Source: Acidobacteriota bacterium | GTDB taxonomy: Bacteria; Acidobacteriota; Holophagae; Holophagales; Holophagaceae | Assembly (NCBI GenBank): GCA_021802985.1 | Contig: JAJZQW010000020.1 | Span: forward strand, 1-36,164 | Length of the DNA stretch: 36,164 nt | Reading direction: 5' to 3' | Part shown: positions 1-36,164 of the stretch, one piece after another | Numbering within the stretch: position 1 is the first letter of the stretch | Layout: each line of letters starts with the position of its first letter | Notes under the pieces: model-generated | Told to the model about the DNA's origin: nothing | The model's database searches: none | What the model saw: the letters and a program-made list of their open reading frames with translations, nothing else | Made by a program: the position numbers and the translations under genes

Positions 1-45
1 ACGCCGCCAGCGTTCATTCTGAGCCAGGATCAAACTCTCAAGTTT
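1..45 (-). rRNA. rrs: 16S ribosomal RNA, 5' end (partial)
   Basis: The complement carries the universal 16S start: the 27F primer site (AGAGTTTGATCCTGGCTCAG) followed by AATGAACGCTGGCGGCGT. The AGAGTTTG motif begins at position 38, so by E. coli numbering the mature 5' end is near position 45. The gene runs off the left edge of the window. It is divergent from trmFO. Confidence 0.97.
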
Positions 46-174
46 CATTCCTGAACCCTCAAACCCTTGGAACTCTCGTCCCTCGGGCCAATGTTCTGGT
101 CGTTATCTCTGATTCCATGAACCATCCCTCTAGGACAATCCACAAAACCCTCAAAGGCTTCCTATCTTCTATCC

Positions 175-186
175 GGTTTTCAAAGA
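175..186 (-). promoter_or_regulatory. boxA-like antitermination element of the rRNA leader
   Basis: The minus strand reads TCTTTGAAAACC about 130 bases upstream of the 16S 5' end. This resembles the boxA sequence (NusB/S10 binding) found in rRNA leaders, for instance the CTTTGAAAAC form of Firmicutes. It is recognised by motif and position only. Confidence 0.5.
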
Positions 187-249
187 CGCCCCCGGAACCT
201 CACTCTTCCCCGTCCCGGCTCCCCGCAGCCTCAACTGCGCAGGACAGCC

Positions 250-277
250 AGAATACCTCATTCCAAAGCCAAGGCAA
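250..277 (-). promoter_or_regulatory. Candidate sigma-70-type promoter of the rRNA operon
   Basis: On the minus strand TTGCCT (272-277) and TATTCT (250-255) are separated by 16 bases, upstream of the boxA-like element and the 16S gene. This is a plausible -35/-10 pair. The rest of the 46-329 stretch holds no convincing gene: the in-frame extension of trmFO through it lacks family sequence. Confidence 0.4.
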
Positions 278-329
278 GCGGAAAAATTCTGCGGGCCGCA
301 GGCAGGTAGAATCCCCTTCTGGAGGAACC

Positions 330-1676
330 GTGTTCCACGTCATCGGCGCCGGCCTCGCCGGCTCGGAAGCGGCTTGGCAACTGGCTGAACGAGGTTTCCG
401 GGTACGCCTCTCCGAGATGCGTCCGCGGTGGATTACGCCCGCCCACCTCACAGATGGTGCCGCCGAGATGGTCTGCTCGAATTCCTTCAAGAGCGACGAT
501 CCGCACTCCGCCACGGGAATCCTCAAGGCGGAGATGCGCCGCATGGGCTCGCTCATCCTCCGCTGCGCCGAATCCACCCGCGTCCCCGCCGGAAACAGCC
601 TCGCGGTGGATCGCGAGGCCTTCTCCTCCGCCGTCACCACCGCGCTGAGGACCCATCCGAACATCCTCTGGGATGAAGCCCGGGTGGAGGCTCCCACGCT
701 GGACGAACCAACCCTGATCGCCACGGGCCCCCTCACCGCTGACCCGCTGGCTGACTGGCTTTCCAGGACCACGGGGAGGGGGCGGCTTCACTTCTACGAT
801 GCCATTGCGCCGATCGTGGAACGGGATTCCATCGACATGGGCATCGCGTGGAAGGCCTCCCGCTATGACAAGGGGGGCGCGGACTTCATCAACTGTCCGC
901 TCGACTCGGACCAGTACGAGCGCTTCATCGATGCCCTGCTTTCGGCCGAACGCGCCCCCCTGCACGACATCGACACGCCTTATTTCGAGGCCTGCCTTCC
1001 CATCGAGGTCATGGCGGATCGTGGCCGGGAGACGCTCCGCCACGGCCCCATGAAGCCGGTCGGCCTGGATGATCCGCGCACCGGGCGCTGGCCCCATGCC
1101 GTCGTCCAGCTTCGCCAGGACACCCTCGCCGGTGAGCACTACAACCTGGTCGGCTTCCAGACCCGTCTGAAGTGGGGCGCGCAACGGGAGGTGCTGCGGC
1201 TGATCCCCGGCCTTGCCGACGCCGAGTTCGCCCGATTCGGAAGCATCCATCGCAATACCTACATCCAGGCGCCGAAAATTATTGATGCGACACTTGCTGT
1301 CAAAACCATCCCGGATCTCTGGATCGCAGGCCAGCTCGCCGGCGTGGAGGGCTACCTCGAATCCGCAGCCGCAGGACTTGCGGCCGCCTTTGCCATGGAC
1401 CGTTCCGCGAAGCACCTTCCACCCTTGCCGTTCCCGCAAGACACCATGATCGGGAGCCTGCTCCACTACTTGGCGCATGCGGCCCCAGAAGACTTCGCGC
1501 CCACGAATGCCATGATTGGGCTGCTCCCACCCCTGCCCGAAGGAACCCTGGATCTCCGAGGCCTCAAGCGGTCCGGGGGTGCTCGCGCCGTCAAGGTTGC
1601 CAAAGGGGAGGCCCATCGGGAACGGGCCCTCCTGTCCCTGGAACAACATCTCCTCGCCATTGGAGTTCCCGCATGA
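330..1676 (+). CDS. trmFO: TrmFO, folate/FAD-dependent tRNA (uracil-5-)-methyltransferase
   Basis: TrmFO methylates U54 in the T-loop of tRNA using methylenetetrahydrofolate and FADH2. The GTG start at 330 is chosen because GGAGGA lies four bases upstream and the protein then begins directly with the FAD-binding strand VIGAGLAGSEAAW. An upstream in-frame ATG at 117 would add about 70 unrelated residues. The resulting 448 aa is the usual family length. Family marks include MVCSNSFKSDD near residue 50, a Cys in DFINCPL, and the C-terminal FAD segment IAGQLAGVEGYLESAAAGLAAA. The stop overlaps the next gene's start (ATGA), so the two are probably co-transcribed. Confidence 0.95.
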   Translation: MFHVIGAGLAGSEAAWQLAERGFRVRLSEMRPRWITPAHLTDGAAEMVCSNSFKSDDPHSATGILKAEMRRMGSLILRCAESTRVPAGNSLAVDREAFSSAVTTALRTHPNILWDEARVEAPTLDEPTLIATGPLTADPLADWLSRTTGRGRLHFYDAIAPIVERDSIDMGIAWKASRYDKGGADFINCPLDSDQYERFIDALLSAERAPLHDIDTPYFEACLPIEVMADRGRETLRHGPMKPVGLDDPRTGRWPHAVVQLRQDTLAGEHYNLVGFQTRLKWGAQREVLRLIPGLADAEFARFGSIHRNTYIQAPKIIDATLAVKTIPDLWIAGQLAGVEGYLESAAAGLAAAFAMDRSAKHLPPLPFPQDTMIGSLLHYLAHAAPEDFAPTNAMIGLLPPLPEGTLDLRGLKRSGGARAVKVAKGEAHRERALLSLEQHLLAIGVPA

Positions 1677-3058
1677 AGCGGTTCCTGTCCCCGATCATCG
1701 GCCTCCTCGTCCTGCTCGCACTGGGCCTGGGCGCGCGCTGGGCTTTGAGCCGGCCTGCGCCTCACCTCAGCCAAGAGGGCGACCGATCCCCGTTCCTGGT
1801 CCAACCCATCGGCGTCGGGGAATCCATCGAGTTCCACCCCTCCGAGATCCCCATCCGGAACCTCATCTGGTCACGGCCGCTGCCTGGAGGCGCCGTCGTG
1901 GCTCAGTTGCTCACCCAATCGAACCGTCAGCAGGCCCTGCTTTTCGTGGACGGGAAGCTGGACACCACCCTCACGCTGGACCGCCCCGGGGACGTGCCGG
2001 AGAACGTCTTCAATTTTGCGGAACTCGAGGATGCGGCCCTGCTGCCGGGCAAGACCCTCCTGCTGCTCTACCGCACCTCGGTCGCCGGCGAACTTCCCGT
2101 GCTCATCGCCTGGGATTTCCAGCGGGGCGGGATCCAGTGGGCCTACCGCGGGGCCGGAACCAGACTGGCGCTCTCACCCGAAGGCCAGAGCGCCTTCCTC
2201 TTCGGTCCGGGGACACCCGTCCAGATCCTCGCACTCCGTGGCAGGAATGGGGCGCTGGCTTCGGCCCCGAAGGCCAAAAAGGTCGACCTCCCCCTGGACA
2301 TGGCCGGCCCCACGGACCTCCTCCCCACGGGCCCTGCTGACTTCCTGGTCACCGAAGCCGCCGGCCTCGCCGCATGGAAGGGCGGAGCCTGGATCCGGAC
2401 GCCCGCGCCCTCCCCCTCGCCGCTGGGATTCACCCCTCCCACAGGCAGCCTCGCCCGGACGGGACGAACCCTCTGGTGGCAGCCAGAGGCCGGCCAGCTT
2501 CTCCAGGTGGCCGCCGATGCCAGCATCATCGTCAGCCAGAAGCTGACGGATCTCATCCAGGGCCCCCATGATCGGGACGCAGCCCTGCTTCACCTGCTCG
2601 GATCGGATCCCCAGGGAAACCTGTGGTTCGCCCCGATCGCCCCTGGCTTCGAGGCGCCGCCCTCACCCACTGTGCCAGCGATTCCCACGCCCGACGTGCC
2701 CGTTCCCCCGACGCCCGCCTCCGCTCCCAGCCCGGCCTCTGCGAACGCCCAGCTCGGCCCTGGAATCGCAGCGCCACCCCCTCCCGTGACAGCCACGCCT
2801 CCCGCCCCATCCCTGCAGGAGGTCTGGGATCCCTATCTCAAGGCCGGTCTGGATCGTCTCTACTGCTGGAAACCCGGGAGCCCAGGGATGCAGGGGTTCG
2901 CCTGGACCTCCACCTGGAAGCAGCTCGGGGCCCCGTCCTATCTGACCGTCCCCACCGGGGACGGCGGACTCATCCCCGCCTCGGGAGGCTTTCTCCTGGG
3001 CGGTCAGGAACGGCGCTGGTGGCTGCCGCTCGGGTCCGTGCCGATGAATCAGATGTAA
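1673..3058 (+). CDS. Membrane-anchored protein of unknown function with proline-rich linker
   Basis: 461 aa, not recognised. Residues 1-25 form a lysine/arginine-started hydrophobic segment (SPIIGLLVLLALGLGA), a signal anchor or uncleaved signal. About 300 residues follow with repeated short beta-like stretches (for instance LPVLIAWDF, RLALSPEGQSAFLFG) reminiscent of a beta-propeller, though no repeat family can be named. Residues near 330-385 are a Pro/Ala-rich linker, followed by a short Trp-rich C-terminal domain. Translation is probably coupled to trmFO through the ATGA overlap. The end overlaps flgL tail to tail by 10 bases. It is probably extracytoplasmic (inference). Confidence 0.8.
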   Translation: MKRFLSPIIGLLVLLALGLGARWALSRPAPHLSQEGDRSPFLVQPIGVGESIEFHPSEIPIRNLIWSRPLPGGAVVAQLLTQSNRQQALLFVDGKLDTTLTLDRPGDVPENVFNFAELEDAALLPGKTLLLLYRTSVAGELPVLIAWDFQRGGIQWAYRGAGTRLALSPEGQSAFLFGPGTPVQILALRGRNGALASAPKAKKVDLPLDMAGPTDLLPTGPADFLVTEAAGLAAWKGGAWIRTPAPSPSPLGFTPPTGSLARTGRTLWWQPEAGQLLQVAADASIIVSQKLTDLIQGPHDRDAALLHLLGSDPQGNLWFAPIAPGFEAPPSPTVPAIPTPDVPVPPTPASAPSPASANAQLGPGIAAPPPPVTATPPAPSLQEVWDPYLKAGLDRLYCWKPGSPGMQGFAWTSTWKQLGAPSYLTVPTGDGGLIPASGGFLLGGQERRWWLPLGSVPMNQM

Positions 3059-3960
3059 TTGAACAGGCTCTGTTGGCCGTTGGTCTTGGCCAGGGTACTG
3101 AGGGTGGCCGACTGGACGGTCTGGTCGCTCGTAAGCTGGGTGATTGCACTTGGATAATTCGTATCCTGAATGCCGTTTTGCAATTCTTGCAGGGTGAGGT
3201 TGTACCCCGAGAGCATGGTCTGGAGGTTGGTCAGCCCGGTTTGACGTGCACCCAGGTCGGTCTGCACCTTCGTGACCGACGAGAGGATGCCCTGAAGGTT
3301 GGTGTAGGCCGTCTGGATCTGAGCCGTATTGTTGGCACTGAGCCCATCCCTCAGATCCGTCACGGCCTGGAAAAGATCCGTCGAGGATCCCTGCCCGCCC
3401 GTTCCGAAGAAGGCCGTGCTTCCAGGGATGTTGGTCGTCACGCTGGTGCCCACGGACACATTCAGATTGATGGAGCCGGTATCCCCGGCGTAGGTGATCG
3501 GGCCGGCGGCAGGCCCACTGAACGGCTGGGTCTGGGTCTGGGTCCCCGAGAACAGATACTTCCCCTGGGACTGCGTGTTGGCCATCGCGACCAGGTTGGT
3601 ACGGATGGCATCGACCTCGGCGGAAAGGGAGGCGTTCCCCGCCGCGCCCGTGGTTGAACTGAGCCCCTGCTGCGCCAGCTGTTCGAGTCGGGTAATCGAG
3701 TTGATGACGGATCCCACGACAGTCGTTGCGGATTGCAGGAATGCATTGGCACTGTTCGCCTGACTCTGGAATTCCGTGTTGGACTGGATGGAGGTCCCCA
3801 GTTCGACAACACTCGCTGCGCCCGCCGGATTATCGCCGGGGTTGTTGATGCTCAGACCCGAGCTGATCGACAGCGTGTTCTGGGCGATGCGATCCTGAGT
3901 GCGCTGGAGCCCCAGAAGCATCTGGCGCGTCTGGATGCTGCTTGGCATGCGGATGGACAT
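3049..3960 (-). CDS. flgL: FlgL, flagellar hook-filament junction protein (HAP3)
   Basis: FlgL joins the hook to the flagellin filament together with FlgK. The 303-aa protein has the flagellin-like N-terminal helix (MPSSIQTRQMLLGLQRTQDRI, then SSGLSINNPGDNPAGA) and a C-terminal helix ending in LAKTNGQQSLFNYI, which pack into the D0/D1 core. The shorter middle region is typical of FlgL rather than flagellin. An AGGGTGAG ribosome site precedes the ATG at 3960. It lies 20 bases after flgK and is the last gene of the flagellar run. Confidence 0.93.
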   Translation of the reverse strand: MSIRMPSSIQTRQMLLGLQRTQDRIAQNTLSISSGLSINNPGDNPAGAASVVELGTSIQSNTEFQSQANSANAFLQSATTVVGSVINSITRLEQLAQQGLSSTTGAAGNASLSAEVDAIRTNLVAMANTQSQGKYLFSGTQTQTQPFSGPAAGPITYAGDTGSINLNVSVGTSVTTNIPGSTAFFGTGGQGSSTDLFQAVTDLRDGLSANNTAQIQTAYTNLQGILSSVTKVQTDLGARQTGLTNLQTMLSGYNLTLQELQNGIQDTNYPSAITQLTSDQTVQSATLSTLAKTNGQQSLFNYI

Positions 3961-3980
3961 GGCTCACCCTTTCCCTGGAA

Positions 3981-5498
3981 TCACTGACCGAAGGTTGTCA
4001 CCAACTGCTGCATCATCTGATTGATGACCGTGATGAAGCGAGCGGAGGCCTGGTACCCCTGCTGGAGGGTCATCATGGAGGCAGCCTCCTCGTTGAGATC
4101 CACGCCGGAGACGCTGTCCCTCTGCGATTGGAGCGCAGTCACCAGATTCTGCTGGGTCGTGCTTTGTGCGTTCAGGGACTGGACCGCGGTCCCGACGCTT
4201 CCCACGAAGCTGCTCACGACGGTGCTGTAGGAGGAGCCGAGGACCACACCGGCGGCATTGGCCCCACCCGTGAACTGGAGACCGGCCAAGGCGTTGGCAT
4301 TGGTGTTGTCCCCAGGCGCCGCGGTGACGGCCGGCGGGGTCGGAGGCCCGGCGGCGGCGATGAGGTTGGGATTGGCCACCAGGGCCGCATTGACGGCCAG
4401 GGCATTGACCATGCCCCTGTAGTTGGGGGGAGTGATGGTGGGATCGTTCGGGAGGCCTGCCACTTGGCCGAGGGGCAGGTTGGTGGCTGCGTAATTGCCG
4501 ATCCCCCCCTGGAAGAAATCCGTGTTGGTGGTGGTCCCATCCAGGGCATAGCCCTGGCGATGCTGCAGATTCACCTGGCTGGTGATGCCCGCGGCCAGCG
4601 TATCGAGCTGGGTCTGATAACCCGCGTAGATGTTGTCACGAAGATCCAGCTGGGCACCCAGCGAGCCGTTGGCGATCTTGGAGGTCACAGGCACGGTGAT
4701 CCCGCCCATGTTGGCATCCACTCGGAGGAGGCCACCCAGGGCCGCATCGGGAGTCGTGCTCAACTGGTAGGAGGTATTCCCATTCACAAGGGCCGCGGCG
4801 CCCGAATCGAGGGTGATCTGGTACTCCCCGCGGGAACCCTGGGTGACGTTGATGCCCACCAGCTGGGCGAGCTGTTTCGTAAGGGCCGTTCGCTGATCCC
4901 AGGCGTCGTTCTGGGTGGCCGGCGTGGGCGTCGACGTGATCGTCTGGTTCAATTGGGCGATCTGGCTGGTGAGATTGTTTACCTGGCTGACCAGGTTCTT
5001 CACAGACAGATCAGCGGTGTTGCGCTGGTCCTCCAGGATCCGGTACTGGGATTGGAGTCCCGTGATCATGGTCTGGGCTCGGCCAATCAGGTTGGTGCGA
5101 AGGGACGAGTCCTCTGGCTGGGCGGCCAGCGCCTGGAAGCCCTGGAAGAACGCCTGGATCTGGGCGGCAATGCCCGAGCTGCTGGAGTCGCCCAGCACCG
5201 GCGCAATGGCATTGAGCCCTGCATAGCGATCTGAGGAGCCCGAGTGCTTGGCCGTTTCGTTGTAAAGCTGGAGGTCGAGGAACTGGTTGCGAATCCCCTG
5301 CACGGTGTTGAGACCCACACCGGTTCCGAAATAGACACCCCCCTGGATCAGCGATTGGCTGGAGGAGAGATCCGCCACCTGCCGGGAGTAGCTCGGTGTG
5401 TTGACATTGGAGATGTTGTTGCCCACCACATTGAGGGCCGATTGCTGGGCCTGCAGGCCCGACAACCCGACATAGAGACCTGCGTTGAGTCCTGGCAT
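3981..5498 (-). CDS. flgK: FlgK, flagellar hook-associated protein 1
   Basis: HAP1 is the first hook-filament junction protein, exported by the flagellar type III system. The 505 aa open with the axial-family helix LYVGLSGLQAQQSALNVVGNNISNVNTPSYSRQ, containing the hallmark NNISNVNTPSYSR. The end GVDLNEEAASMMTLQQGYQASARFITVINQMM is the conserved C-terminal axial motif. GGGGGAGG precedes the ATG at 5498. FlgN, its export chaperone, is encoded immediately upstream. Confidence 0.96.
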   Translation of the reverse strand: MPGLNAGLYVGLSGLQAQQSALNVVGNNISNVNTPSYSRQVADLSSSQSLIQGGVYFGTGVGLNTVQGIRNQFLDLQLYNETAKHSGSSDRYAGLNAIAPVLGDSSSSGIAAQIQAFFQGFQALAAQPEDSSLRTNLIGRAQTMITGLQSQYRILEDQRNTADLSVKNLVSQVNNLTSQIAQLNQTITSTPTPATQNDAWDQRTALTKQLAQLVGINVTQGSRGEYQITLDSGAAALVNGNTSYQLSTTPDAALGGLLRVDANMGGITVPVTSKIANGSLGAQLDLRDNIYAGYQTQLDTLAAGITSQVNLQHRQGYALDGTTTNTDFFQGGIGNYAATNLPLGQVAGLPNDPTITPPNYRGMVNALAVNAALVANPNLIAAAGPPTPPAVTAAPGDNTNANALAGLQFTGGANAAGVVLGSSYSTVVSSFVGSVGTAVQSLNAQSTTQQNLVTALQSQRDSVSGVDLNEEAASMMTLQQGYQASARFITVINQMMQQLVTTFGQ

Positions 5499-5507
5499 GG
5501 CCTCCCC

Positions 5508-5803
5508 CTATACCTTTCCCTGGACCCTGGAGGCCAGCGCGGGGCCACCCGCGAATTGGCCATCCCGGCCGTAGCCCGTGCCCCCCGAAGGCCCATGAGG
5601 GTGGCCCGGAGAGGGGCCTGGAGGCCGTTCACCAGGGCATGGATGGAGGCGACCTTCCGCTGGAGCGCCAAGGCGCCCACCCGGTCCTCGGGCCAGCCCA
5701 CCAGCTCAGACCAGCGAATCGAGGCCAGCAGGCCCATGGGATCCTCGCCGGCGATCAACCGGGCTTCCAGGGTGTCCAGAAGGTCGGGCACGGCGTGCAG
5801 CAT
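5508..5803 (-). pseudogene. flgN: FlgN-like flagellar export chaperone, apparently frameshifted
   Basis: FlgN binds FlgK/FlgL before export. An ATG at 5803 with GGAGGAGG upstream opens a helical protein (MLHAVPDLLDTLEARLIAGE). The frame stays aligned until a run of six G on the coding strand (5581-5586). Past it the original frame gives low-quality sequence and runs about 150 bases into flgK. One extra G, or a -1 slip, restores GGTGYGRDGQFAGG and a TAG at 5510-5508, nine bases before flgK; a YGxDGQ-like tail fits the FlgN family. The corrected product is about 98 aa. The cause may be a sequencing error in a homopolymer, a slippage-controlled gene, or true decay. Confidence 0.7.
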
Positions 5804-5835
5804 GATGGGCCTCCTCCGGAAACCTTCGGCAAGGC

Positions 5836-6147
5836 TCAAGCCAAGAGGTCCACGTGGGAGCCGGCACCCTCTGCCGGGTCCTGGGCCGGGGCTTCGCTTT
5901 CTGCCTCCCCCGGGTGATCCGAACCCTGTCCTGGCTGGCGCCCGTTCCTTTCCCGCTCGGCCAGCCGGAGGACATCCGCCTCCTCGACGTCGGGCACGTC
6001 CACGAGGGCCTCCGCCAGCTTGGCGTCGAAGCTCTGCTTCCGGGCCTGTTCCTGCTGGACCAGACCATGGCCCTCCGCCGCCAGACGAACGCTTTCGACC
6101 GAAGCGGTCTGGAAAATCTGGCGCTGTACCAGGGGCGTGATCATCAC
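5836..6147 (-). CDS. Small hypothetical protein of the flagellar cluster
   Basis: 103 aa, not recognised. The N-terminal half is a predicted amphipathic helix rich in Q, E, R and A (VQRQIFQTASVESVRLAAEG, then QEQARKQSFDAKLAEALVDV). The C-terminal half is acidic, Gly/Pro/Glu-rich and probably disordered. There is no signal peptide or membrane segment. It lies between flgM and flgN in the same orientation, so a cytoplasmic role in flagellar assembly or export is likely by context only. The start is uncertain: GTG at 6147 and ATG at 6144 both lie very close to a GAGGT. Confidence 0.65.
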   Translation of the reverse strand: MMITPLVQRQIFQTASVESVRLAAEGHGLVQQEQARKQSFDAKLAEALVDVPDVEEADVLRLAERERNGRQPGQGSDHPGEAESEAPAQDPAEGAGSHVDLLA

Positions 6148-6168
6148 CTCACAACGGGGACCGCACGG

Positions 6169-6474
6169 CTAGGAGTTGGAGCTCCCCGCCAGGTGCTCAC
6201 GAATGAGCCCCTCGGCCACTGCCTCTCCGTCGGGGTGATAGGCGTCCGCATCCATCTGACTCTTGAGGGCTTCCACCTTCTCGGTCCGGATGTCCGGGGT
6301 CACGGCCAGGACTTCCTGCGCCACGGCCACGAGCCGGGCGGAGGACGACACCTGGAAGGCGTCCGAAACGGTGGCGGGCCCCTGGGAAGCGCCGACGGCC
6401 GACGATGGCGAAGCCTTCGAGCCGCTGGGCCCCTGGGTTCCGCCGACACTGCCGGTCTTGCCGCTGATGCGCAT
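6169..6474 (-). CDS. flgM: FlgM, anti-sigma-28 factor
   Basis: FlgM holds FliA (sigma-28) inactive until the hook is finished and FlgM is exported. From the ATG at 6474, preceded by GAGGTG, the product is 101 aa. The N-terminal half is Gly/Ser-rich and disordered, as in the family. The C-terminal half carries the sigma-binding segment VSSSARLVAVAQEVLAV and the conserved IRTEKVEALKSQMDADAYHP with AVAEGLIREHL. A longer frame opening at 6555 would run back through the flgJ end and is rejected. A sigma-28-like promoter lies just upstream. Confidence 0.9.
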   Translation of the reverse strand: MRISGKTGSVGGTQGPSGSKASPSSAVGASQGPATVSDAFQVSSSARLVAVAQEVLAVTPDIRTEKVEALKSQMDADAYHPDGEAVAEGLIREHLAGSSNS

Positions 6475-6493
6475 ATTCACCTCGACCCCTTGC

Positions 6494-6520
6494 GTATCGG
6501 CAGTTTGCCCGGAATCTTCA
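6494..6520 (-). promoter_or_regulatory. Candidate sigma-28 (FliA) promoter for flgM-orf-flgN-flgK-flgL
   Basis: The minus strand reads TGAA (6520-6517), exactly 15 bases, then GCCGATAC (6501-6494). The consensus is TAAA-N15-GCCGATAA. It overlaps the flgJ stop codon and ends about 20 bases before the flgM ATG. All the genes behind it are late flagellar genes. Confidence 0.75.
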
Positions 6521-6856
6521 ACCCTTGGGCAAGGCCTTTGGATTCTTGCTCGCATCCTCCCGGGACCAGGCCTCCTTCAACCGATCCGCCAGCCCCCAGC
6601 CCTTGCCAGAGCTGGCGGCCTTGTCGGCCACGGCCTGGTCCAGCAAATACTCATAGGTGGAGCGGGATTGGCCCGAATCCCCGAAGAGACCCGAGGGTTG
6701 CACCGTCTTGCGCATCGATTGGAAGAGCAGGCTCATGACCATCCCCTCGAACTGCTGGGCGGCCTTGTCCGTCTTGTCCGTGGCCGCGGGCACCCGTTCG
6801 GCCCCCTGACCGAGTGCGACCGCATCCACCGTGGGTAGCGCCACCGGCCCGCTCAC
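6518..6856 (-). CDS. flgJ: FlgJ-type rod-binding protein (single domain)
   Basis: 112 aa matching the N-terminal rod-binding domain of FlgJ: AAQQFEGMVMSLLFQSMRKT, then STYEYLLDQAVADKAASSGKGWGLADRL. FlgJ acts as a scaffold or cap for rod assembly. The muramidase domain found in Proteobacteria is absent, as in many other phyla, so wall hydrolysis would need another enzyme. The GTG start at 6856 overlaps the flgI stop (GTGA), pointing to translational coupling. Confidence 0.88.
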   Translation of the reverse strand: MSGPVALPTVDAVALGQGAERVPAATDKTDKAAQQFEGMVMSLLFQSMRKTVQPSGLFGDSGQSRSTYEYLLDQAVADKAASSGKGWGLADRLKEAWSREDASKNPKALPKG

Positions 6857-7962
6857 AGGATCCTCAGCTCAGCCTGAAGGGCGCCCGCCTCTTTCATGGC
6901 CTGGAGGATCGCCACCAAGTCGCTGGAACTCACGCCCATGGCATTGAGCCGCTCCGCCAGCTTGCCCACGCTCACGCCGGGCTCGATCGACAGGGTCTTG
7001 GGCTTTTCCTCCTTCACCGTCACGTCCTTCTTGACGGCCGTCACCGTCTTGCCCTGGCTGAAGGGCGCCGGCTGGCTCACCAGGGGCGTGGAACTGACCA
7101 CGATGCTCAGGCCTCCCTGGACGATGCTCACGGCCCCGATCCTTACATCGGAACCCAGAATCACGGTTCCGGTCCGCTCGTTCACCACCACCCGGGCAAT
7201 GGATTGCAGCTGCACCGGAAGGTTCTCGAGGCGGGCCACCAGTTCCACCGCGCGGCCTTGATACGCCTTCGGAATCTGGATATCCACCGTGCGGGCGTCC
7301 AGGGGCTGAGCCACCTGCTCGCCCAATTCCGCGTTGATGGCGCGGACGACCCGCACCGCCGTGGTGAAGTCCTCCTCCATCAGGTTGTAGCGGAGGGTGG
7401 CCCGGTTGTTGAAATTGCCGCCCACTTCGCGCTCGATGAGGCCGCCCTCCGGCACGCGCCCCACGTTGGGAAAGTTCTTGGTGACCGAGGCCCCCCCTGC
7501 GGAAGCGGAGAATCCGCCCACCAGCAGGGGGCCCTGGGCCACGGCATAGGTCTGTCCATCGGGGCCCTGGAGGCCCGTCATGAGAAGCACGCCCCCCGCG
7601 AGGGACTTGGCGTCCCCCGTACTGGAGACCGTCACGTCGATCCTTGATCCGGCCCGGGCGAAGGGCGGCAGTTCCGCCGTCACCATGACGCCCGCCACAT
7701 TCTTCACTTTCACCGTGGCCGGATTGATGGTCAGCCCCTGCCGGGACATGAGGTTGGTCAGGGACTGGACCGTGAATTTGGTCTGGTCCTTGTCTCCCGT
7801 ACCATCCAGGCCCACCACGACGCCATAGCCCAGAAGCTGGTTGCCACGGACACCCTGGAGCTGGGCCACATCCTTCAGCCGGGATTCAAACTTCTTTTCG
7901 GGGATCACGGCATCCGCACCCATCAGGGCAAGGGTCGCGAGGAAGAGGGCAGCGACGCGCAT
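6853..7962 (-). CDS. flgI: FlgI, flagellar P-ring protein
   Basis: FlgI forms the periplasmic ring around the rod. The 369 aa begin with a Sec signal (MRVAALFLATLALMGADA). Conserved stretches follow: LKDVAQLQGVRGNQLLGYGVVVGLDGTGD near the N-terminus, NVAGVMVTAELPPFARAGSRIDVTVSSTGDAKSL in the middle, and RTGTVILGSDVRIGAVSI. The C-terminus ends LVAILQAMKEAGALQAELRIL. An AGGAGG lies before the ATG. It is preceded by flgH and overlaps flgJ. A P-ring implies a didermic cell. Confidence 0.97.
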   Translation of the reverse strand: MRVAALFLATLALMGADAVIPEKKFESRLKDVAQLQGVRGNQLLGYGVVVGLDGTGDKDQTKFTVQSLTNLMSRQGLTINPATVKVKNVAGVMVTAELPPFARAGSRIDVTVSSTGDAKSLAGGVLLMTGLQGPDGQTYAVAQGPLLVGGFSASAGGASVTKNFPNVGRVPEGGLIEREVGGNFNNRATLRYNLMEEDFTTAVRVVRAINAELGEQVAQPLDARTVDIQIPKAYQGRAVELVARLENLPVQLQSIARVVVNERTGTVILGSDVRIGAVSIVQGGLSIVVSSTPLVSQPAPFSQGKTVTAVKKDVTVKEEKPKTLSIEPGVSVGKLAERLNAMGVSSSDLVAILQAMKEAGALQAELRIL

Positions 7963-7971
7963 GGAAGCCTC

Positions 7972-8646
7972 CTAGAAGGGCCAGATGTAGTTGAGGAGGC
8001 GGCTGATATAGCCCGGCTTGAGGGTCTCGTCCACGATGCCCTGCCCGCCGTAGCCGATGCGCAGTTCCGCCACCTGGCCCGACGCGATCGAATTGGCGCT
8101 GTCGAGCATGTGCGGATCCAGCATCCCGGCCACGTAGAGGCGCTGGGTCTCGTTGTTCAGCTGGATGTCCCGGAACCCTTCGAAGATGAGGTTGCCATTG
8201 CCCACCACCTTCACCACCCGGGCCGTCACGACCGTCGTGAAGGTGGCACTGCGCCCCGTGGTGCCGGTCCCGGCGTACTTGTTGGTGGTGGCCGTGGTGC
8301 GGTCGGCGCTGCCGCCGCCACCGATCCCAAACCCTGCCAGCGCGCCGAAGAGCGTCGGGCTGTTGAGTTTGTTGCTGCCATCCCGCTTGGTGGTCACGTC
8401 CGCCTTGCTGATGGCATTGGTGCTCTCGCTGATGCGGAGGGTGACCAGATCATTCATGTGGGCGGCCCGCAGGTCCGCCACCATGGGGCGGTCCCGCCAA
8501 AGGCTGCCCTCGTTGAGGGGCTGCATCGGAGGCGCCTCCTCCACATAGGGGATGGCCGGCTTCCTGACCAGATCGACATCATGGCGCTTGGGAAGCGAGC
8601 AGCCGATCCCCAGGAAGACCAGGGCAATAGGCAGCATTTTCCGCAT
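7972..8646 (-). CDS. flgH: FlgH, flagellar L-ring lipoprotein
   Basis: FlgH is the outer-membrane ring of the flagellum. The ATG at 8646 is used because GGAGGTG lies just upstream and the product then starts with a lipoprotein signal (MRKMLPIALVFLGIGC; lipid-accepting Cys16). A longer open frame reaching 8820 would lie over prmC and is rejected. At 224 aa it has the family segments GSLWRDRPMVADLRA, NDLVTLRISESTNA, and the C-terminal ANSIASGQVAELRIGYGGQG with LLNYIWPF. A sigma-54-like site lies immediately upstream, making this the probable first gene of the ring/rod transcript. Confidence 0.95.
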   Translation of the reverse strand: MRKMLPIALVFLGIGCSLPKRHDVDLVRKPAIPYVEEAPPMQPLNEGSLWRDRPMVADLRAAHMNDLVTLRISESTNAISKADVTTKRDGSNKLNSPTLFGALAGFGIGGGGSADRTTATTNKYAGTGTTGRSATFTTVVTARVVKVVGNGNLIFEGFRDIQLNNETQRLYVAGMLDPHMLDSANSIASGQVAELRIGYGGQGIVDETLKPGYISRLLNYIWPF

Positions 8647-8669
8647 CACGCACCTCCACCCCCTTCCCG

Positions 8670-8686
8670 GGCGAGGAGAGTGCCAA
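8670..8686 (-). promoter_or_regulatory. Candidate sigma-54 (RpoN) promoter for flgH-flgI-flgJ
   Basis: The minus strand reads TTGGCAC (8686-8680), five bases, then TCGCC (8674-8670). The GG and GC dinucleotides are exactly ten bases apart and the -24 half is perfect (consensus TTGGCAC-N5-TTGCW). It lies between prmC and flgH with the flgH ribosome site about 12 bases downstream. RpoN-driven ring and rod genes are common in flagellated bacteria with a class II/III hierarchy. Confidence 0.65.
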
Positions 8687-8690
8687 CTCC

Positions 8691-9521
8691 TCAGGCCAGG
8701 GCGATCAACACCCGGTCGTGCCCAGCCAGGTCCTGATGGACCAGCGACTTGCGCCATCCCATTCCCAGGGCCCGGCGGCACAGTTCGCCCCCCTGACCGG
8801 CCCCGATCTCCAGGAGACACGCCGGCGCCTGCCGGGTCCGGGCCTGGGTCAACAGGTCCGTCGTCAGCTTCAGGCCTCGATCCGGCGCAAAAAGCGCCGT
8901 CTCCGGCTCGAAAGACAACTCTCGCTGCAGGGTGGGCCGGTCGGCAGGATCCACATAGGGCAGGTTCGCCACCACCAGACCCAGGGGATCCGGCACCGGC
9001 GCCAGCAGGCTGCCCTCGAGGAACGTCACCCGGGCCCCCAGGGCCTCGGCGTTCTCCCGGGCCACACCAAGGGCTTCGGGACTGACGTCCGTGGCCGACA
9101 TTCCCCAGCCCGCCTCCAGGGCGAGGCTGATGGCGATGATGCCGCTGCCGGTGCCCACGTCCACGGCGCGGTCCACGCCGAGGCGGCGGCCCACCTCCAG
9201 GGCGGCCTCCACCAGCAGTTCCGTTTCGGGACGGGGGATCAGCGTGGCCGGGGTCACCTTGAACCGCCGCTCCCGGAAGGTGGACCAGCCCAGGAGGTAG
9301 GCCCAGGGTTCACCCTTCTGTCGCCGCTGGACCCACGCCCCCACCTGGCGGCGAACCTCCGGGGGCACCCTCTCGCCCCCATGGGCAGCCACCCAGGAGC
9401 GGGAACGGCCCAACCCATCCTCGAACCATCGGATGGACTCGGCGTGGGCCTCCTCGGGCTCGAGGAAGACCGCCAGGGCCGAAGCCAGGTCGAGGCGGAG
9501 TTGGAGGTAGGTCTGAACCAT
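8691..9521 (-). CDS. prmC: PrmC, release factor glutamine N5-methyltransferase
   Basis: PrmC methylates the GGQ glutamine of release factors RF1 and RF2. The 276 aa have the N-terminal helical domain with RFKVTPATLIPRPETELLVE, then SAM motif I DVGTGSGIIAISLA (about 121-134). Motif IV reads VVANLPYVDPAD: the usual NPPY is NLPY here (186-189), a substitution worth noting but one that keeps the Asn and Tyr. It is read with the fumarase genes upstream; flgH follows after 44 bases and probably has its own promoter. Confidence 0.93.
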   Translation of the reverse strand: MVQTYLQLRLDLASALAVFLEPEEAHAESIRWFEDGLGRSRSWVAAHGGERVPPEVRRQVGAWVQRRQKGEPWAYLLGWSTFRERRFKVTPATLIPRPETELLVEAALEVGRRLGVDRAVDVGTGSGIIAISLALEAGWGMSATDVSPEALGVARENAEALGARVTFLEGSLLAPVPDPLGLVVANLPYVDPADRPTLQRELSFEPETALFAPDRGLKLTTDLLTQARTRQAPACLLEIGAGQGGELCRRALGMGWRKSLVHQDLAGHDRVLIALA

Positions 9522-9567
9522 CCCTCCAGGCTATCGCGAGCGGGAGGTCCCAGGAACGGCCGGCTGC

Positions 9568-10146
9568 TCAGGCCATCAACACCTTGGCGCGCGCCTGACT
9601 CTCCGCCAGCACGATCTCATGGAGGCTGCCACCATGGCTGTCCATGGTGACGACCAGGGGGAAGTCCTCGACCTCGACGATCCAGAAGGCCTCGGGACTT
9701 CCGAACTCCTCGAGCATCTTGACGTCCACCACGCGCTTCACCCGCTCGGCCAGCAGGCTGCCGGCCCCGCCCGTGGCATGGAGGTAGACCGCGCCGGTCT
9801 TCTGCAGGCCCTCGCTGGTCTTCTTGCCCATGCCGCCCTTGCCGATGACGCCGCGCACCTTGTAGGTCTCGATGACCTCGGCCTGGTAGGGCTCCTCGCG
9901 GATGCTGGTGGTGGGGCCCGCCGCCACGAAGGACCAATGGCCATCCTCGTGCTTCTTCACCACCGGGCCGCAGTGGTAGATGACCATGTTCTCGAGGATG
10001 GGCTTCAGCCACTCGGGCTTCTGCTCCTTCATGTACTTGTGGCCCATGTCACGGCTGAGGACGATGCGGCCATTGAGCAGCACCTCGTCGCCCACCTTGA
10101 GCTGGCGGACCTGGGCTTCGGTGATGGGGGTGGTGAGACGAATCAT
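9568..10146 (-). CDS. Class I fumarate hydratase, beta (C-terminal) subunit
   Basis: 192 aa. With the alpha subunit it forms the [4Fe-4S] class I fumarase (fumarate to malate); the closely related L-tartrate dehydratase TtdB is the alternative. Family marks are LKVGDEVLLNGRIVLSRDMGHKYM, the GPTTSIREEPYQ segment, and GVIGKGGMGKKTSEGLQKTGAVYLHATGGAG. GGAG precedes the ATG. It lies 21 bases after the alpha subunit gene, an evident operon. Confidence 0.93.
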   Translation of the reverse strand: MIRLTTPITEAQVRQLKVGDEVLLNGRIVLSRDMGHKYMKEQKPEWLKPILENMVIYHCGPVVKKHEDGHWSFVAAGPTTSIREEPYQAEVIETYKVRGVIGKGGMGKKTSEGLQKTGAVYLHATGGAGSLLAERVKRVVDVKMLEEFGSPEAFWIVEVEDFPLVVTMDSHGGSLHEIVLAESQARAKVLMA

Positions 10147-10167
10147 GGGACGGCTCCAGAATCTGCT

Positions 10168-11148
10168 TCAGTCGAAGGACACGGTACCGCGGGTGCCGAT
10201 GGTCATCACGCGCCGCCGGCTGCTCCAGCACATGTAGCTGATGGACACGAAGAAGCTGGCGGGATGGCGGTACATCTCCTCCACCAGGACCCCCAGGACC
10301 GTGGTGTTGCCGCCGTAGCCCATGGGGCCGACACCCAGCGTGTTGAGATCCCTGGTCATCTCTTTCTCGAAGGCATCCATGGCTGGAACCGGGTTGGGTG
10401 TCCCCAGCTTCCGCAGGATCACCTCCTTGCTCTTTTCGTAGCTGGTGACGCGGTCGCCACCGATGGCCACGCCGAGGATGCCCGGCGAGCAGCCCTGCCC
10501 CTGGGCCTTCACCACGGCGTCGATGATGCACTTCCGCACGCCCTTGAGGTCCCGCCCCGCGCCAATGGCGGCATCCGGCAGCCGGTACTGGGCGCCCACG
10601 TTCTCGCAGCCCCCGCCCTTCTGCATGATGGCGATCTCGATCTCCGGGCGCTCCCATTCCTCGAAGTGGACGATGGGATGGCCCTCGTGAAAGGGATCCA
10701 TGTTGTTGCCGGGGTTCTTGCCGCTGAGCGCCTCCACGCAATTGGGCCGGAGCCAGGACCGCTTGGTGGCCTCGGCCACGGCGGCACGAACCTGCTGCTT
10801 GGCGGTCCGCTGGCTCAAACCGAAGGGATGCCGCACCCAGAAGACGAGCGTGCCCGTGTCCTGGCAGAGGGGCGTCACATGGCCATCGGCCAGGAGGATG
10901 TTCCGCACCATGTCATTCAGGGTGTTGAATGCCCGGCTCCCCGCTTCTTCGGCGTCCCGCCCCTTCACCAGGGCATCGATCACGTCCTGGGGCAGACGGC
11001 TGGTGGAGCGGCGCAGCAGTTCCAGGGTGGGCAGGGTGAGGTCCACCGCCTTCAGGTTCGAAAGATCCGCCTTCCAGCCCTCGGGCAGCACGGACTTGGA
11101 TTCCACCACCTCGTTGGAGGTCAGGGTGGGAATGACGCATTCGGACAT
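10168..11148 (-). CDS. Class I fumarate hydratase, alpha (N-terminal) subunit
   Basis: 326 aa; carries the iron-sulfur cluster of the two-subunit fumarase/tartrate dehydratase. The three cluster cysteines are visible: C95 (LCQDTGTLVFWV), C181 (KGGGCENVGAQYRLP) and C220 (GQGCSPGILGVAIGGDR). NPGNNMDPFHEGHPIVHFEEW is also typical. GGAGGGCCC precedes the ATG. It is divergent from the DsrE-like gene. Fumarase is favoured over tartrate dehydratase for a TCA-cycle organism, but sequence alone does not settle the substrate. Confidence 0.93.
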   Translation of the reverse strand: MSECVIPTLTSNEVVESKSVLPEGWKADLSNLKAVDLTLPTLELLRRSTSRLPQDVIDALVKGRDAEEAGSRAFNTLNDMVRNILLADGHVTPLCQDTGTLVFWVRHPFGLSQRTAKQQVRAAVAEATKRSWLRPNCVEALSGKNPGNNMDPFHEGHPIVHFEEWERPEIEIAIMQKGGGCENVGAQYRLPDAAIGAGRDLKGVRKCIIDAVVKAQGQGCSPGILGVAIGGDRVTSYEKSKEVILRKLGTPNPVPAMDAFEKEMTRDLNTLGVGPMGYGGNTTVLGVLVEEMYRHPASFFVSISYMCWSSRRRVMTIGTRGTVSFD

Positions 11149-11230
11149 GGGCCCTCCGGGGTTCGGCTCCCATGATCCGCCCGCCGAAGCCGAGGCTCAA
11201 GTGATCAATGCCCGGTTCCCACCTCCAGTC

Positions 11231-11248
11231 GGGTGGGATCGTCCCACC
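11231..11248. promoter_or_regulatory. Hairpin in the fumarase/DsrE divergent intergenic region
   Basis: GGTGGGA (11232-11238), loop TCG, TCCCACC (11242-11248): a perfect 7-bp stem 30 bases before the dsrE-like start. It could be an operator or a leader hairpin. No clear -35/-10 pair was found in this 130-base region. Confidence 0.3.
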
Positions 11249-11278
11249 GGTTACCATGAATGCGATTTGGAGGCGTCC

Positions 11279-11632
11279 ATGAGCAAGCTTTTGTTCATCC
11301 TCAACGATCCACCCTACGGCACGGAGCGCAGCTACAACGGCCTGCGCCTCGCGGGCGCAGCGGCCAAGCGAGAGGGGGAAGAGGTCAGGGTCTTTCTCAT
11401 GGGCGATGCGGCGGCCTGTGCCAAGCGGGGCCAGAAGACGCCCGATGGCTTCTACAACCTGGAGCGGATGCTGAAGGGTGTGACCACGCGCCACGGGCAG
11501 GTGGGCGTCTGCGGCACCTGCATGGACGCCCGTGGGATCACGGAGTCCGAGCTGGCCGACGGCTGCCAGCGCAGCACCCTGGAAGCGCTGACCGACTGGA
11601 CCCTGTGGGCGGACCGGGTGCTGGTCTTCTAG
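11279..11632 (+). CDS. DsrE-family sulfur-relay-like protein
   Basis: 117 aa of the DsrE/DsrF fold (YchN-like). The N-terminus KLLFILNDPPYGTERSYNGLRLAGAA and the VRVFLMGDAAACAKRG segment are typical, and a cysteine cluster CGTCMDARG (C78, C81) is followed by C96. DsrE-like proteins carry persulfide sulfur or act in thiol chemistry; the exact partner is unknown. The ATG at 11279 follows TTTGGAGG. The longer frame upstream runs over the fumarase gene and is not coding. A Cys-rich partner gene follows after 8 bases. Confidence 0.88.
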   Translation: MSKLLFILNDPPYGTERSYNGLRLAGAAAKREGEEVRVFLMGDAAACAKRGQKTPDGFYNLERMLKGVTTRHGQVGVCGTCMDARGITESELADGCQRSTLEALTDWTLWADRVLVF

Positions 11633-11640
11633 GAACAGCC

Positions 11641-11859
11641 ATGGATCCCCAACCCGTTCCCCACGCCCTCTGCTACTGCTTCGGCCACAGCGAGGAGAGC
11701 CTGCGGGCCGAGTGGCAGGCCACCGGCCGCCTCGATTCGGTGGAGGCCATCCGGGCCGCGGTGAAGGAAGGCCGCTGCCAGTGCGAGGTGATGAATCCCT
11801 CCGGTGCCTGCTGTCTGGGCGATGTGCTGAAGGTGGCCAAGGCCATCCAGACGTCCTAG
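11641..11859 (+). CDS. Small cysteine-rich (BFD/CopZ-N-like) metal or Fe-S protein
   Basis: 72 aa with six cysteines: CYC (C11, C13), CQC (C46, C48) and CC (C57, C58), in the context CYCFGHSEESL and GRCQCEVMNPSGACCLGDV. This pattern resembles the bacterioferritin-associated-ferredoxin-like [2Fe-2S] domain and the N-terminal domain of some CopZ copper chaperones. The protein is all alpha by look, with no signal peptide. It is co-oriented with and 8 bases from the DsrE-like gene, suggesting a joint thiol, sulfur or metal role. The metal cannot be named from sequence. Confidence 0.82.
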   Translation: MDPQPVPHALCYCFGHSEESLRAEWQATGRLDSVEAIRAAVKEGRCQCEVMNPSGACCLGDVLKVAKAIQTS

Positions 11860-11887
11860 CCGCCCCGGTCCGGCTACCCTGGAGGCC

Positions 11888-14800
11888 ATGTCCCCCGCGC
11901 TTGATGCCTTCCTGAAGACCTGGCGAGGTTCCGCCGGGAACGAGCGGGCGAACTTCCAGTCATTCCTTCGGGACTTCTGCGCGGCGCTGGAACTGCCGGT
12001 GCCCGAGCCCAAGGGGGTGGAGTCCACCCATTGCTTCGAGAAGGATCTCAAGCTCACCCACCTGGACGGCACCACCACCACCGGCTCCATCGACCTCTAC
12101 CGCGAGGGCTGCTTCGTGCTGGAGGCCAAGCAGGGCAGCACCACCGACGTGCCCGGCTCCGCCCCCCGGCGGGGCACCCGCGCCTATGACCGCTACATGG
12201 AAGCGGCCTTCGGGCAGGCCGTGAACTACGCCCGCAACCTGCCCCAGCGCCCACCCTTCGTCCTCACCTGCGACATCGGCCACGCCTTCCATGTGTGGGA
12301 TGGCTTCTCCGGGGCCTACGGCGGCTATGGCGCCCGGCGCAGCTTCACGATGGACGACCTTCGTACGCCCAAGGTGCAGGAATACTTTCGCGCCCTGTGG
12401 CTGGATCCCCAGAGCCTCGACCCCGCCCGCACCCGCACGGCCGTCACCCGCGACGTGGCCGCCGCTCTGGGCGGGCTGGCCCGCAGCCTGGAGGCCCGGT
12501 TCCCCGCCGAAGTCGTGGCCCGCTTTCTCATGCGGGTGGTCTTCACCTTCTTCGCGGAGGACGTGGGCCTGCTGCCGGAGAAGCTCTTCCAGAACGCCCT
12601 GGAGGGGGCCTGGAAGGAGCATCCCGAGGCCTTTCCCAAGGGCATGGAAAGCCTGTGGGACGCCATGAACACCGGCGGCTTCTGGGGCCCCCTCAAGGTG
12701 CTTCGTTTCAACGGCGGCCTTTTCGCCGAGAGCCTGGCCCTGGACCTCACCGCCGAGGAGATCGCCCGGCTGGCGAAGGCGGCGGCATTCAACTGGTCCG
12801 AGGTGGACCCCAGCATCTTCGGCACCCTGCTGGAGAGCGCCCTGGATGCCCGGGAACGCCACCGCCTGGGGGCCCACTACACCCCTCGGGCCTACGTCGA
12901 GCGCCTACTCCGCCCGGCCCTGGAGGAACCCCTCCGGGCAGACTGGGAACTGGCTCAGGCCGAGGCCATGGCCCTGCTCGGCAATGATCCCACCGAGGCC
13001 GACAAGGCCAAGGCCCGGGAGGTGCTCCACGCCTTCCAGCGCCACCTGGCCCATGTGACGGTGCTCGATCCGGCCTGCGGCAGCGGCAACTTCCTGGCCA
13101 CGGCCTACGACGTGCTGAAGCGCCTGGAGGGCGAGGTGCAGCGCCGGCTGGAGGATCTGGGCGAGACGGGCCGCTCCCTGGCGTTGGAGGGCGTGCTGGT
13201 GACGCCGGGGCAGTTCGTGGGCCTTGAGGTGAAGCCCTGGGCCGCCGCCATCACCGACCTGGTGCTGTGGATCAGCCACCTGCAATGGTTCCACCGCCTG
13301 CACCCCGATTTGGCCCCGCCCGAGCCCGTGCTCCAGGCCTACGACAACATCCAGTGCCGCGACGCCGTGCTGACATCGAGCGGCACCCGCGAGACCGGAC
13401 GCAGCCGCTGGGATGGCCGCACCTTCAAGGCCCACCCCGTCACGGGCAAACAGGTACCCGACGAGACCGCCCAGACCGCCATCGTCGAATACCTGGACCC
13501 GCGCCCCGCCGAATGGCCCGACGCCGATTTCATCGTGGGCAATCCGCCCTTCCTGGGGAACAAGCGGATGCGCGAGGTTCTGGGGGACGGCTATGCCGAG
13601 GCCCTCCGCGCCGCCTATCCCGAGGTGCCTGACAGCGTGGACTTCGTCCTCTACTGGTGGCACAAGGCCGCCGAGGCCGTGCGGGCAGGCCGCGCCCGCC
13701 GCTTCGGCCTCATCACCACCAACAGCCTCACCCAGACCTTCAACCGCCGCGTCATCGCCCACCACTGCGCCGTCTCTATCACCGTTCATCACCGTTTATC
13801 ACCGGCGAAAAAAAGAAATCCAGCCGGTGATGAACGGAGATTCACGGTGATAAATGAAAAGGAAATCCCTGGCTTGAAATTGCTCTGGGCCATCCCCGAC
13901 CACCCCTGGACGGACGAGGGCGCCGCCGTCCGCATCGCCATGACCGTGGGCGGCCTGGAAGGGCATCCCTGGCTGGGCCGCGTGGTGGAGGAACACCGCG
14001 CCGACACGCCCGAAGCCGAGGCGGCGGCCGTGAAGGTGGAAGGACGGGGCGTGGAGGTGATCCACGAGGATCTGAGCGCGGGAGCGAACGTTGCCTCGGC
14101 CTCGCCCCTCAAGGCCAACTCGGGACTTTGTGGCCAGGGAATGAAGATCGTTGGTGACGGATTCTACGACCACCACGAGCTTTCAACTTCCATCATTTCG
14201 CCAACGACCGGAGTGCCGATTGTCAGAACCATCCTGAATGCCCAAGACATCATCCAGGGCCGGCCTGGACGGAAGATCATCGATTTCTTCGGGCTCACGG
14301 AGGCCCAGGCCAGGACCCTTCATCCCGCTGCCTACCAGCAAGCGCATGACGAGGTGCTTCCGATCCGGGGCCAGAACAGCCGCGCCTCCATCCGGGATCT
14401 GTGGTGGCGTTTTGCCTGGGAGAGGCCGGTGGTCCGAGACGCGATCAAGGGTTTGGGGCGCTACCTTGTCACCCTCTCTGTATCCAAACACCGTTTCTTT
14501 GTTCCCATTCCCGAAGAAGCGATCTGGGACGGGGCGCTCTTCGCCATCGCGAGCAACGAAGCCTTCCACATGGGCGTCCTCTCCTCCCGTGTCCACCTTG
14601 CTTGGGCGCTCGCGGCTGGGGGAACGCTTGAGGATCGGCCCACCTGGACCAATTCCACCTGCTTCGACCCCTTCCCCTTCCCAAACGCCACGGAACCGCA
14701 GAAGGTCCGCATCCGCGACCTGGCGGAGCGGCTGGATGCGCACCGCAAAGCGGCCCAAGGCCGGGGCGTGACGATCACGGGCATGTACAACCTCCTGGCC

Positions 14801-15349
14801 AAGCTGCGGTCGGGGGAGGCTTTCACGCCCAAGGAGCGGGCGCAACACGAGGCCGCCCAGACGGAGATCCTCCGCCAGCTCCACGACGAGTTGGACGCCG
14901 CCGTGGCCTTGGCCTACGGCTGGCCAGCAGACCTACCCGACGCGGAGATCCTGGAGCGCCTGGTGGCCCTCAACCGCGAGCGGGCCGCCGAGGAGGCCAA
15001 AGGTCTCGTCCGCTGGCTGCGCCCCGAATACCAGGCCCCCCACGCCGCCGAGCCGGTGGCTGCAACCATCCTCGAGCTGGAACCGGAGGCGGCGTTGGCG
15101 GTGGCCCCCATCGAGCCCCAGCCCTGGCCCAAGGACCTCAAGGCCCAGCTCGCCGCCCTGAGGGGCATCCTGCTCTCCTCGGGCCGTCTATGGACCCTGG
15201 AGGCCGTCGCCCAGGCCTTCAAGAGCCGTGGCCGCTACCGCGAGAGCATCGCCGCCCACCTGGACCTCCTCACCGACCTCGGCATGCTCAGCCGCGTGGA
15301 CACCCCTGGGGGCCCGCGCTGGCATCGGCCCCAGGCAATGGGGGCCTGA
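11888..15349 (+). CDS. MmeI-family (type IIL) restriction-modification enzyme
   Basis: 1153 aa; one polypeptide carrying nuclease, N6-adenine methyltransferase and target recognition, cutting at a distance from its site. The nuclease is D69-x9-E79-A-K81, the same spacing as MmeI D70/E80/K82. Helical linker follows; methyltransferase motif I DPACGSGNFLATA (394-406) and motif IV NPPF (552-555) are intact. The target-recognition part lies near 720-960. The C-terminus is longer than MmeI (919 aa) and ends in a winged-helix-like stretch (SIAAHLDLLTDLGML). A hairpin repeat is inserted in frame at residues 631-655, between motif IV and the WAIPDHPW strand. GGAGG precedes the ATG. No separate methylase or restriction gene is adjacent. 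Confidence 0.9.
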   Translation: MSPALDAFLKTWRGSAGNERANFQSFLRDFCAALELPVPEPKGVESTHCFEKDLKLTHLDGTTTTGSIDLYREGCFVLEAKQGSTTDVPGSAPRRGTRAYDRYMEAAFGQAVNYARNLPQRPPFVLTCDIGHAFHVWDGFSGAYGGYGARRSFTMDDLRTPKVQEYFRALWLDPQSLDPARTRTAVTRDVAAALGGLARSLEARFPAEVVARFLMRVVFTFFAEDVGLLPEKLFQNALEGAWKEHPEAFPKGMESLWDAMNTGGFWGPLKVLRFNGGLFAESLALDLTAEEIARLAKAAAFNWSEVDPSIFGTLLESALDARERHRLGAHYTPRAYVERLLRPALEEPLRADWELAQAEAMALLGNDPTEADKAKAREVLHAFQRHLAHVTVLDPACGSGNFLATAYDVLKRLEGEVQRRLEDLGETGRSLALEGVLVTPGQFVGLEVKPWAAAITDLVLWISHLQWFHRLHPDLAPPEPVLQAYDNIQCRDAVLTSSGTRETGRSRWDGRTFKAHPVTGKQVPDETAQTAIVEYLDPRPAEWPDADFIVGNPPFLGNKRMREVLGDGYAEALRAAYPEVPDSVDFVLYWWHKAAEAVRAGRARRFGLITTNSLTQTFNRRVIAHHCAVSITVHHRLSPAKKRNPAGDERRFTVINEKEIPGLKLLWAIPDHPWTDEGAAVRIAMTVGGLEGHPWLGRVVEEHRADTPEAEAAAVKVEGRGVEVIHEDLSAGANVASASPLKANSGLCGQGMKIVGDGFYDHHELSTSIISPTTGVPIVRTILNAQDIIQGRPGRKIIDFFGLTEAQARTLHPAAYQQAHDEVLPIRGQNSRASIRDLWWRFAWERPVVRDAIKGLGRYLVTLSVSKHRFFVPIPEEAIWDGALFAIASNEAFHMGVLSSRVHLAWALAAGGTLEDRPTWTNSTCFDPFPFPNATEPQKVRIRDLAERLDAHRKAAQGRGVTITGMYNLLAKLRSGEAFTPKERAQHEAAQTEILRQLHDELDAAVALAYGWPADLPDAEILERLVALNRERAAEEAKGLVRWLRPEYQAPHAAEPVAATILELEPEAALAVAPIEPQPWPKDLKAQLAALRGILLSSGRLWTLEAVAQAFKSRGRYRESIAAHLDLLTDLGMLSRVDTPGGPRWHRPQAMGA
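13778..13851 (+). repeat. In-frame hairpin element of ATCACCGTT-type units inside the MmeI-like gene
   Basis: Two 28-base arms (13778-13805 and 13824-13851) are inverted copies matching at 24 of 28 positions, with an A-rich 18-base loop. Each arm consists of about three 10-base units (ATCACCGTTC, ATCACCGTTT, ATCACCGG). The stretch is A+T-richer than the gene around it and encodes about 25 basic residues not expected in the family. The frame is kept. Its architecture matches the hairpin at 33949. Confidence 0.85.
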
Positions 15350-15351
15350 GC

Positions 15352-16410
15352 TCAGCGATTCCACTCCCGCCACAGCCGCACGGTCAGTTCGCTGAGGGGC
15401 GTGGGACTCTTGGACAAAGTCATGCCCTTGATGTCGCGTTCGCATTGGACGACTTGCGAGAACAGGGTGCGCGACCGGACGGGGCCCAGCCGGGTGGCGG
15501 CAGGCAGGTAGGTTCGTCCCAGCAGCCAAGTCTGGTTGGGGGGCAATTGGATGGCCTGGGCGAGATCGCTCTCCTTCTTCGCCCCGGCCGCCATGGCCTG
15601 GGCCAGGGCGGCCACCCGGCCCACTTCCCGGGCGGCCTGGCTGACCAGCAGGAGAGAGGTCCGGTCGAAATCGTCCTCCAGGCACTCCTTGAGAATCCGG
15701 AGGGCCTGGGCGATCTGGCCCTTCTGCCAGGCCTCGGACCAGGCAAAGACGCGCTGATCGGTGAGTCGGAAGGTCATCCACGCCACCAGCTCCGGGGTGA
15801 TGACGCGGCTATCGGCGGCGAGGTCGAACACTTCCATGGCCCGCCGAAGGAGGCCCACGCTGCCTCCCAGCCGCTCCTTCAGCAGCTCGACCGACTCGGC
15901 GGGAAGCTGGAGGCCGAGCCTCTTGGCTTCCTCCTGAATGAACCCAGTGATCTCCGCAGGCTCCAGGGCCCCCACCTTGAGGATGCGCCCGGCCTTGGCC
16001 CAGTCGGTCCAGGGCTTGGATCCCAGCGGGTTGCCGGGGCCCGCGGGCACGGTGGCCCAGGCCACGAGCAGCAGCTTCAGATCGGAGGGTGGGTTCTGCA
16101 GCAAGGCGGCCACGGGAGGCGGAAGGTCTTGTTTCTTGTCCTTGGGCCCTCCCCTGCGTTTACCGAACAGGTTGTCGGCCGCAGGCACGATCACGCACCG
16201 GGCTTCGGCCCCCAGGGGCGTGGCCTCCTGCAGGGCGGCCAGGACCTCGGGCCATGGGCAGCCCTCCGCGCAGACCGTGAGGGAGAAATCGGCCCATTCG
16301 GGATCCACGTGGCGGCGCTTCCAGGCCGCTACCGCCTCCCGGCGGCCATCGCCATCCTCGCCATGGACGAGGGCGAAGCCGTGGTCCAGCCAGGCCGTGG
16401 GCGCAGCCAT
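15352..16410 (-). CDS. holA: HolA, DNA polymerase III delta subunit
   Basis: The delta subunit opens the sliding clamp within the clamp loader. 352 aa, with the weakly conserved three-domain AAA+-like pattern: an N-terminal nucleotide-fold region without a Walker motif (ARCVIVPAADNLFGKR), a middle segment ALEPAEITGFIQEEAKRLGLQLPAESVELLKERLGGSVGLLRRAME, and a helical C-terminal collar domain (ALRILKECLEDDFDRTSLLLVSQ). The start overlaps the lptE stop (ATGA); lptE-holA adjacency is common in Gram-negative bacteria. It ends two bases from the convergent MmeI-like gene. Confidence 0.88.
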   Translation of the reverse strand: MAAPTAWLDHGFALVHGEDGDGRREAVAAWKRRHVDPEWADFSLTVCAEGCPWPEVLAALQEATPLGAEARCVIVPAADNLFGKRRGGPKDKKQDLPPPVAALLQNPPSDLKLLLVAWATVPAGPGNPLGSKPWTDWAKAGRILKVGALEPAEITGFIQEEAKRLGLQLPAESVELLKERLGGSVGLLRRAMEVFDLAADSRVITPELVAWMTFRLTDQRVFAWSEAWQKGQIAQALRILKECLEDDFDRTSLLLVSQAAREVGRVAALAQAMAAGAKKESDLAQAIQLPPNQTWLLGRTYLPAATRLGPVRSRTLFSQVVQCERDIKGMTLSKSPTPLSELTVRLWREWNR

Positions 16411-16973
16411 CAGTCCGTGCCCTCCAGCAGCTGGGTAAGGAAGCTCTCGGCGAAGTCGTCCGCCAGGCTTTCGATCACCTGCACCTCCCGGTCATCGAAG
16501 CTGGCGAAGTTCTGGTCCACCCGGTACTGGTTGGAGAAGGTGAGGTGCCGCCGACTGAGCACCACGGCGCCGGTCTGCCCGTCCAGCAGTTCCACGCTGG
16601 CCACGACCTTGATCTCCACGCGGCTGGCGCTACCCGCGCTGGCCTTGTCGCTGCCATTGCCGAGGGTGAGCCCCAGGGGGCGGGATTCGTACTGCTCCAG
16701 GGTGCCCTGCAGCACCCAGCGCGACGGTTCGCCCGGCGGCACCAGCTTCCAGGGGCTGGCCGCCACGATGCGGCTCTCCAGGGCCTTGGTGAAGCGGTCC
16801 TCCAGGCCCAACTTAGGCGTGAGGTTGCGGAACCGCGCCAGCCGGATCGTCTCCCCCTTCTGGGCCCAGGCCGCCTTCCGCGGCTCCCGGTCCAGCCGGT
16901 GGTACCCGCAGCCGGAGGAGAATAGGAGGCAGGACATCAAGAGGAAAATGGTCGCGGAAGGCACGGAAGTCAC
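16410..16973 (-). CDS. lptE: LptE-like outer-membrane LPS-assembly lipoprotein
   Basis: LptE plugs the LptD pore that delivers LPS to the outer membrane. The protein shows a lipoprotein signal ending FSSGC, then GYHRL, as LptE usually begins after the Cys. Further family-like stretches are RLARFRNLTPKLGLEDRFTKALESRI and SRVEIKVVASVELLDGQTGAVVLSRRHLTFSNQY. The start is uncertain: GTG 16973 (188 codons), GTG 16964 and ATG 16937 are all in frame, none with a good ribosome site. The signal has no basic residue because its 5' end lies in repeat DNA of the neighbouring GxxExxY element. GTG 16973 overlaps that gene's TGA. The context with holA supports the call. Confidence 0.82.
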   Translation of the reverse strand: MTSVPSATIFLLMSCLLFSSGCGYHRLDREPRKAAWAQKGETIRLARFRNLTPKLGLEDRFTKALESRIVAASPWKLVPPGEPSRWVLQGTLEQYESRPLGLTLGNGSDKASAGSASRVEIKVVASVELLDGQTGAVVLSRRHLTFSNQYRVDQNFASFDDREVQVIESLADDFAESFLTQLLEGTD

Positions 16974-17446
16974 TCGGAAGACGCGGAATAGGGATTGTGT
17001 TGCATCACGAAGCGCCGGATGCCTTTGCGTCCCATCGGATAGACGCCGAAGTTCAGGAGCAACCCGACCGGTTTCCCCGAAAACCGGAGGTAGCTCAGGA
17101 TCTGCGCTTCATGTTCGGGTGTAAATGCTTCAGCGACCTTCAATTCGACCACCAGCACATCGTCCACGACGAGGTCCATACGGAAAGCCAGGGGAACACT
17201 CAGTCCGCGATAGGTCAATCCGAGACTCACCTGGCATTCGACCCGATGTCCCCTCAACTGAAGTTCATGTGCCAGACAAGCTTCATAGGCGCTTTCCAGC
17301 AGCCCAGGACCGAGGGATCGCTGAACTGCGATCGCCGCTCCAATGACTGATCGGGTCAGATCCGGGTGGGGTCCATCGATTTGAAGCTCCTGGACGACGG
17401 TGTCTCCCGCGTCTTCCGCGCTCTTTCCGCGCCTTCCGCGACCAGC
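16949..17446. mobile_element. Putative GxxExxY element with inverted periodic ends
   Basis: The left end (16949-16989) and right end (17406-17446, inverted) align over about 40 bases: each begins TGGTCGCGGAAGGC and continues with CGGAA repeats spaced 9, 11 and 9 bases. Between them lies only the GxxExxY gene, whose first 20 codons and last codons are made of end DNA. It separates hpt from lptE. No target-site duplication is evident. Mobility is inferred from the inverted ends and from a second, gene-less copy at 19825. Confidence 0.65.
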
Positions 17447-17458
17447 CAGATGAGTCAT
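16970..17458 (-). CDS. GxxExxY protein 1, PD-(D/E)XK nuclease-like
   Basis: 162 aa. The family-naming motif is G52-LL-E55-SA-Y58. The nuclease-like core follows: D95 in FRMDLVVDD, E105 and K107 in VVELK (D-x9-E-x-K), then EHEAQILSYL and VGLLLNFG. The family's function is not established; the residues look intact for a metal-dependent nuclease. The only early start is ATG 17458, overlapping the hpt stop (ATGA), so residues 1-20 are translated from the inverted end repeat and are poor in family sequence. The last residues also come from repeat DNA, and the TGA overlaps a possible lptE GTG. Confidence 0.85.
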   Translation of the reverse strand: MTHLAGRGRRGKSAEDAGDTVVQELQIDGPHPDLTRSVIGAAIAVQRSLGPGLLESAYEACLAHELQLRGHRVECQVSLGLTYRGLSVPLAFRMDLVVDDVLVVELKVAEAFTPEHEAQILSYLRFSGKPVGLLLNFGVYPMGRKGIRRFVMQHNPYSASSE

Positions 17459-17976
17459 GGGTGGAACACGCCGACGTAGGGGAGGTTGCGGAGCTTGCCG
17501 TCGAAATCGAGGCCGTAGCCGACGACGAAGTGGTCCTCGATGGTAAAGCCGACGTAGTCCACGGGCACTTCGATCCTGCGGCGGCTGGGCTTGTCGAGGA
17601 GGGTGCAGATCTTCAGGCTGGCCGGCTCGCGGTCCAGCAACAGGTTGCGGACCTTGAAGAGGGTCAGTCCCGTGTCCACGATGTCCTCCACCACCAGGGC
17701 GTGGCGCCCCTGGATGGAACGGTCGAGGTCCTTCAGGATGTGCACCTCGCCGGTGCTCTCCGTGCCGCCGCCGTAGCTGGCCACCTGCATGAAGCTCACG
17801 TCGAAGTCCAGCTCCGTGGCCCGGGCCAGGTCCGCGAAGAAGGGGAAGACGCCGTTGAGGAGGCCCACCATGACCAGATCCTTGCCCACATAGTCGGCGG
17901 CCAACTGGCGGCCCATCTCGCGCACCCGGGCGCGAATCTGCTCCTCAGTCAGCAGGGGGGTGACGCGATCACGCAT
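17455..17976 (-). CDS. hpt: Hypoxanthine phosphoribosyltransferase
   Basis: Purine salvage enzyme making IMP or GMP from hypoxanthine or guanine and PRPP. 173 aa. The PRPP-binding loop is LVVEDIVDTGLTLFKVRNLL near residue 95-110. The N-terminal LVMVGLLNGVFPFFADLARA and C-terminal VPVDYVGFTIEDHFVVGYGLDFDGKLRNLPYVG are typical of Hpt. GGAG precedes the ATG. The TGA overlaps the GxxExxY ATG. Confidence 0.95.
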   Translation of the reverse strand: MRDRVTPLLTEEQIRARVREMGRQLAADYVGKDLVMVGLLNGVFPFFADLARATELDFDVSFMQVASYGGGTESTGEVHILKDLDRSIQGRHALVVEDIVDTGLTLFKVRNLLLDREPASLKICTLLDKPSRRRIEVPVDYVGFTIEDHFVVGYGLDFDGKLRNLPYVGVFHP

Positions 17977-18116
17977 GGGGTCTCCGGGGCGAGGGATGGG
18001 GGGGCCTGACTGACCCGTCTCCTACCCTAACTTGCTTCCATTCAACCCCAGGCCCCCTTCCTGGGTCCATCCAGTGTCGGCGGATCCTGGCTTGATCCTC
18101 CCCGCCGGAGCCTAAG

Positions 18117-18764
18117 ATGATGCTGGCAGTTGCCTTGAACGAGCCCAAGATGCCCCAGATGGCCACCCAGTCCGCCGAGCGGATCCCGGATCCGGCCTCG
18201 CCGTACCATGCGCCGGAGGTGCTGGTCTGGGTGGAGGCCGCCCAGGGCGGGGATCAGGCCGCTTTTGCCTCCCTGGTCCGGCTCTTCTCCCGGGATGTGT
18301 ACGGCAAGGCCTTTTCCATCCTGAAGAACCACCAGGACGCCGACGACGTGGTCCAGGAGACCTTCATCCGGGTGTTCCGGGCCCTGCCCGGCTTCCGCTT
18401 CGAATCCTCGTTCCGCACCTGGCTCATCACCATCGCCACCCGCCAGGCCCTGAACTACCGGGAACGCATGTCCCGCGACCACGAAAGCCTGGAGATGCCC
18501 GAGGAAGGCCTGGAGCATCCGGCGCTGCGGGTCGAGGAAACCCAGGCCGCCGCCCTGCTCGACGAGGAAGCCCGCCGCCTGCTCTACGAAGCCCTGCCCA
18601 AGCTGCCCCGGCGCCAGAAAGAGGCCCTGACGCTCAAGCTCCAGCACGACTGGAAGTACGAGCGCATCGCCGCGGAGATGGGCACCTCCGTGGGCAGCGT
18701 GAAGGCCCACATCTTCCACGCCATCCAGAGCCTGACCCGCCATGTCAAAGGAGGCCGTCCATGA
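18117..18764 (+). CDS. RpoE-like ECF sigma factor
   Basis: 215 aa. Region 2 is DVYGKAFSILKNHQDADDVVQETFIRVFRALPGF with FESSFRTWLITIATRQALNYRER (-10 binding). Region 4 is LPRRQKEALTLKLQHDWKYERIAAEMGTSVGSVKAHIFHAIQSL, a helix-turn-helix for the -35. The segment before region 2 is longer than minimal and may be disordered. GGAG lies six bases before the ATG. The stop overlaps the next gene (ATGA). Followed by a putative anti-sigma factor and a periplasmic Spy-like protein, it probably serves an envelope-stress regulon. Confidence 0.93.
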   Translation: MMLAVALNEPKMPQMATQSAERIPDPASPYHAPEVLVWVEAAQGGDQAAFASLVRLFSRDVYGKAFSILKNHQDADDVVQETFIRVFRALPGFRFESSFRTWLITIATRQALNYRERMSRDHESLEMPEEGLEHPALRVEETQAAALLDEEARRLLYEALPKLPRRQKEALTLKLQHDWKYERIAAEMGTSVGSVKAHIFHAIQSLTRHVKGGRP

Positions 18765-19270
18765 GGCACGCGTCCCTCCCCCTGCCCGAAGCCTGCGAGC
18801 GGATCCTTGCCGCCGTCGAGGTTGATCCCCTGGACCCTGGCCCCGAGGCGGAGCTGCACATGAACTCCTGCACCGCCTGCTCGGAAGCCCGCGTGCTCTA
18901 CCTGGCCCAGGAGGAGGCGCCCCAGGTCCTGGTGCCCGCCGGGTACTTCGACCGCCTGCCCGGACGGGTGCTCGGCAAGCTGCCGAATCGTCGCCCCACC
19001 CTGGCCCACCAGGCCCGCAGCCTGTACTGGGCCGCCGCCGCCGCCCTGCTCATGGCCGTGGGCGCCGGGGCCTTCTGGGCGGGCCGCGCCAACCGCACGC
19101 CGCTGGTGGAGGCCACGCTCCCGAAACCCGCCGATACGGTCGAAATCACCATCCCCGATGCGCCCTTCCACGACCGTGACGAGGATGCGGCCCAGATCCA
19201 GACCCTGAGCCCCGACGAAATGAAGGCCCTGTTGAAACGCATGGATGACCCCACCCCCTCCCAGAGGTGA
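18761..19270 (+). CDS. Putative transmembrane anti-sigma factor
   Basis: 169 aa. The N-terminal cytoplasmic part has a zinc-finger-like H33-x3-C37-x2-C40 (HMNSCTAC), as in zf-HC2 anti-sigma factors. One membrane helix lies at about 87-107 (YWAAAAALLMAVGAGAFWAG), and a short periplasmic tail is acidic. Translation is coupled to the sigma gene by ATGA. The usual second upstream His is not obvious, so the metal site may be incomplete. The role is inferred from position and topology. Confidence 0.78.
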   Translation: MRHASLPLPEACERILAAVEVDPLDPGPEAELHMNSCTACSEARVLYLAQEEAPQVLVPAGYFDRLPGRVLGKLPNRRPTLAHQARSLYWAAAAALLMAVGAGAFWAGRANRTPLVEATLPKPADTVEITIPDAPFHDRDEDAAQIQTLSPDEMKALLKRMDDPTPSQR

Positions 19271-19274
19271 CCCA

Positions 19275-19799
19275 ATGTTCCGCCTACCGACGCTCCTCCT
19301 CCCCGTTCTCTTGATCGCCGCCCTGCCGGTGGCCCGGGCGCAGTCTGAGGACGAAGGCCGCCTGCTCTACCGGTTCCGGATGAACCACCTGGAGCAGAAC
19401 GTGGGTCTCCCCGCAGACCAGGCCCGGGTGGTCGTCGAACGCTGGGCCCGCTACGACCGGGACCTCTTCGAGAAGGCCCGCCAGATCCGGGAGATCCGGG
19501 GGCGATTCAACGACATCCTGCTGGGCCCCGGCTCGGAGGAGGAAAAGAACGCCAAGGTCGGGCCCCTGCTGGACCAGTTCGTGGCGCTCCGCCACCAGCA
19601 GATGAACCTGAAGCTCCAGTTCGAGGATGACATCCGGGTCCACCTCAGCCCGGCCCAGCAGGTCCGGCTCATCCTCCAGGTGGACGAGATGCAGCGAAGA
19701 ATGGTGGAGGCCCTGCGCCAGGGCCTGGGCAACCGACCGGGCATGGGGCTGGGCAACCGCCAGGGCCCGGGCGGCGGCCTGCGTCGCGGGGGACGCTGA
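19275..19799 (+). CDS. Spy/CpxP-like periplasmic stress protein
   Basis: 174 aa. Signal peptide MFRLPTLLLPVLLIAALPVARA with a cleavage site near ARA-Q. The mature part is helical and highly charged, with two LTxxQ-like spots (VGLPADQARVV and LSPAQQVRLIL), as in Spy/CpxP chaperones and 'heavy-metal sensor' proteins. The C-terminus is Gly/Arg/Asn-rich and repetitive (LGNRPGMGLGNRQGPGGG). AGAGGTGA precedes the ATG, four bases after the anti-sigma stop. It probably feeds or protects the envelope-stress circuit. Confidence 0.78.
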   Translation: MFRLPTLLLPVLLIAALPVARAQSEDEGRLLYRFRMNHLEQNVGLPADQARVVVERWARYDRDLFEKARQIREIRGRFNDILLGPGSEEEKNAKVGPLLDQFVALRHQQMNLKLQFEDDIRVHLSPAQQVRLILQVDEMQRRMVEALRQGLGNRPGMGLGNRQGPGGGLRRGGR

Positions 19800-19824
19800 T
19801 CCGGATATTCCGGCGAGAGAAAGC

Positions 19825-20005
19825 GCTGGTCGCGGAAGACCCGGAAAGAGACACGGAAGGCGCAGAAGGGTCCTGGGCGCCCGCTGAAACGATGCCGTGA
19901 TGGACCGACTGGTCCTGCCCGCTCGCATGCACAACAGCGCAAGCCAAGCACCTGACCCCAACCTTCCGCGCTTTCCGCGCGGGTTCCGCGCATTCCGCGA
20001 CCAGC
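19825..20005. mobile_element. Gene-less (MITE-like) copy of the GxxExxY-type ends
   Basis: The left end (19825-19869) and inverted right end (19961-20005) both start GCTGGTCGCGGAA and continue as CGGAA units spaced 9, 11-12 and 9 bases. The roughly 90 bases between hold no plausible gene. The box is shared with the ends of the GxxExxY element at 16949 (11 of 13 bases there at the left end, all 13 at the right end). It sits between the convergent Spy-like and rnj genes and could fold as a long hairpin and serve as a terminator. No clear target duplication was found. Confidence 0.7.
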
Positions 20006-20023
20006 AAACGCCTGGGCGGCCTG

Positions 20024-21739
20024 CTATTGGGGCGCCTCCAGCAGCACGGGGACGACGAGGGGGCGGGTCTGGGTGGTCTTGCGGATGATGCGGCGGAGGG
20101 CCTGCCGGATGACCTCGCGCAGGGCCTCGGGATCCTTCCGGACCTCGGCGGGCGCCTCCTCGAAGGCCTTGCGCGCCACACCCCGCAGCAGTTCGCCATA
20201 GGTCACATCGTCGGAGAGCATGACGAAGCCCCGGCTCAGGATGGTGGGATCGGCCGCGAGGGTGCCGGTGGCCGAATCCACCAGCAGCGTGGCGAAGACG
20301 ACGCCATCCTCCTGGAGGATGAGCCGGTCCTGCACCACCCGGGCGTCCACCATGTGATCCACGCCCTCGTGGACGAAGCACTTGCCCACCGGCACGGCGC
20401 CAGGCTGGTCCAGACGACCGTCCAGGAAGAGCCGCAGGCACTGTCCACCGTCCAGCAGCGAGATGCGCTCGCGGGGCCAGCCCAGGGACTCCGCCAGGGC
20501 CCCGTGGGCCCGCAGGTTCCGGTAGGTGCCATGGACCGGCACCATCTGACGGGGCCGCACCGCGCGGATGAGATCCGCCAGTTCCTCCCGCTGGCCGTGG
20601 CCCGAGGCGTGGACCGTGCCGAGGCCCTCGATGGACGTCTCCGCCCCGAGCCGCTCAGCGGCATCGAGCATGCGGGAGATGGCCACTTCGTTGCCGGGAA
20701 TGGTCCGAGCACTGAGGAGCAGGCGGTCGCCCGGTTCCAGGGGCAACCCCTTCACCTCGCGGCGCAGCAGCCGGGCGAGGCCGCTCATGGGCTCGCCCTG
20801 GCTCCCCGTGCAGATCACCAGAAGTTCCGAGGGAGGATACTTGGCGGCATCCTTCACATCCAGGAAGAGATCGTCCGGCAGCGCCAGCCGCTTGAGGGAG
20901 CGGGCCAGATTGACGCTCCGCTCCAGGCTGCGGCCCAGCAGCACCACCTGCCGACGGTGCTGGTAGGCCAGGTTCAACAGCGTCTGGAGGCGATGGATGT
21001 TGGAGCTGAAGGTAGTGACCACCAGCCGGCCCGGGGTCGCCCCGAAGGCCGCATCCAGGCCTTCCCGGCAGGCCACTTCGGGCAGCGACCGACCCGGGCG
21101 CTGGATGTTGGTGGAATCGGCCATCAACAGCCGCACCCCGGCATCCCCCAACTCGTGCAGCCGGTCCATCCCCGTGTGGCGGCCATCCAGGGGCTCCGGA
21201 TCGATCTTGAAATCACCGGAATGGACCAGCACGCCCTGGGGCGTATGGAGGACCAGGGCGCAGGCATCGGGGATGCTGTGGGTGACGGGGATCCACTCCG
21301 CCTCCACCTCCCCATCGCCCACCCGGACGCGACCGTAGTCCCGGACCGGATGCAGCAGGTTCAGATCGAGGCCATGTTCCTTCAGCTTGCCCTCCACCAA
21401 CCCCAGGGTGAAGGCTGTTCCATAGACAGGCACGGGCCAGCGCCGGAGGAAGTAGGGCAGCGCCCCGATGTGGTCCTCGTGGCCGTGGGTGAGCAGCACG
21501 GCCTGGATGCGGTCGGCGAAGGGCTCGAGGTAGGCGAAGTCCGGCACGATGGAATCAATGCCCGGCTGGTCATCGGAGGGGAACAGCTGGCCGCAGTCCA
21601 CCAGGAACAGGCTGCGGGCGCTGTGGACCACCAGGGCGTTCATGCCGAACTCCCCCAGACCGCCGATGGGGATCAGGCGAAGTTCGTCCTTGCCCGGCGG
21701 CCGGTCCCAGTGGGTGAAGGCGGGGGCAGTCGAGATCAC
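20024..21739 (-). CDS. rnj: Ribonuclease J (metallo-beta-lactamase / beta-CASP)
   Basis: RNase J is a 5'-3' exonuclease and endonuclease in mRNA decay and rRNA maturation. 571 aa, the usual length. The zinc motif is LLTHGHEDHIGALPYFL (about 80-96); further metal or substrate parts are VTHSIPDACALVLHTPQG and LVHSGDFKIDPEP. The beta-CASP parts are TFSSNIHRLQTLLN, CTGSQGEP, and ASGHGQREELADLIRAVRP followed by PVHGTYRNL. The start is GTG at 21739, overlapping the rsmA stop (GTGA). Confidence 0.95.
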   Translation of the reverse strand: MISTAPAFTHWDRPPGKDELRLIPIGGLGEFGMNALVVHSARSLFLVDCGQLFPSDDQPGIDSIVPDFAYLEPFADRIQAVLLTHGHEDHIGALPYFLRRWPVPVYGTAFTLGLVEGKLKEHGLDLNLLHPVRDYGRVRVGDGEVEAEWIPVTHSIPDACALVLHTPQGVLVHSGDFKIDPEPLDGRHTGMDRLHELGDAGVRLLMADSTNIQRPGRSLPEVACREGLDAAFGATPGRLVVTTFSSNIHRLQTLLNLAYQHRRQVVLLGRSLERSVNLARSLKRLALPDDLFLDVKDAAKYPPSELLVICTGSQGEPMSGLARLLRREVKGLPLEPGDRLLLSARTIPGNEVAISRMLDAAERLGAETSIEGLGTVHASGHGQREELADLIRAVRPRQMVPVHGTYRNLRAHGALAESLGWPRERISLLDGGQCLRLFLDGRLDQPGAVPVGKCFVHEGVDHMVDARVVQDRLILQEDGVVFATLLVDSATGTLAADPTILSRGFVMLSDDVTYGELLRGVARKAFEEAPAEVRKDPEALREVIRQALRRIIRKTTQTRPLVVPVLLEAPQ

Positions 21740-22545
21740 GATGGGAACACCTCAGGATGATGGATGAGTAATGCGCGGGTCGCGTCCAGCCACGCCGCAG
21801 GCGGAATAACTTCGGCGCGCAGCGCCGAAGCCAGCCCCACGCCCGTCAGGACCTCCGCCGACAAAACTCCCTGCCAGTTGTTGGCCAGGGTCTTGCGCCG
21901 ATGGGCGAAGGAGCGGTGCAGCACCGCCAGGAGGGGCTTCCGCTCGGCCAGGGTGGGCGCCTCCCCGCGGGGCTCGAAGAGCACGACGGCGGAATCCACC
22001 TTCGGAGCGGGGCGGAAGGACCCGGGCCCCAGCTTCGCCAATCGGGTAAGGCGGGCGCAGAGCTGGGCCAGGACGGAGAGGGGGCCATAGGCCTTGGTGC
22101 CCGGCTCCCCCATGAGCTTCTGGGCCACCTCCAGCTGGAACATCAGGACCATGCGCTCCCAGGGGACCGCCTCCGTCAGCATCCGGGTCAGGATGGGCGT
22201 GGCGGCGTTGTAGGGCAGGTTCCCCACCACCGACCAGGGGGCACCCTCCGGAAGGGCGATCCGCACGGCATCCCCCTCCAGCAGATGGAAGGCGGGCTGT
22301 CCCACGAATCGGTCGCCCAGCAGGGCACAGGCCTCGGGATCCAGTTCCACCGCCCAGAGGGGCCGCCCATCGGCCAGCAGCCGCGCCGTCAGCACACCGG
22401 GGCCCGGACCGATCTCCAGCAGCCGGGGAGCCGACGAGGCCAAGGCGGCGTCCACGATGGTCCGGATGACCCCCTCGTTCACCAGGAAATTCTGCCCGAA
22501 GGCTTTCTTGGCACGCAGCCGACCGGTGGAATGAAGTTCCTGCAC
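21736..22545 (-). CDS. rsmA: RsmA (KsgA), 16S rRNA A1518/A1519 dimethyltransferase
   Basis: Dimethylates two adenines in helix 45 of 16S rRNA. 269 aa: RAKKAFGQNFLVNEGVIRTIV at the N-terminus, SAM motif I LEIGPGPGVLTARLL (about 44-58), motif IV VGNLPYNAATPIL (about 106-118), and the C-terminal FRPAPKVDSAVV with SFAHRRKTLANN. The start is GTG at 22545 with AGGGTGAAGG upstream. It forms a coupled pair with rnj. Confidence 0.95.
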   Translation of the reverse strand: MQELHSTGRLRAKKAFGQNFLVNEGVIRTIVDAALASSAPRLLEIGPGPGVLTARLLADGRPLWAVELDPEACALLGDRFVGQPAFHLLEGDAVRIALPEGAPWSVVGNLPYNAATPILTRMLTEAVPWERMVLMFQLEVAQKLMGEPGTKAYGPLSVLAQLCARLTRLAKLGPGSFRPAPKVDSAVVLFEPRGEAPTLAERKPLLAVLHRSFAHRRKTLANNWQGVLSAEVLTGVGLASALRAEVIPPAAWLDATRALLIHHPEVFPS

Positions 22546-22565
22546 CCCTTCACCCTAGCACGCGA

Positions 22566-22589
22566 ACGGGGGCCCTGACGGGCCCCCGT
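22566..22589 (-). terminator. Hairpin terminator after pilY1
   Basis: ACGGGGGCCC and GGGCCCCCGT form a perfect 10-bp stem with a 4-base loop, 25 bases past the pilY1 stop. There is no long T run after it on the minus strand, so it is a weak intrinsic terminator or an RNA 3'-end stabiliser. Confidence 0.55.
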
Positions 22590-22613
22590 GGGGTCTGGCT
22601 TGGTTGAAAAGCG

Positions 22614-25600
22614 TCAACGCACAGTGCGCCAGGTGCGGGGTCGGGGAAGGCGATCCTTGACTTGACCGAAGATGGTTCTGATCTGGGTGGAGGTGGTCGT
22701 GCCGCCCGTGGGCGGGGTGGTTGACACCAACCCCGCCTGGTTGACCGATACGGTGCTGCGAGCGGAGAAATTGGTGGCCACACCGGTCCAGTAGTACACA
22801 TTCCCTCCAACACAAGGACCATTGTAGCTGTTGGTCACTGTGGCCGTGGTCCCGTCTCCATTCCCCTGAAACACCGGATAGAGCACATCACAGACGCGAT
22901 TGGAAAAGGTCTGGCCTGAACCTCCACTGCACGGATCTGCCGTCTTGGGCGTGAAGTAGGAGTAGAACAAGGCGCCCCCCAGGACCAATGGTTCATTGAT
23001 CCCCTTGGGAATGAATGTGGTGTTGCCACTCTTGGCGGGTGAGGGAAATGCAATTTGATATCCCCGCTTGGAATTCGCCAAATAGAAACTGGCGTTCCCC
23101 GGAGTCACCGCCGCAGGGGTGGAGGCACTGGCCGCCGTGTTCGGAACCGTGTAAAGATCGGCGGATGTGATGGGCGTGGCGCCAGTGTCGGCGCGCTGGC
23201 TGTCGAACAACACCATGGCCTCATGGCCGGTGGGCAGATTAGTCGTTTTGTAATTGTAGTCCAGGGGGTTGTTGCGATCCCCGGTCACCACGGCAATTCC
23301 AACAGGAATGGTTCCCGCCGAGGAAGGCAAGTTTGCCGTCAAAAAAGGAGCCGGCAGGGTGGATATGAAATCAATGGGAATTCCGGAACTATTCATATTG
23401 CCGGTATAGATCTTCCGCAGGGACAAATCGCTACCGACCTTCCCATCCACGGTCCAGGCATCCAGGTTACTGGTATCGCGACGATAGTTGTAATTATCAG
23501 AAGCCGTCGTGGAATTTCCGGAACCCAGCGCCCAAATGCTTCCGTTGAAATCCGTGAAGTAAACCCGCTGAGTCAGACCGCTGTTGAGGAAATATTCAAA
23601 GGGGACCAGACCGGCCCCCACAGGCCCCATGCCCGCTGCGGTGGCACTCAGCTTGGCGTCATTCATGAAGTCCCAGGCCATGAGGATATTCCCCGTGGCG
23701 ATATCCACCGCCAGCGCGGATCGTCCGAGCGGCGTGGGATTGCCGGAGGTATTCAGGAACTGGGCCTCCACCTCGGGCGTACTCAGGCCTCCACCCAGAA
23801 AAAGGGCATCCTTGAGTTGCACCACCGGGGTGCCGTAGGCCACCCGCCCCACGGCCAAGGTGGAGGTGGAGTACCCCATGTTCTCCACCACGCTGGTCAC
23901 CGTGCTCTGGGTGGCGGAGGCCCCGATCCGGCTGCTGAGAATGGTGGGATCGAGCGTGGTTTCATCGGGGGAAAGGGCCCAGGACATGCTGGGCGTGAAG
24001 GGATCATGAATATCCAGGGCATAATAGCTGCGCCCCCCCTTGCGCAGACCGAAGACCAACCGGGCGGTCTCCGTGCTATCCACGGTGCCATTGCCCAGCA
24101 TGGAGCCGCTGGCGGCCGAATCCAGCCAGTAGACGTAGGGCGTTCCATCCACCAGGAAGCGATGGCTCTTGGCTGTCAGAAGGTAATCCAGGTTAGCCAA
24201 AAGGTCCGTAGGCACGAAGGCCCACAGTTCATCCACCACGCCATGGGTCAAGGGATTGGCAGGATCTGTGGTGCTGTCCACCCAACTGACCTCTCCGAAG
24301 GCGTGCAACATGCCCTGATTGGTTCCGACAAAGATCACCCGGAAGCGTGCGGTGGCAATATTACTGTTATAGGCCGCCAGGAGGGATGCTGGGAGTTTGC
24401 TGGTATCGATGGCCCCGGCTCCCGTGAGGGTGTATTCCACCGCCGCCGGGGCACTGTCAATCACATCCCCCATGATGGTGCTCCGATTGGGGAACAGGGC
24501 CGCGGTCGAGGAAGTATCCGCACCCAGGACGAACTCGATAACGGTATTCTTCACCGTATCGGAAGTCTGCGAAGTGGCCACGGAGCCCTTGATGGCAGCG
24601 AAGCCAGAGGCCGAAGCCACGGTCGTCGAAGGATAGCCCGCTGGCGGATCGAAGGCGAACGGCACCAAGGGAGGATTTGGAGTGGTGGCCGTGGCAGGCA
24701 GCCGGGTGTAGACCTTCCGCTGGTACCAAGGACGGGCAGCCATGGCGTTGGAAGTCGCCCACCCGGCCGTGGAGGTATCCAGTATCGTGGCGGTGCTACC
24801 CGTCTTGGTAAGAATGACCGTTTGGCCATTGACCTGCTTCGTAGGGAACATCATCAGATTGCCCGGCCAAATGGGGCTGACTGTGGTGGGCGGGGTGAAG
24901 GTGCCCAGGTAGATCTCGGAGGCCAAGCCCAACCCCACAAAAGGGACGGAGGGGGAAGAGGCCGTGGTCCCATTGGCAATCTGGGTGATATTGGTGATGA
25001 CAGAGGCGATGTTGTTCACCAGCGCGTTGGGATCCCGGGCATCGAAGAAATAGGTTTTCTGGGCGGCTGTGGGATCGTAGGGCTTGACTTGGCTCAGGCT
25101 CCATGAATTATTTTTGGGGTCCCCATTTGCTGCCGCCGCAAGCAAGGCATATTTCGCTGAACTCGAATCCAGGTAGCTGCCGGGGAGGCTCACGCCCACG
25201 GTCATGGTCTGGATGGCTAGGGGCGGCGTGAAGGTGGAACTGTAGCTCGTGCCACTTCCCCGTTCCTGGATGAAAAAAGGGGCAAAGGCATCGGGAGCCT
25301 GAGCCGAACTCGTAGGGTAGGTACTCGGAGCAACCAAGTAATTGGTCAGCTTCGTATCCCCAAGATGGGCCGCGGCTCCTGCCAAGGTCCAGATGTTGAA
25401 ATAATCGTTTCCCGGATCGAACTTCATGACGCCAGCAGCGAGAATGGTCTTGTTCCCTTCCAGCGCATTGCTGCTGCCTCCGGGAATGCTGGAGGGATTA
25501 TAAGGATCCTGGCTCCCGATGGCAGAGCCACCCCCATAGGTATCATTCGCAATGCCATCCGTGAAAAGCACCACGAACATGGTCTGGCAGTTGGGTGACG

Positions 25601-26885
25601 TATACTTGTCTGCCGTATGGGGCGCATCGAAGACGCTGTTTTTGTCCACATTCAACTGAGCCAGCACATTCGCAAAGGCGTAGGTCAAGGGTGTGCCTGC
25701 GCCAGGGAGGGCTGAAGCCAGGGCTTTCACGGATGGATCCGGATTTCCGCCGGTTGCCTTATTGAACAGCGTCAAGGCGCGGGTATTTGAGTTCGAAGAA
25801 GGGTTGGGCGCATTCGTATTGCTGGGATCTACGGTCGAAAGCCCCTGCTCATCCTTGTAATCCAGGAACCGATAGGCCCAGTAGACCTTGGTCTGATTGG
25901 CGAGCCAGGCCGAAATCACGGCTCGTTTCACGCCTTGGTATCGGGTCAGTACAGGAATGCCATTCTTGAAGGCTTGACCCGCTGCGGTTGTGGAATCAGG
26001 AATAATGTAGCTCGCTGTGTTCGTCCATCCTGTCGGGTTGGCCGCGTCATTGGGAACATCCATGCCAAAGAAAAGCCATTGGATATAGTCACGCGTGTAC
26101 CAGAAATGACCAATCCAGCCCTGACCAGGGCAACCAGGGAAATAGCCGGTCACGTCACTGCTGCTGTAGATATTGGACGCCGAGTCCGTCGCTGCCGTAT
26201 CAAAATAGTTGGCCGTGTTGCTATTTTGGGAGTCAGCCGCAAAGCTTGTCGAATAACTACTGCTTGCTTTTGCGATTCCAGAAGGCGAATCAAAAATGGT
26301 CCACGGAATGGGCAGATCCAATTGTCGCGTAAGTGATGCGTTGGAAAGGCTTCTCATAGTGATGCGGACATGCGTCGCCAAGCGAATCCAGTTGGTGGCA
26401 TCATTGGTCTTTCCCAGCGAGCCCGATTGGGCAGTGACATCCGCATTCGTCACAGGGGTGCCATCGGGCTTGATCAGAATGCCATCTGCGGCGAAGGGGT
26501 TTGCCTTGAAACTCCCATCATTAATATGATAGGTTGCAAAATTTATGGTCGGTCCGGTTATTGAAGACATGGTGTTAACATAAGGACGCACCCAAGTATC
26601 GTCACCCCCCGTATAACCTGAAGGGAGATGATGGCGTTCACTGTTATCCGAGTAGTAGCTCGGATGCCACATGAGCGCATTCATGGACCCCGAGAAATCC
26701 AGCACGCTGACGATTTCGGGCTTGACGTTCAGCGCATTGGTTTTCTGGTAGATGTCTAGGAAATCCGTCGTGCTGGCCTGCAGCCTGGGATCCAGCTGGG
26801 CGGCGAGGGGCGTGGACAGGAGGGCAGCCAGGCCGAAAATGGCCATGGCTCGGGCAATCACGGGGCGGCGGAACTTGAAGGTCAT
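22614..26885 (-). CDS. pilY1: PilY1-like type IV pilus tip adhesin
   Basis: 1423 aa. The signal peptide ends at LAAQ near residue 30. A von Willebrand A domain follows, with MIDAS DFSGS at 63-67 and FVVLFTDGIAND near 440; a large serine/asparagine-rich insert lies within it. The C-terminal part is the PilY1 beta-propeller: RFRVIFVGTNQGMLHAFGE, FGLRKGGRSYYALDIHDP, LAVDIATGNILMAWDF and VYFTDFNGSIWALG. PilY1 sits at the pilus tip and affects adhesion, retraction and surface sensing. The 5' half of the gene is visibly richer in A+T than the pilin genes beside it. It is the last gene of the fimT-pilV-pilW-pilX-pilY1 operon. Confidence 0.92.
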   Translation of the reverse strand: MTFKFRRPVIARAMAIFGLAALLSTPLAAQLDPRLQASTTDFLDIYQKTNALNVKPEIVSVLDFSGSMNALMWHPSYYSDNSERHHLPSGYTGGDDTWVRPYVNTMSSITGPTINFATYHINDGSFKANPFAADGILIKPDGTPVTNADVTAQSGSLGKTNDATNWIRLATHVRITMRSLSNASLTRQLDLPIPWTIFDSPSGIAKASSSYSTSFAADSQNSNTANYFDTAATDSASNIYSSSDVTGYFPGCPGQGWIGHFWYTRDYIQWLFFGMDVPNDAANPTGWTNTASYIIPDSTTAAGQAFKNGIPVLTRYQGVKRAVISAWLANQTKVYWAYRFLDYKDEQGLSTVDPSNTNAPNPSSNSNTRALTLFNKATGGNPDPSVKALASALPGAGTPLTYAFANVLAQLNVDKNSVFDAPHTADKYTSPNCQTMFVVLFTDGIANDTYGGGSAIGSQDPYNPSSIPGGSSNALEGNKTILAAGVMKFDPGNDYFNIWTLAGAAAHLGDTKLTNYLVAPSTYPTSSAQAPDAFAPFFIQERGSGTSYSSTFTPPLAIQTMTVGVSLPGSYLDSSSAKYALLAAAANGDPKNNSWSLSQVKPYDPTAAQKTYFFDARDPNALVNNIASVITNITQIANGTTASSPSVPFVGLGLASEIYLGTFTPPTTVSPIWPGNLMMFPTKQVNGQTVILTKTGSTATILDTSTAGWATSNAMAARPWYQRKVYTRLPATATTPNPPLVPFAFDPPAGYPSTTVASASGFAAIKGSVATSQTSDTVKNTVIEFVLGADTSSTAALFPNRSTIMGDVIDSAPAAVEYTLTGAGAIDTSKLPASLLAAYNSNIATARFRVIFVGTNQGMLHAFGEVSWVDSTTDPANPLTHGVVDELWAFVPTDLLANLDYLLTAKSHRFLVDGTPYVYWLDSAASGSMLGNGTVDSTETARLVFGLRKGGRSYYALDIHDPFTPSMSWALSPDETTLDPTILSSRIGASATQSTVTSVVENMGYSTSTLAVGRVAYGTPVVQLKDALFLGGGLSTPEVEAQFLNTSGNPTPLGRSALAVDIATGNILMAWDFMNDAKLSATAAGMGPVGAGLVPFEYFLNSGLTQRVYFTDFNGSIWALGSGNSTTASDNYNYRRDTSNLDAWTVDGKVGSDLSLRKIYTGNMNSSGIPIDFISTLPAPFLTANLPSSAGTIPVGIAVVTGDRNNPLDYNYKTTNLPTGHEAMVLFDSQRADTGATPITSADLYTVPNTAASASTPAAVTPGNASFYLANSKRGYQIAFPSPAKSGNTTFIPKGINEPLVLGGALFYSYFTPKTADPCSGGSGQTFSNRVCDVLYPVFQGNGDGTTATVTNSYNGPCVGGNVYYWTGVATNFSARSTVSVNQAGLVSTTPPTGGTTTSTQIRTIFGQVKDRLPRPRTWRTVR

Positions 26886-26911
26886 GGGGTGCCTCTCGGA
26901 GGAGGGTGCGT

Positions 26912-27475
26912 TTACTGTTTGATAGACGTGGAAACCCAGATTTCCCGACTGTTGTTGAACGCCATGCCCCCGCTATAGGACAGCGTGGCGTTGGATCGGA
27001 CCGCCCACAGATCGGGCTTCAGCCGCTCGTCGATCTGGCTGGTGAGGACAATCGGCAGCTTGCCCATGCGCAGGAGCGCAAGATTGAAACTGCCGGTCTT
27101 GCCCGATGCCGGCTTGAAGGTCATGGAGCTGTCGGTGTTGATGGTGTAGTAGCGGCCGCCCAATTCTGGCTGGTTCCGCAGCTTGTCCATGGCAGCAATC
27201 AGGCCCGCGTAGCCTGTGGTGGCGGCGGGATCCACGGTGGGCCGGTTCTCCCGTTCCTGGATCATCCAGTAAATGGTGTAATCTAGGCCAGAGTCGGCGA
27301 TCTCGCGGGTCTCCGTCCCCTGGCGGGAAGATCCGGAGACGATGAGTTCGCGCAGGGCGTTGCGGGACAGGGCCACGGCGGCGACGGTGAGCAGCACCAG
27401 CAGCATGAGCGTCACCAGGATCATGACGCCACCTGCTTCGGGGTGCTGGAGGGAACGGGGAGGTCGTGTGTTCAT
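26912..27475 (-). CDS. pilX: PilX-like minor pilin
   Basis: 187 aa. The N-terminus HPEAGGVMILVTLMLLVLLTVAAVALSRNALRE is a PilX-type prepilin start: a charged leader, Gly-Gly, then a hydrophobic helix. The usual Glu5 of class III signals is not seen, as is common in PilX. The rest includes SGSSRQGTETREIADSGLDYTIYW, where most PilX proteins carry a related A-E-SG segment. Minor pilins prime pilus assembly together with PilY1. It lies between pilW and pilY1. Confidence 0.82.
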   Translation of the reverse strand: MNTRPPRSLQHPEAGGVMILVTLMLLVLLTVAAVALSRNALRELIVSGSSRQGTETREIADSGLDYTIYWMIQERENRPTVDPAATTGYAGLIAAMDKLRNQPELGGRYYTINTDSSMTFKPASGKTGSFNLALLRMGKLPIVLTSQIDERLKPDLWAVRSNATLSYSGGMAFNNSREIWVSTSIKQ

Positions 27476-27489
27476 GGTCCGCCTCGCGA

Positions 27490-28803
27490 TCAGTTGAAGG
27501 ACAAGCCGAAGTGTCGGGGCACCATGTACAAGGTCTGGGTGCGCTCCTGGTAGGCCGCGATGTTGCCAGTGGCCGAATTCTCAGCGCGCTTGATGGCACT
27601 CCGGGTGGTGAGGTCCACCCTCACCACGAGCGGGGTGTTCCGGAACCAGTTCGGGTCGTTGGTATTCGGGGCGGAGGGCAGCCCCAATGAGGAGAGCTGT
27701 GTGTTGACCGTGGCCAGGATCCCGCTGGTCCATCCGCTGTCGAAGTCGTTGGCCGTGCTCCCCCACCCTGCCCAGGTAGCGGCCAAGGTTGTCTTGGTCG
27801 GGTCCGGGTTTTGATAAGCACTCAGGTAGACTTTGAAGCCGGTGACATCCTCCGCGATGATGGACTCCAATGTGTCGTCCGGCACGAACCCGCCCGAGGC
27901 ATAGGTTCCCTGCTGTCGAATCAGGCAGGGGATTCCCACGTTCGGGTTGGCTGGATCCAGGTTGCGAGCTTGAATGCTGTAACGCACCATCTGAGCCGGT
28001 CGCACGAACAGCACAGGGGCACCACCCGTGGATAACGCGCCGTTGATGGTCCCAGGTGTCGTGAAGGTCCCATCCCCGGCGAAGTGCCGATCCTTGTTCA
28101 AGGGGTTGATGCCAGTGGAGAGGCCCATCTCGGTATCCGGCACAGCCTGGGGTTTGAAGGTTACCAGCGGGGTCGAGCCCGATTGCGTCACGCCCGTAAT
28201 GGCCATGGGACCCCACTGGTCCTTGAATACCGCCACCAGGCTGCCCTGATTGTTCTTCACCATTTCTGCGGCAGTGCTTTCCAGTGTTTTGGCGTAGGAA
28301 GGATCGCTCAACATGACTTCCATCGTCGTATCGAGCTTCGCGACATCCGCCTGGCTGCTCACCAGATCAGCGTTCGAGGTCTGGGCGAAGGTCGCTCCCG
28401 CCGAGGCGTACAAGCGTCCCTCAAAGGGCAGCGCCTCATCGAGGTAGAAGTTCAGCTGGTCCGTGAGTGCTTCTGCGGTTGGAACATCTGTGCCGGTATA
28501 GGTCTGGTTGGGAAGGATGTAAAACCCCGGGGCGGTCGCGCTGAATGTCGGATAAGACGTGAGGTTGGTGAGGTACTGCCCGGCGGCATTGAGATCGTCG
28601 AAGAGCAGATCCATGGCCATGCGGTTCCTACGGCCACTGCTGATGCTCTCGCTCGACCGGTAGAAGGTGTTCATACTCGACTGGAACACCTTGGCCATGC
28701 CTGCCATGAGGACAGCCATGAAGACCAGCGCGACCAAGAGCTCGACCAGGGAAAAACCATCCTGGGCGTCCTGCGAAATGGGCGACAGGGAGGGCTCAGG
28801 CAT
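27490..28803 (-). CDS. pilW: PilW-like minor pilin
   Basis: 437 aa. The class III prepilin signal is QDAQDGFSLVELLVALVFMAVLMAGM: cleavage after Gly, then FSLVE with Glu5, the recognition pattern of PilD peptidase. A long globular domain follows, larger than in Pseudomonas PilW. GSGRRNRM-like helix sequence (SESISSGRRNRMAMDLLFDDLNAAGQYL) is typical for PilW. The 5' end overlaps pilV by 8 bases and the gene is 15 bases before pilX. Confidence 0.85.
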   Translation of the reverse strand: MPEPSLSPISQDAQDGFSLVELLVALVFMAVLMAGMAKVFQSSMNTFYRSSESISSGRRNRMAMDLLFDDLNAAGQYLTNLTSYPTFSATAPGFYILPNQTYTGTDVPTAEALTDQLNFYLDEALPFEGRLYASAGATFAQTSNADLVSSQADVAKLDTTMEVMLSDPSYAKTLESTAAEMVKNNQGSLVAVFKDQWGPMAITGVTQSGSTPLVTFKPQAVPDTEMGLSTGINPLNKDRHFAGDGTFTTPGTINGALSTGGAPVLFVRPAQMVRYSIQARNLDPANPNVGIPCLIRQQGTYASGGFVPDDTLESIIAEDVTGFKVYLSAYQNPDPTKTTLAATWAGWGSTANDFDSGWTSGILATVNTQLSSLGLPSAPNTNDPNWFRNTPLVVRVDLTTRSAIKRAENSATGNIAAYQERTQTLYMVPRHFGLSFN

Positions 28804-29356
28804 GGACCACCGTCCGGGTGAGGTTGATGCTGTGCTTCACGAATGAACCGGGGTGGGCCGGGTCCGGTGATTCATTGAATTCCACGCGGACCATGAAGGT
28901 ATCCGTGTTACCGCTCGAACCATTCCCTGACACCTGGCTATCCACCCAGGTGGATACGGTGTAATAGGCCCCGGCGGCCGTGGGCAGGGGGGTACCCACA
29001 AAATCGAAGTAGTCCTTGATGGCACTCGTCGGTACGGGGTCCGTTGGTTTCACACTGACTATAGGTGCCTTGCCTATGTAACGGGTGGTGTTAGCCGCCG
29101 GTGCAGCACTGAAGATCATCCCTAAATAGGACTGGCGCGCCTCGGTATTGATGCGCTCCATCACCCCTTCCGAAACCAGGACAGAGGTGGAAAGGCCCCG
29201 GCTGGTGGTGGTGGACTTCAGTGCGAGGATCTGCAACGCGGTGAGGCCCAAGAGGCCGATGGCCATGATGAACGCGGCCAGGAGGAACTCGATCATGGTG
29301 AAGCCAGCCTCGGGACCGCGGGCGGGGGCCGGAAGGGTGGGTCGGCGGGCACTCAT
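28796..29356 (-). CDS. pilV: PilV-like minor pilin
   Basis: 186 aa. Prepilin signal GPEAGFTMIEFLLAAFIMAIGLLGLTALQ: Gly, then FTMIE with Glu5 and the IGLLG motif characteristic of PilV. The body has NATT-like Ser/Thr-rich segments and the C-terminal INLTRTVV strand. The ATG at 29356 is chosen because the longer frame to 29773 lies over fimT and has no prepilin leader; the start overlaps the fimT stop (ATGA). Confidence 0.87.
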   Translation of the reverse strand: MSARRPTLPAPARGPEAGFTMIEFLLAAFIMAIGLLGLTALQILALKSTTTSRGLSTSVLVSEGVMERINTEARQSYLGMIFSAAPAANTTRYIGKAPIVSVKPTDPVPTSAIKDYFDFVGTPLPTAAGAYYTVSTWVDSQVSGNGSSGNTDTFMVRVEFNESPDPAHPGSFVKHSINLTRTVVHA

Positions 29357-30000
29357 AGGCGCCTCCAGGATTCGGCAGAGTTGGACCGGTAGAACTTGTA
29401 GATGGTGCCGCTGCCTGCGGGCATGACCAGGACCCCCACCGGACCGCTGGGAACTGGGGCACCTCCCCGCAGGCCCACCACGGCGATATAGAACCCCGTG
29501 TTGGCCTGCTTGCTGTAACCGTTGATCACCGGGGCGAAGCTTCCTTTGAATAGCTGGTTGGCAAGGGCATCGCGGAAGGGCGTCGTCGTCGCAGGGGCGA
29601 CTGGGGCGAAGGGCACGACATCCTTGAGCGAGGCGATGGCGTCGTCCGACCAGCCAGAACCGCAGTCGATGCCGGCGTACTGGTGGTCTCTGGACGTGGG
29701 CGTGTAGACGAAGTTGCTGCTGGGGCCGGAGGCGCCCGTGTAGGTGAGGGTGGCGGGGGTGGCTGCCGTCCAATTGCCGGTGGCCGTGAGCGTGATGTCG
29801 CCCAGGGTGGAGGTCGTCCCCTTGTGGGCCGCGGAGATCACCCCTTCCAATTCATCCATGATCGAATGGACGGCAGTGGCAGGACGGTTGCCGATCATCT
29901 GCACCGAGGCGAGGACCAGGACGCCCACGATGACGAGGACCAGCAGCAGTTCAATCAGGGAGTAGCCGGACGCAGCTTTCCAGGACGTACGGGATTCCAT
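29353..30000 (-). CDS. fimT: FimT/GspH-type minor pseudopilin
   Basis: 215 aa. Prepilin signal AASGYSLIELLLVLVIVGVLVLASVQM with Glu5 after the Gly. The domain is larger than typical FimT; PilE-like or GspH/FimT assignment cannot be separated by sequence alone, but first position in the fimT-pilV-pilW-pilX-pilY1 order favours FimT. AAAGGTGACC precedes the ATG. Confidence 0.78.
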   Translation of the reverse strand: MESRTSWKAASGYSLIELLLVLVIVGVLVLASVQMIGNRPATAVHSIMDELEGVISAAHKGTTSTLGDITLTATGNWTAATPATLTYTGASGPSSNFVYTPTSRDHQYAGIDCGSGWSDDAIASLKDVVPFAPVAPATTTPFRDALANQLFKGSFAPVINGYSKQANTGFYIAVVGLRGGAPVPSGPVGVLVMPAGSGTIYKFYRSNSAESWRRL

Positions 30001-30145
30001 GGGTCACCTTTCGGTTGTTTCAAGCATCGGCTGGAAGAGCAGCCGGGCCCAGGTTGAAATAAATGTTCGGGTCGAATGACTTGAGGAAGAATACCCCCGC
30101 TTGTCATCCGAACGTCATTGAAGAATGTAGTATTTTATTACACTA
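30001..30145 (-). promoter_or_regulatory. A+T-rich upstream region of the pilin operon
   Basis: This 145-base stretch between priA and fimT is strongly A+T-rich for this genome. It contains an imperfect palindrome TAGTGTAATAAAATACTA (minus strand, 30145-30128) that overlaps the priA stop, and two GTCAT copies 11 bases apart (30105-30120 region). No clean sigma-70, sigma-54 or sigma-28 match was found. It is the probable promoter/operator of the pilin operon by position. Confidence 0.35.
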
Positions 30146-32509
30146 GCCAAACTGCACGGGATCGCGGTCCAGGCTGATGGCGCCCCCGGGGGGGAGGGGC
30201 GAGCGGCGCAGGACTTCGCTGAGGGCGCCCCGCCCACCCTTGAGCAGGAGGTGCATGCGCCAGCGGTCCCGAACGCGCGGCACGGGGGCCTCCAGGGGGC
30301 CGAGGACGCGGAGGCCGGGTACGGTCAGGCGGGCCTTGAAGGCCTCCAGGGCCTCCTGGGCCTCCCGGATCGAATCGGCCTCGGCGCGGTAGAGGGACAG
30401 GGCCGTGAAGGGTGGGTAGCCCAGGCCTTCGCGGAAGGGCAGTTCGGCGGCGGCGAAGCCCTCGAAATCCTGAGCCAGGGCGAAGGTGATGGCCGGATGG
30501 TCCGGGGAATAGGTCTGGAGGATGACCCGGCCCGGCAGGTCGGCCCGCCCGGCGCGGCCCGCGACCTGGGTAAGCAACTGGAAGGTGCGTTCGGCGGCCC
30601 GGAAGTCCGCCACTTTGAGGCCCTGGTCCGCATTCAGCACGCCCACCAGGGTGAGGCCCGGAAAGGTGTGTCCTTTCGCCAGCATCTGGGTGCCGACCAG
30701 GATGTCCACTTGGCCCTTTTCCGCGGCGAGGAGACCGGCCTCCAGGGAGCCCCGGCGCCGGGTGGTATCCCGGTCCAGGCGCAGGATGCGCGCCGCGGGG
30801 AAGAGGGTGTGGAGATGTTCCTCCACCTGTTCCGTGCCCTCCCCCACGCCCCGCAGATGGTCGGCGCCGCAGTCCGGGCAGGCCTCCGGCGGCACGGTCT
30901 CGAAGCCGCAGAGATGGCAGCGCAGGCGCCAGTCGCCCCGGTGGTAGGTGAGCGAGATGGCGCAGTGGGGACAGCCCAGGGCCTTGCCGCAGGCCCGGCA
31001 CATCCAGAAATTTTCGTAGCCGCGCCGGTTCAGCAGCAGCAGGGATTGCTCACCGCGGGCCAGGGTCTCCGTCATCGCCTGCATCAGGGGTGGGGCCAGG
31101 ATCACCTTGCGGCGGGCCTGTCGGAAGGCCTCCCGCAGGTCCACCACTTCCACCGTGGGCAGGTTCACGCCCGCCGGGCGCTCGCGAAGGCGCAGCAGCC
31201 GGTAGCGCCCGGACTGGGCCGCATGCCAGCTCTCCAGGCTGGGGGTGGCGCTGCCGAGAATCACCGGACACCCCTCGATCTGGGCCCGCTTCACGGCGAG
31301 ATCCCGGGCGTGGATCCGGGGATGTTCCTCGGACTTGTAGGACCCCTCCTGCTCCTCGTCCACCACCACCAGCCCGATATCGCGAAGGGGGGCCAGCACG
31401 GCGTTGCGCACCCCCACAAAGAGGTCCGCCCCGTTGCCCAGCAGCCGCACCACGTCGCCATGTTTCTCTCCGGCGTTGAGGCCCGCGTGGCCCACGGCGA
31501 CCCGGCCCGGGAAGCGGGCCTCCAGGCGCTCCAGCAGACTCGGGGTGAGGCCGATCTCCGGCACCAGCCAGAGCACCCGCTTCCCCGCGGCCAGCACGCG
31601 CTCCGCCAGGGCCAGGTAGACCTCGGTCTTGCCGGAGCCCGTGACGCCCTGCAGAAGGTGGACGCCGAAGCTGCCCAGGGCGACGCCATCAAGGGCCACG
31701 CGCTGTTCCTCGTTCAGGTCCACCACGCGATCCAGTCCGGCCTCGCGCCGCTGGGCCAGCAGGTCCATCCGCTTCATCCGTTCGATGAGGCCCCGCTTCT
31801 CCAGGGTGGCCAGCACCGAGGCGCCCACGCCCGCGGCCTCCAGCAGTTCCGGTTCCATCAACGCGCCCCCGGAATCCTCCAGGGCCAGCAGCACCTTCGC
31901 CTGGGCGGGCGTCACCCGTGCCGGGTGGGGACGGCCCGTGAGCCGCGCCTCCGTGAAGCCTGCCCCGCGCAGGTTCTGGCGATGCAGCAGGGTGGGCAGG
32001 AGGGTGGGCTCCCGGTGCCAGGCCTCGCCCAGCTCCGCCATGGCCTGCCAATCGCCCCGCTCCCGATAGAAGGACAGTCGCTGTCCATCGTCCTCCGACT
32101 CCCAGCGCGGCAGCAGCGCCTGCGGCAGGCACAGCGGTAGGAGGTGCGCCTCCAGGCAGCCGTAGTAGCGGGCGGCGAAGGCCAGCAGCTCCCGCAGGCC
32201 CGGCGGCAGAAGGGGAAAGGGATCCACCACACCTTCGATGGGGCGCAGTTTCAGGTTGCGGCCAGGAAGTCTGGACGCGCTGGCCGGGCTCTGCCCGGTC
32301 AGCGCGTGGGGGGCCGCGGGGGGGACATCGCGAGCGGTAGCGAGCAGGCGGTCCCCCCCCGACAGGTCAGGCCCCATGGCCAGGCCCACCGCGCTGCTGT
32401 TCCGCACCTTCACGCGGACCCGCACCCACGCAGGCAGCCCCTCCGGCGCCAAGTAAGTCAGCGGCGGCAGGGGGCGGTTGAGCTGGACGAGTGTGGGAAC
32501 GAGGGCCAT
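30143..32509 (-). CDS. priA: PriA, primosomal helicase N'
   Basis: PriA reloads the replisome at stalled forks. The ATG at 32509 starts the family N-terminus (LVPTLVQLNRPLPPLTYLAPEGL); the longer frame to 32734 lies over tsaD. 788 aa: DNA-binding domain, Walker A GVTGSGKTEVYL (about 285), DEEQ box VVVDEEQEGSYK (about 380), zinc cysteines CRACGKALGCPHC, CHLC and CPDC (about 500-555), and TQMLAKGHTFPGLTLVGVLNAD. Residues about 46-85 (DLSGGDRLLATARDVPP and on) are an in-frame palindromic insert lacking family counterpart; LKLRPIEGVVD resumes the fold. Divergent from tsaD with 23 bases between. Confidence 0.95.
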   Translation of the reverse strand: MALVPTLVQLNRPLPPLTYLAPEGLPAWVRVRVKVRNSSAVGLAMGPDLSGGDRLLATARDVPPAAPHALTGQSPASASRLPGRNLKLRPIEGVVDPFPLLPPGLRELLAFAARYYGCLEAHLLPLCLPQALLPRWESEDDGQRLSFYRERGDWQAMAELGEAWHREPTLLPTLLHRQNLRGAGFTEARLTGRPHPARVTPAQAKVLLALEDSGGALMEPELLEAAGVGASVLATLEKRGLIERMKRMDLLAQRREAGLDRVVDLNEEQRVALDGVALGSFGVHLLQGVTGSGKTEVYLALAERVLAAGKRVLWLVPEIGLTPSLLERLEARFPGRVAVGHAGLNAGEKHGDVVRLLGNGADLFVGVRNAVLAPLRDIGLVVVDEEQEGSYKSEEHPRIHARDLAVKRAQIEGCPVILGSATPSLESWHAAQSGRYRLLRLRERPAGVNLPTVEVVDLREAFRQARRKVILAPPLMQAMTETLARGEQSLLLLNRRGYENFWMCRACGKALGCPHCAISLTYHRGDWRLRCHLCGFETVPPEACPDCGADHLRGVGEGTEQVEEHLHTLFPAARILRLDRDTTRRRGSLEAGLLAAEKGQVDILVGTQMLAKGHTFPGLTLVGVLNADQGLKVADFRAAERTFQLLTQVAGRAGRADLPGRVILQTYSPDHPAITFALAQDFEGFAAAELPFREGLGYPPFTALSLYRAEADSIREAQEALEAFKARLTVPGLRVLGPLEAPVPRVRDRWRMHLLLKGGRGALSEVLRRSPLPPGGAISLDRDPVQFG
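32262..32372. repeat. Compound palindromic insert inside priA
   Basis: Two hairpins lie in tandem. The first is GCGCTGGCCGGGC / GCCCGGTCAGCGC (32277-32289 / 32293-32305), a 13-bp stem with one mismatch and a TCT loop. The second is CGGGGGGGAC / GTCCCCCCCCG (32317-32326 / 32351-32361) around GCGAGCGGTAGCGAGC. The stretch is in frame in priA and supplies about 35-40 extra residues. The outer limits are estimates. Confidence 0.75.
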
Positions 32510-32532
32510 TGGCCCCAGGTTACACTTGAGGG

Positions 32533-33552
32533 ATGCTGGTCCTGGGTCTCGAGTCCTCCTGCGACGACTGCTCCGCCGCCGTGGTGGAGGAAACGGCCCA
32601 CGGCCCCGTCCTGAAATCCATGGTGAGGAAGAGCCAGGACGGCATCCACGGGCCCTTTGGCGGCGTGGTGCCGGAGTTGGCGGCTCGGGAGCATCTGCTG
32701 CAGGTGCGCTCCGTGATGGCCGAAGCCCTGGCAAAGGCCGGGGTCGGACTGGCGGACCTGGATCGCCTCGCGGTCACCCGCGGCCCTGGGCTGGTGGGCA
32801 GCCTCCTGGCCACCTTCAGCGCCAGCAAGGCCATCGCCTGGCGCGAGGGCATCCCCTGGGTGGGGGTGCATCATCTGCTCGGCCACCTGAACGCGGCTCG
32901 CTTCGCCGTCCCGGACCTGCCCTTCCCCGCCCTGGCCCTGCTGGTCTCCGGCGGCCACACGCACCTCTACTTGGCCCGGAACTGGACCTCCCTGGAACTG
33001 CTGCAGAAGACCCGGGACGATGCCGCGGGCGAGGCCTTCGACAAGACGGCGCGGATGCTGAACCTGGGCTATCCGGGCGGACCCGTGGTGGATGCCTGTG
33101 CCGCCCGGGCGCCGAAGGCCGCCGAGCCGTTCACGCCGCCGAAGTTCCGGGATGGGAAGGCCTCCTGGAGTTTCTCGGGCCTCAAGACCGCCGTGAAACT
33201 CCGGGTGGAACGTACCCCCGGCCTGGCGGAGGCCGGCGCGGAGGACCTTGCGGTCCAGGGCCTCTGCCGCAGCCTCCAGGAGGCCATCTCCGGCTGGCTG
33301 CTGAAGCCCGTGCCTGAACTCGCACGAGCGAATGGGGCGCGGAGTCTGATCATCAGCGGGGGCGTGGCCTGCAACTCGCGCCTGCGGACGGATGCCGCGA
33401 CCCTGGCCGCCCGCGAAGGCTTGGTCCTGGCCATCCCCGAACCCAGGCTCTGCACGGACAACGGCGCCATGATCGCCGCCGCCGGGGCCCTGCTTCCGGT
33501 GGAGGTCGATCCCTGGCCGCAGAACGCCGATGCGGATCTAAAACTGGCCTGA
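32533..33552 (+). CDS. tsaD: TsaD, tRNA t6A threonylcarbamoyltransferase
   Basis: TsaD transfers the threonylcarbamoyl group to A37 of ANN-decoding tRNAs. 339 aa: LVLGLESSCDDCSAAVVE at the N-terminus, GPFGGVVPELAAREH, the iron-binding HHLLGHL (H114, H118), LVSGGHTHLYLA, the DAAGEAFDKTARML loop and the C-terminal CTDNGAMIAAAG with the metal Asp. GAGGG precedes the ATG. Divergent from priA; the downstream GxxExxY gene starts 19 bases after its stop. Confidence 0.96.
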   Translation: MLVLGLESSCDDCSAAVVEETAHGPVLKSMVRKSQDGIHGPFGGVVPELAAREHLLQVRSVMAEALAKAGVGLADLDRLAVTRGPGLVGSLLATFSASKAIAWREGIPWVGVHHLLGHLNAARFAVPDLPFPALALLVSGGHTHLYLARNWTSLELLQKTRDDAAGEAFDKTARMLNLGYPGGPVVDACAARAPKAAEPFTPPKFRDGKASWSFSGLKTAVKLRVERTPGLAEAGAEDLAVQGLCRSLQEAISGWLLKPVPELARANGARSLIISGGVACNSRLRTDAATLAAREGLVLAIPEPRLCTDNGAMIAAAGALLPVEVDPWPQNADADLKLA

Positions 33553-33571
33553 AACCGCCACAGGAAACGCC

Positions 33572-33991
33572 ATGCCCGACATCAAGTCCCTATGCGATCA
33601 GATCCGCCAGACCTCGTTCCAGATCCACAGCTACCTTGGAAGCGGTCACCTCGAGAAGGTGTACGAGAACGCTCTGGCCCACCGATTGCGCAAGGCTGGA
33701 CTGAAGGTCGAACAGCAGCGCCCCATCAAAGTCTTCGATGAAGACGGCACTCTGATTGGAGACTACCTGGCCGATCTGTTTGTAGAAGACGTACTGGTTG
33801 TAGAGCTGAAAGCCGCAAGGAGCCTGGCTCCCGAACACGAAGCCCAGGTGCTGGGCTACCTCAAAGCTTCGAGGATCGAACACGGGCTATTGATCAACTT
33901 TGGAGCCACGAAATTCGAGATCCGCAAATTTATTTGGAATGAAAATCAGCCACAAAGAACACAAAATACACAAAAGAATGAAGCTTTGTGA
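33572..33991 (+). CDS. GxxExxY protein 2, PD-(D/E)XK nuclease-like
   Basis: 139 aa. Motif G25-HL-E28-KV-Y31 (in LGSGHLEKVYENAL) gives the family its name. Nuclease-like residues: D68 (YLADLF), E78 and K80 (VVELK), the same D-x9-E-x-K as the first copy, then EHEAQVLGYLKAS and GLLINFG. It is more A+T-rich than tsaD and gatC. The last residues (QPQRTQNTQKNEAL) are the translation of a hairpin repeat that begins inside the gene. The weak repeat-like GCCACAGGAAACGCC just before the ATG may be a worn left end. It differs clearly from copy 1, so it is not a recent duplicate. Confidence 0.88.
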   Translation: MPDIKSLCDQIRQTSFQIHSYLGSGHLEKVYENALAHRLRKAGLKVEQQRPIKVFDEDGTLIGDYLADLFVEDVLVVELKAARSLAPEHEAQVLGYLKASRIEHGLLINFGATKFEIRKFIWNENQPQRTQNTQKNEAL

Positions 33992-34010
33992 CCTTTGTGC
34001 CTTTTGTGGC
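33949..34010. repeat. Hairpin element of CACAAAG-type units at the end of GxxExxY gene 2
   Basis: Arms 33949-33976 and 33984-34010 are inverted copies, each beginning GCCACAAA at its outer end and made of three 9-10-base CACAAA units, with a 7-base loop. The gene's last 14 codons are in the left arm. Bases 34011-34036 (CATTCT, a T run, TTGTGATTTATGTGG) look like further decayed units that could pair with the GAATG at 33976-33980. The hairpin lies between the GxxExxY gene and gatC and could also act as a terminator. Confidence 0.8.
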
Positions 34011-34045
34011 CATTCTGTTTTTTTGTGATTTATGTGGAGCCTGAT

Positions 34046-34330
34046 ATGGACGTGACCCGCGAGGATGTGCTGCGCTGCGCCCGATTGGCCCACCTGAGCC
34101 TGGTCGAGGATGAGGTGGAACCCATGCGCCTCGCCATGGAGCAGATGCTGAACCACGCCGCCAGCCTGGACGAACTTCCCCTGGATGACATCGAGCCCAC
34201 CCCGCCTGGCCTCGGTCGCCCCTTGCCCAGGCGGGAGGATGAATCCCGCGACGGGTTCACGCAGGCGCAGGCTCTGGCCAACGCCCCCGCGCAGGGCCGT
34301 GGGCACTTCGTCGTGCCGAAGGTGCTATAG
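34046..34330 (+). CDS. gatC: GatC, amidotransferase subunit C
   Basis: Small stabilising subunit of the GatCAB amidotransferase, which turns misacylated Glu-tRNA(Gln) or Asp-tRNA(Asn) into the correct aminoacyl-tRNA. 94 aa: VTREDVLRCARLAHLSLVEDEVEPM at the start, MLNHAASLDELPLDDIEPT in the middle and the usual GHFVVPKVL end. The ATG at 34046 is preceded by GGAG. An in-frame upstream start at 33995 lies in hairpin DNA and is rejected. gatA and gatB do not follow, so the complex is encoded at separate sites. Confidence 0.93.
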   Translation: MDVTREDVLRCARLAHLSLVEDEVEPMRLAMEQMLNHAASLDELPLDDIEPTPPGLGRPLPRREDESRDGFTQAQALANAPAQGRGHFVVPKVL

Positions 34331-34332
34331 GC

Positions 34333-34911
34333 CTACCAATCGCCGCCGGAGTCCCCACCACCCGAATCGCTACCGCCGGAATCGCCGCCCGAATCCCCCC
34401 AGTCGCTGGATCCGGAACCGGAGTCGCCCCAGTCGCTGGAGGAGCCGTCTGAAGACCCGCCGCCCCAGCCGGCATCGCCGCTGCGGTCATGGGACTGTCC
34501 GCCCCCCATCATGCTGCCGATCATCATGCCGGTCAGGAGGCCGCCCATGCCCCCGCCCTGCGGGCCAAAGCCACCCTGTCCGGGAGCCATCCCCTGCATG
34601 GGCGCATCCAGACCGAGGCGCCGACGGGCGGAAGGAGGCAGCTCCTCATCCTTCAATTCCTGCAGCCCGGCCTGGGCGCCGCAGTAGCCGCAGCTCCATT
34701 TCACGGACCGGAGGCCATCCCAATCCTGCTTCATCTTGTCGCCCGTGGCGCCACAGGTGGGGCACTTCGGATAGGGGCAGGGGAAGGTGTGCGCTTCGAG
34801 GGGCCCCGTGGGCAGGGCCCGCCGAGCCGCGCCCAACTGCTCCGGGCGATCCCTTCGCCCCCGCAAGGCGAAGTAGAGGACGATGCCAGCGATGAGGACG
34901 ATCCAGAACAT
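34333..34911 (-). CDS. Membrane-anchored zinc-ribbon protein with Ser/Gly/Asp tail
   Basis: 192 aa, not a recognised family. One N-terminal membrane helix (MFWIVLIAGIVLYFALRG), a basic stretch, then a zinc-ribbon-like domain: CPYPKCPTC (C45, C50, C53) and CGYC (C74, C77). The C-terminal third is Met/Gly-rich followed by repeated SSDWGDSG and GGDSGG units, a low-complexity acidic tail ending GGDW. Start ATG 34911 is chosen at the membrane helix; an ATG at 34929 is possible. It ends two bases from gatC, convergent. It may be an envelope or membrane-associated protein (inference). Confidence 0.75.
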   Translation of the reverse strand: MFWIVLIAGIVLYFALRGRRDRPEQLGAARRALPTGPLEAHTFPCPYPKCPTCGATGDKMKQDWDGLRSVKWSCGYCGAQAGLQELKDEELPPSARRRLGLDAPMQGMAPGQGGFGPQGGGMGGLLTGMMIGSMMGGGQSHDRSGDAGWGGGSSDGSSSDWGDSGSGSSDWGDSGGDSGGSDSGGGDSGGDW

Positions 34912-34981
34912 GGGAACCCCCGAGGGCATCCAGGGTAGCGCGGCCGTCCAGAGTCCGGGCGATGCTGGCATCATCACCTTC

Positions 34982-36103
34982 ATGCACGCCCGCCTGCCGC
35001 TTCCCGAGGACCGCCCCTGGCGGGTTCTGGGGCTCATGTCCGGCACCAGCGCCGACGGCGTGGATGCGGTTCTCATCCAAGTAGACCCGCAGGGGTTCCA
35101 GGGGGGGTGCCCCTTCCGGGCCCTGTCCGGGCACCGCCACGCGCCCTACCCGGATCCGCTGCGGAACCAGGTGCTCGCCGCCGCGGCCGATCGCCTGGGT
35201 GCCGCGGATCTCTGCATCCTCCAGCGGCACCTCGGCGACCACCACGCGGCCGCGGCACGCGAGCTGTGCGACACCCTGGGCCTGCGGCCGGATCTGGCCG
35301 CCCTGCACGGCCAGACGGTCCAGCACCATCCAGACCAGGGCGCCAGCCTACAACTGGCCGATCCCTACGTGCTGGTCGAGGCCCTCGGCTGCCCGGTGGT
35401 GTGGGACCTGCGGCGGCGGGACCTGGCCCTGGGCGGCCAGGGCGCACCCCTGGTCCCCCTCACCGAACGTTGGCTGCACGGCGCCGGTCCCTGGCTGGCC
35501 CTCAACCTGGGCGGCATCGCCAACCTCAGCGCCTGGGATGGCCATTGCCTCCGGGCCTGGGACACGGGCCCCGCCATGTCGCTGCTGGATCTGGCCGCCC
35601 GACGCTGGCTGGGTCTGCCCTTCGATCCCGAGGGCGCCGCCGCCACGGGTGCGGTCGATGACAGCTGCCTCCAGCGATGGCTGGAACATCCCTACTTCCG
35701 TCAGGCACCCCCGAAATCCACGGGCCGGGAAACCTTCGGCGAAGCCTGGCTCGAGGCCGAGGCGCCGGCCCTCGAAGCCCGGCCCCTGCCGGACCGCCTG
35801 GCCACCCTGGCGGCCTTCAGTGCCGAGGCCGTGGCCCGGGAGGCGGCTCGCCTGGGGGTCCTGCCGCCCGGCACGCGCGGCCTGGTCAGCGGCGGCGGCA
35901 CCCGTCACAAGCGCCTCCGCGAAGCGCTGGCCCGGCGACTGCCCCTCCCCCTGGAGGAGGATGTGACCTTCCCGCCCGGCGCCCGCGAGGCGGTGAGCTG
36001 GGCGCTCCTGGGCGCCGCCAGCGCCCTGGGCCTGGCGTGGAATCTGCCGGAGGTCACCGGCGCCCGGCGCCCGGTCGCGTTGGGGAGCTGGGTGTGGCCT
36101 TGA
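34982..36103 (+). CDS. anmK: AnmK, anhydro-N-acetylmuramic acid kinase
   Basis: Phosphorylates and opens 1,6-anhydro-MurNAc in cell-wall recycling. 373 aa from ATG 34982: VLGLMSGTSADGVDAVLIQVDP at the N-terminus, LHGQTVQHHPDQG, LALNLGGIANLSAW, AWDTGPAMSLLDLAARRWLGLPFDPEGA, and GLVSGGGTRHKRLREALARRL at the C-terminus, the actin-like ATPase fold of the family. The ribosome site is weak. Divergent from the zinc-ribbon gene. Confidence 0.95.
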   Translation: MHARLPLPEDRPWRVLGLMSGTSADGVDAVLIQVDPQGFQGGCPFRALSGHRHAPYPDPLRNQVLAAAADRLGAADLCILQRHLGDHHAAAARELCDTLGLRPDLAALHGQTVQHHPDQGASLQLADPYVLVEALGCPVVWDLRRRDLALGGQGAPLVPLTERWLHGAGPWLALNLGGIANLSAWDGHCLRAWDTGPAMSLLDLAARRWLGLPFDPEGAAATGAVDDSCLQRWLEHPYFRQAPPKSTGRETFGEAWLEAEAPALEARPLPDRLATLAAFSAEAVAREAARLGVLPPGTRGLVSGGGTRHKRLREALARRLPLPLEEDVTFPPGAREAVSWALLGAASALGLAWNLPEVTGARRPVALGSWVWP

Positions 36104-36164
36104 AGTGGGCCCGGTGGCTGGACCACGTCCCCCCCTGGCTCGCCTGGGGCGCGGCGGCCTCCAT
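36094..36164 (+). CDS. Start of an unidentified gene (partial)
   Basis: A frame opens at GTG 36094, six bases after GGGGAG, overlaps the anmK end by 10 bases and stays open to the edge. It reads MALKWARWLDHVPPWLAWGA and is Trp-rich. A TTG at 36100 is another possible start. Too short to assign. Confidence 0.5.
   Translation, partial: MALKWARWLDHVPPWLAWGAAAS

Follow-up and report, generated by a model that had tools for sequence, protein, structure and literature searches.

The 181-bp feature at positions 19825–20005 of the window (the whole 36,164-nucleotide stretch of Acidobacteriota DNA that was analyzed) is probably a non-autonomous, hairpin-forming member of a mobile family, some members of which bear a GxxExxY gene and may move members with the same terminal word in trans. 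The analysis shows directly that the ends are common to both kinds, that gene-less copies are numerous, that such ends generally bracket GxxExxY genes, that the words track the protein, that ends and gene co-occur across genomes, that sites are occupied in some relatives and empty in others, and that the elements sit just after gene ends. The features concerned are as follows:

16410–16973, minus strand: LptE-like gene, one flank of the GxxExxY element
16947–16988, plus strand: left end of the GxxExxY element, with the same box and four CGGAA words spaced 9/11/9
16970–17458, minus strand: GxxExxY protein gene (TIGR04256 / PF13366 PDDEXK_3), predicted Cas4/RecB-like nuclease and candidate mobilizer
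17404–17446, minus strand: right end of the GxxExxY element, with an exact GCTGGTCGCGGAA, three CGGAA boxes and CGGGA
17455–17976, minus strand: hypoxanthine phosphoribosyltransferase (hpt) gene, the other flank of the GxxExxY element
19245–19799, plus strand: 184-aa gene upstream of the 181-bp element, convergent with the RNase J gene
19815–19826, plus strand: A-rich outer flank ending in GC (GAGAGAAAGCGC), from flank comparison
19825–19869, plus strand: left arm, comprising GCTGGTCG and four boxes (CGGAA, CGGAA, CGGAA, CAGAA) spaced 9/12/9, from sequence, repeats and pattern search
19870–19960, no strand: element interior, locus-specific
19961–20005, minus strand: right arm, comprising GCTGGTCG and four perfect CGGAA boxes spaced 9/11/9, from sequence, repeats and pattern search
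20024–21739, minus strand: RNase J family gene, its stop at 20024, 18 bp from the element

The original prediction had described two inverted arms with four CGGAA-type boxes each, and both are present: CGGAA lies at 19833, 19842 and 19854 and CAGAA at 19863 in the left arm, and the minus-strand CGGAA boxes of the right arm lie at 19993–19997, 19984–19988, 19973–19977 and 19964–19968. Both arms begin with GCTGGTCGCGGAA, and the ~90 bp between them encode nothing plausible, as had been claimed. The position between two convergent genes was likewise confirmed, with the 184-aa gene ending at 19799 and the RNase J stop at 20024. The ends said to be held in common with the GxxExxY element 2.4 kb away are also there, the 13-base box being exact at 17434–17446 and matching at 11/13 bases at the left end (16947–16959). 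There are exactly four occurrences of the 20-base end motif TGGTCGCGGAANNNNCGGAA in the window, which form two inverted pairs; with up to two mismatches allowed, 0.05 occurrences are expected by chance, and no shuffle gave four. There was no Rfam match up to E = 1 in 16400–20600, and a plasmid similarity search gave no match.

The gene at 16970–17458 scores 125.9 bits against TIGR04256 (cut-off 35) and is a clear member of the TIGR04256 / PF13366 family, with all catalytic residues present. Residues G50, G52, E55, Y58, D95, E105, K107, Q119, Y123 and N136 are invariant in 70 GxxExxY sequences, and E55, D95, E105, K107, Q119 and Y123 among them are catalytic; the D, ExK and QxxxY motifs together with the fold place the protein with the Cas4/RecB-like PD-(D/E)XK nucleases. 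The structure model has a pLDDT of 85 and is low mainly in the first 18 residues, which are largely encoded by the end repeat. Its best structural match is the Cas4 nuclease SSO0001 (PDB 4ic1), with Z = 9.3, where values below 8 may reflect a common fold alone, and the next matches are other PD-(D/E)XK proteins, Holliday-junction resolvases included. Foldseek alone gave E-values no better than 4e-3. The kinship with Cas4 is drawn from the fold comparison and not from the PDB sequence search, which returned one insignificant match only. The protein thus has the same D, ExK, QxxxY pattern as Cas4, RecB and lambda-exonuclease-type nucleases, and its best fold match lies among them. Cas4 proteins usually bind an Fe–S cluster; in contrast, the GxxExxY core is about 120 aa long and has no invariant cysteines, and no CRISPR context was seen.

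The dispersed family that had been proposed was recovered in the host genome (G000; 2.3 Mb, 72% complete), where a pattern search, rather than an exhaustive scan, located 24 exact ends, with none for the reversed control pattern. These are mostly gene-less pairs placed just after stop codons, usually within 40 bp, and all but one of the 16 pairs examined measure 91–177 bp between TGGTC and GACCA. Their arms are ~79% identical to one another, and their interiors are mutually unrelated; the interior at 19870–19960 has no similarity to those of the other gene-less CGGAA copies in G000, nor to a 150-bp GC-rich core common to the CGGAA elements of other genus members. Because of that common core the elements of the congeners behave like a conventional multi-copy MITE, whereas those of G000 do not. 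Homogenization of the arms within elements was considered for the gene-less G000 copies and dropped, as left–right identity was 0.77 within and 0.79 between elements. The original prediction had called the feature a MITE, a term that fits loosely because the G000 interiors are unrelated to one another. Like IS-mobilized MITEs, the element is gene-less and bounded by terminal inverted repeats, has a gene-bearing partner whose ends are the same (16947–17446), and shows both occupied and empty sites; unlike them, it has unrelated interiors, no recognized transposase and no established target-site duplication.

Differences in occupancy between relatives, looked for as insertion polymorphism, were found at several sites. 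At the site of the 181-bp element, 17 congeners lack any element between the two convergent genes. G000, G024 and G042 have a CGGAA element there, G023 has just the right arm, G030 has a mixed remnant, and G014 (CAGAG), G035 (CCAAG) and G048 (CCGATG) carry hairpins of other words. The copy at G000:C79:15774-15892 is missing in both of the closest relatives, where a plain hairpin terminator stands instead, and that at C79:26867-26983 is missing in G014, occurs as CGGAA in G023 and G024, and gives way to a CAGAG hairpin in G025. The analysis saw no transposition event, no target-site duplication and no excision product; the relatives with empty sites are too diverged for exact junctions. Nested elements are common, with a CAGAG pair surrounding a CGGAA pair, which in turn surrounds a GC-rich core; examples are L366 (G032:C56:21500-22500), L371, L367 and L368, and at L001 (G000:C2:4465-4892) a CGCCAAG array lies inside a CGGAA element. 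Elements with CAGAG on the left and CGGAA on the right were considered as hybrids, an idea set aside when reading of the sequences identified several as nested. The RNase J site of G032 (L098) carries a different repeat-like sequence, GGCAGTGCCCCCAAAGGGG, which is not of the word-array type.

The link between word-array ends and GxxExxY is general. All eight GxxExxY genes of G000 were read, and seven have inverted arrays of a short word on both sides, the words being CACGAAG (two loci), CACGGATG, CGCCAAG, CAGGATTAA, GCGAAAG and CGGAA. Of 127 GxxExxY loci in the host family, 102 are flanked by inverted word arrays that score higher than 95% of the mismatched-flank controls (median score 24.5, compared with 9 in the controls), and about a fifth, including the second GxxExxY gene of the window, are without clear ends. 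In a further set of 77 loci drawn from Verrucomicrobia, Planctomycetes, Chloroflexi, Acidobacteria, Bacteroidetes, Proteobacteria, Cyanobacteria and two archaea, at least 50 exceed the 95% level for shifted flanks (12, against a median of 20.5 for the loci's own flanks); one archaeal locus is among these 50, and CACAGAG-like words are the commonest in the set. The word follows the protein: it is identical in 11/11 pairs of GxxExxY loci at unrelated sites with at least 70% protein identity, and the same in about 1% or less of such pairs below 50% identity (Spearman 0.215 overall at unrelated sites; permutation maximum 0.088). This relation indicates that the gene and its ends travel together.

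The prediction would have been undermined had the ends been just as common in genomes that lack GxxExxY genes, and the opposite was found. A single common word pattern, searched for in 297 genomes of the phylum, is present in 67, of which 57 have a GxxExxY gene; the gene occurs without the searched pattern in 54 and neither occurs in 176 (Fisher p 5e-20, or 3e-17 outside the host family, uncorrected for shared ancestry). The gene is present in 36/38 genomes with at least five common-word ends, and 1029/1058 ends fall in genomes that have it; the two end-rich genomes in which no gene was detected (7 and 13 ends) come from genera in which it occurs. The genomes with 174, 87 and 53 ends have two, one and one GxxExxY genes, respectively, so most of these ends are gene-less. 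Where ends pair in end-rich genomes, they form either gene-less units of 59–211 bp or units of 436–465 bp with open frames of 123–145 aa. The association also holds by word within the genus, for which words were read for part of the GxxExxY genes only: CGGAA ends reach their highest numbers in congeners whose hpt-linked GxxExxY gene is itself bounded by CGGAA ends (p 3e-6), and CAGGATTAA ends in those with a GxxExxY gene of that word (p 6e-6), both uncorrected for ancestry. There are exceptions: in G028 and G029, CAGGATTAA ends are numerous although no GxxExxY gene of that word was sampled, and G030 combines seven CGGAA ends with an hpt-linked element of the CAGAG type. In the host family, the complete 4.5 Mb genome of G065 has at least 50 GxxExxY matches, an unusual expansion.

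These associations bear on the alternative that the hairpins are ordinary intergenic terminators or REP-like structures, kept by selection on RNA or DNA structure, among which GxxExxY lands by chance. Gene calls around the G000 copies, made with a simple codon-position heuristic, put 9 of the 14 classifiable gene-less copies between convergent genes and none between divergent ones, as expected of such structures, and one gene-end site can bear hairpins of different words in different relatives. The outer flanks are A-rich or T-rich; those of the 16 gene-less copies have in common an A-rich stretch and GC before TGGTC, and GAGAGAAAGCGC fits their A-rich plus GGC consensus. RNA folding is strong, with z values of −4.1 and −5.2 for the 181-bp element. 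We nevertheless consider this alternative unlikely, since arrays bracket most GxxExxY loci across phyla and not shifted positions, words track the protein at unrelated sites, and the genome-level co-occurrence is strong. The suggestion that the element may also terminate transcription fared unevenly: the RNA hairpin points weakly toward such a function, but a consensus terminator scan of the element found none and a pyrimidine-rich tail is present on the minus-strand side only. The broader idea that all cores are captured terminators was tried and given up, the support being weak (mean z of −1.7, driven by a few copies).

It is rather unlikely that the elements are moved by a different enzyme, such as an IS or RAYT-type transposase encoded at another place in the genome, with GxxExxY as passenger or regulator. 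No transposase was seen in the elements, which is what this alternative expects, and they resemble REPINs, which are thought to be moved by a Y1 transposase (PMC3116915). Against it, GxxExxY is the gene within the ends in Acidobacteria, Planctomycetes, Chloroflexi, Bacteroidetes, Proteobacteria and others, and its nuclease residues are strictly conserved. The REPIN/RAYT system is the closest known kind: in both, extragenic inverted hairpin pairs are dispersed, non-autonomous and tied to a gene flanked by the same repeats (REP doublets and REP-associated tyrosine transposases; Bertels and Rainey 2011, PMC3116915). In contrast to REPINs, the partner here is a Cas4/RecB-like PD-(D/E)XK protein, the ends are arrays of three to four short words, and several differently worded elements coexist in one genome. 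The element therefore works like a REPIN and is not a member of that system, because the bracketed gene at 16970–17458 is no Y1 (RAYT) transposase and matches only PF13366 PDDEXK_3. Possibly it is a REPIN-like parasite that relies on an enzyme of a new kind.

That GxxExxY is a homing-type nuclease spreading only itself by cutting and repair, its gene-less copies being decayed remnants, would suit the one-arm remnants without a gene at the hpt site of some relatives and the lone right arm kept by G023 at the site of the 181-bp element, but is very improbable given that gene-less copies far outnumber the genes, lie at sites without trace of a gene and, in the congeners, have the 150-bp core in common.

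The reading that we favor is thus of a mobile family in which GxxExxY would move the gene-less 181-bp element in trans. Gene-bearing members carry a single gene, GxxExxY, a predicted Cas4/RecB-like PD-(D/E)XK nuclease, and members with and without the gene alike have inverted word arrays at their ends, with three to four repeats spaced 8–12 bp (here CGGAA). The protein is expected to bind its own word array, probably in a palindrome extruded as a hairpin or cruciform, and to cut it; break repair would then copy or move gene-less elements with the same word in trans, inserting them at gene ends and possibly in terminator hairpins already present. This last preference is proposed because of the nested copies and the one site at which relatives have a terminator. 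We know of no single-protein PD-(D/E)XK transposition system. More tentatively, and with some doubt, the elements could represent a bacteria-wide kind of transposable element defined by a lone Cas4/RecB-like PD-(D/E)XK nuclease, a self-specific repeated word in palindromic ends, a switch of the word in both ends at one site, and mass trans-mobilization of gene-less hairpins into gene ends or existing hairpins.

The putative word switch is seen between hpt and lptE. The hpt-adjacent GxxExxY genes form one exclusive clade (support 0.965), in which six have CGGAA words (one mixed) and four have CAGAG words, the latter being a long-branch subclade with the same four-box spacing as CGGAA. On these grounds, both arms of the element at a single orthologous locus appear to have switched word as the protein changed; re-insertion at the same place is the alternative. 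The elements compared at this site were those of the congeners at L236–L245 and L032. Apparent one-arm end remnants occur at hpt–lptE sites without a GxxExxY gene in L124 (G014), L138 (G049), L139 (G007) and L150 (G046). In the window, the first ~20 codons of the GxxExxY gene overlap the right end of the element. Its frame begins beside the hpt stop (17446–17458) and its early codons take in the end repeat, so either translational coupling to hpt or a start further inside is possible.

GxxExxY proteins form a common family, and no described role for them was found. In the open-access literature (subscription journals lay outside the search), no description was found of an association of the family (TIGR04256, PF13366 PDDEXK_3) with such ends or of the repeat words themselves with GxxExxY; one paper (PMC8934634) names GxxExxY, only as a gene beside a reverse transcriptase. 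Word-array hairpins are highly repeated in some genomes, at up to 174 sites in one. Their link with GxxExxY offers a function for the protein that can be tested and a likely origin for the hairpins, and it raises the prospect that a Cas4/RecB-type nuclease drives something like transposition where no known transposase is involved. Word and protein vary together, which amounts to a natural experiment on DNA recognition, and since the orthologous hpt element occurs with two words (CGGAA and CAGAG), a change in specificity can be tested directly.

Elsewhere in the window, the second GxxExxY gene (33590–33934) has no bracketing ends, and a hairpin of CACAAAG words lies directly downstream of it, at about 33946–34014. 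Two large frames, at 11888–15349 and 22614–26885, resemble an N6-adenine methylase-type restriction enzyme and PilY1, respectively, as judged by eye from their translations.

Follow-up and report, generated by a model that had tools for sequence, protein, structure and literature searches.

The hairpin-rich segment of PriA in the window (the whole stretch of DNA that was analysed, 36,164 nucleotides) is a copy of a repeat, about 98 nt long with two hairpins, that is dispersed over many unrelated genes. This repeat is probably a non-autonomous element of the REP/RPE kind, dispersed in the family Holophagaceae, whose copies survive at stop sites and whose insert in PriA is a tolerated passenger. 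This adds an apparently undescribed family, from an understudied phylum, to the few repeats that are written into proteins, and the empty and filled orthologous sites provide a clean case for the spread of REP-like repeats without a known transposase and for their siting at stop codons. Searches of the open-licence literature brought up no description of such an element from Geothrix.

The insert in PriA

The window is contig C21 of a Geothrix draft genome (G000; 2.3 Mb, 72% complete). The features of its priA gene are the following:

30143-32509, minus strand: priA, 788 aa; Pfam PriA_C, Zn_ribbon_PriA and DEAD matched, 3'BD from residue 85 only
32268-32366, minus strand: whole two-hairpin element in PriA sense; matched by covariance model R1 over positions 1-100 of 100 (89.4 bits, E 4e-17)
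32318-32359, minus strand: the hairpin that comes first in the reading direction of the gene; inverted repeat I5, whose arms 32351-32359 and 32318-32326 pair at 9 of 9 positions and enclose 24 nt containing GCGAGCGGTAGCGAGC, with GCGAGC repeats in the loop
32275-32307, minus strand: the hairpin that follows it; inverted repeat I1, two 15-nt arms (32275-32289 and 32293-32307) pairing at 14 of 15 positions round a 3-nt loop
32367-32370, minus strand: CTGA directly ahead of the element, where most Geothrix sites have their stop codon
32270-32276, minus strand: far end of the element, degenerate, CGTCCAG against the consensus CGTCTGA (from the sequence and the end profile)
32258-32365, minus strand: PriA codons 49-84, in place of 5-6 residues of the relatives, net +32 codons

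The CTGA at 32367-32370 is out of frame in PriA (GGG CCT GAC CTG) and the element is translated as protein. Compared with the priA of genome G001, 111 nt of the window stand opposite 15 nt, a net gain of 96 nt (32 codons). The folding of the segment is more stable than that of shuffled sequences, both as DNA (z -3.7, 0 of 200 shuffles equally stable) and as RNA (z -4.0, 1 of 200). The inverted repeats, the folding and the net gain bear out the tandem hairpins that the first-pass annotation had placed in frame in PriA; the stem that it gave as 13 bp does form a hairpin, but its length is 15 nt with one mismatch.

A search of the window for perfectly paired stems of at least 9 bp identified three other hairpins, of 9-10 bp (21810-21830, 22566-22589 and 27605-27627), against 1.45 per shuffle. 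The short ORF behind tsaD at 33572-33991 presumably resembles the GxxExxY family.

Structure and covariation of the element

The element is formed, in gene-sense order, by (C/T)TGA, 8-9 nt, a G-run hairpin, a C-run linker, a second hairpin and CTG(A), and its end profile shows (C/T)TGA at one end and CTG(A) at the other. The G-run hairpin was counted at 14 pairs and its loop holds two GCTCGC-type repeats; the second has 15 pairs and a 3-nt loop, with CGT lying within the stem. The covariance model R1 was built from 63 copies (63 of 72 site representatives). In their alignment 92.3% of the cells pair (95.6% in helix 1), and changes on both sides were identified in 16 of 29 pairs overall and in 12 of the 15 pairs of the second hairpin. 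Doubly changed cells numbered 141 against 38.6 in shuffles; the covariation score was 0.215 against 0.073 shuffled (0 of 500 as high), and 0.036-0.118 in a control where the partners were slid by 1-3 columns. The sequence of the stems changes from copy to copy, but the arms remain complementary.

Complementarity may instead be kept by template switching during replication, one arm rewriting the other with no selection of the hairpin, a possibility that deserves serious attention even if we lean against it. The mechanism itself is described in PMC8794818. It would suit the second hairpin of same-site copies across species, where 83 kept doubles were counted with 12 single G-U changes, but the same comparison yielded 130 single pair-breaking changes; these counts come from many non-independent comparisons which may mix array members, and exchange between dispersed copies would look alike. 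When the PriA copy of G000 is compared with that of G065, the stem of the second hairpin shows 3 double changes with pairing retained and 2 single changes that break it.

Neither hairpin is followed by a T-run in any of the 63 aligned copies, as judged by eye, and they do not qualify as Rho-independent terminators. Regarding the features of DDE-type MITEs, the alignment has no terminal inverted repeat, and the CTGA ends fit a duplication of 4 bp as well as a site-specific junction. Rfam 15 gave no match above the gathering score, the best being PtaRNA1 with 21.9 bits for a cut-off of 47.

Distribution

Searched as DNA, the PriA copy of the window had matches with E <=0.001 in 43 of the 47 Geothrix genomes. 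Of the 93 genomes of the class, 62 were matched by the covariance model: all 47 Geothrix genomes, 15 of 30 other Holophagaceae and none of the 16 from outside this family. Scoring covered at most 43 candidates per genome; matches per Geothrix genome ranged from 1 to at least 43, with two genomes of the set at this ceiling, and G018, G027 and G078 are high-copy genomes. Eight were identified in the genome of the window, with one clear match inside the window itself. The first-pass annotation had offered uniqueness of its motif in the genome as evidence against a mobile element: its literal 16-mer is indeed unique (0 mismatches), a misleading result since the loop is the variable part of the element, which as a whole has the eight matches just mentioned. 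The collection comprises 92 loci with copies that were fetched (12 and 80) plus a pattern scan; among the matches listed in the latter (80 of 120 stretches) every title named Geothrix, Holophagaceae or unspecified Acidobacteria. Head-to-tail arrays also occur, in which one copy follows another every 98-99 nt or so. A phage origin is unsupported, with no exact match in viral contigs, and no recent transposition of the element between strains was seen.

Position behind stop codons

Genes were called with a codon-usage gene finder trained on Geothrix. For 53 of 116 copies the stop codon of a gene in the same sense is found at one exact position. Reduced to distinct sites (205 copies to 96 sites, from two partly overlapping samples, leaving out 20 of 225 profile matches that had no G-run anchor or were too near the start of their sequence stretch), the first base of the stop lies 10-13 nt before the G-run of the first hairpin in 53 of the 96 Geothrix sites; 8 sites are in called genes (5 sense, 3 antisense) and 35 are elsewhere. 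At random intergenic positions of the same loci this register occurred in 21 of 2775 cases (0.8%). The first-pass annotation had depicted a palindromic element entering genes. Its dispersal and the in-frame copies (PriA, LeuS, HrpB, HypF and the SufS N-terminus) agree with that picture; genes as the main target do not, given 53 sites exactly behind a stop codon and only 8 in called genes, three of these antisense.

The stops at the 53 element sites were TGA (47), TAA (5) and TAG (1), against 223, 17 and 88 among 328 background stops; syntenic 20-kb stretches round priA in 10 genomes contributed background stop counts. TAG is avoided (p 6e-6) and CTGA favoured (p 4e-5). CTGA stops numbered 36 against 17 non-stop TGA sites, the background being 122 CTGA stops against 627 intergenic CTGA; the odds ratio of the excess is 4.3 even when all 43 non-stop sites are counted, only 17 of which have TGA at the stop register. 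The syntenic stretches contained a single weak match to the element and provided no empty sites. In other genera, 1 of 15 copies was at the stop register (a sixteenth, partial match is not counted), so that stop anchoring is not general, a contrast with Geothrix that is tentative because of the training of the gene finder on that genus. Since the register is nearly a single position, targeting and selection can be told apart by test.

An unlikely account of this siting is that the element is mainly a 3'-end signal of Geothrix (a termination brake, a protector of the mRNA 3' end or a Rho-related terminator), selected as such and only secondarily mobile. The exact register behind stops, the constant sense orientation there, the excess of CTGA stops over background and the strong stem covariation all agree with it, but a signal of this kind is hard to reconcile with hairpins lacking a T-run, with match numbers going from 1 to at least 43 within one genus, with relatives lacking the element at the sites tested and with the absence of stop anchoring in other genera. 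The rarity of G-U intermediates among the changed pairs is also unlike selection on RNA only.

Empty and filled sites

The clearest site is the gene at locus L144, the one site where the junctions are clearly readable. The filled form reads GGACTGA, element, CTGA and then GGCTACCCC, and its counterpart in G000 reads GGACTGACCGACTACCCC: there is a single CTGA when empty and a CTGA at both junctions when filled. At pyrE, 9 of 9 empty relatives have a TAG stop, but G018 and G027, both filled, have a TGA adjoining the element; insertion may thus have altered the stop. Two further loci, L219 (G000, behind typA) and L250 (G018, behind a gene of the L144 type), contain a short stretch like both ends of the element with the middle lost, possibly relics of deletion.

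Copies within genes

In LeuS the copies of four genomes (G014, G016, G020 and G034) share one site and may go back to one or to several insertions, the LeuS tree of 250 nt giving no resolution; the G020 contig may be a contaminant judging from its pyrE end. HrpB of G016 contains it in frame. In sufS of G023 (L089) the element comes after an ATGA stop/start overlap and so supplies about 35 residues as the new N-terminus of SufS. The other loci fetched were empty in all cases: 9 of 9 for LeuS, 10 of 10 for HrpB and 9 of 9 for SufS. One peptide of the element recurs in PriA, LeuS, HrpB and the SufS N-terminus. A single shared frame for all intragenic copies was dropped: in HypF and in the N-terminus of a decarboxylase (L277, L314) the element is read in another frame, and three copies are antisense (in a histidine kinase, in a fusion of endonuclease III with a periplasmic-binding protein and at the C-terminus of a membrane-fusion protein). 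The core is free of stops in 116-129 of 139 copies per frame, so survival in frame requires mainly a length divisible by three. The fusion just mentioned (L327, 3589-5124, minus strand) presents endonuclease III-like and periplasmic binding protein domains in one frame with the antisense element between them, and was possibly made by insertion of the element.

PriA was compared with its relatives, the check proposed by the first-pass annotation: among the 32 Geothrix genomes viewed, 30 PriA N-termini have no insert, with only 5-6 residues between the GLAMGPD strand and KLRPIE. The insert is at one shared site in G000 and G065 only, with about 38 residues there. In the two insert-free PriA proteins compared, the Pfam profile of the 3'-DNA-binding domain matched at positions 11-96 or 4-96; in both insert-bearing proteins only 52-96 matched, and therefore the insert splits this domain. 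The Pfam matches of the helicase, zinc and C-terminal domains are retained. A structure prediction for PriA from 14 close sequences was set aside (mean pLDDT 43.8).

It is very unlikely that the PriA segment is a functional extension selected in this clade. It is open in two species in the same frame, with the residues GGDRLLA-AR-VP alike in both, as such an extension would be; but the same peptide is found in LeuS, HrpB and the SufS N-terminus, so that the likeness belongs to the element, and the segment breaks the 3'BD profile and is absent from 30 of the 32 proteins viewed. As a tolerated passenger, the element probably entered near the middle of the 3'-DNA-binding domain profile before the species of G000 and G065 split, and would since have been carried as an insert of 32 residues. 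A chance palindrome or low-complexity coding sequence, which a GC-rich genome might suggest, is practically refuted by the folding against shuffles, the covariation and the dispersal over many unrelated genes.

Possible mechanism

The element might move as a folded single strand, which would agree with its end motifs and hairpins, or as another hairpin substrate, with CTGA serving as target and end motif and with a mobilising enzyme that would act in trans. Insertion behind a stop would leave the protein unchanged, for which reason such copies may survive, and the few intragenic copies may be those that landed in frame in tolerant loops. By analogy with the REPs of E. coli, a strong RNA hairpin that begins, at the usual sites, no more than about 12 nt from the stop would be expected to delay termination or shield the 3' end. 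A more specific version can be put forward only tentatively: a mobile two-hairpin element of Holophagaceae for which an enzyme cuts and joins at (C/T)TGA, the stop codons of Geothrix being a safe harbour across the genome where the stop is regenerated and a ribosome-slowing hairpin is placed behind it, and the inserts of the PriA type being misfires.

The search for transposases was limited to Y1_Tnp. Of the 47 Geothrix genomes 5 have it, as do 2 of the 9 genomes searched from other genera, and no element was present in the Y1 loci examined. An origin from IS200-type sequences was rejected, as the IS200-like copies in G067 and G019 lack the element and end differently (TTAC.., CCTAA..). Those at five loci of G067 (L159, L163, L165, L167 and L169) are near-identical, start with TTACCAACTC, end in a CCCCCGGCTCTGCCGGGGG hairpin and are unrelated to the element.

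Comparison with known systems

The Rickettsia palindromic elements (RPE), according to portions of PMC10969869 and PMC3733652, are short palindromic repeats that lie in frame within genes unrelated to one another and encode a conserved peptide. The Geothrix element shares with them the in-frame copies in unrelated genes with empty orthologues (PriA, LeuS, HrpB and SufS). Compared by the descriptions given in those portions, RPE are known mainly from intragenic sites, whereas the Geothrix element is mainly behind stops, is formed by two unlike tandem hairpins and belongs to another phylum.

The GTAG REPs are intergenic near gene 3' ends, their GTAG often supplies a TAG stop and copies are found in DNA repair genes, as stated in sections of PMC3733652. 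Going by these sections, the likeness lies in the intergenic position near gene 3' ends, with some intragenic copies. The Geothrix element differs from the GTAG REP/RAYT system in having CTGA ends and TGA stops with no GTAG tag, no linked Y1 transposase, and a second hairpin of 15 pairs with a 3-nt loop. The CGTC REPs, in the sections of the same paper that deal with them, have an unpaired CGTC tag, stems of 8-9 bp, loops of 4-5 nt and no transposase association. The element resembles them in this last respect (for Y1_Tnp, the only one searched) and in its far end CGTC(TGA), but its CGT is paired within the 15-pair stem and its loop has 3 nt.

In E. coli, ribosome stalling is reported for REPs that lie within 15 nt of a stop, which make up about 11% of the REPs of that species by the count given in excerpts of PMC12306157. 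The hairpin of the Geothrix element has a similar position with respect to the stop, in 53 of 96 sites and in nearly one register, and a translational effect behind stops is plausible on account of the stalling that these excerpts report. In our judgement the element works like REP and RPE yet falls outside both the GTAG/RAYT and the CGTC class, and constitutes a new family with an unusually exact registration on stop codons.

Follow-up and report, generated by a model that had tools for sequence, protein, structure and literature searches.

A candidate two-part system of GxxExxY nuclease genes and lineage-matched tandem-unit hairpins, organised like RAYT/REPIN, in Acidobacteriota and other bacterial phyla

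Introduction

Among the described bacterial repeat systems, the closest to the one presented here is that of the RAYT (TnpA-REP) proteins and their REPINs, in which the gene is bordered by its repeat and inverted doublets of that repeat, able to form hairpins, are dispersed mostly outside genes; the protein lineage is linked to the type of repeat, and inheritance is mostly vertical (PMC3116915). Another point of reference is the intervening sequences of 23S rRNA genes, where a small S23p or four-helix-bundle ORF is carried in an insert bounded by inverted repeats, with three tandem heptamers found upstream of the S23p gene of Coxiella (PMC4990558).

The window analysed in this study is a stretch of 36,164 nucleotides from a Geothrix relative (Acidobacteriota; genome of 2.3 Mb, 72% complete) and contains two genes of the uncharacterised GxxExxY family. 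Compared with RAYT/REPIN, GxxExxY genes are likewise bordered by their own repeat, inverted doublets of the same repeat are likewise dispersed outside genes (with one exception within an ORF), and the protein lineage is likewise linked to the repeat type and mostly inherited vertically at one or two syntenic sites (14 in one clade). The differences lie in the enzyme, which its family and predicted fold identify as a PD-(D/E)XK nuclease where RAYT is a Y1 HUH tyrosine enzyme; in the arms, which consist of about three tandem units of 8–11 bp where a REP is one imperfect palindrome; and in the presence of many repeat families together in one genome. Since the organisation is alike and the enzyme is different, GxxExxY would work like RAYT/REPIN without being a member of it. 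From the 23S rRNA intervening sequences the system differs in its unrelated protein, and the published cases there are located in rRNA genes and have a shorter unit. Among 5.39 million open-access papers no earlier description of a GxxExxY-repeat pairing was found, and matches to the unit sequences were unrelated; GxxExxY is named in two of these papers, in one of them just as a neighbour label, and PF13366 in one.

Results

The first gene (L008) occupies positions 33,572–33,991 on the forward strand, between tsaD (32,533–33,552) and gatC (ATG at 34,046), and encodes 139 aa with both the G-x-x-E-x-x-Y and the D...ExK residues (PF13366, E 3.7e-35; 121 bits against a cut-off of 22 in the family profile search). 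The initial annotation had described this gene as ending within a CACAAAG hairpin, and this was borne out: its final ~13 codons are repeat DNA, the left arm CCACAAAGAACACAAAATACACAAAAG (33,950–33,976, forward strand) holds three units with a period of 9, the inverted right arm CTTTGTGACCTTTGTGCCTTTTGTGG (33,984–34,009, reverse strand) holds three units at 9-bp spacing, and the stop codon TGA (33,989–33,991) sits within the right arm. The two arms pair with each other, and folded as single-stranded DNA the hairpin reaches −14.9 kcal/mol (z −3.7; beaten by 1 of 200 shuffles); folded as RNA with longer flanks it shows a small excess of just z −1.6. A consensus scan of the hairpin gave no intrinsic-terminator match.

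Both arms lie 3' of the gene in this copy. Since a complete CACAAAG hairpin stands on each side of the orthologous gene in two relatives (G018 and G027), the 5' hairpin has probably been lost from the window copy and the 3' one retained. Extension of the gene into the repeat had been proposed as part of a common design, a proposal which did not survive comparison with five orthologues: four of them (L039–L042) stop before the repeat array, and the fifth (L043) reads into it as does the window copy (L038 in this comparison). Judged from these sequences, the read-through is lineage-specific and incidental and no design feature. Beside the tsaD–gatC gene of L040 (G029), the CACAAAGAA array has grown to at least seven units, so that the number of units is labile.

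The segment 33,553–34,035, the edges of which are approximate, is missing from relatives with empty sites at the compared loci: in most compared Geothrix genomes gatC comes directly after the tsaD stop codon, six genomes carry the gene with CACAAAG repeats, and one (G003) lacks the gene and contains a hairpin from a different family. The insertion is an old one.

The second GxxExxY gene (L006; 16,970–17,458, reverse strand; PF13366, E 7.9e-37) has a 5' arm of CGCGGAAG units at 17,407–17,444 (reverse strand) and an inverted 3' arm at 16,949–16,986 (forward strand), both matched by the family pattern, with an inverted-repeat score of 23 against a maximum of 15 in 200 shuffles. The two window genes had been credited with the same design, but the likeness is a looser one: L006 lies between its arms, unlike L008, whose arms are both on the 3' side. 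A gene-less CGCGGAAG element at 19,828–20,002, with arm ends GGTCGCGGAA and TTCCGCGACC, is found ~2.4 kb away from this gene. Another gene-less hairpin, of a different family (TATCACCGTTCATCACCG...) with a 10-bp period, is situated at 13,777–13,852 inside a long ORF (11,888–15,349) whose frame remains open through it, and is the one exception to the extragenic placement of dispersed copies.

All 13 members of an alignment that includes the L008 domain match TIGR04256. PF13366 (PDDEXK_3) was the only domain found in L008, with neither a DDE transposase nor a Y1 HUH tyrosine transposase among the results. The AF2 model built from 64 sequences (pLDDT 93) has a predicted fold that matches Cas4, lambda exonuclease, restriction enzymes and Hjc, and thus the PD-(D/E)XK superfamily; the best match in the PDB was Cas4 SSO0001 (Foldseek E 1e-4; Z 9.9, rmsd 3.6 over 99), Hjc was matched at Z 6.7, and a sequence search of solved structures gave no convincing match (best E 0.14). 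Throughout the 64 sequences D68, K80 and the G-x-x-E-x-x-Y motif are invariant and E78 is nearly so. By family and predicted fold GxxExxY is a PD-(D/E)XK nuclease, an assignment that does not in itself imply the reaction. It is distinguished from Cas4, lambda exonuclease and Hjc as a stand-alone protein of ~125 aa that bears the G-x-x-E-x-x-Y motif and is partnered with repeats.

The initial annotation had noted that two out of two GxxExxY genes touched such repeat DNA, and the same can be said of all eight in the genome. Seven of these are flanked by matched inverted arms, each of about three units of 8–11 bases, with arm scores exceeding all 200 shuffles; the eighth is L008, where both arms stand 3' of the gene. 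Each locus has a distinct unit (GATGCACACAG, CACGAAGA, ACAGGATTA, GCGAAAGA, GCCAAGA, CGCGGAAG, CGAAGGC and CACAAAGA), and at most loci the score of an arm with its own partner is far above its scores with arms of other loci, the exception being L007, whose arms score higher against those of L002, a locus with a similar unit. Local alignment of the flanks found these arms, which a general repeat finder did not report, and L001–L008 gave no match to a known structured RNA family above the Rfam gathering score.

In total 227 GxxExxY loci were gathered from Geothrix, other Acidobacteriota, Planctomycetota, Cyanobacteria, Desulfobacterota, Chloroflexota, Verrucomicrobiota, Alphaproteobacteria and others, 189 of them distinct and 184 with a long enough flank. 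With matched arms defined as an inverted arm score of at least 15 within 200 bp, 154 of the 184 distinct genes have such arms, as against 2 of 465 equal-size control windows elsewhere in the same loci; in the remaining 30 genes no arms were detected at this setting. Separate controls with 250-bp flanks gave 10/256 at tsaD–gatC loci and 6/346 in random windows of the Geothrix set. Some period-10 genes (L108, L112 and L119) have a further hairpin, different and longer (CATGGGGGGCGCCAGGG...), beyond their unit arms. Acidisphaera sp. S103 (G082; L253, L295, L296 and L299) has 27 GxxExxY matches, and the several broken copies among them suggest expansion and decay. Plasmid records matched the L006 query in 6 of 72,556 cases and phage records matched the L001 query in none of 50,697. 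A few viral contigs of IMG/VR (L398, L399, L401 and L402) carry divergent GxxExxY genes with strongly matching inverted flanks; the flanks are in some cases AT-rich, and the contigs could be of host origin.

Protein lineage predicts both the sequence of the arms and the period of their units. After removal of 106 pairs with similar (homologous) flanks, protein identity and arm similarity were correlated with a Mantel r of 0.416 (maximum of 500 permutations, 0.092), and the correlation is weaker when restricted to pairs of Holophagaceae with other hosts (r 0.159; maximum of 1000 permutations, 0.131). Across that same host boundary, the nearest protein predicts the period class in 86% of cases versus 51%. 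The largest protein cluster, with 71 proteins from many phyla, has a period of 10 in 56 of 62 scored members, and most other clusters have a period of 8 or 9; on a protein tree of 145 rows the period class changes 12 times, versus at least 40 times in 200 shuffles. The suggestion that every GxxExxY lineage goes with a repeat type of its own is thereby supported. It came with a proposal to collect loci across genomes and compare protein subfamily with the repeat unit in the flanks, and that comparison has now gone in its favour, for a correlation between clade and repeat was found and most of the genes are flanked by repeats.

Gene-less hairpins of the CACAAAG type occur in several Geothrix genomes, with short loops of ~20–60 bases in most copies. 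Genome-wide counts, which rest on exact patterns, reach tens of arms per genome, and reversed-pattern controls in the relatives found nothing with four of the patterns and 2 hits with the fifth. Over 37 Geothrix genomes the hairpin counts, which include the arms adjoining the gene, are higher where the matching gene is present for CCAAG (p 1.4e-5), CGCGGAAG (p 4e-5 for the strict and 1e-6 for the syntenic gene), ACAGGATTA (p 6e-4) and CACAAAG (p 0.012, the weakest family); of the 12 combinations of a gene with hairpins of another family, 2 fell below 0.05 and the rest were not significant. Phylogenetically independent pairs on a 29-genome alaS tree mostly point the same way (~5:0 for CGCGGAAG, ~2:0 for CCAAG and ~3:0 for ACAGGATTA), with CACAAAG uninformative and no single family reaching significance. 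Some genomes speak against the pairing: four genomes (G004, G009, G021 and G030) have 23–27 CACAAAG arm matches though no such gene was found in them, the genome of the window itself (G000) has no CACAAAG arm at the exact pattern, and in G015 and G031 the arms of the syntenic gene have drifted with CGCGGAAG hairpins still present. In the CCAAG family, genes with G-spelled arms are accompanied mostly by G-spelled hairpins and genes with A-spelled arms mostly by A-spelled ones (GG fraction 0.30–1.00 versus 0–0.31, p 0.001).

The anatomy of the dispersed copies was drawn from twenty CACCAAG hairpins of one genome (G008), which measure 60–86 bp arm to arm and have variable loops, frequently with GATC beside the outer unit and with an A-rich left and a T-rich right edge. 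Each of the 20 has, no more than 30 bp away, the stop codon of an adjacent open frame whose third-position GC is high. No target-site duplication was detected at a fixed offset in these copies (best same-copy match 0.45, permuted range 0.38–0.47). In a small sample of 17, the variable spacer bases of one arm pair with those of the other no better than chance (10/17 and 8/17), a result more in keeping with separate recognition of the individual units than with strict pairing of a hairpin.

In contrast to the dispersed hairpins, most gene lineages of the genus occupy one or two syntenic sites and are single-site and vertically inherited; the period-10 clade is not of this kind, as it occupies 14 sites in the genus. 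The purH–alaS site holds a CACCAAG hairpin in seven genomes, a TCGCAGAG hairpin in two and a gene-bearing CGCGAA-type element in three.

Discussion

Each GxxExxY lineage is bordered by inverted arms with its own unit and spacing and shares its genome with gene-less hairpins of the same unit. The explanation we consider probable is that genes and hairpins form a two-part system working like RAYT/REPIN, the action of the nuclease on the repeats being inferred. The protein would recognise the arms of its own family, whose repeated short motifs make up the site, and would act not just on the copy that surrounds its own gene but also, in trans, on the gene-less hairpins; it could duplicate and maintain the hairpins by cutting or nicking them, with repair or copying to follow, and the duplicates would mostly land just after the stop codons of genes. 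The gene L008, with the CACAAAG hairpin kept on its 3' side, would represent one such lineage. The data are compatible alike with replication of the hairpins and with their maintenance by conversion.

A classical transposon with its MITEs would require the gene-bearing loci to be autonomous elements that end in inverted repeats, from which the gene-less hairpins derive by deletion and move by cut-and-paste. The position of the gene between inverted arms at most loci, the 14 sites of the period-10 clade in one genus and the inverted ends common to gene-bearing and gene-less copies, a likeness to the MITEs of DDE insertion sequences, agree with this; yet no DDE transposase is present, the 20 copies are devoid of a detected target-site duplication, most gene lineages are fixed at one syntenic site with gene copies mostly immobile, and the searches made found almost none on plasmids and none on phages, making this account unlikely. 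Nor does it seem at all likely that the hairpins are themselves the drivers or of use to the host, as terminators or mRNA 3' ends, with the nuclease as a domesticated controller that cuts cruciform or RNA arms without any spreading. Such a role would suit the proximity of all sampled hairpins to stop codons and their A-rich left and T-rich right edges, but it is at odds with the window hairpin, which gave no intrinsic-terminator match in the consensus scan, with the chance-level pairing of the spacers, which speaks against strict hairpin pairing, and with the spelling of the dispersed copies, which follows the arms of the gene.

In the PF05635 four-helix-bundle genes (23S rRNA IVP/S23p-like) of Geothrix relatives (L128–L157), tandem-unit inverted arms were seen in 20 of 22 tested, often as heptamers (GCTATCA, CAGTCTT and AGGCATT). 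The arm design can thus carry more than one protein, and these comparable arms of other units would be expected if GxxExxY were an unrelated hitchhiker carried passively by diverse repeat elements. That reading is highly improbable, however, given that unit and period follow the protein clade even between distant hosts and that the co-occurrence of gene and hairpin is family-specific. Regarding the RAYT/REPIN-like system, we lean slightly towards a broader form of it, in which tandem-unit hairpins are phylum-spanning genome parasites or domesticated repeats replicated in trans by mostly single-site GxxExxY proteins of the PD-(D/E)XK type, convergent with RAYT/REPIN and with many specificities per genome, and in which the S23p genes are a second, unrelated protein to have adopted the arm-based life.

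Overall, GxxExxY genes and their hairpins have the look of a system, not described before, by which DNA hairpins are spread or maintained in bacteria. The proteins extend over many bacterial phyla and reach 27 copies in a single genome among those searched, and the pairing of lineage and unit offers a direct hypothesis for what this family recognises and would account for the numerous hairpins dispersed near the ends of genes. It also provides a natural series of nuclease–target pairs that could be used to work out a recognition code. If true, the RAYT/REPIN way of life would have arisen independently in a nuclease of unrelated fold, and the S23p genes would link rRNA intervening sequences to arm-based elements.
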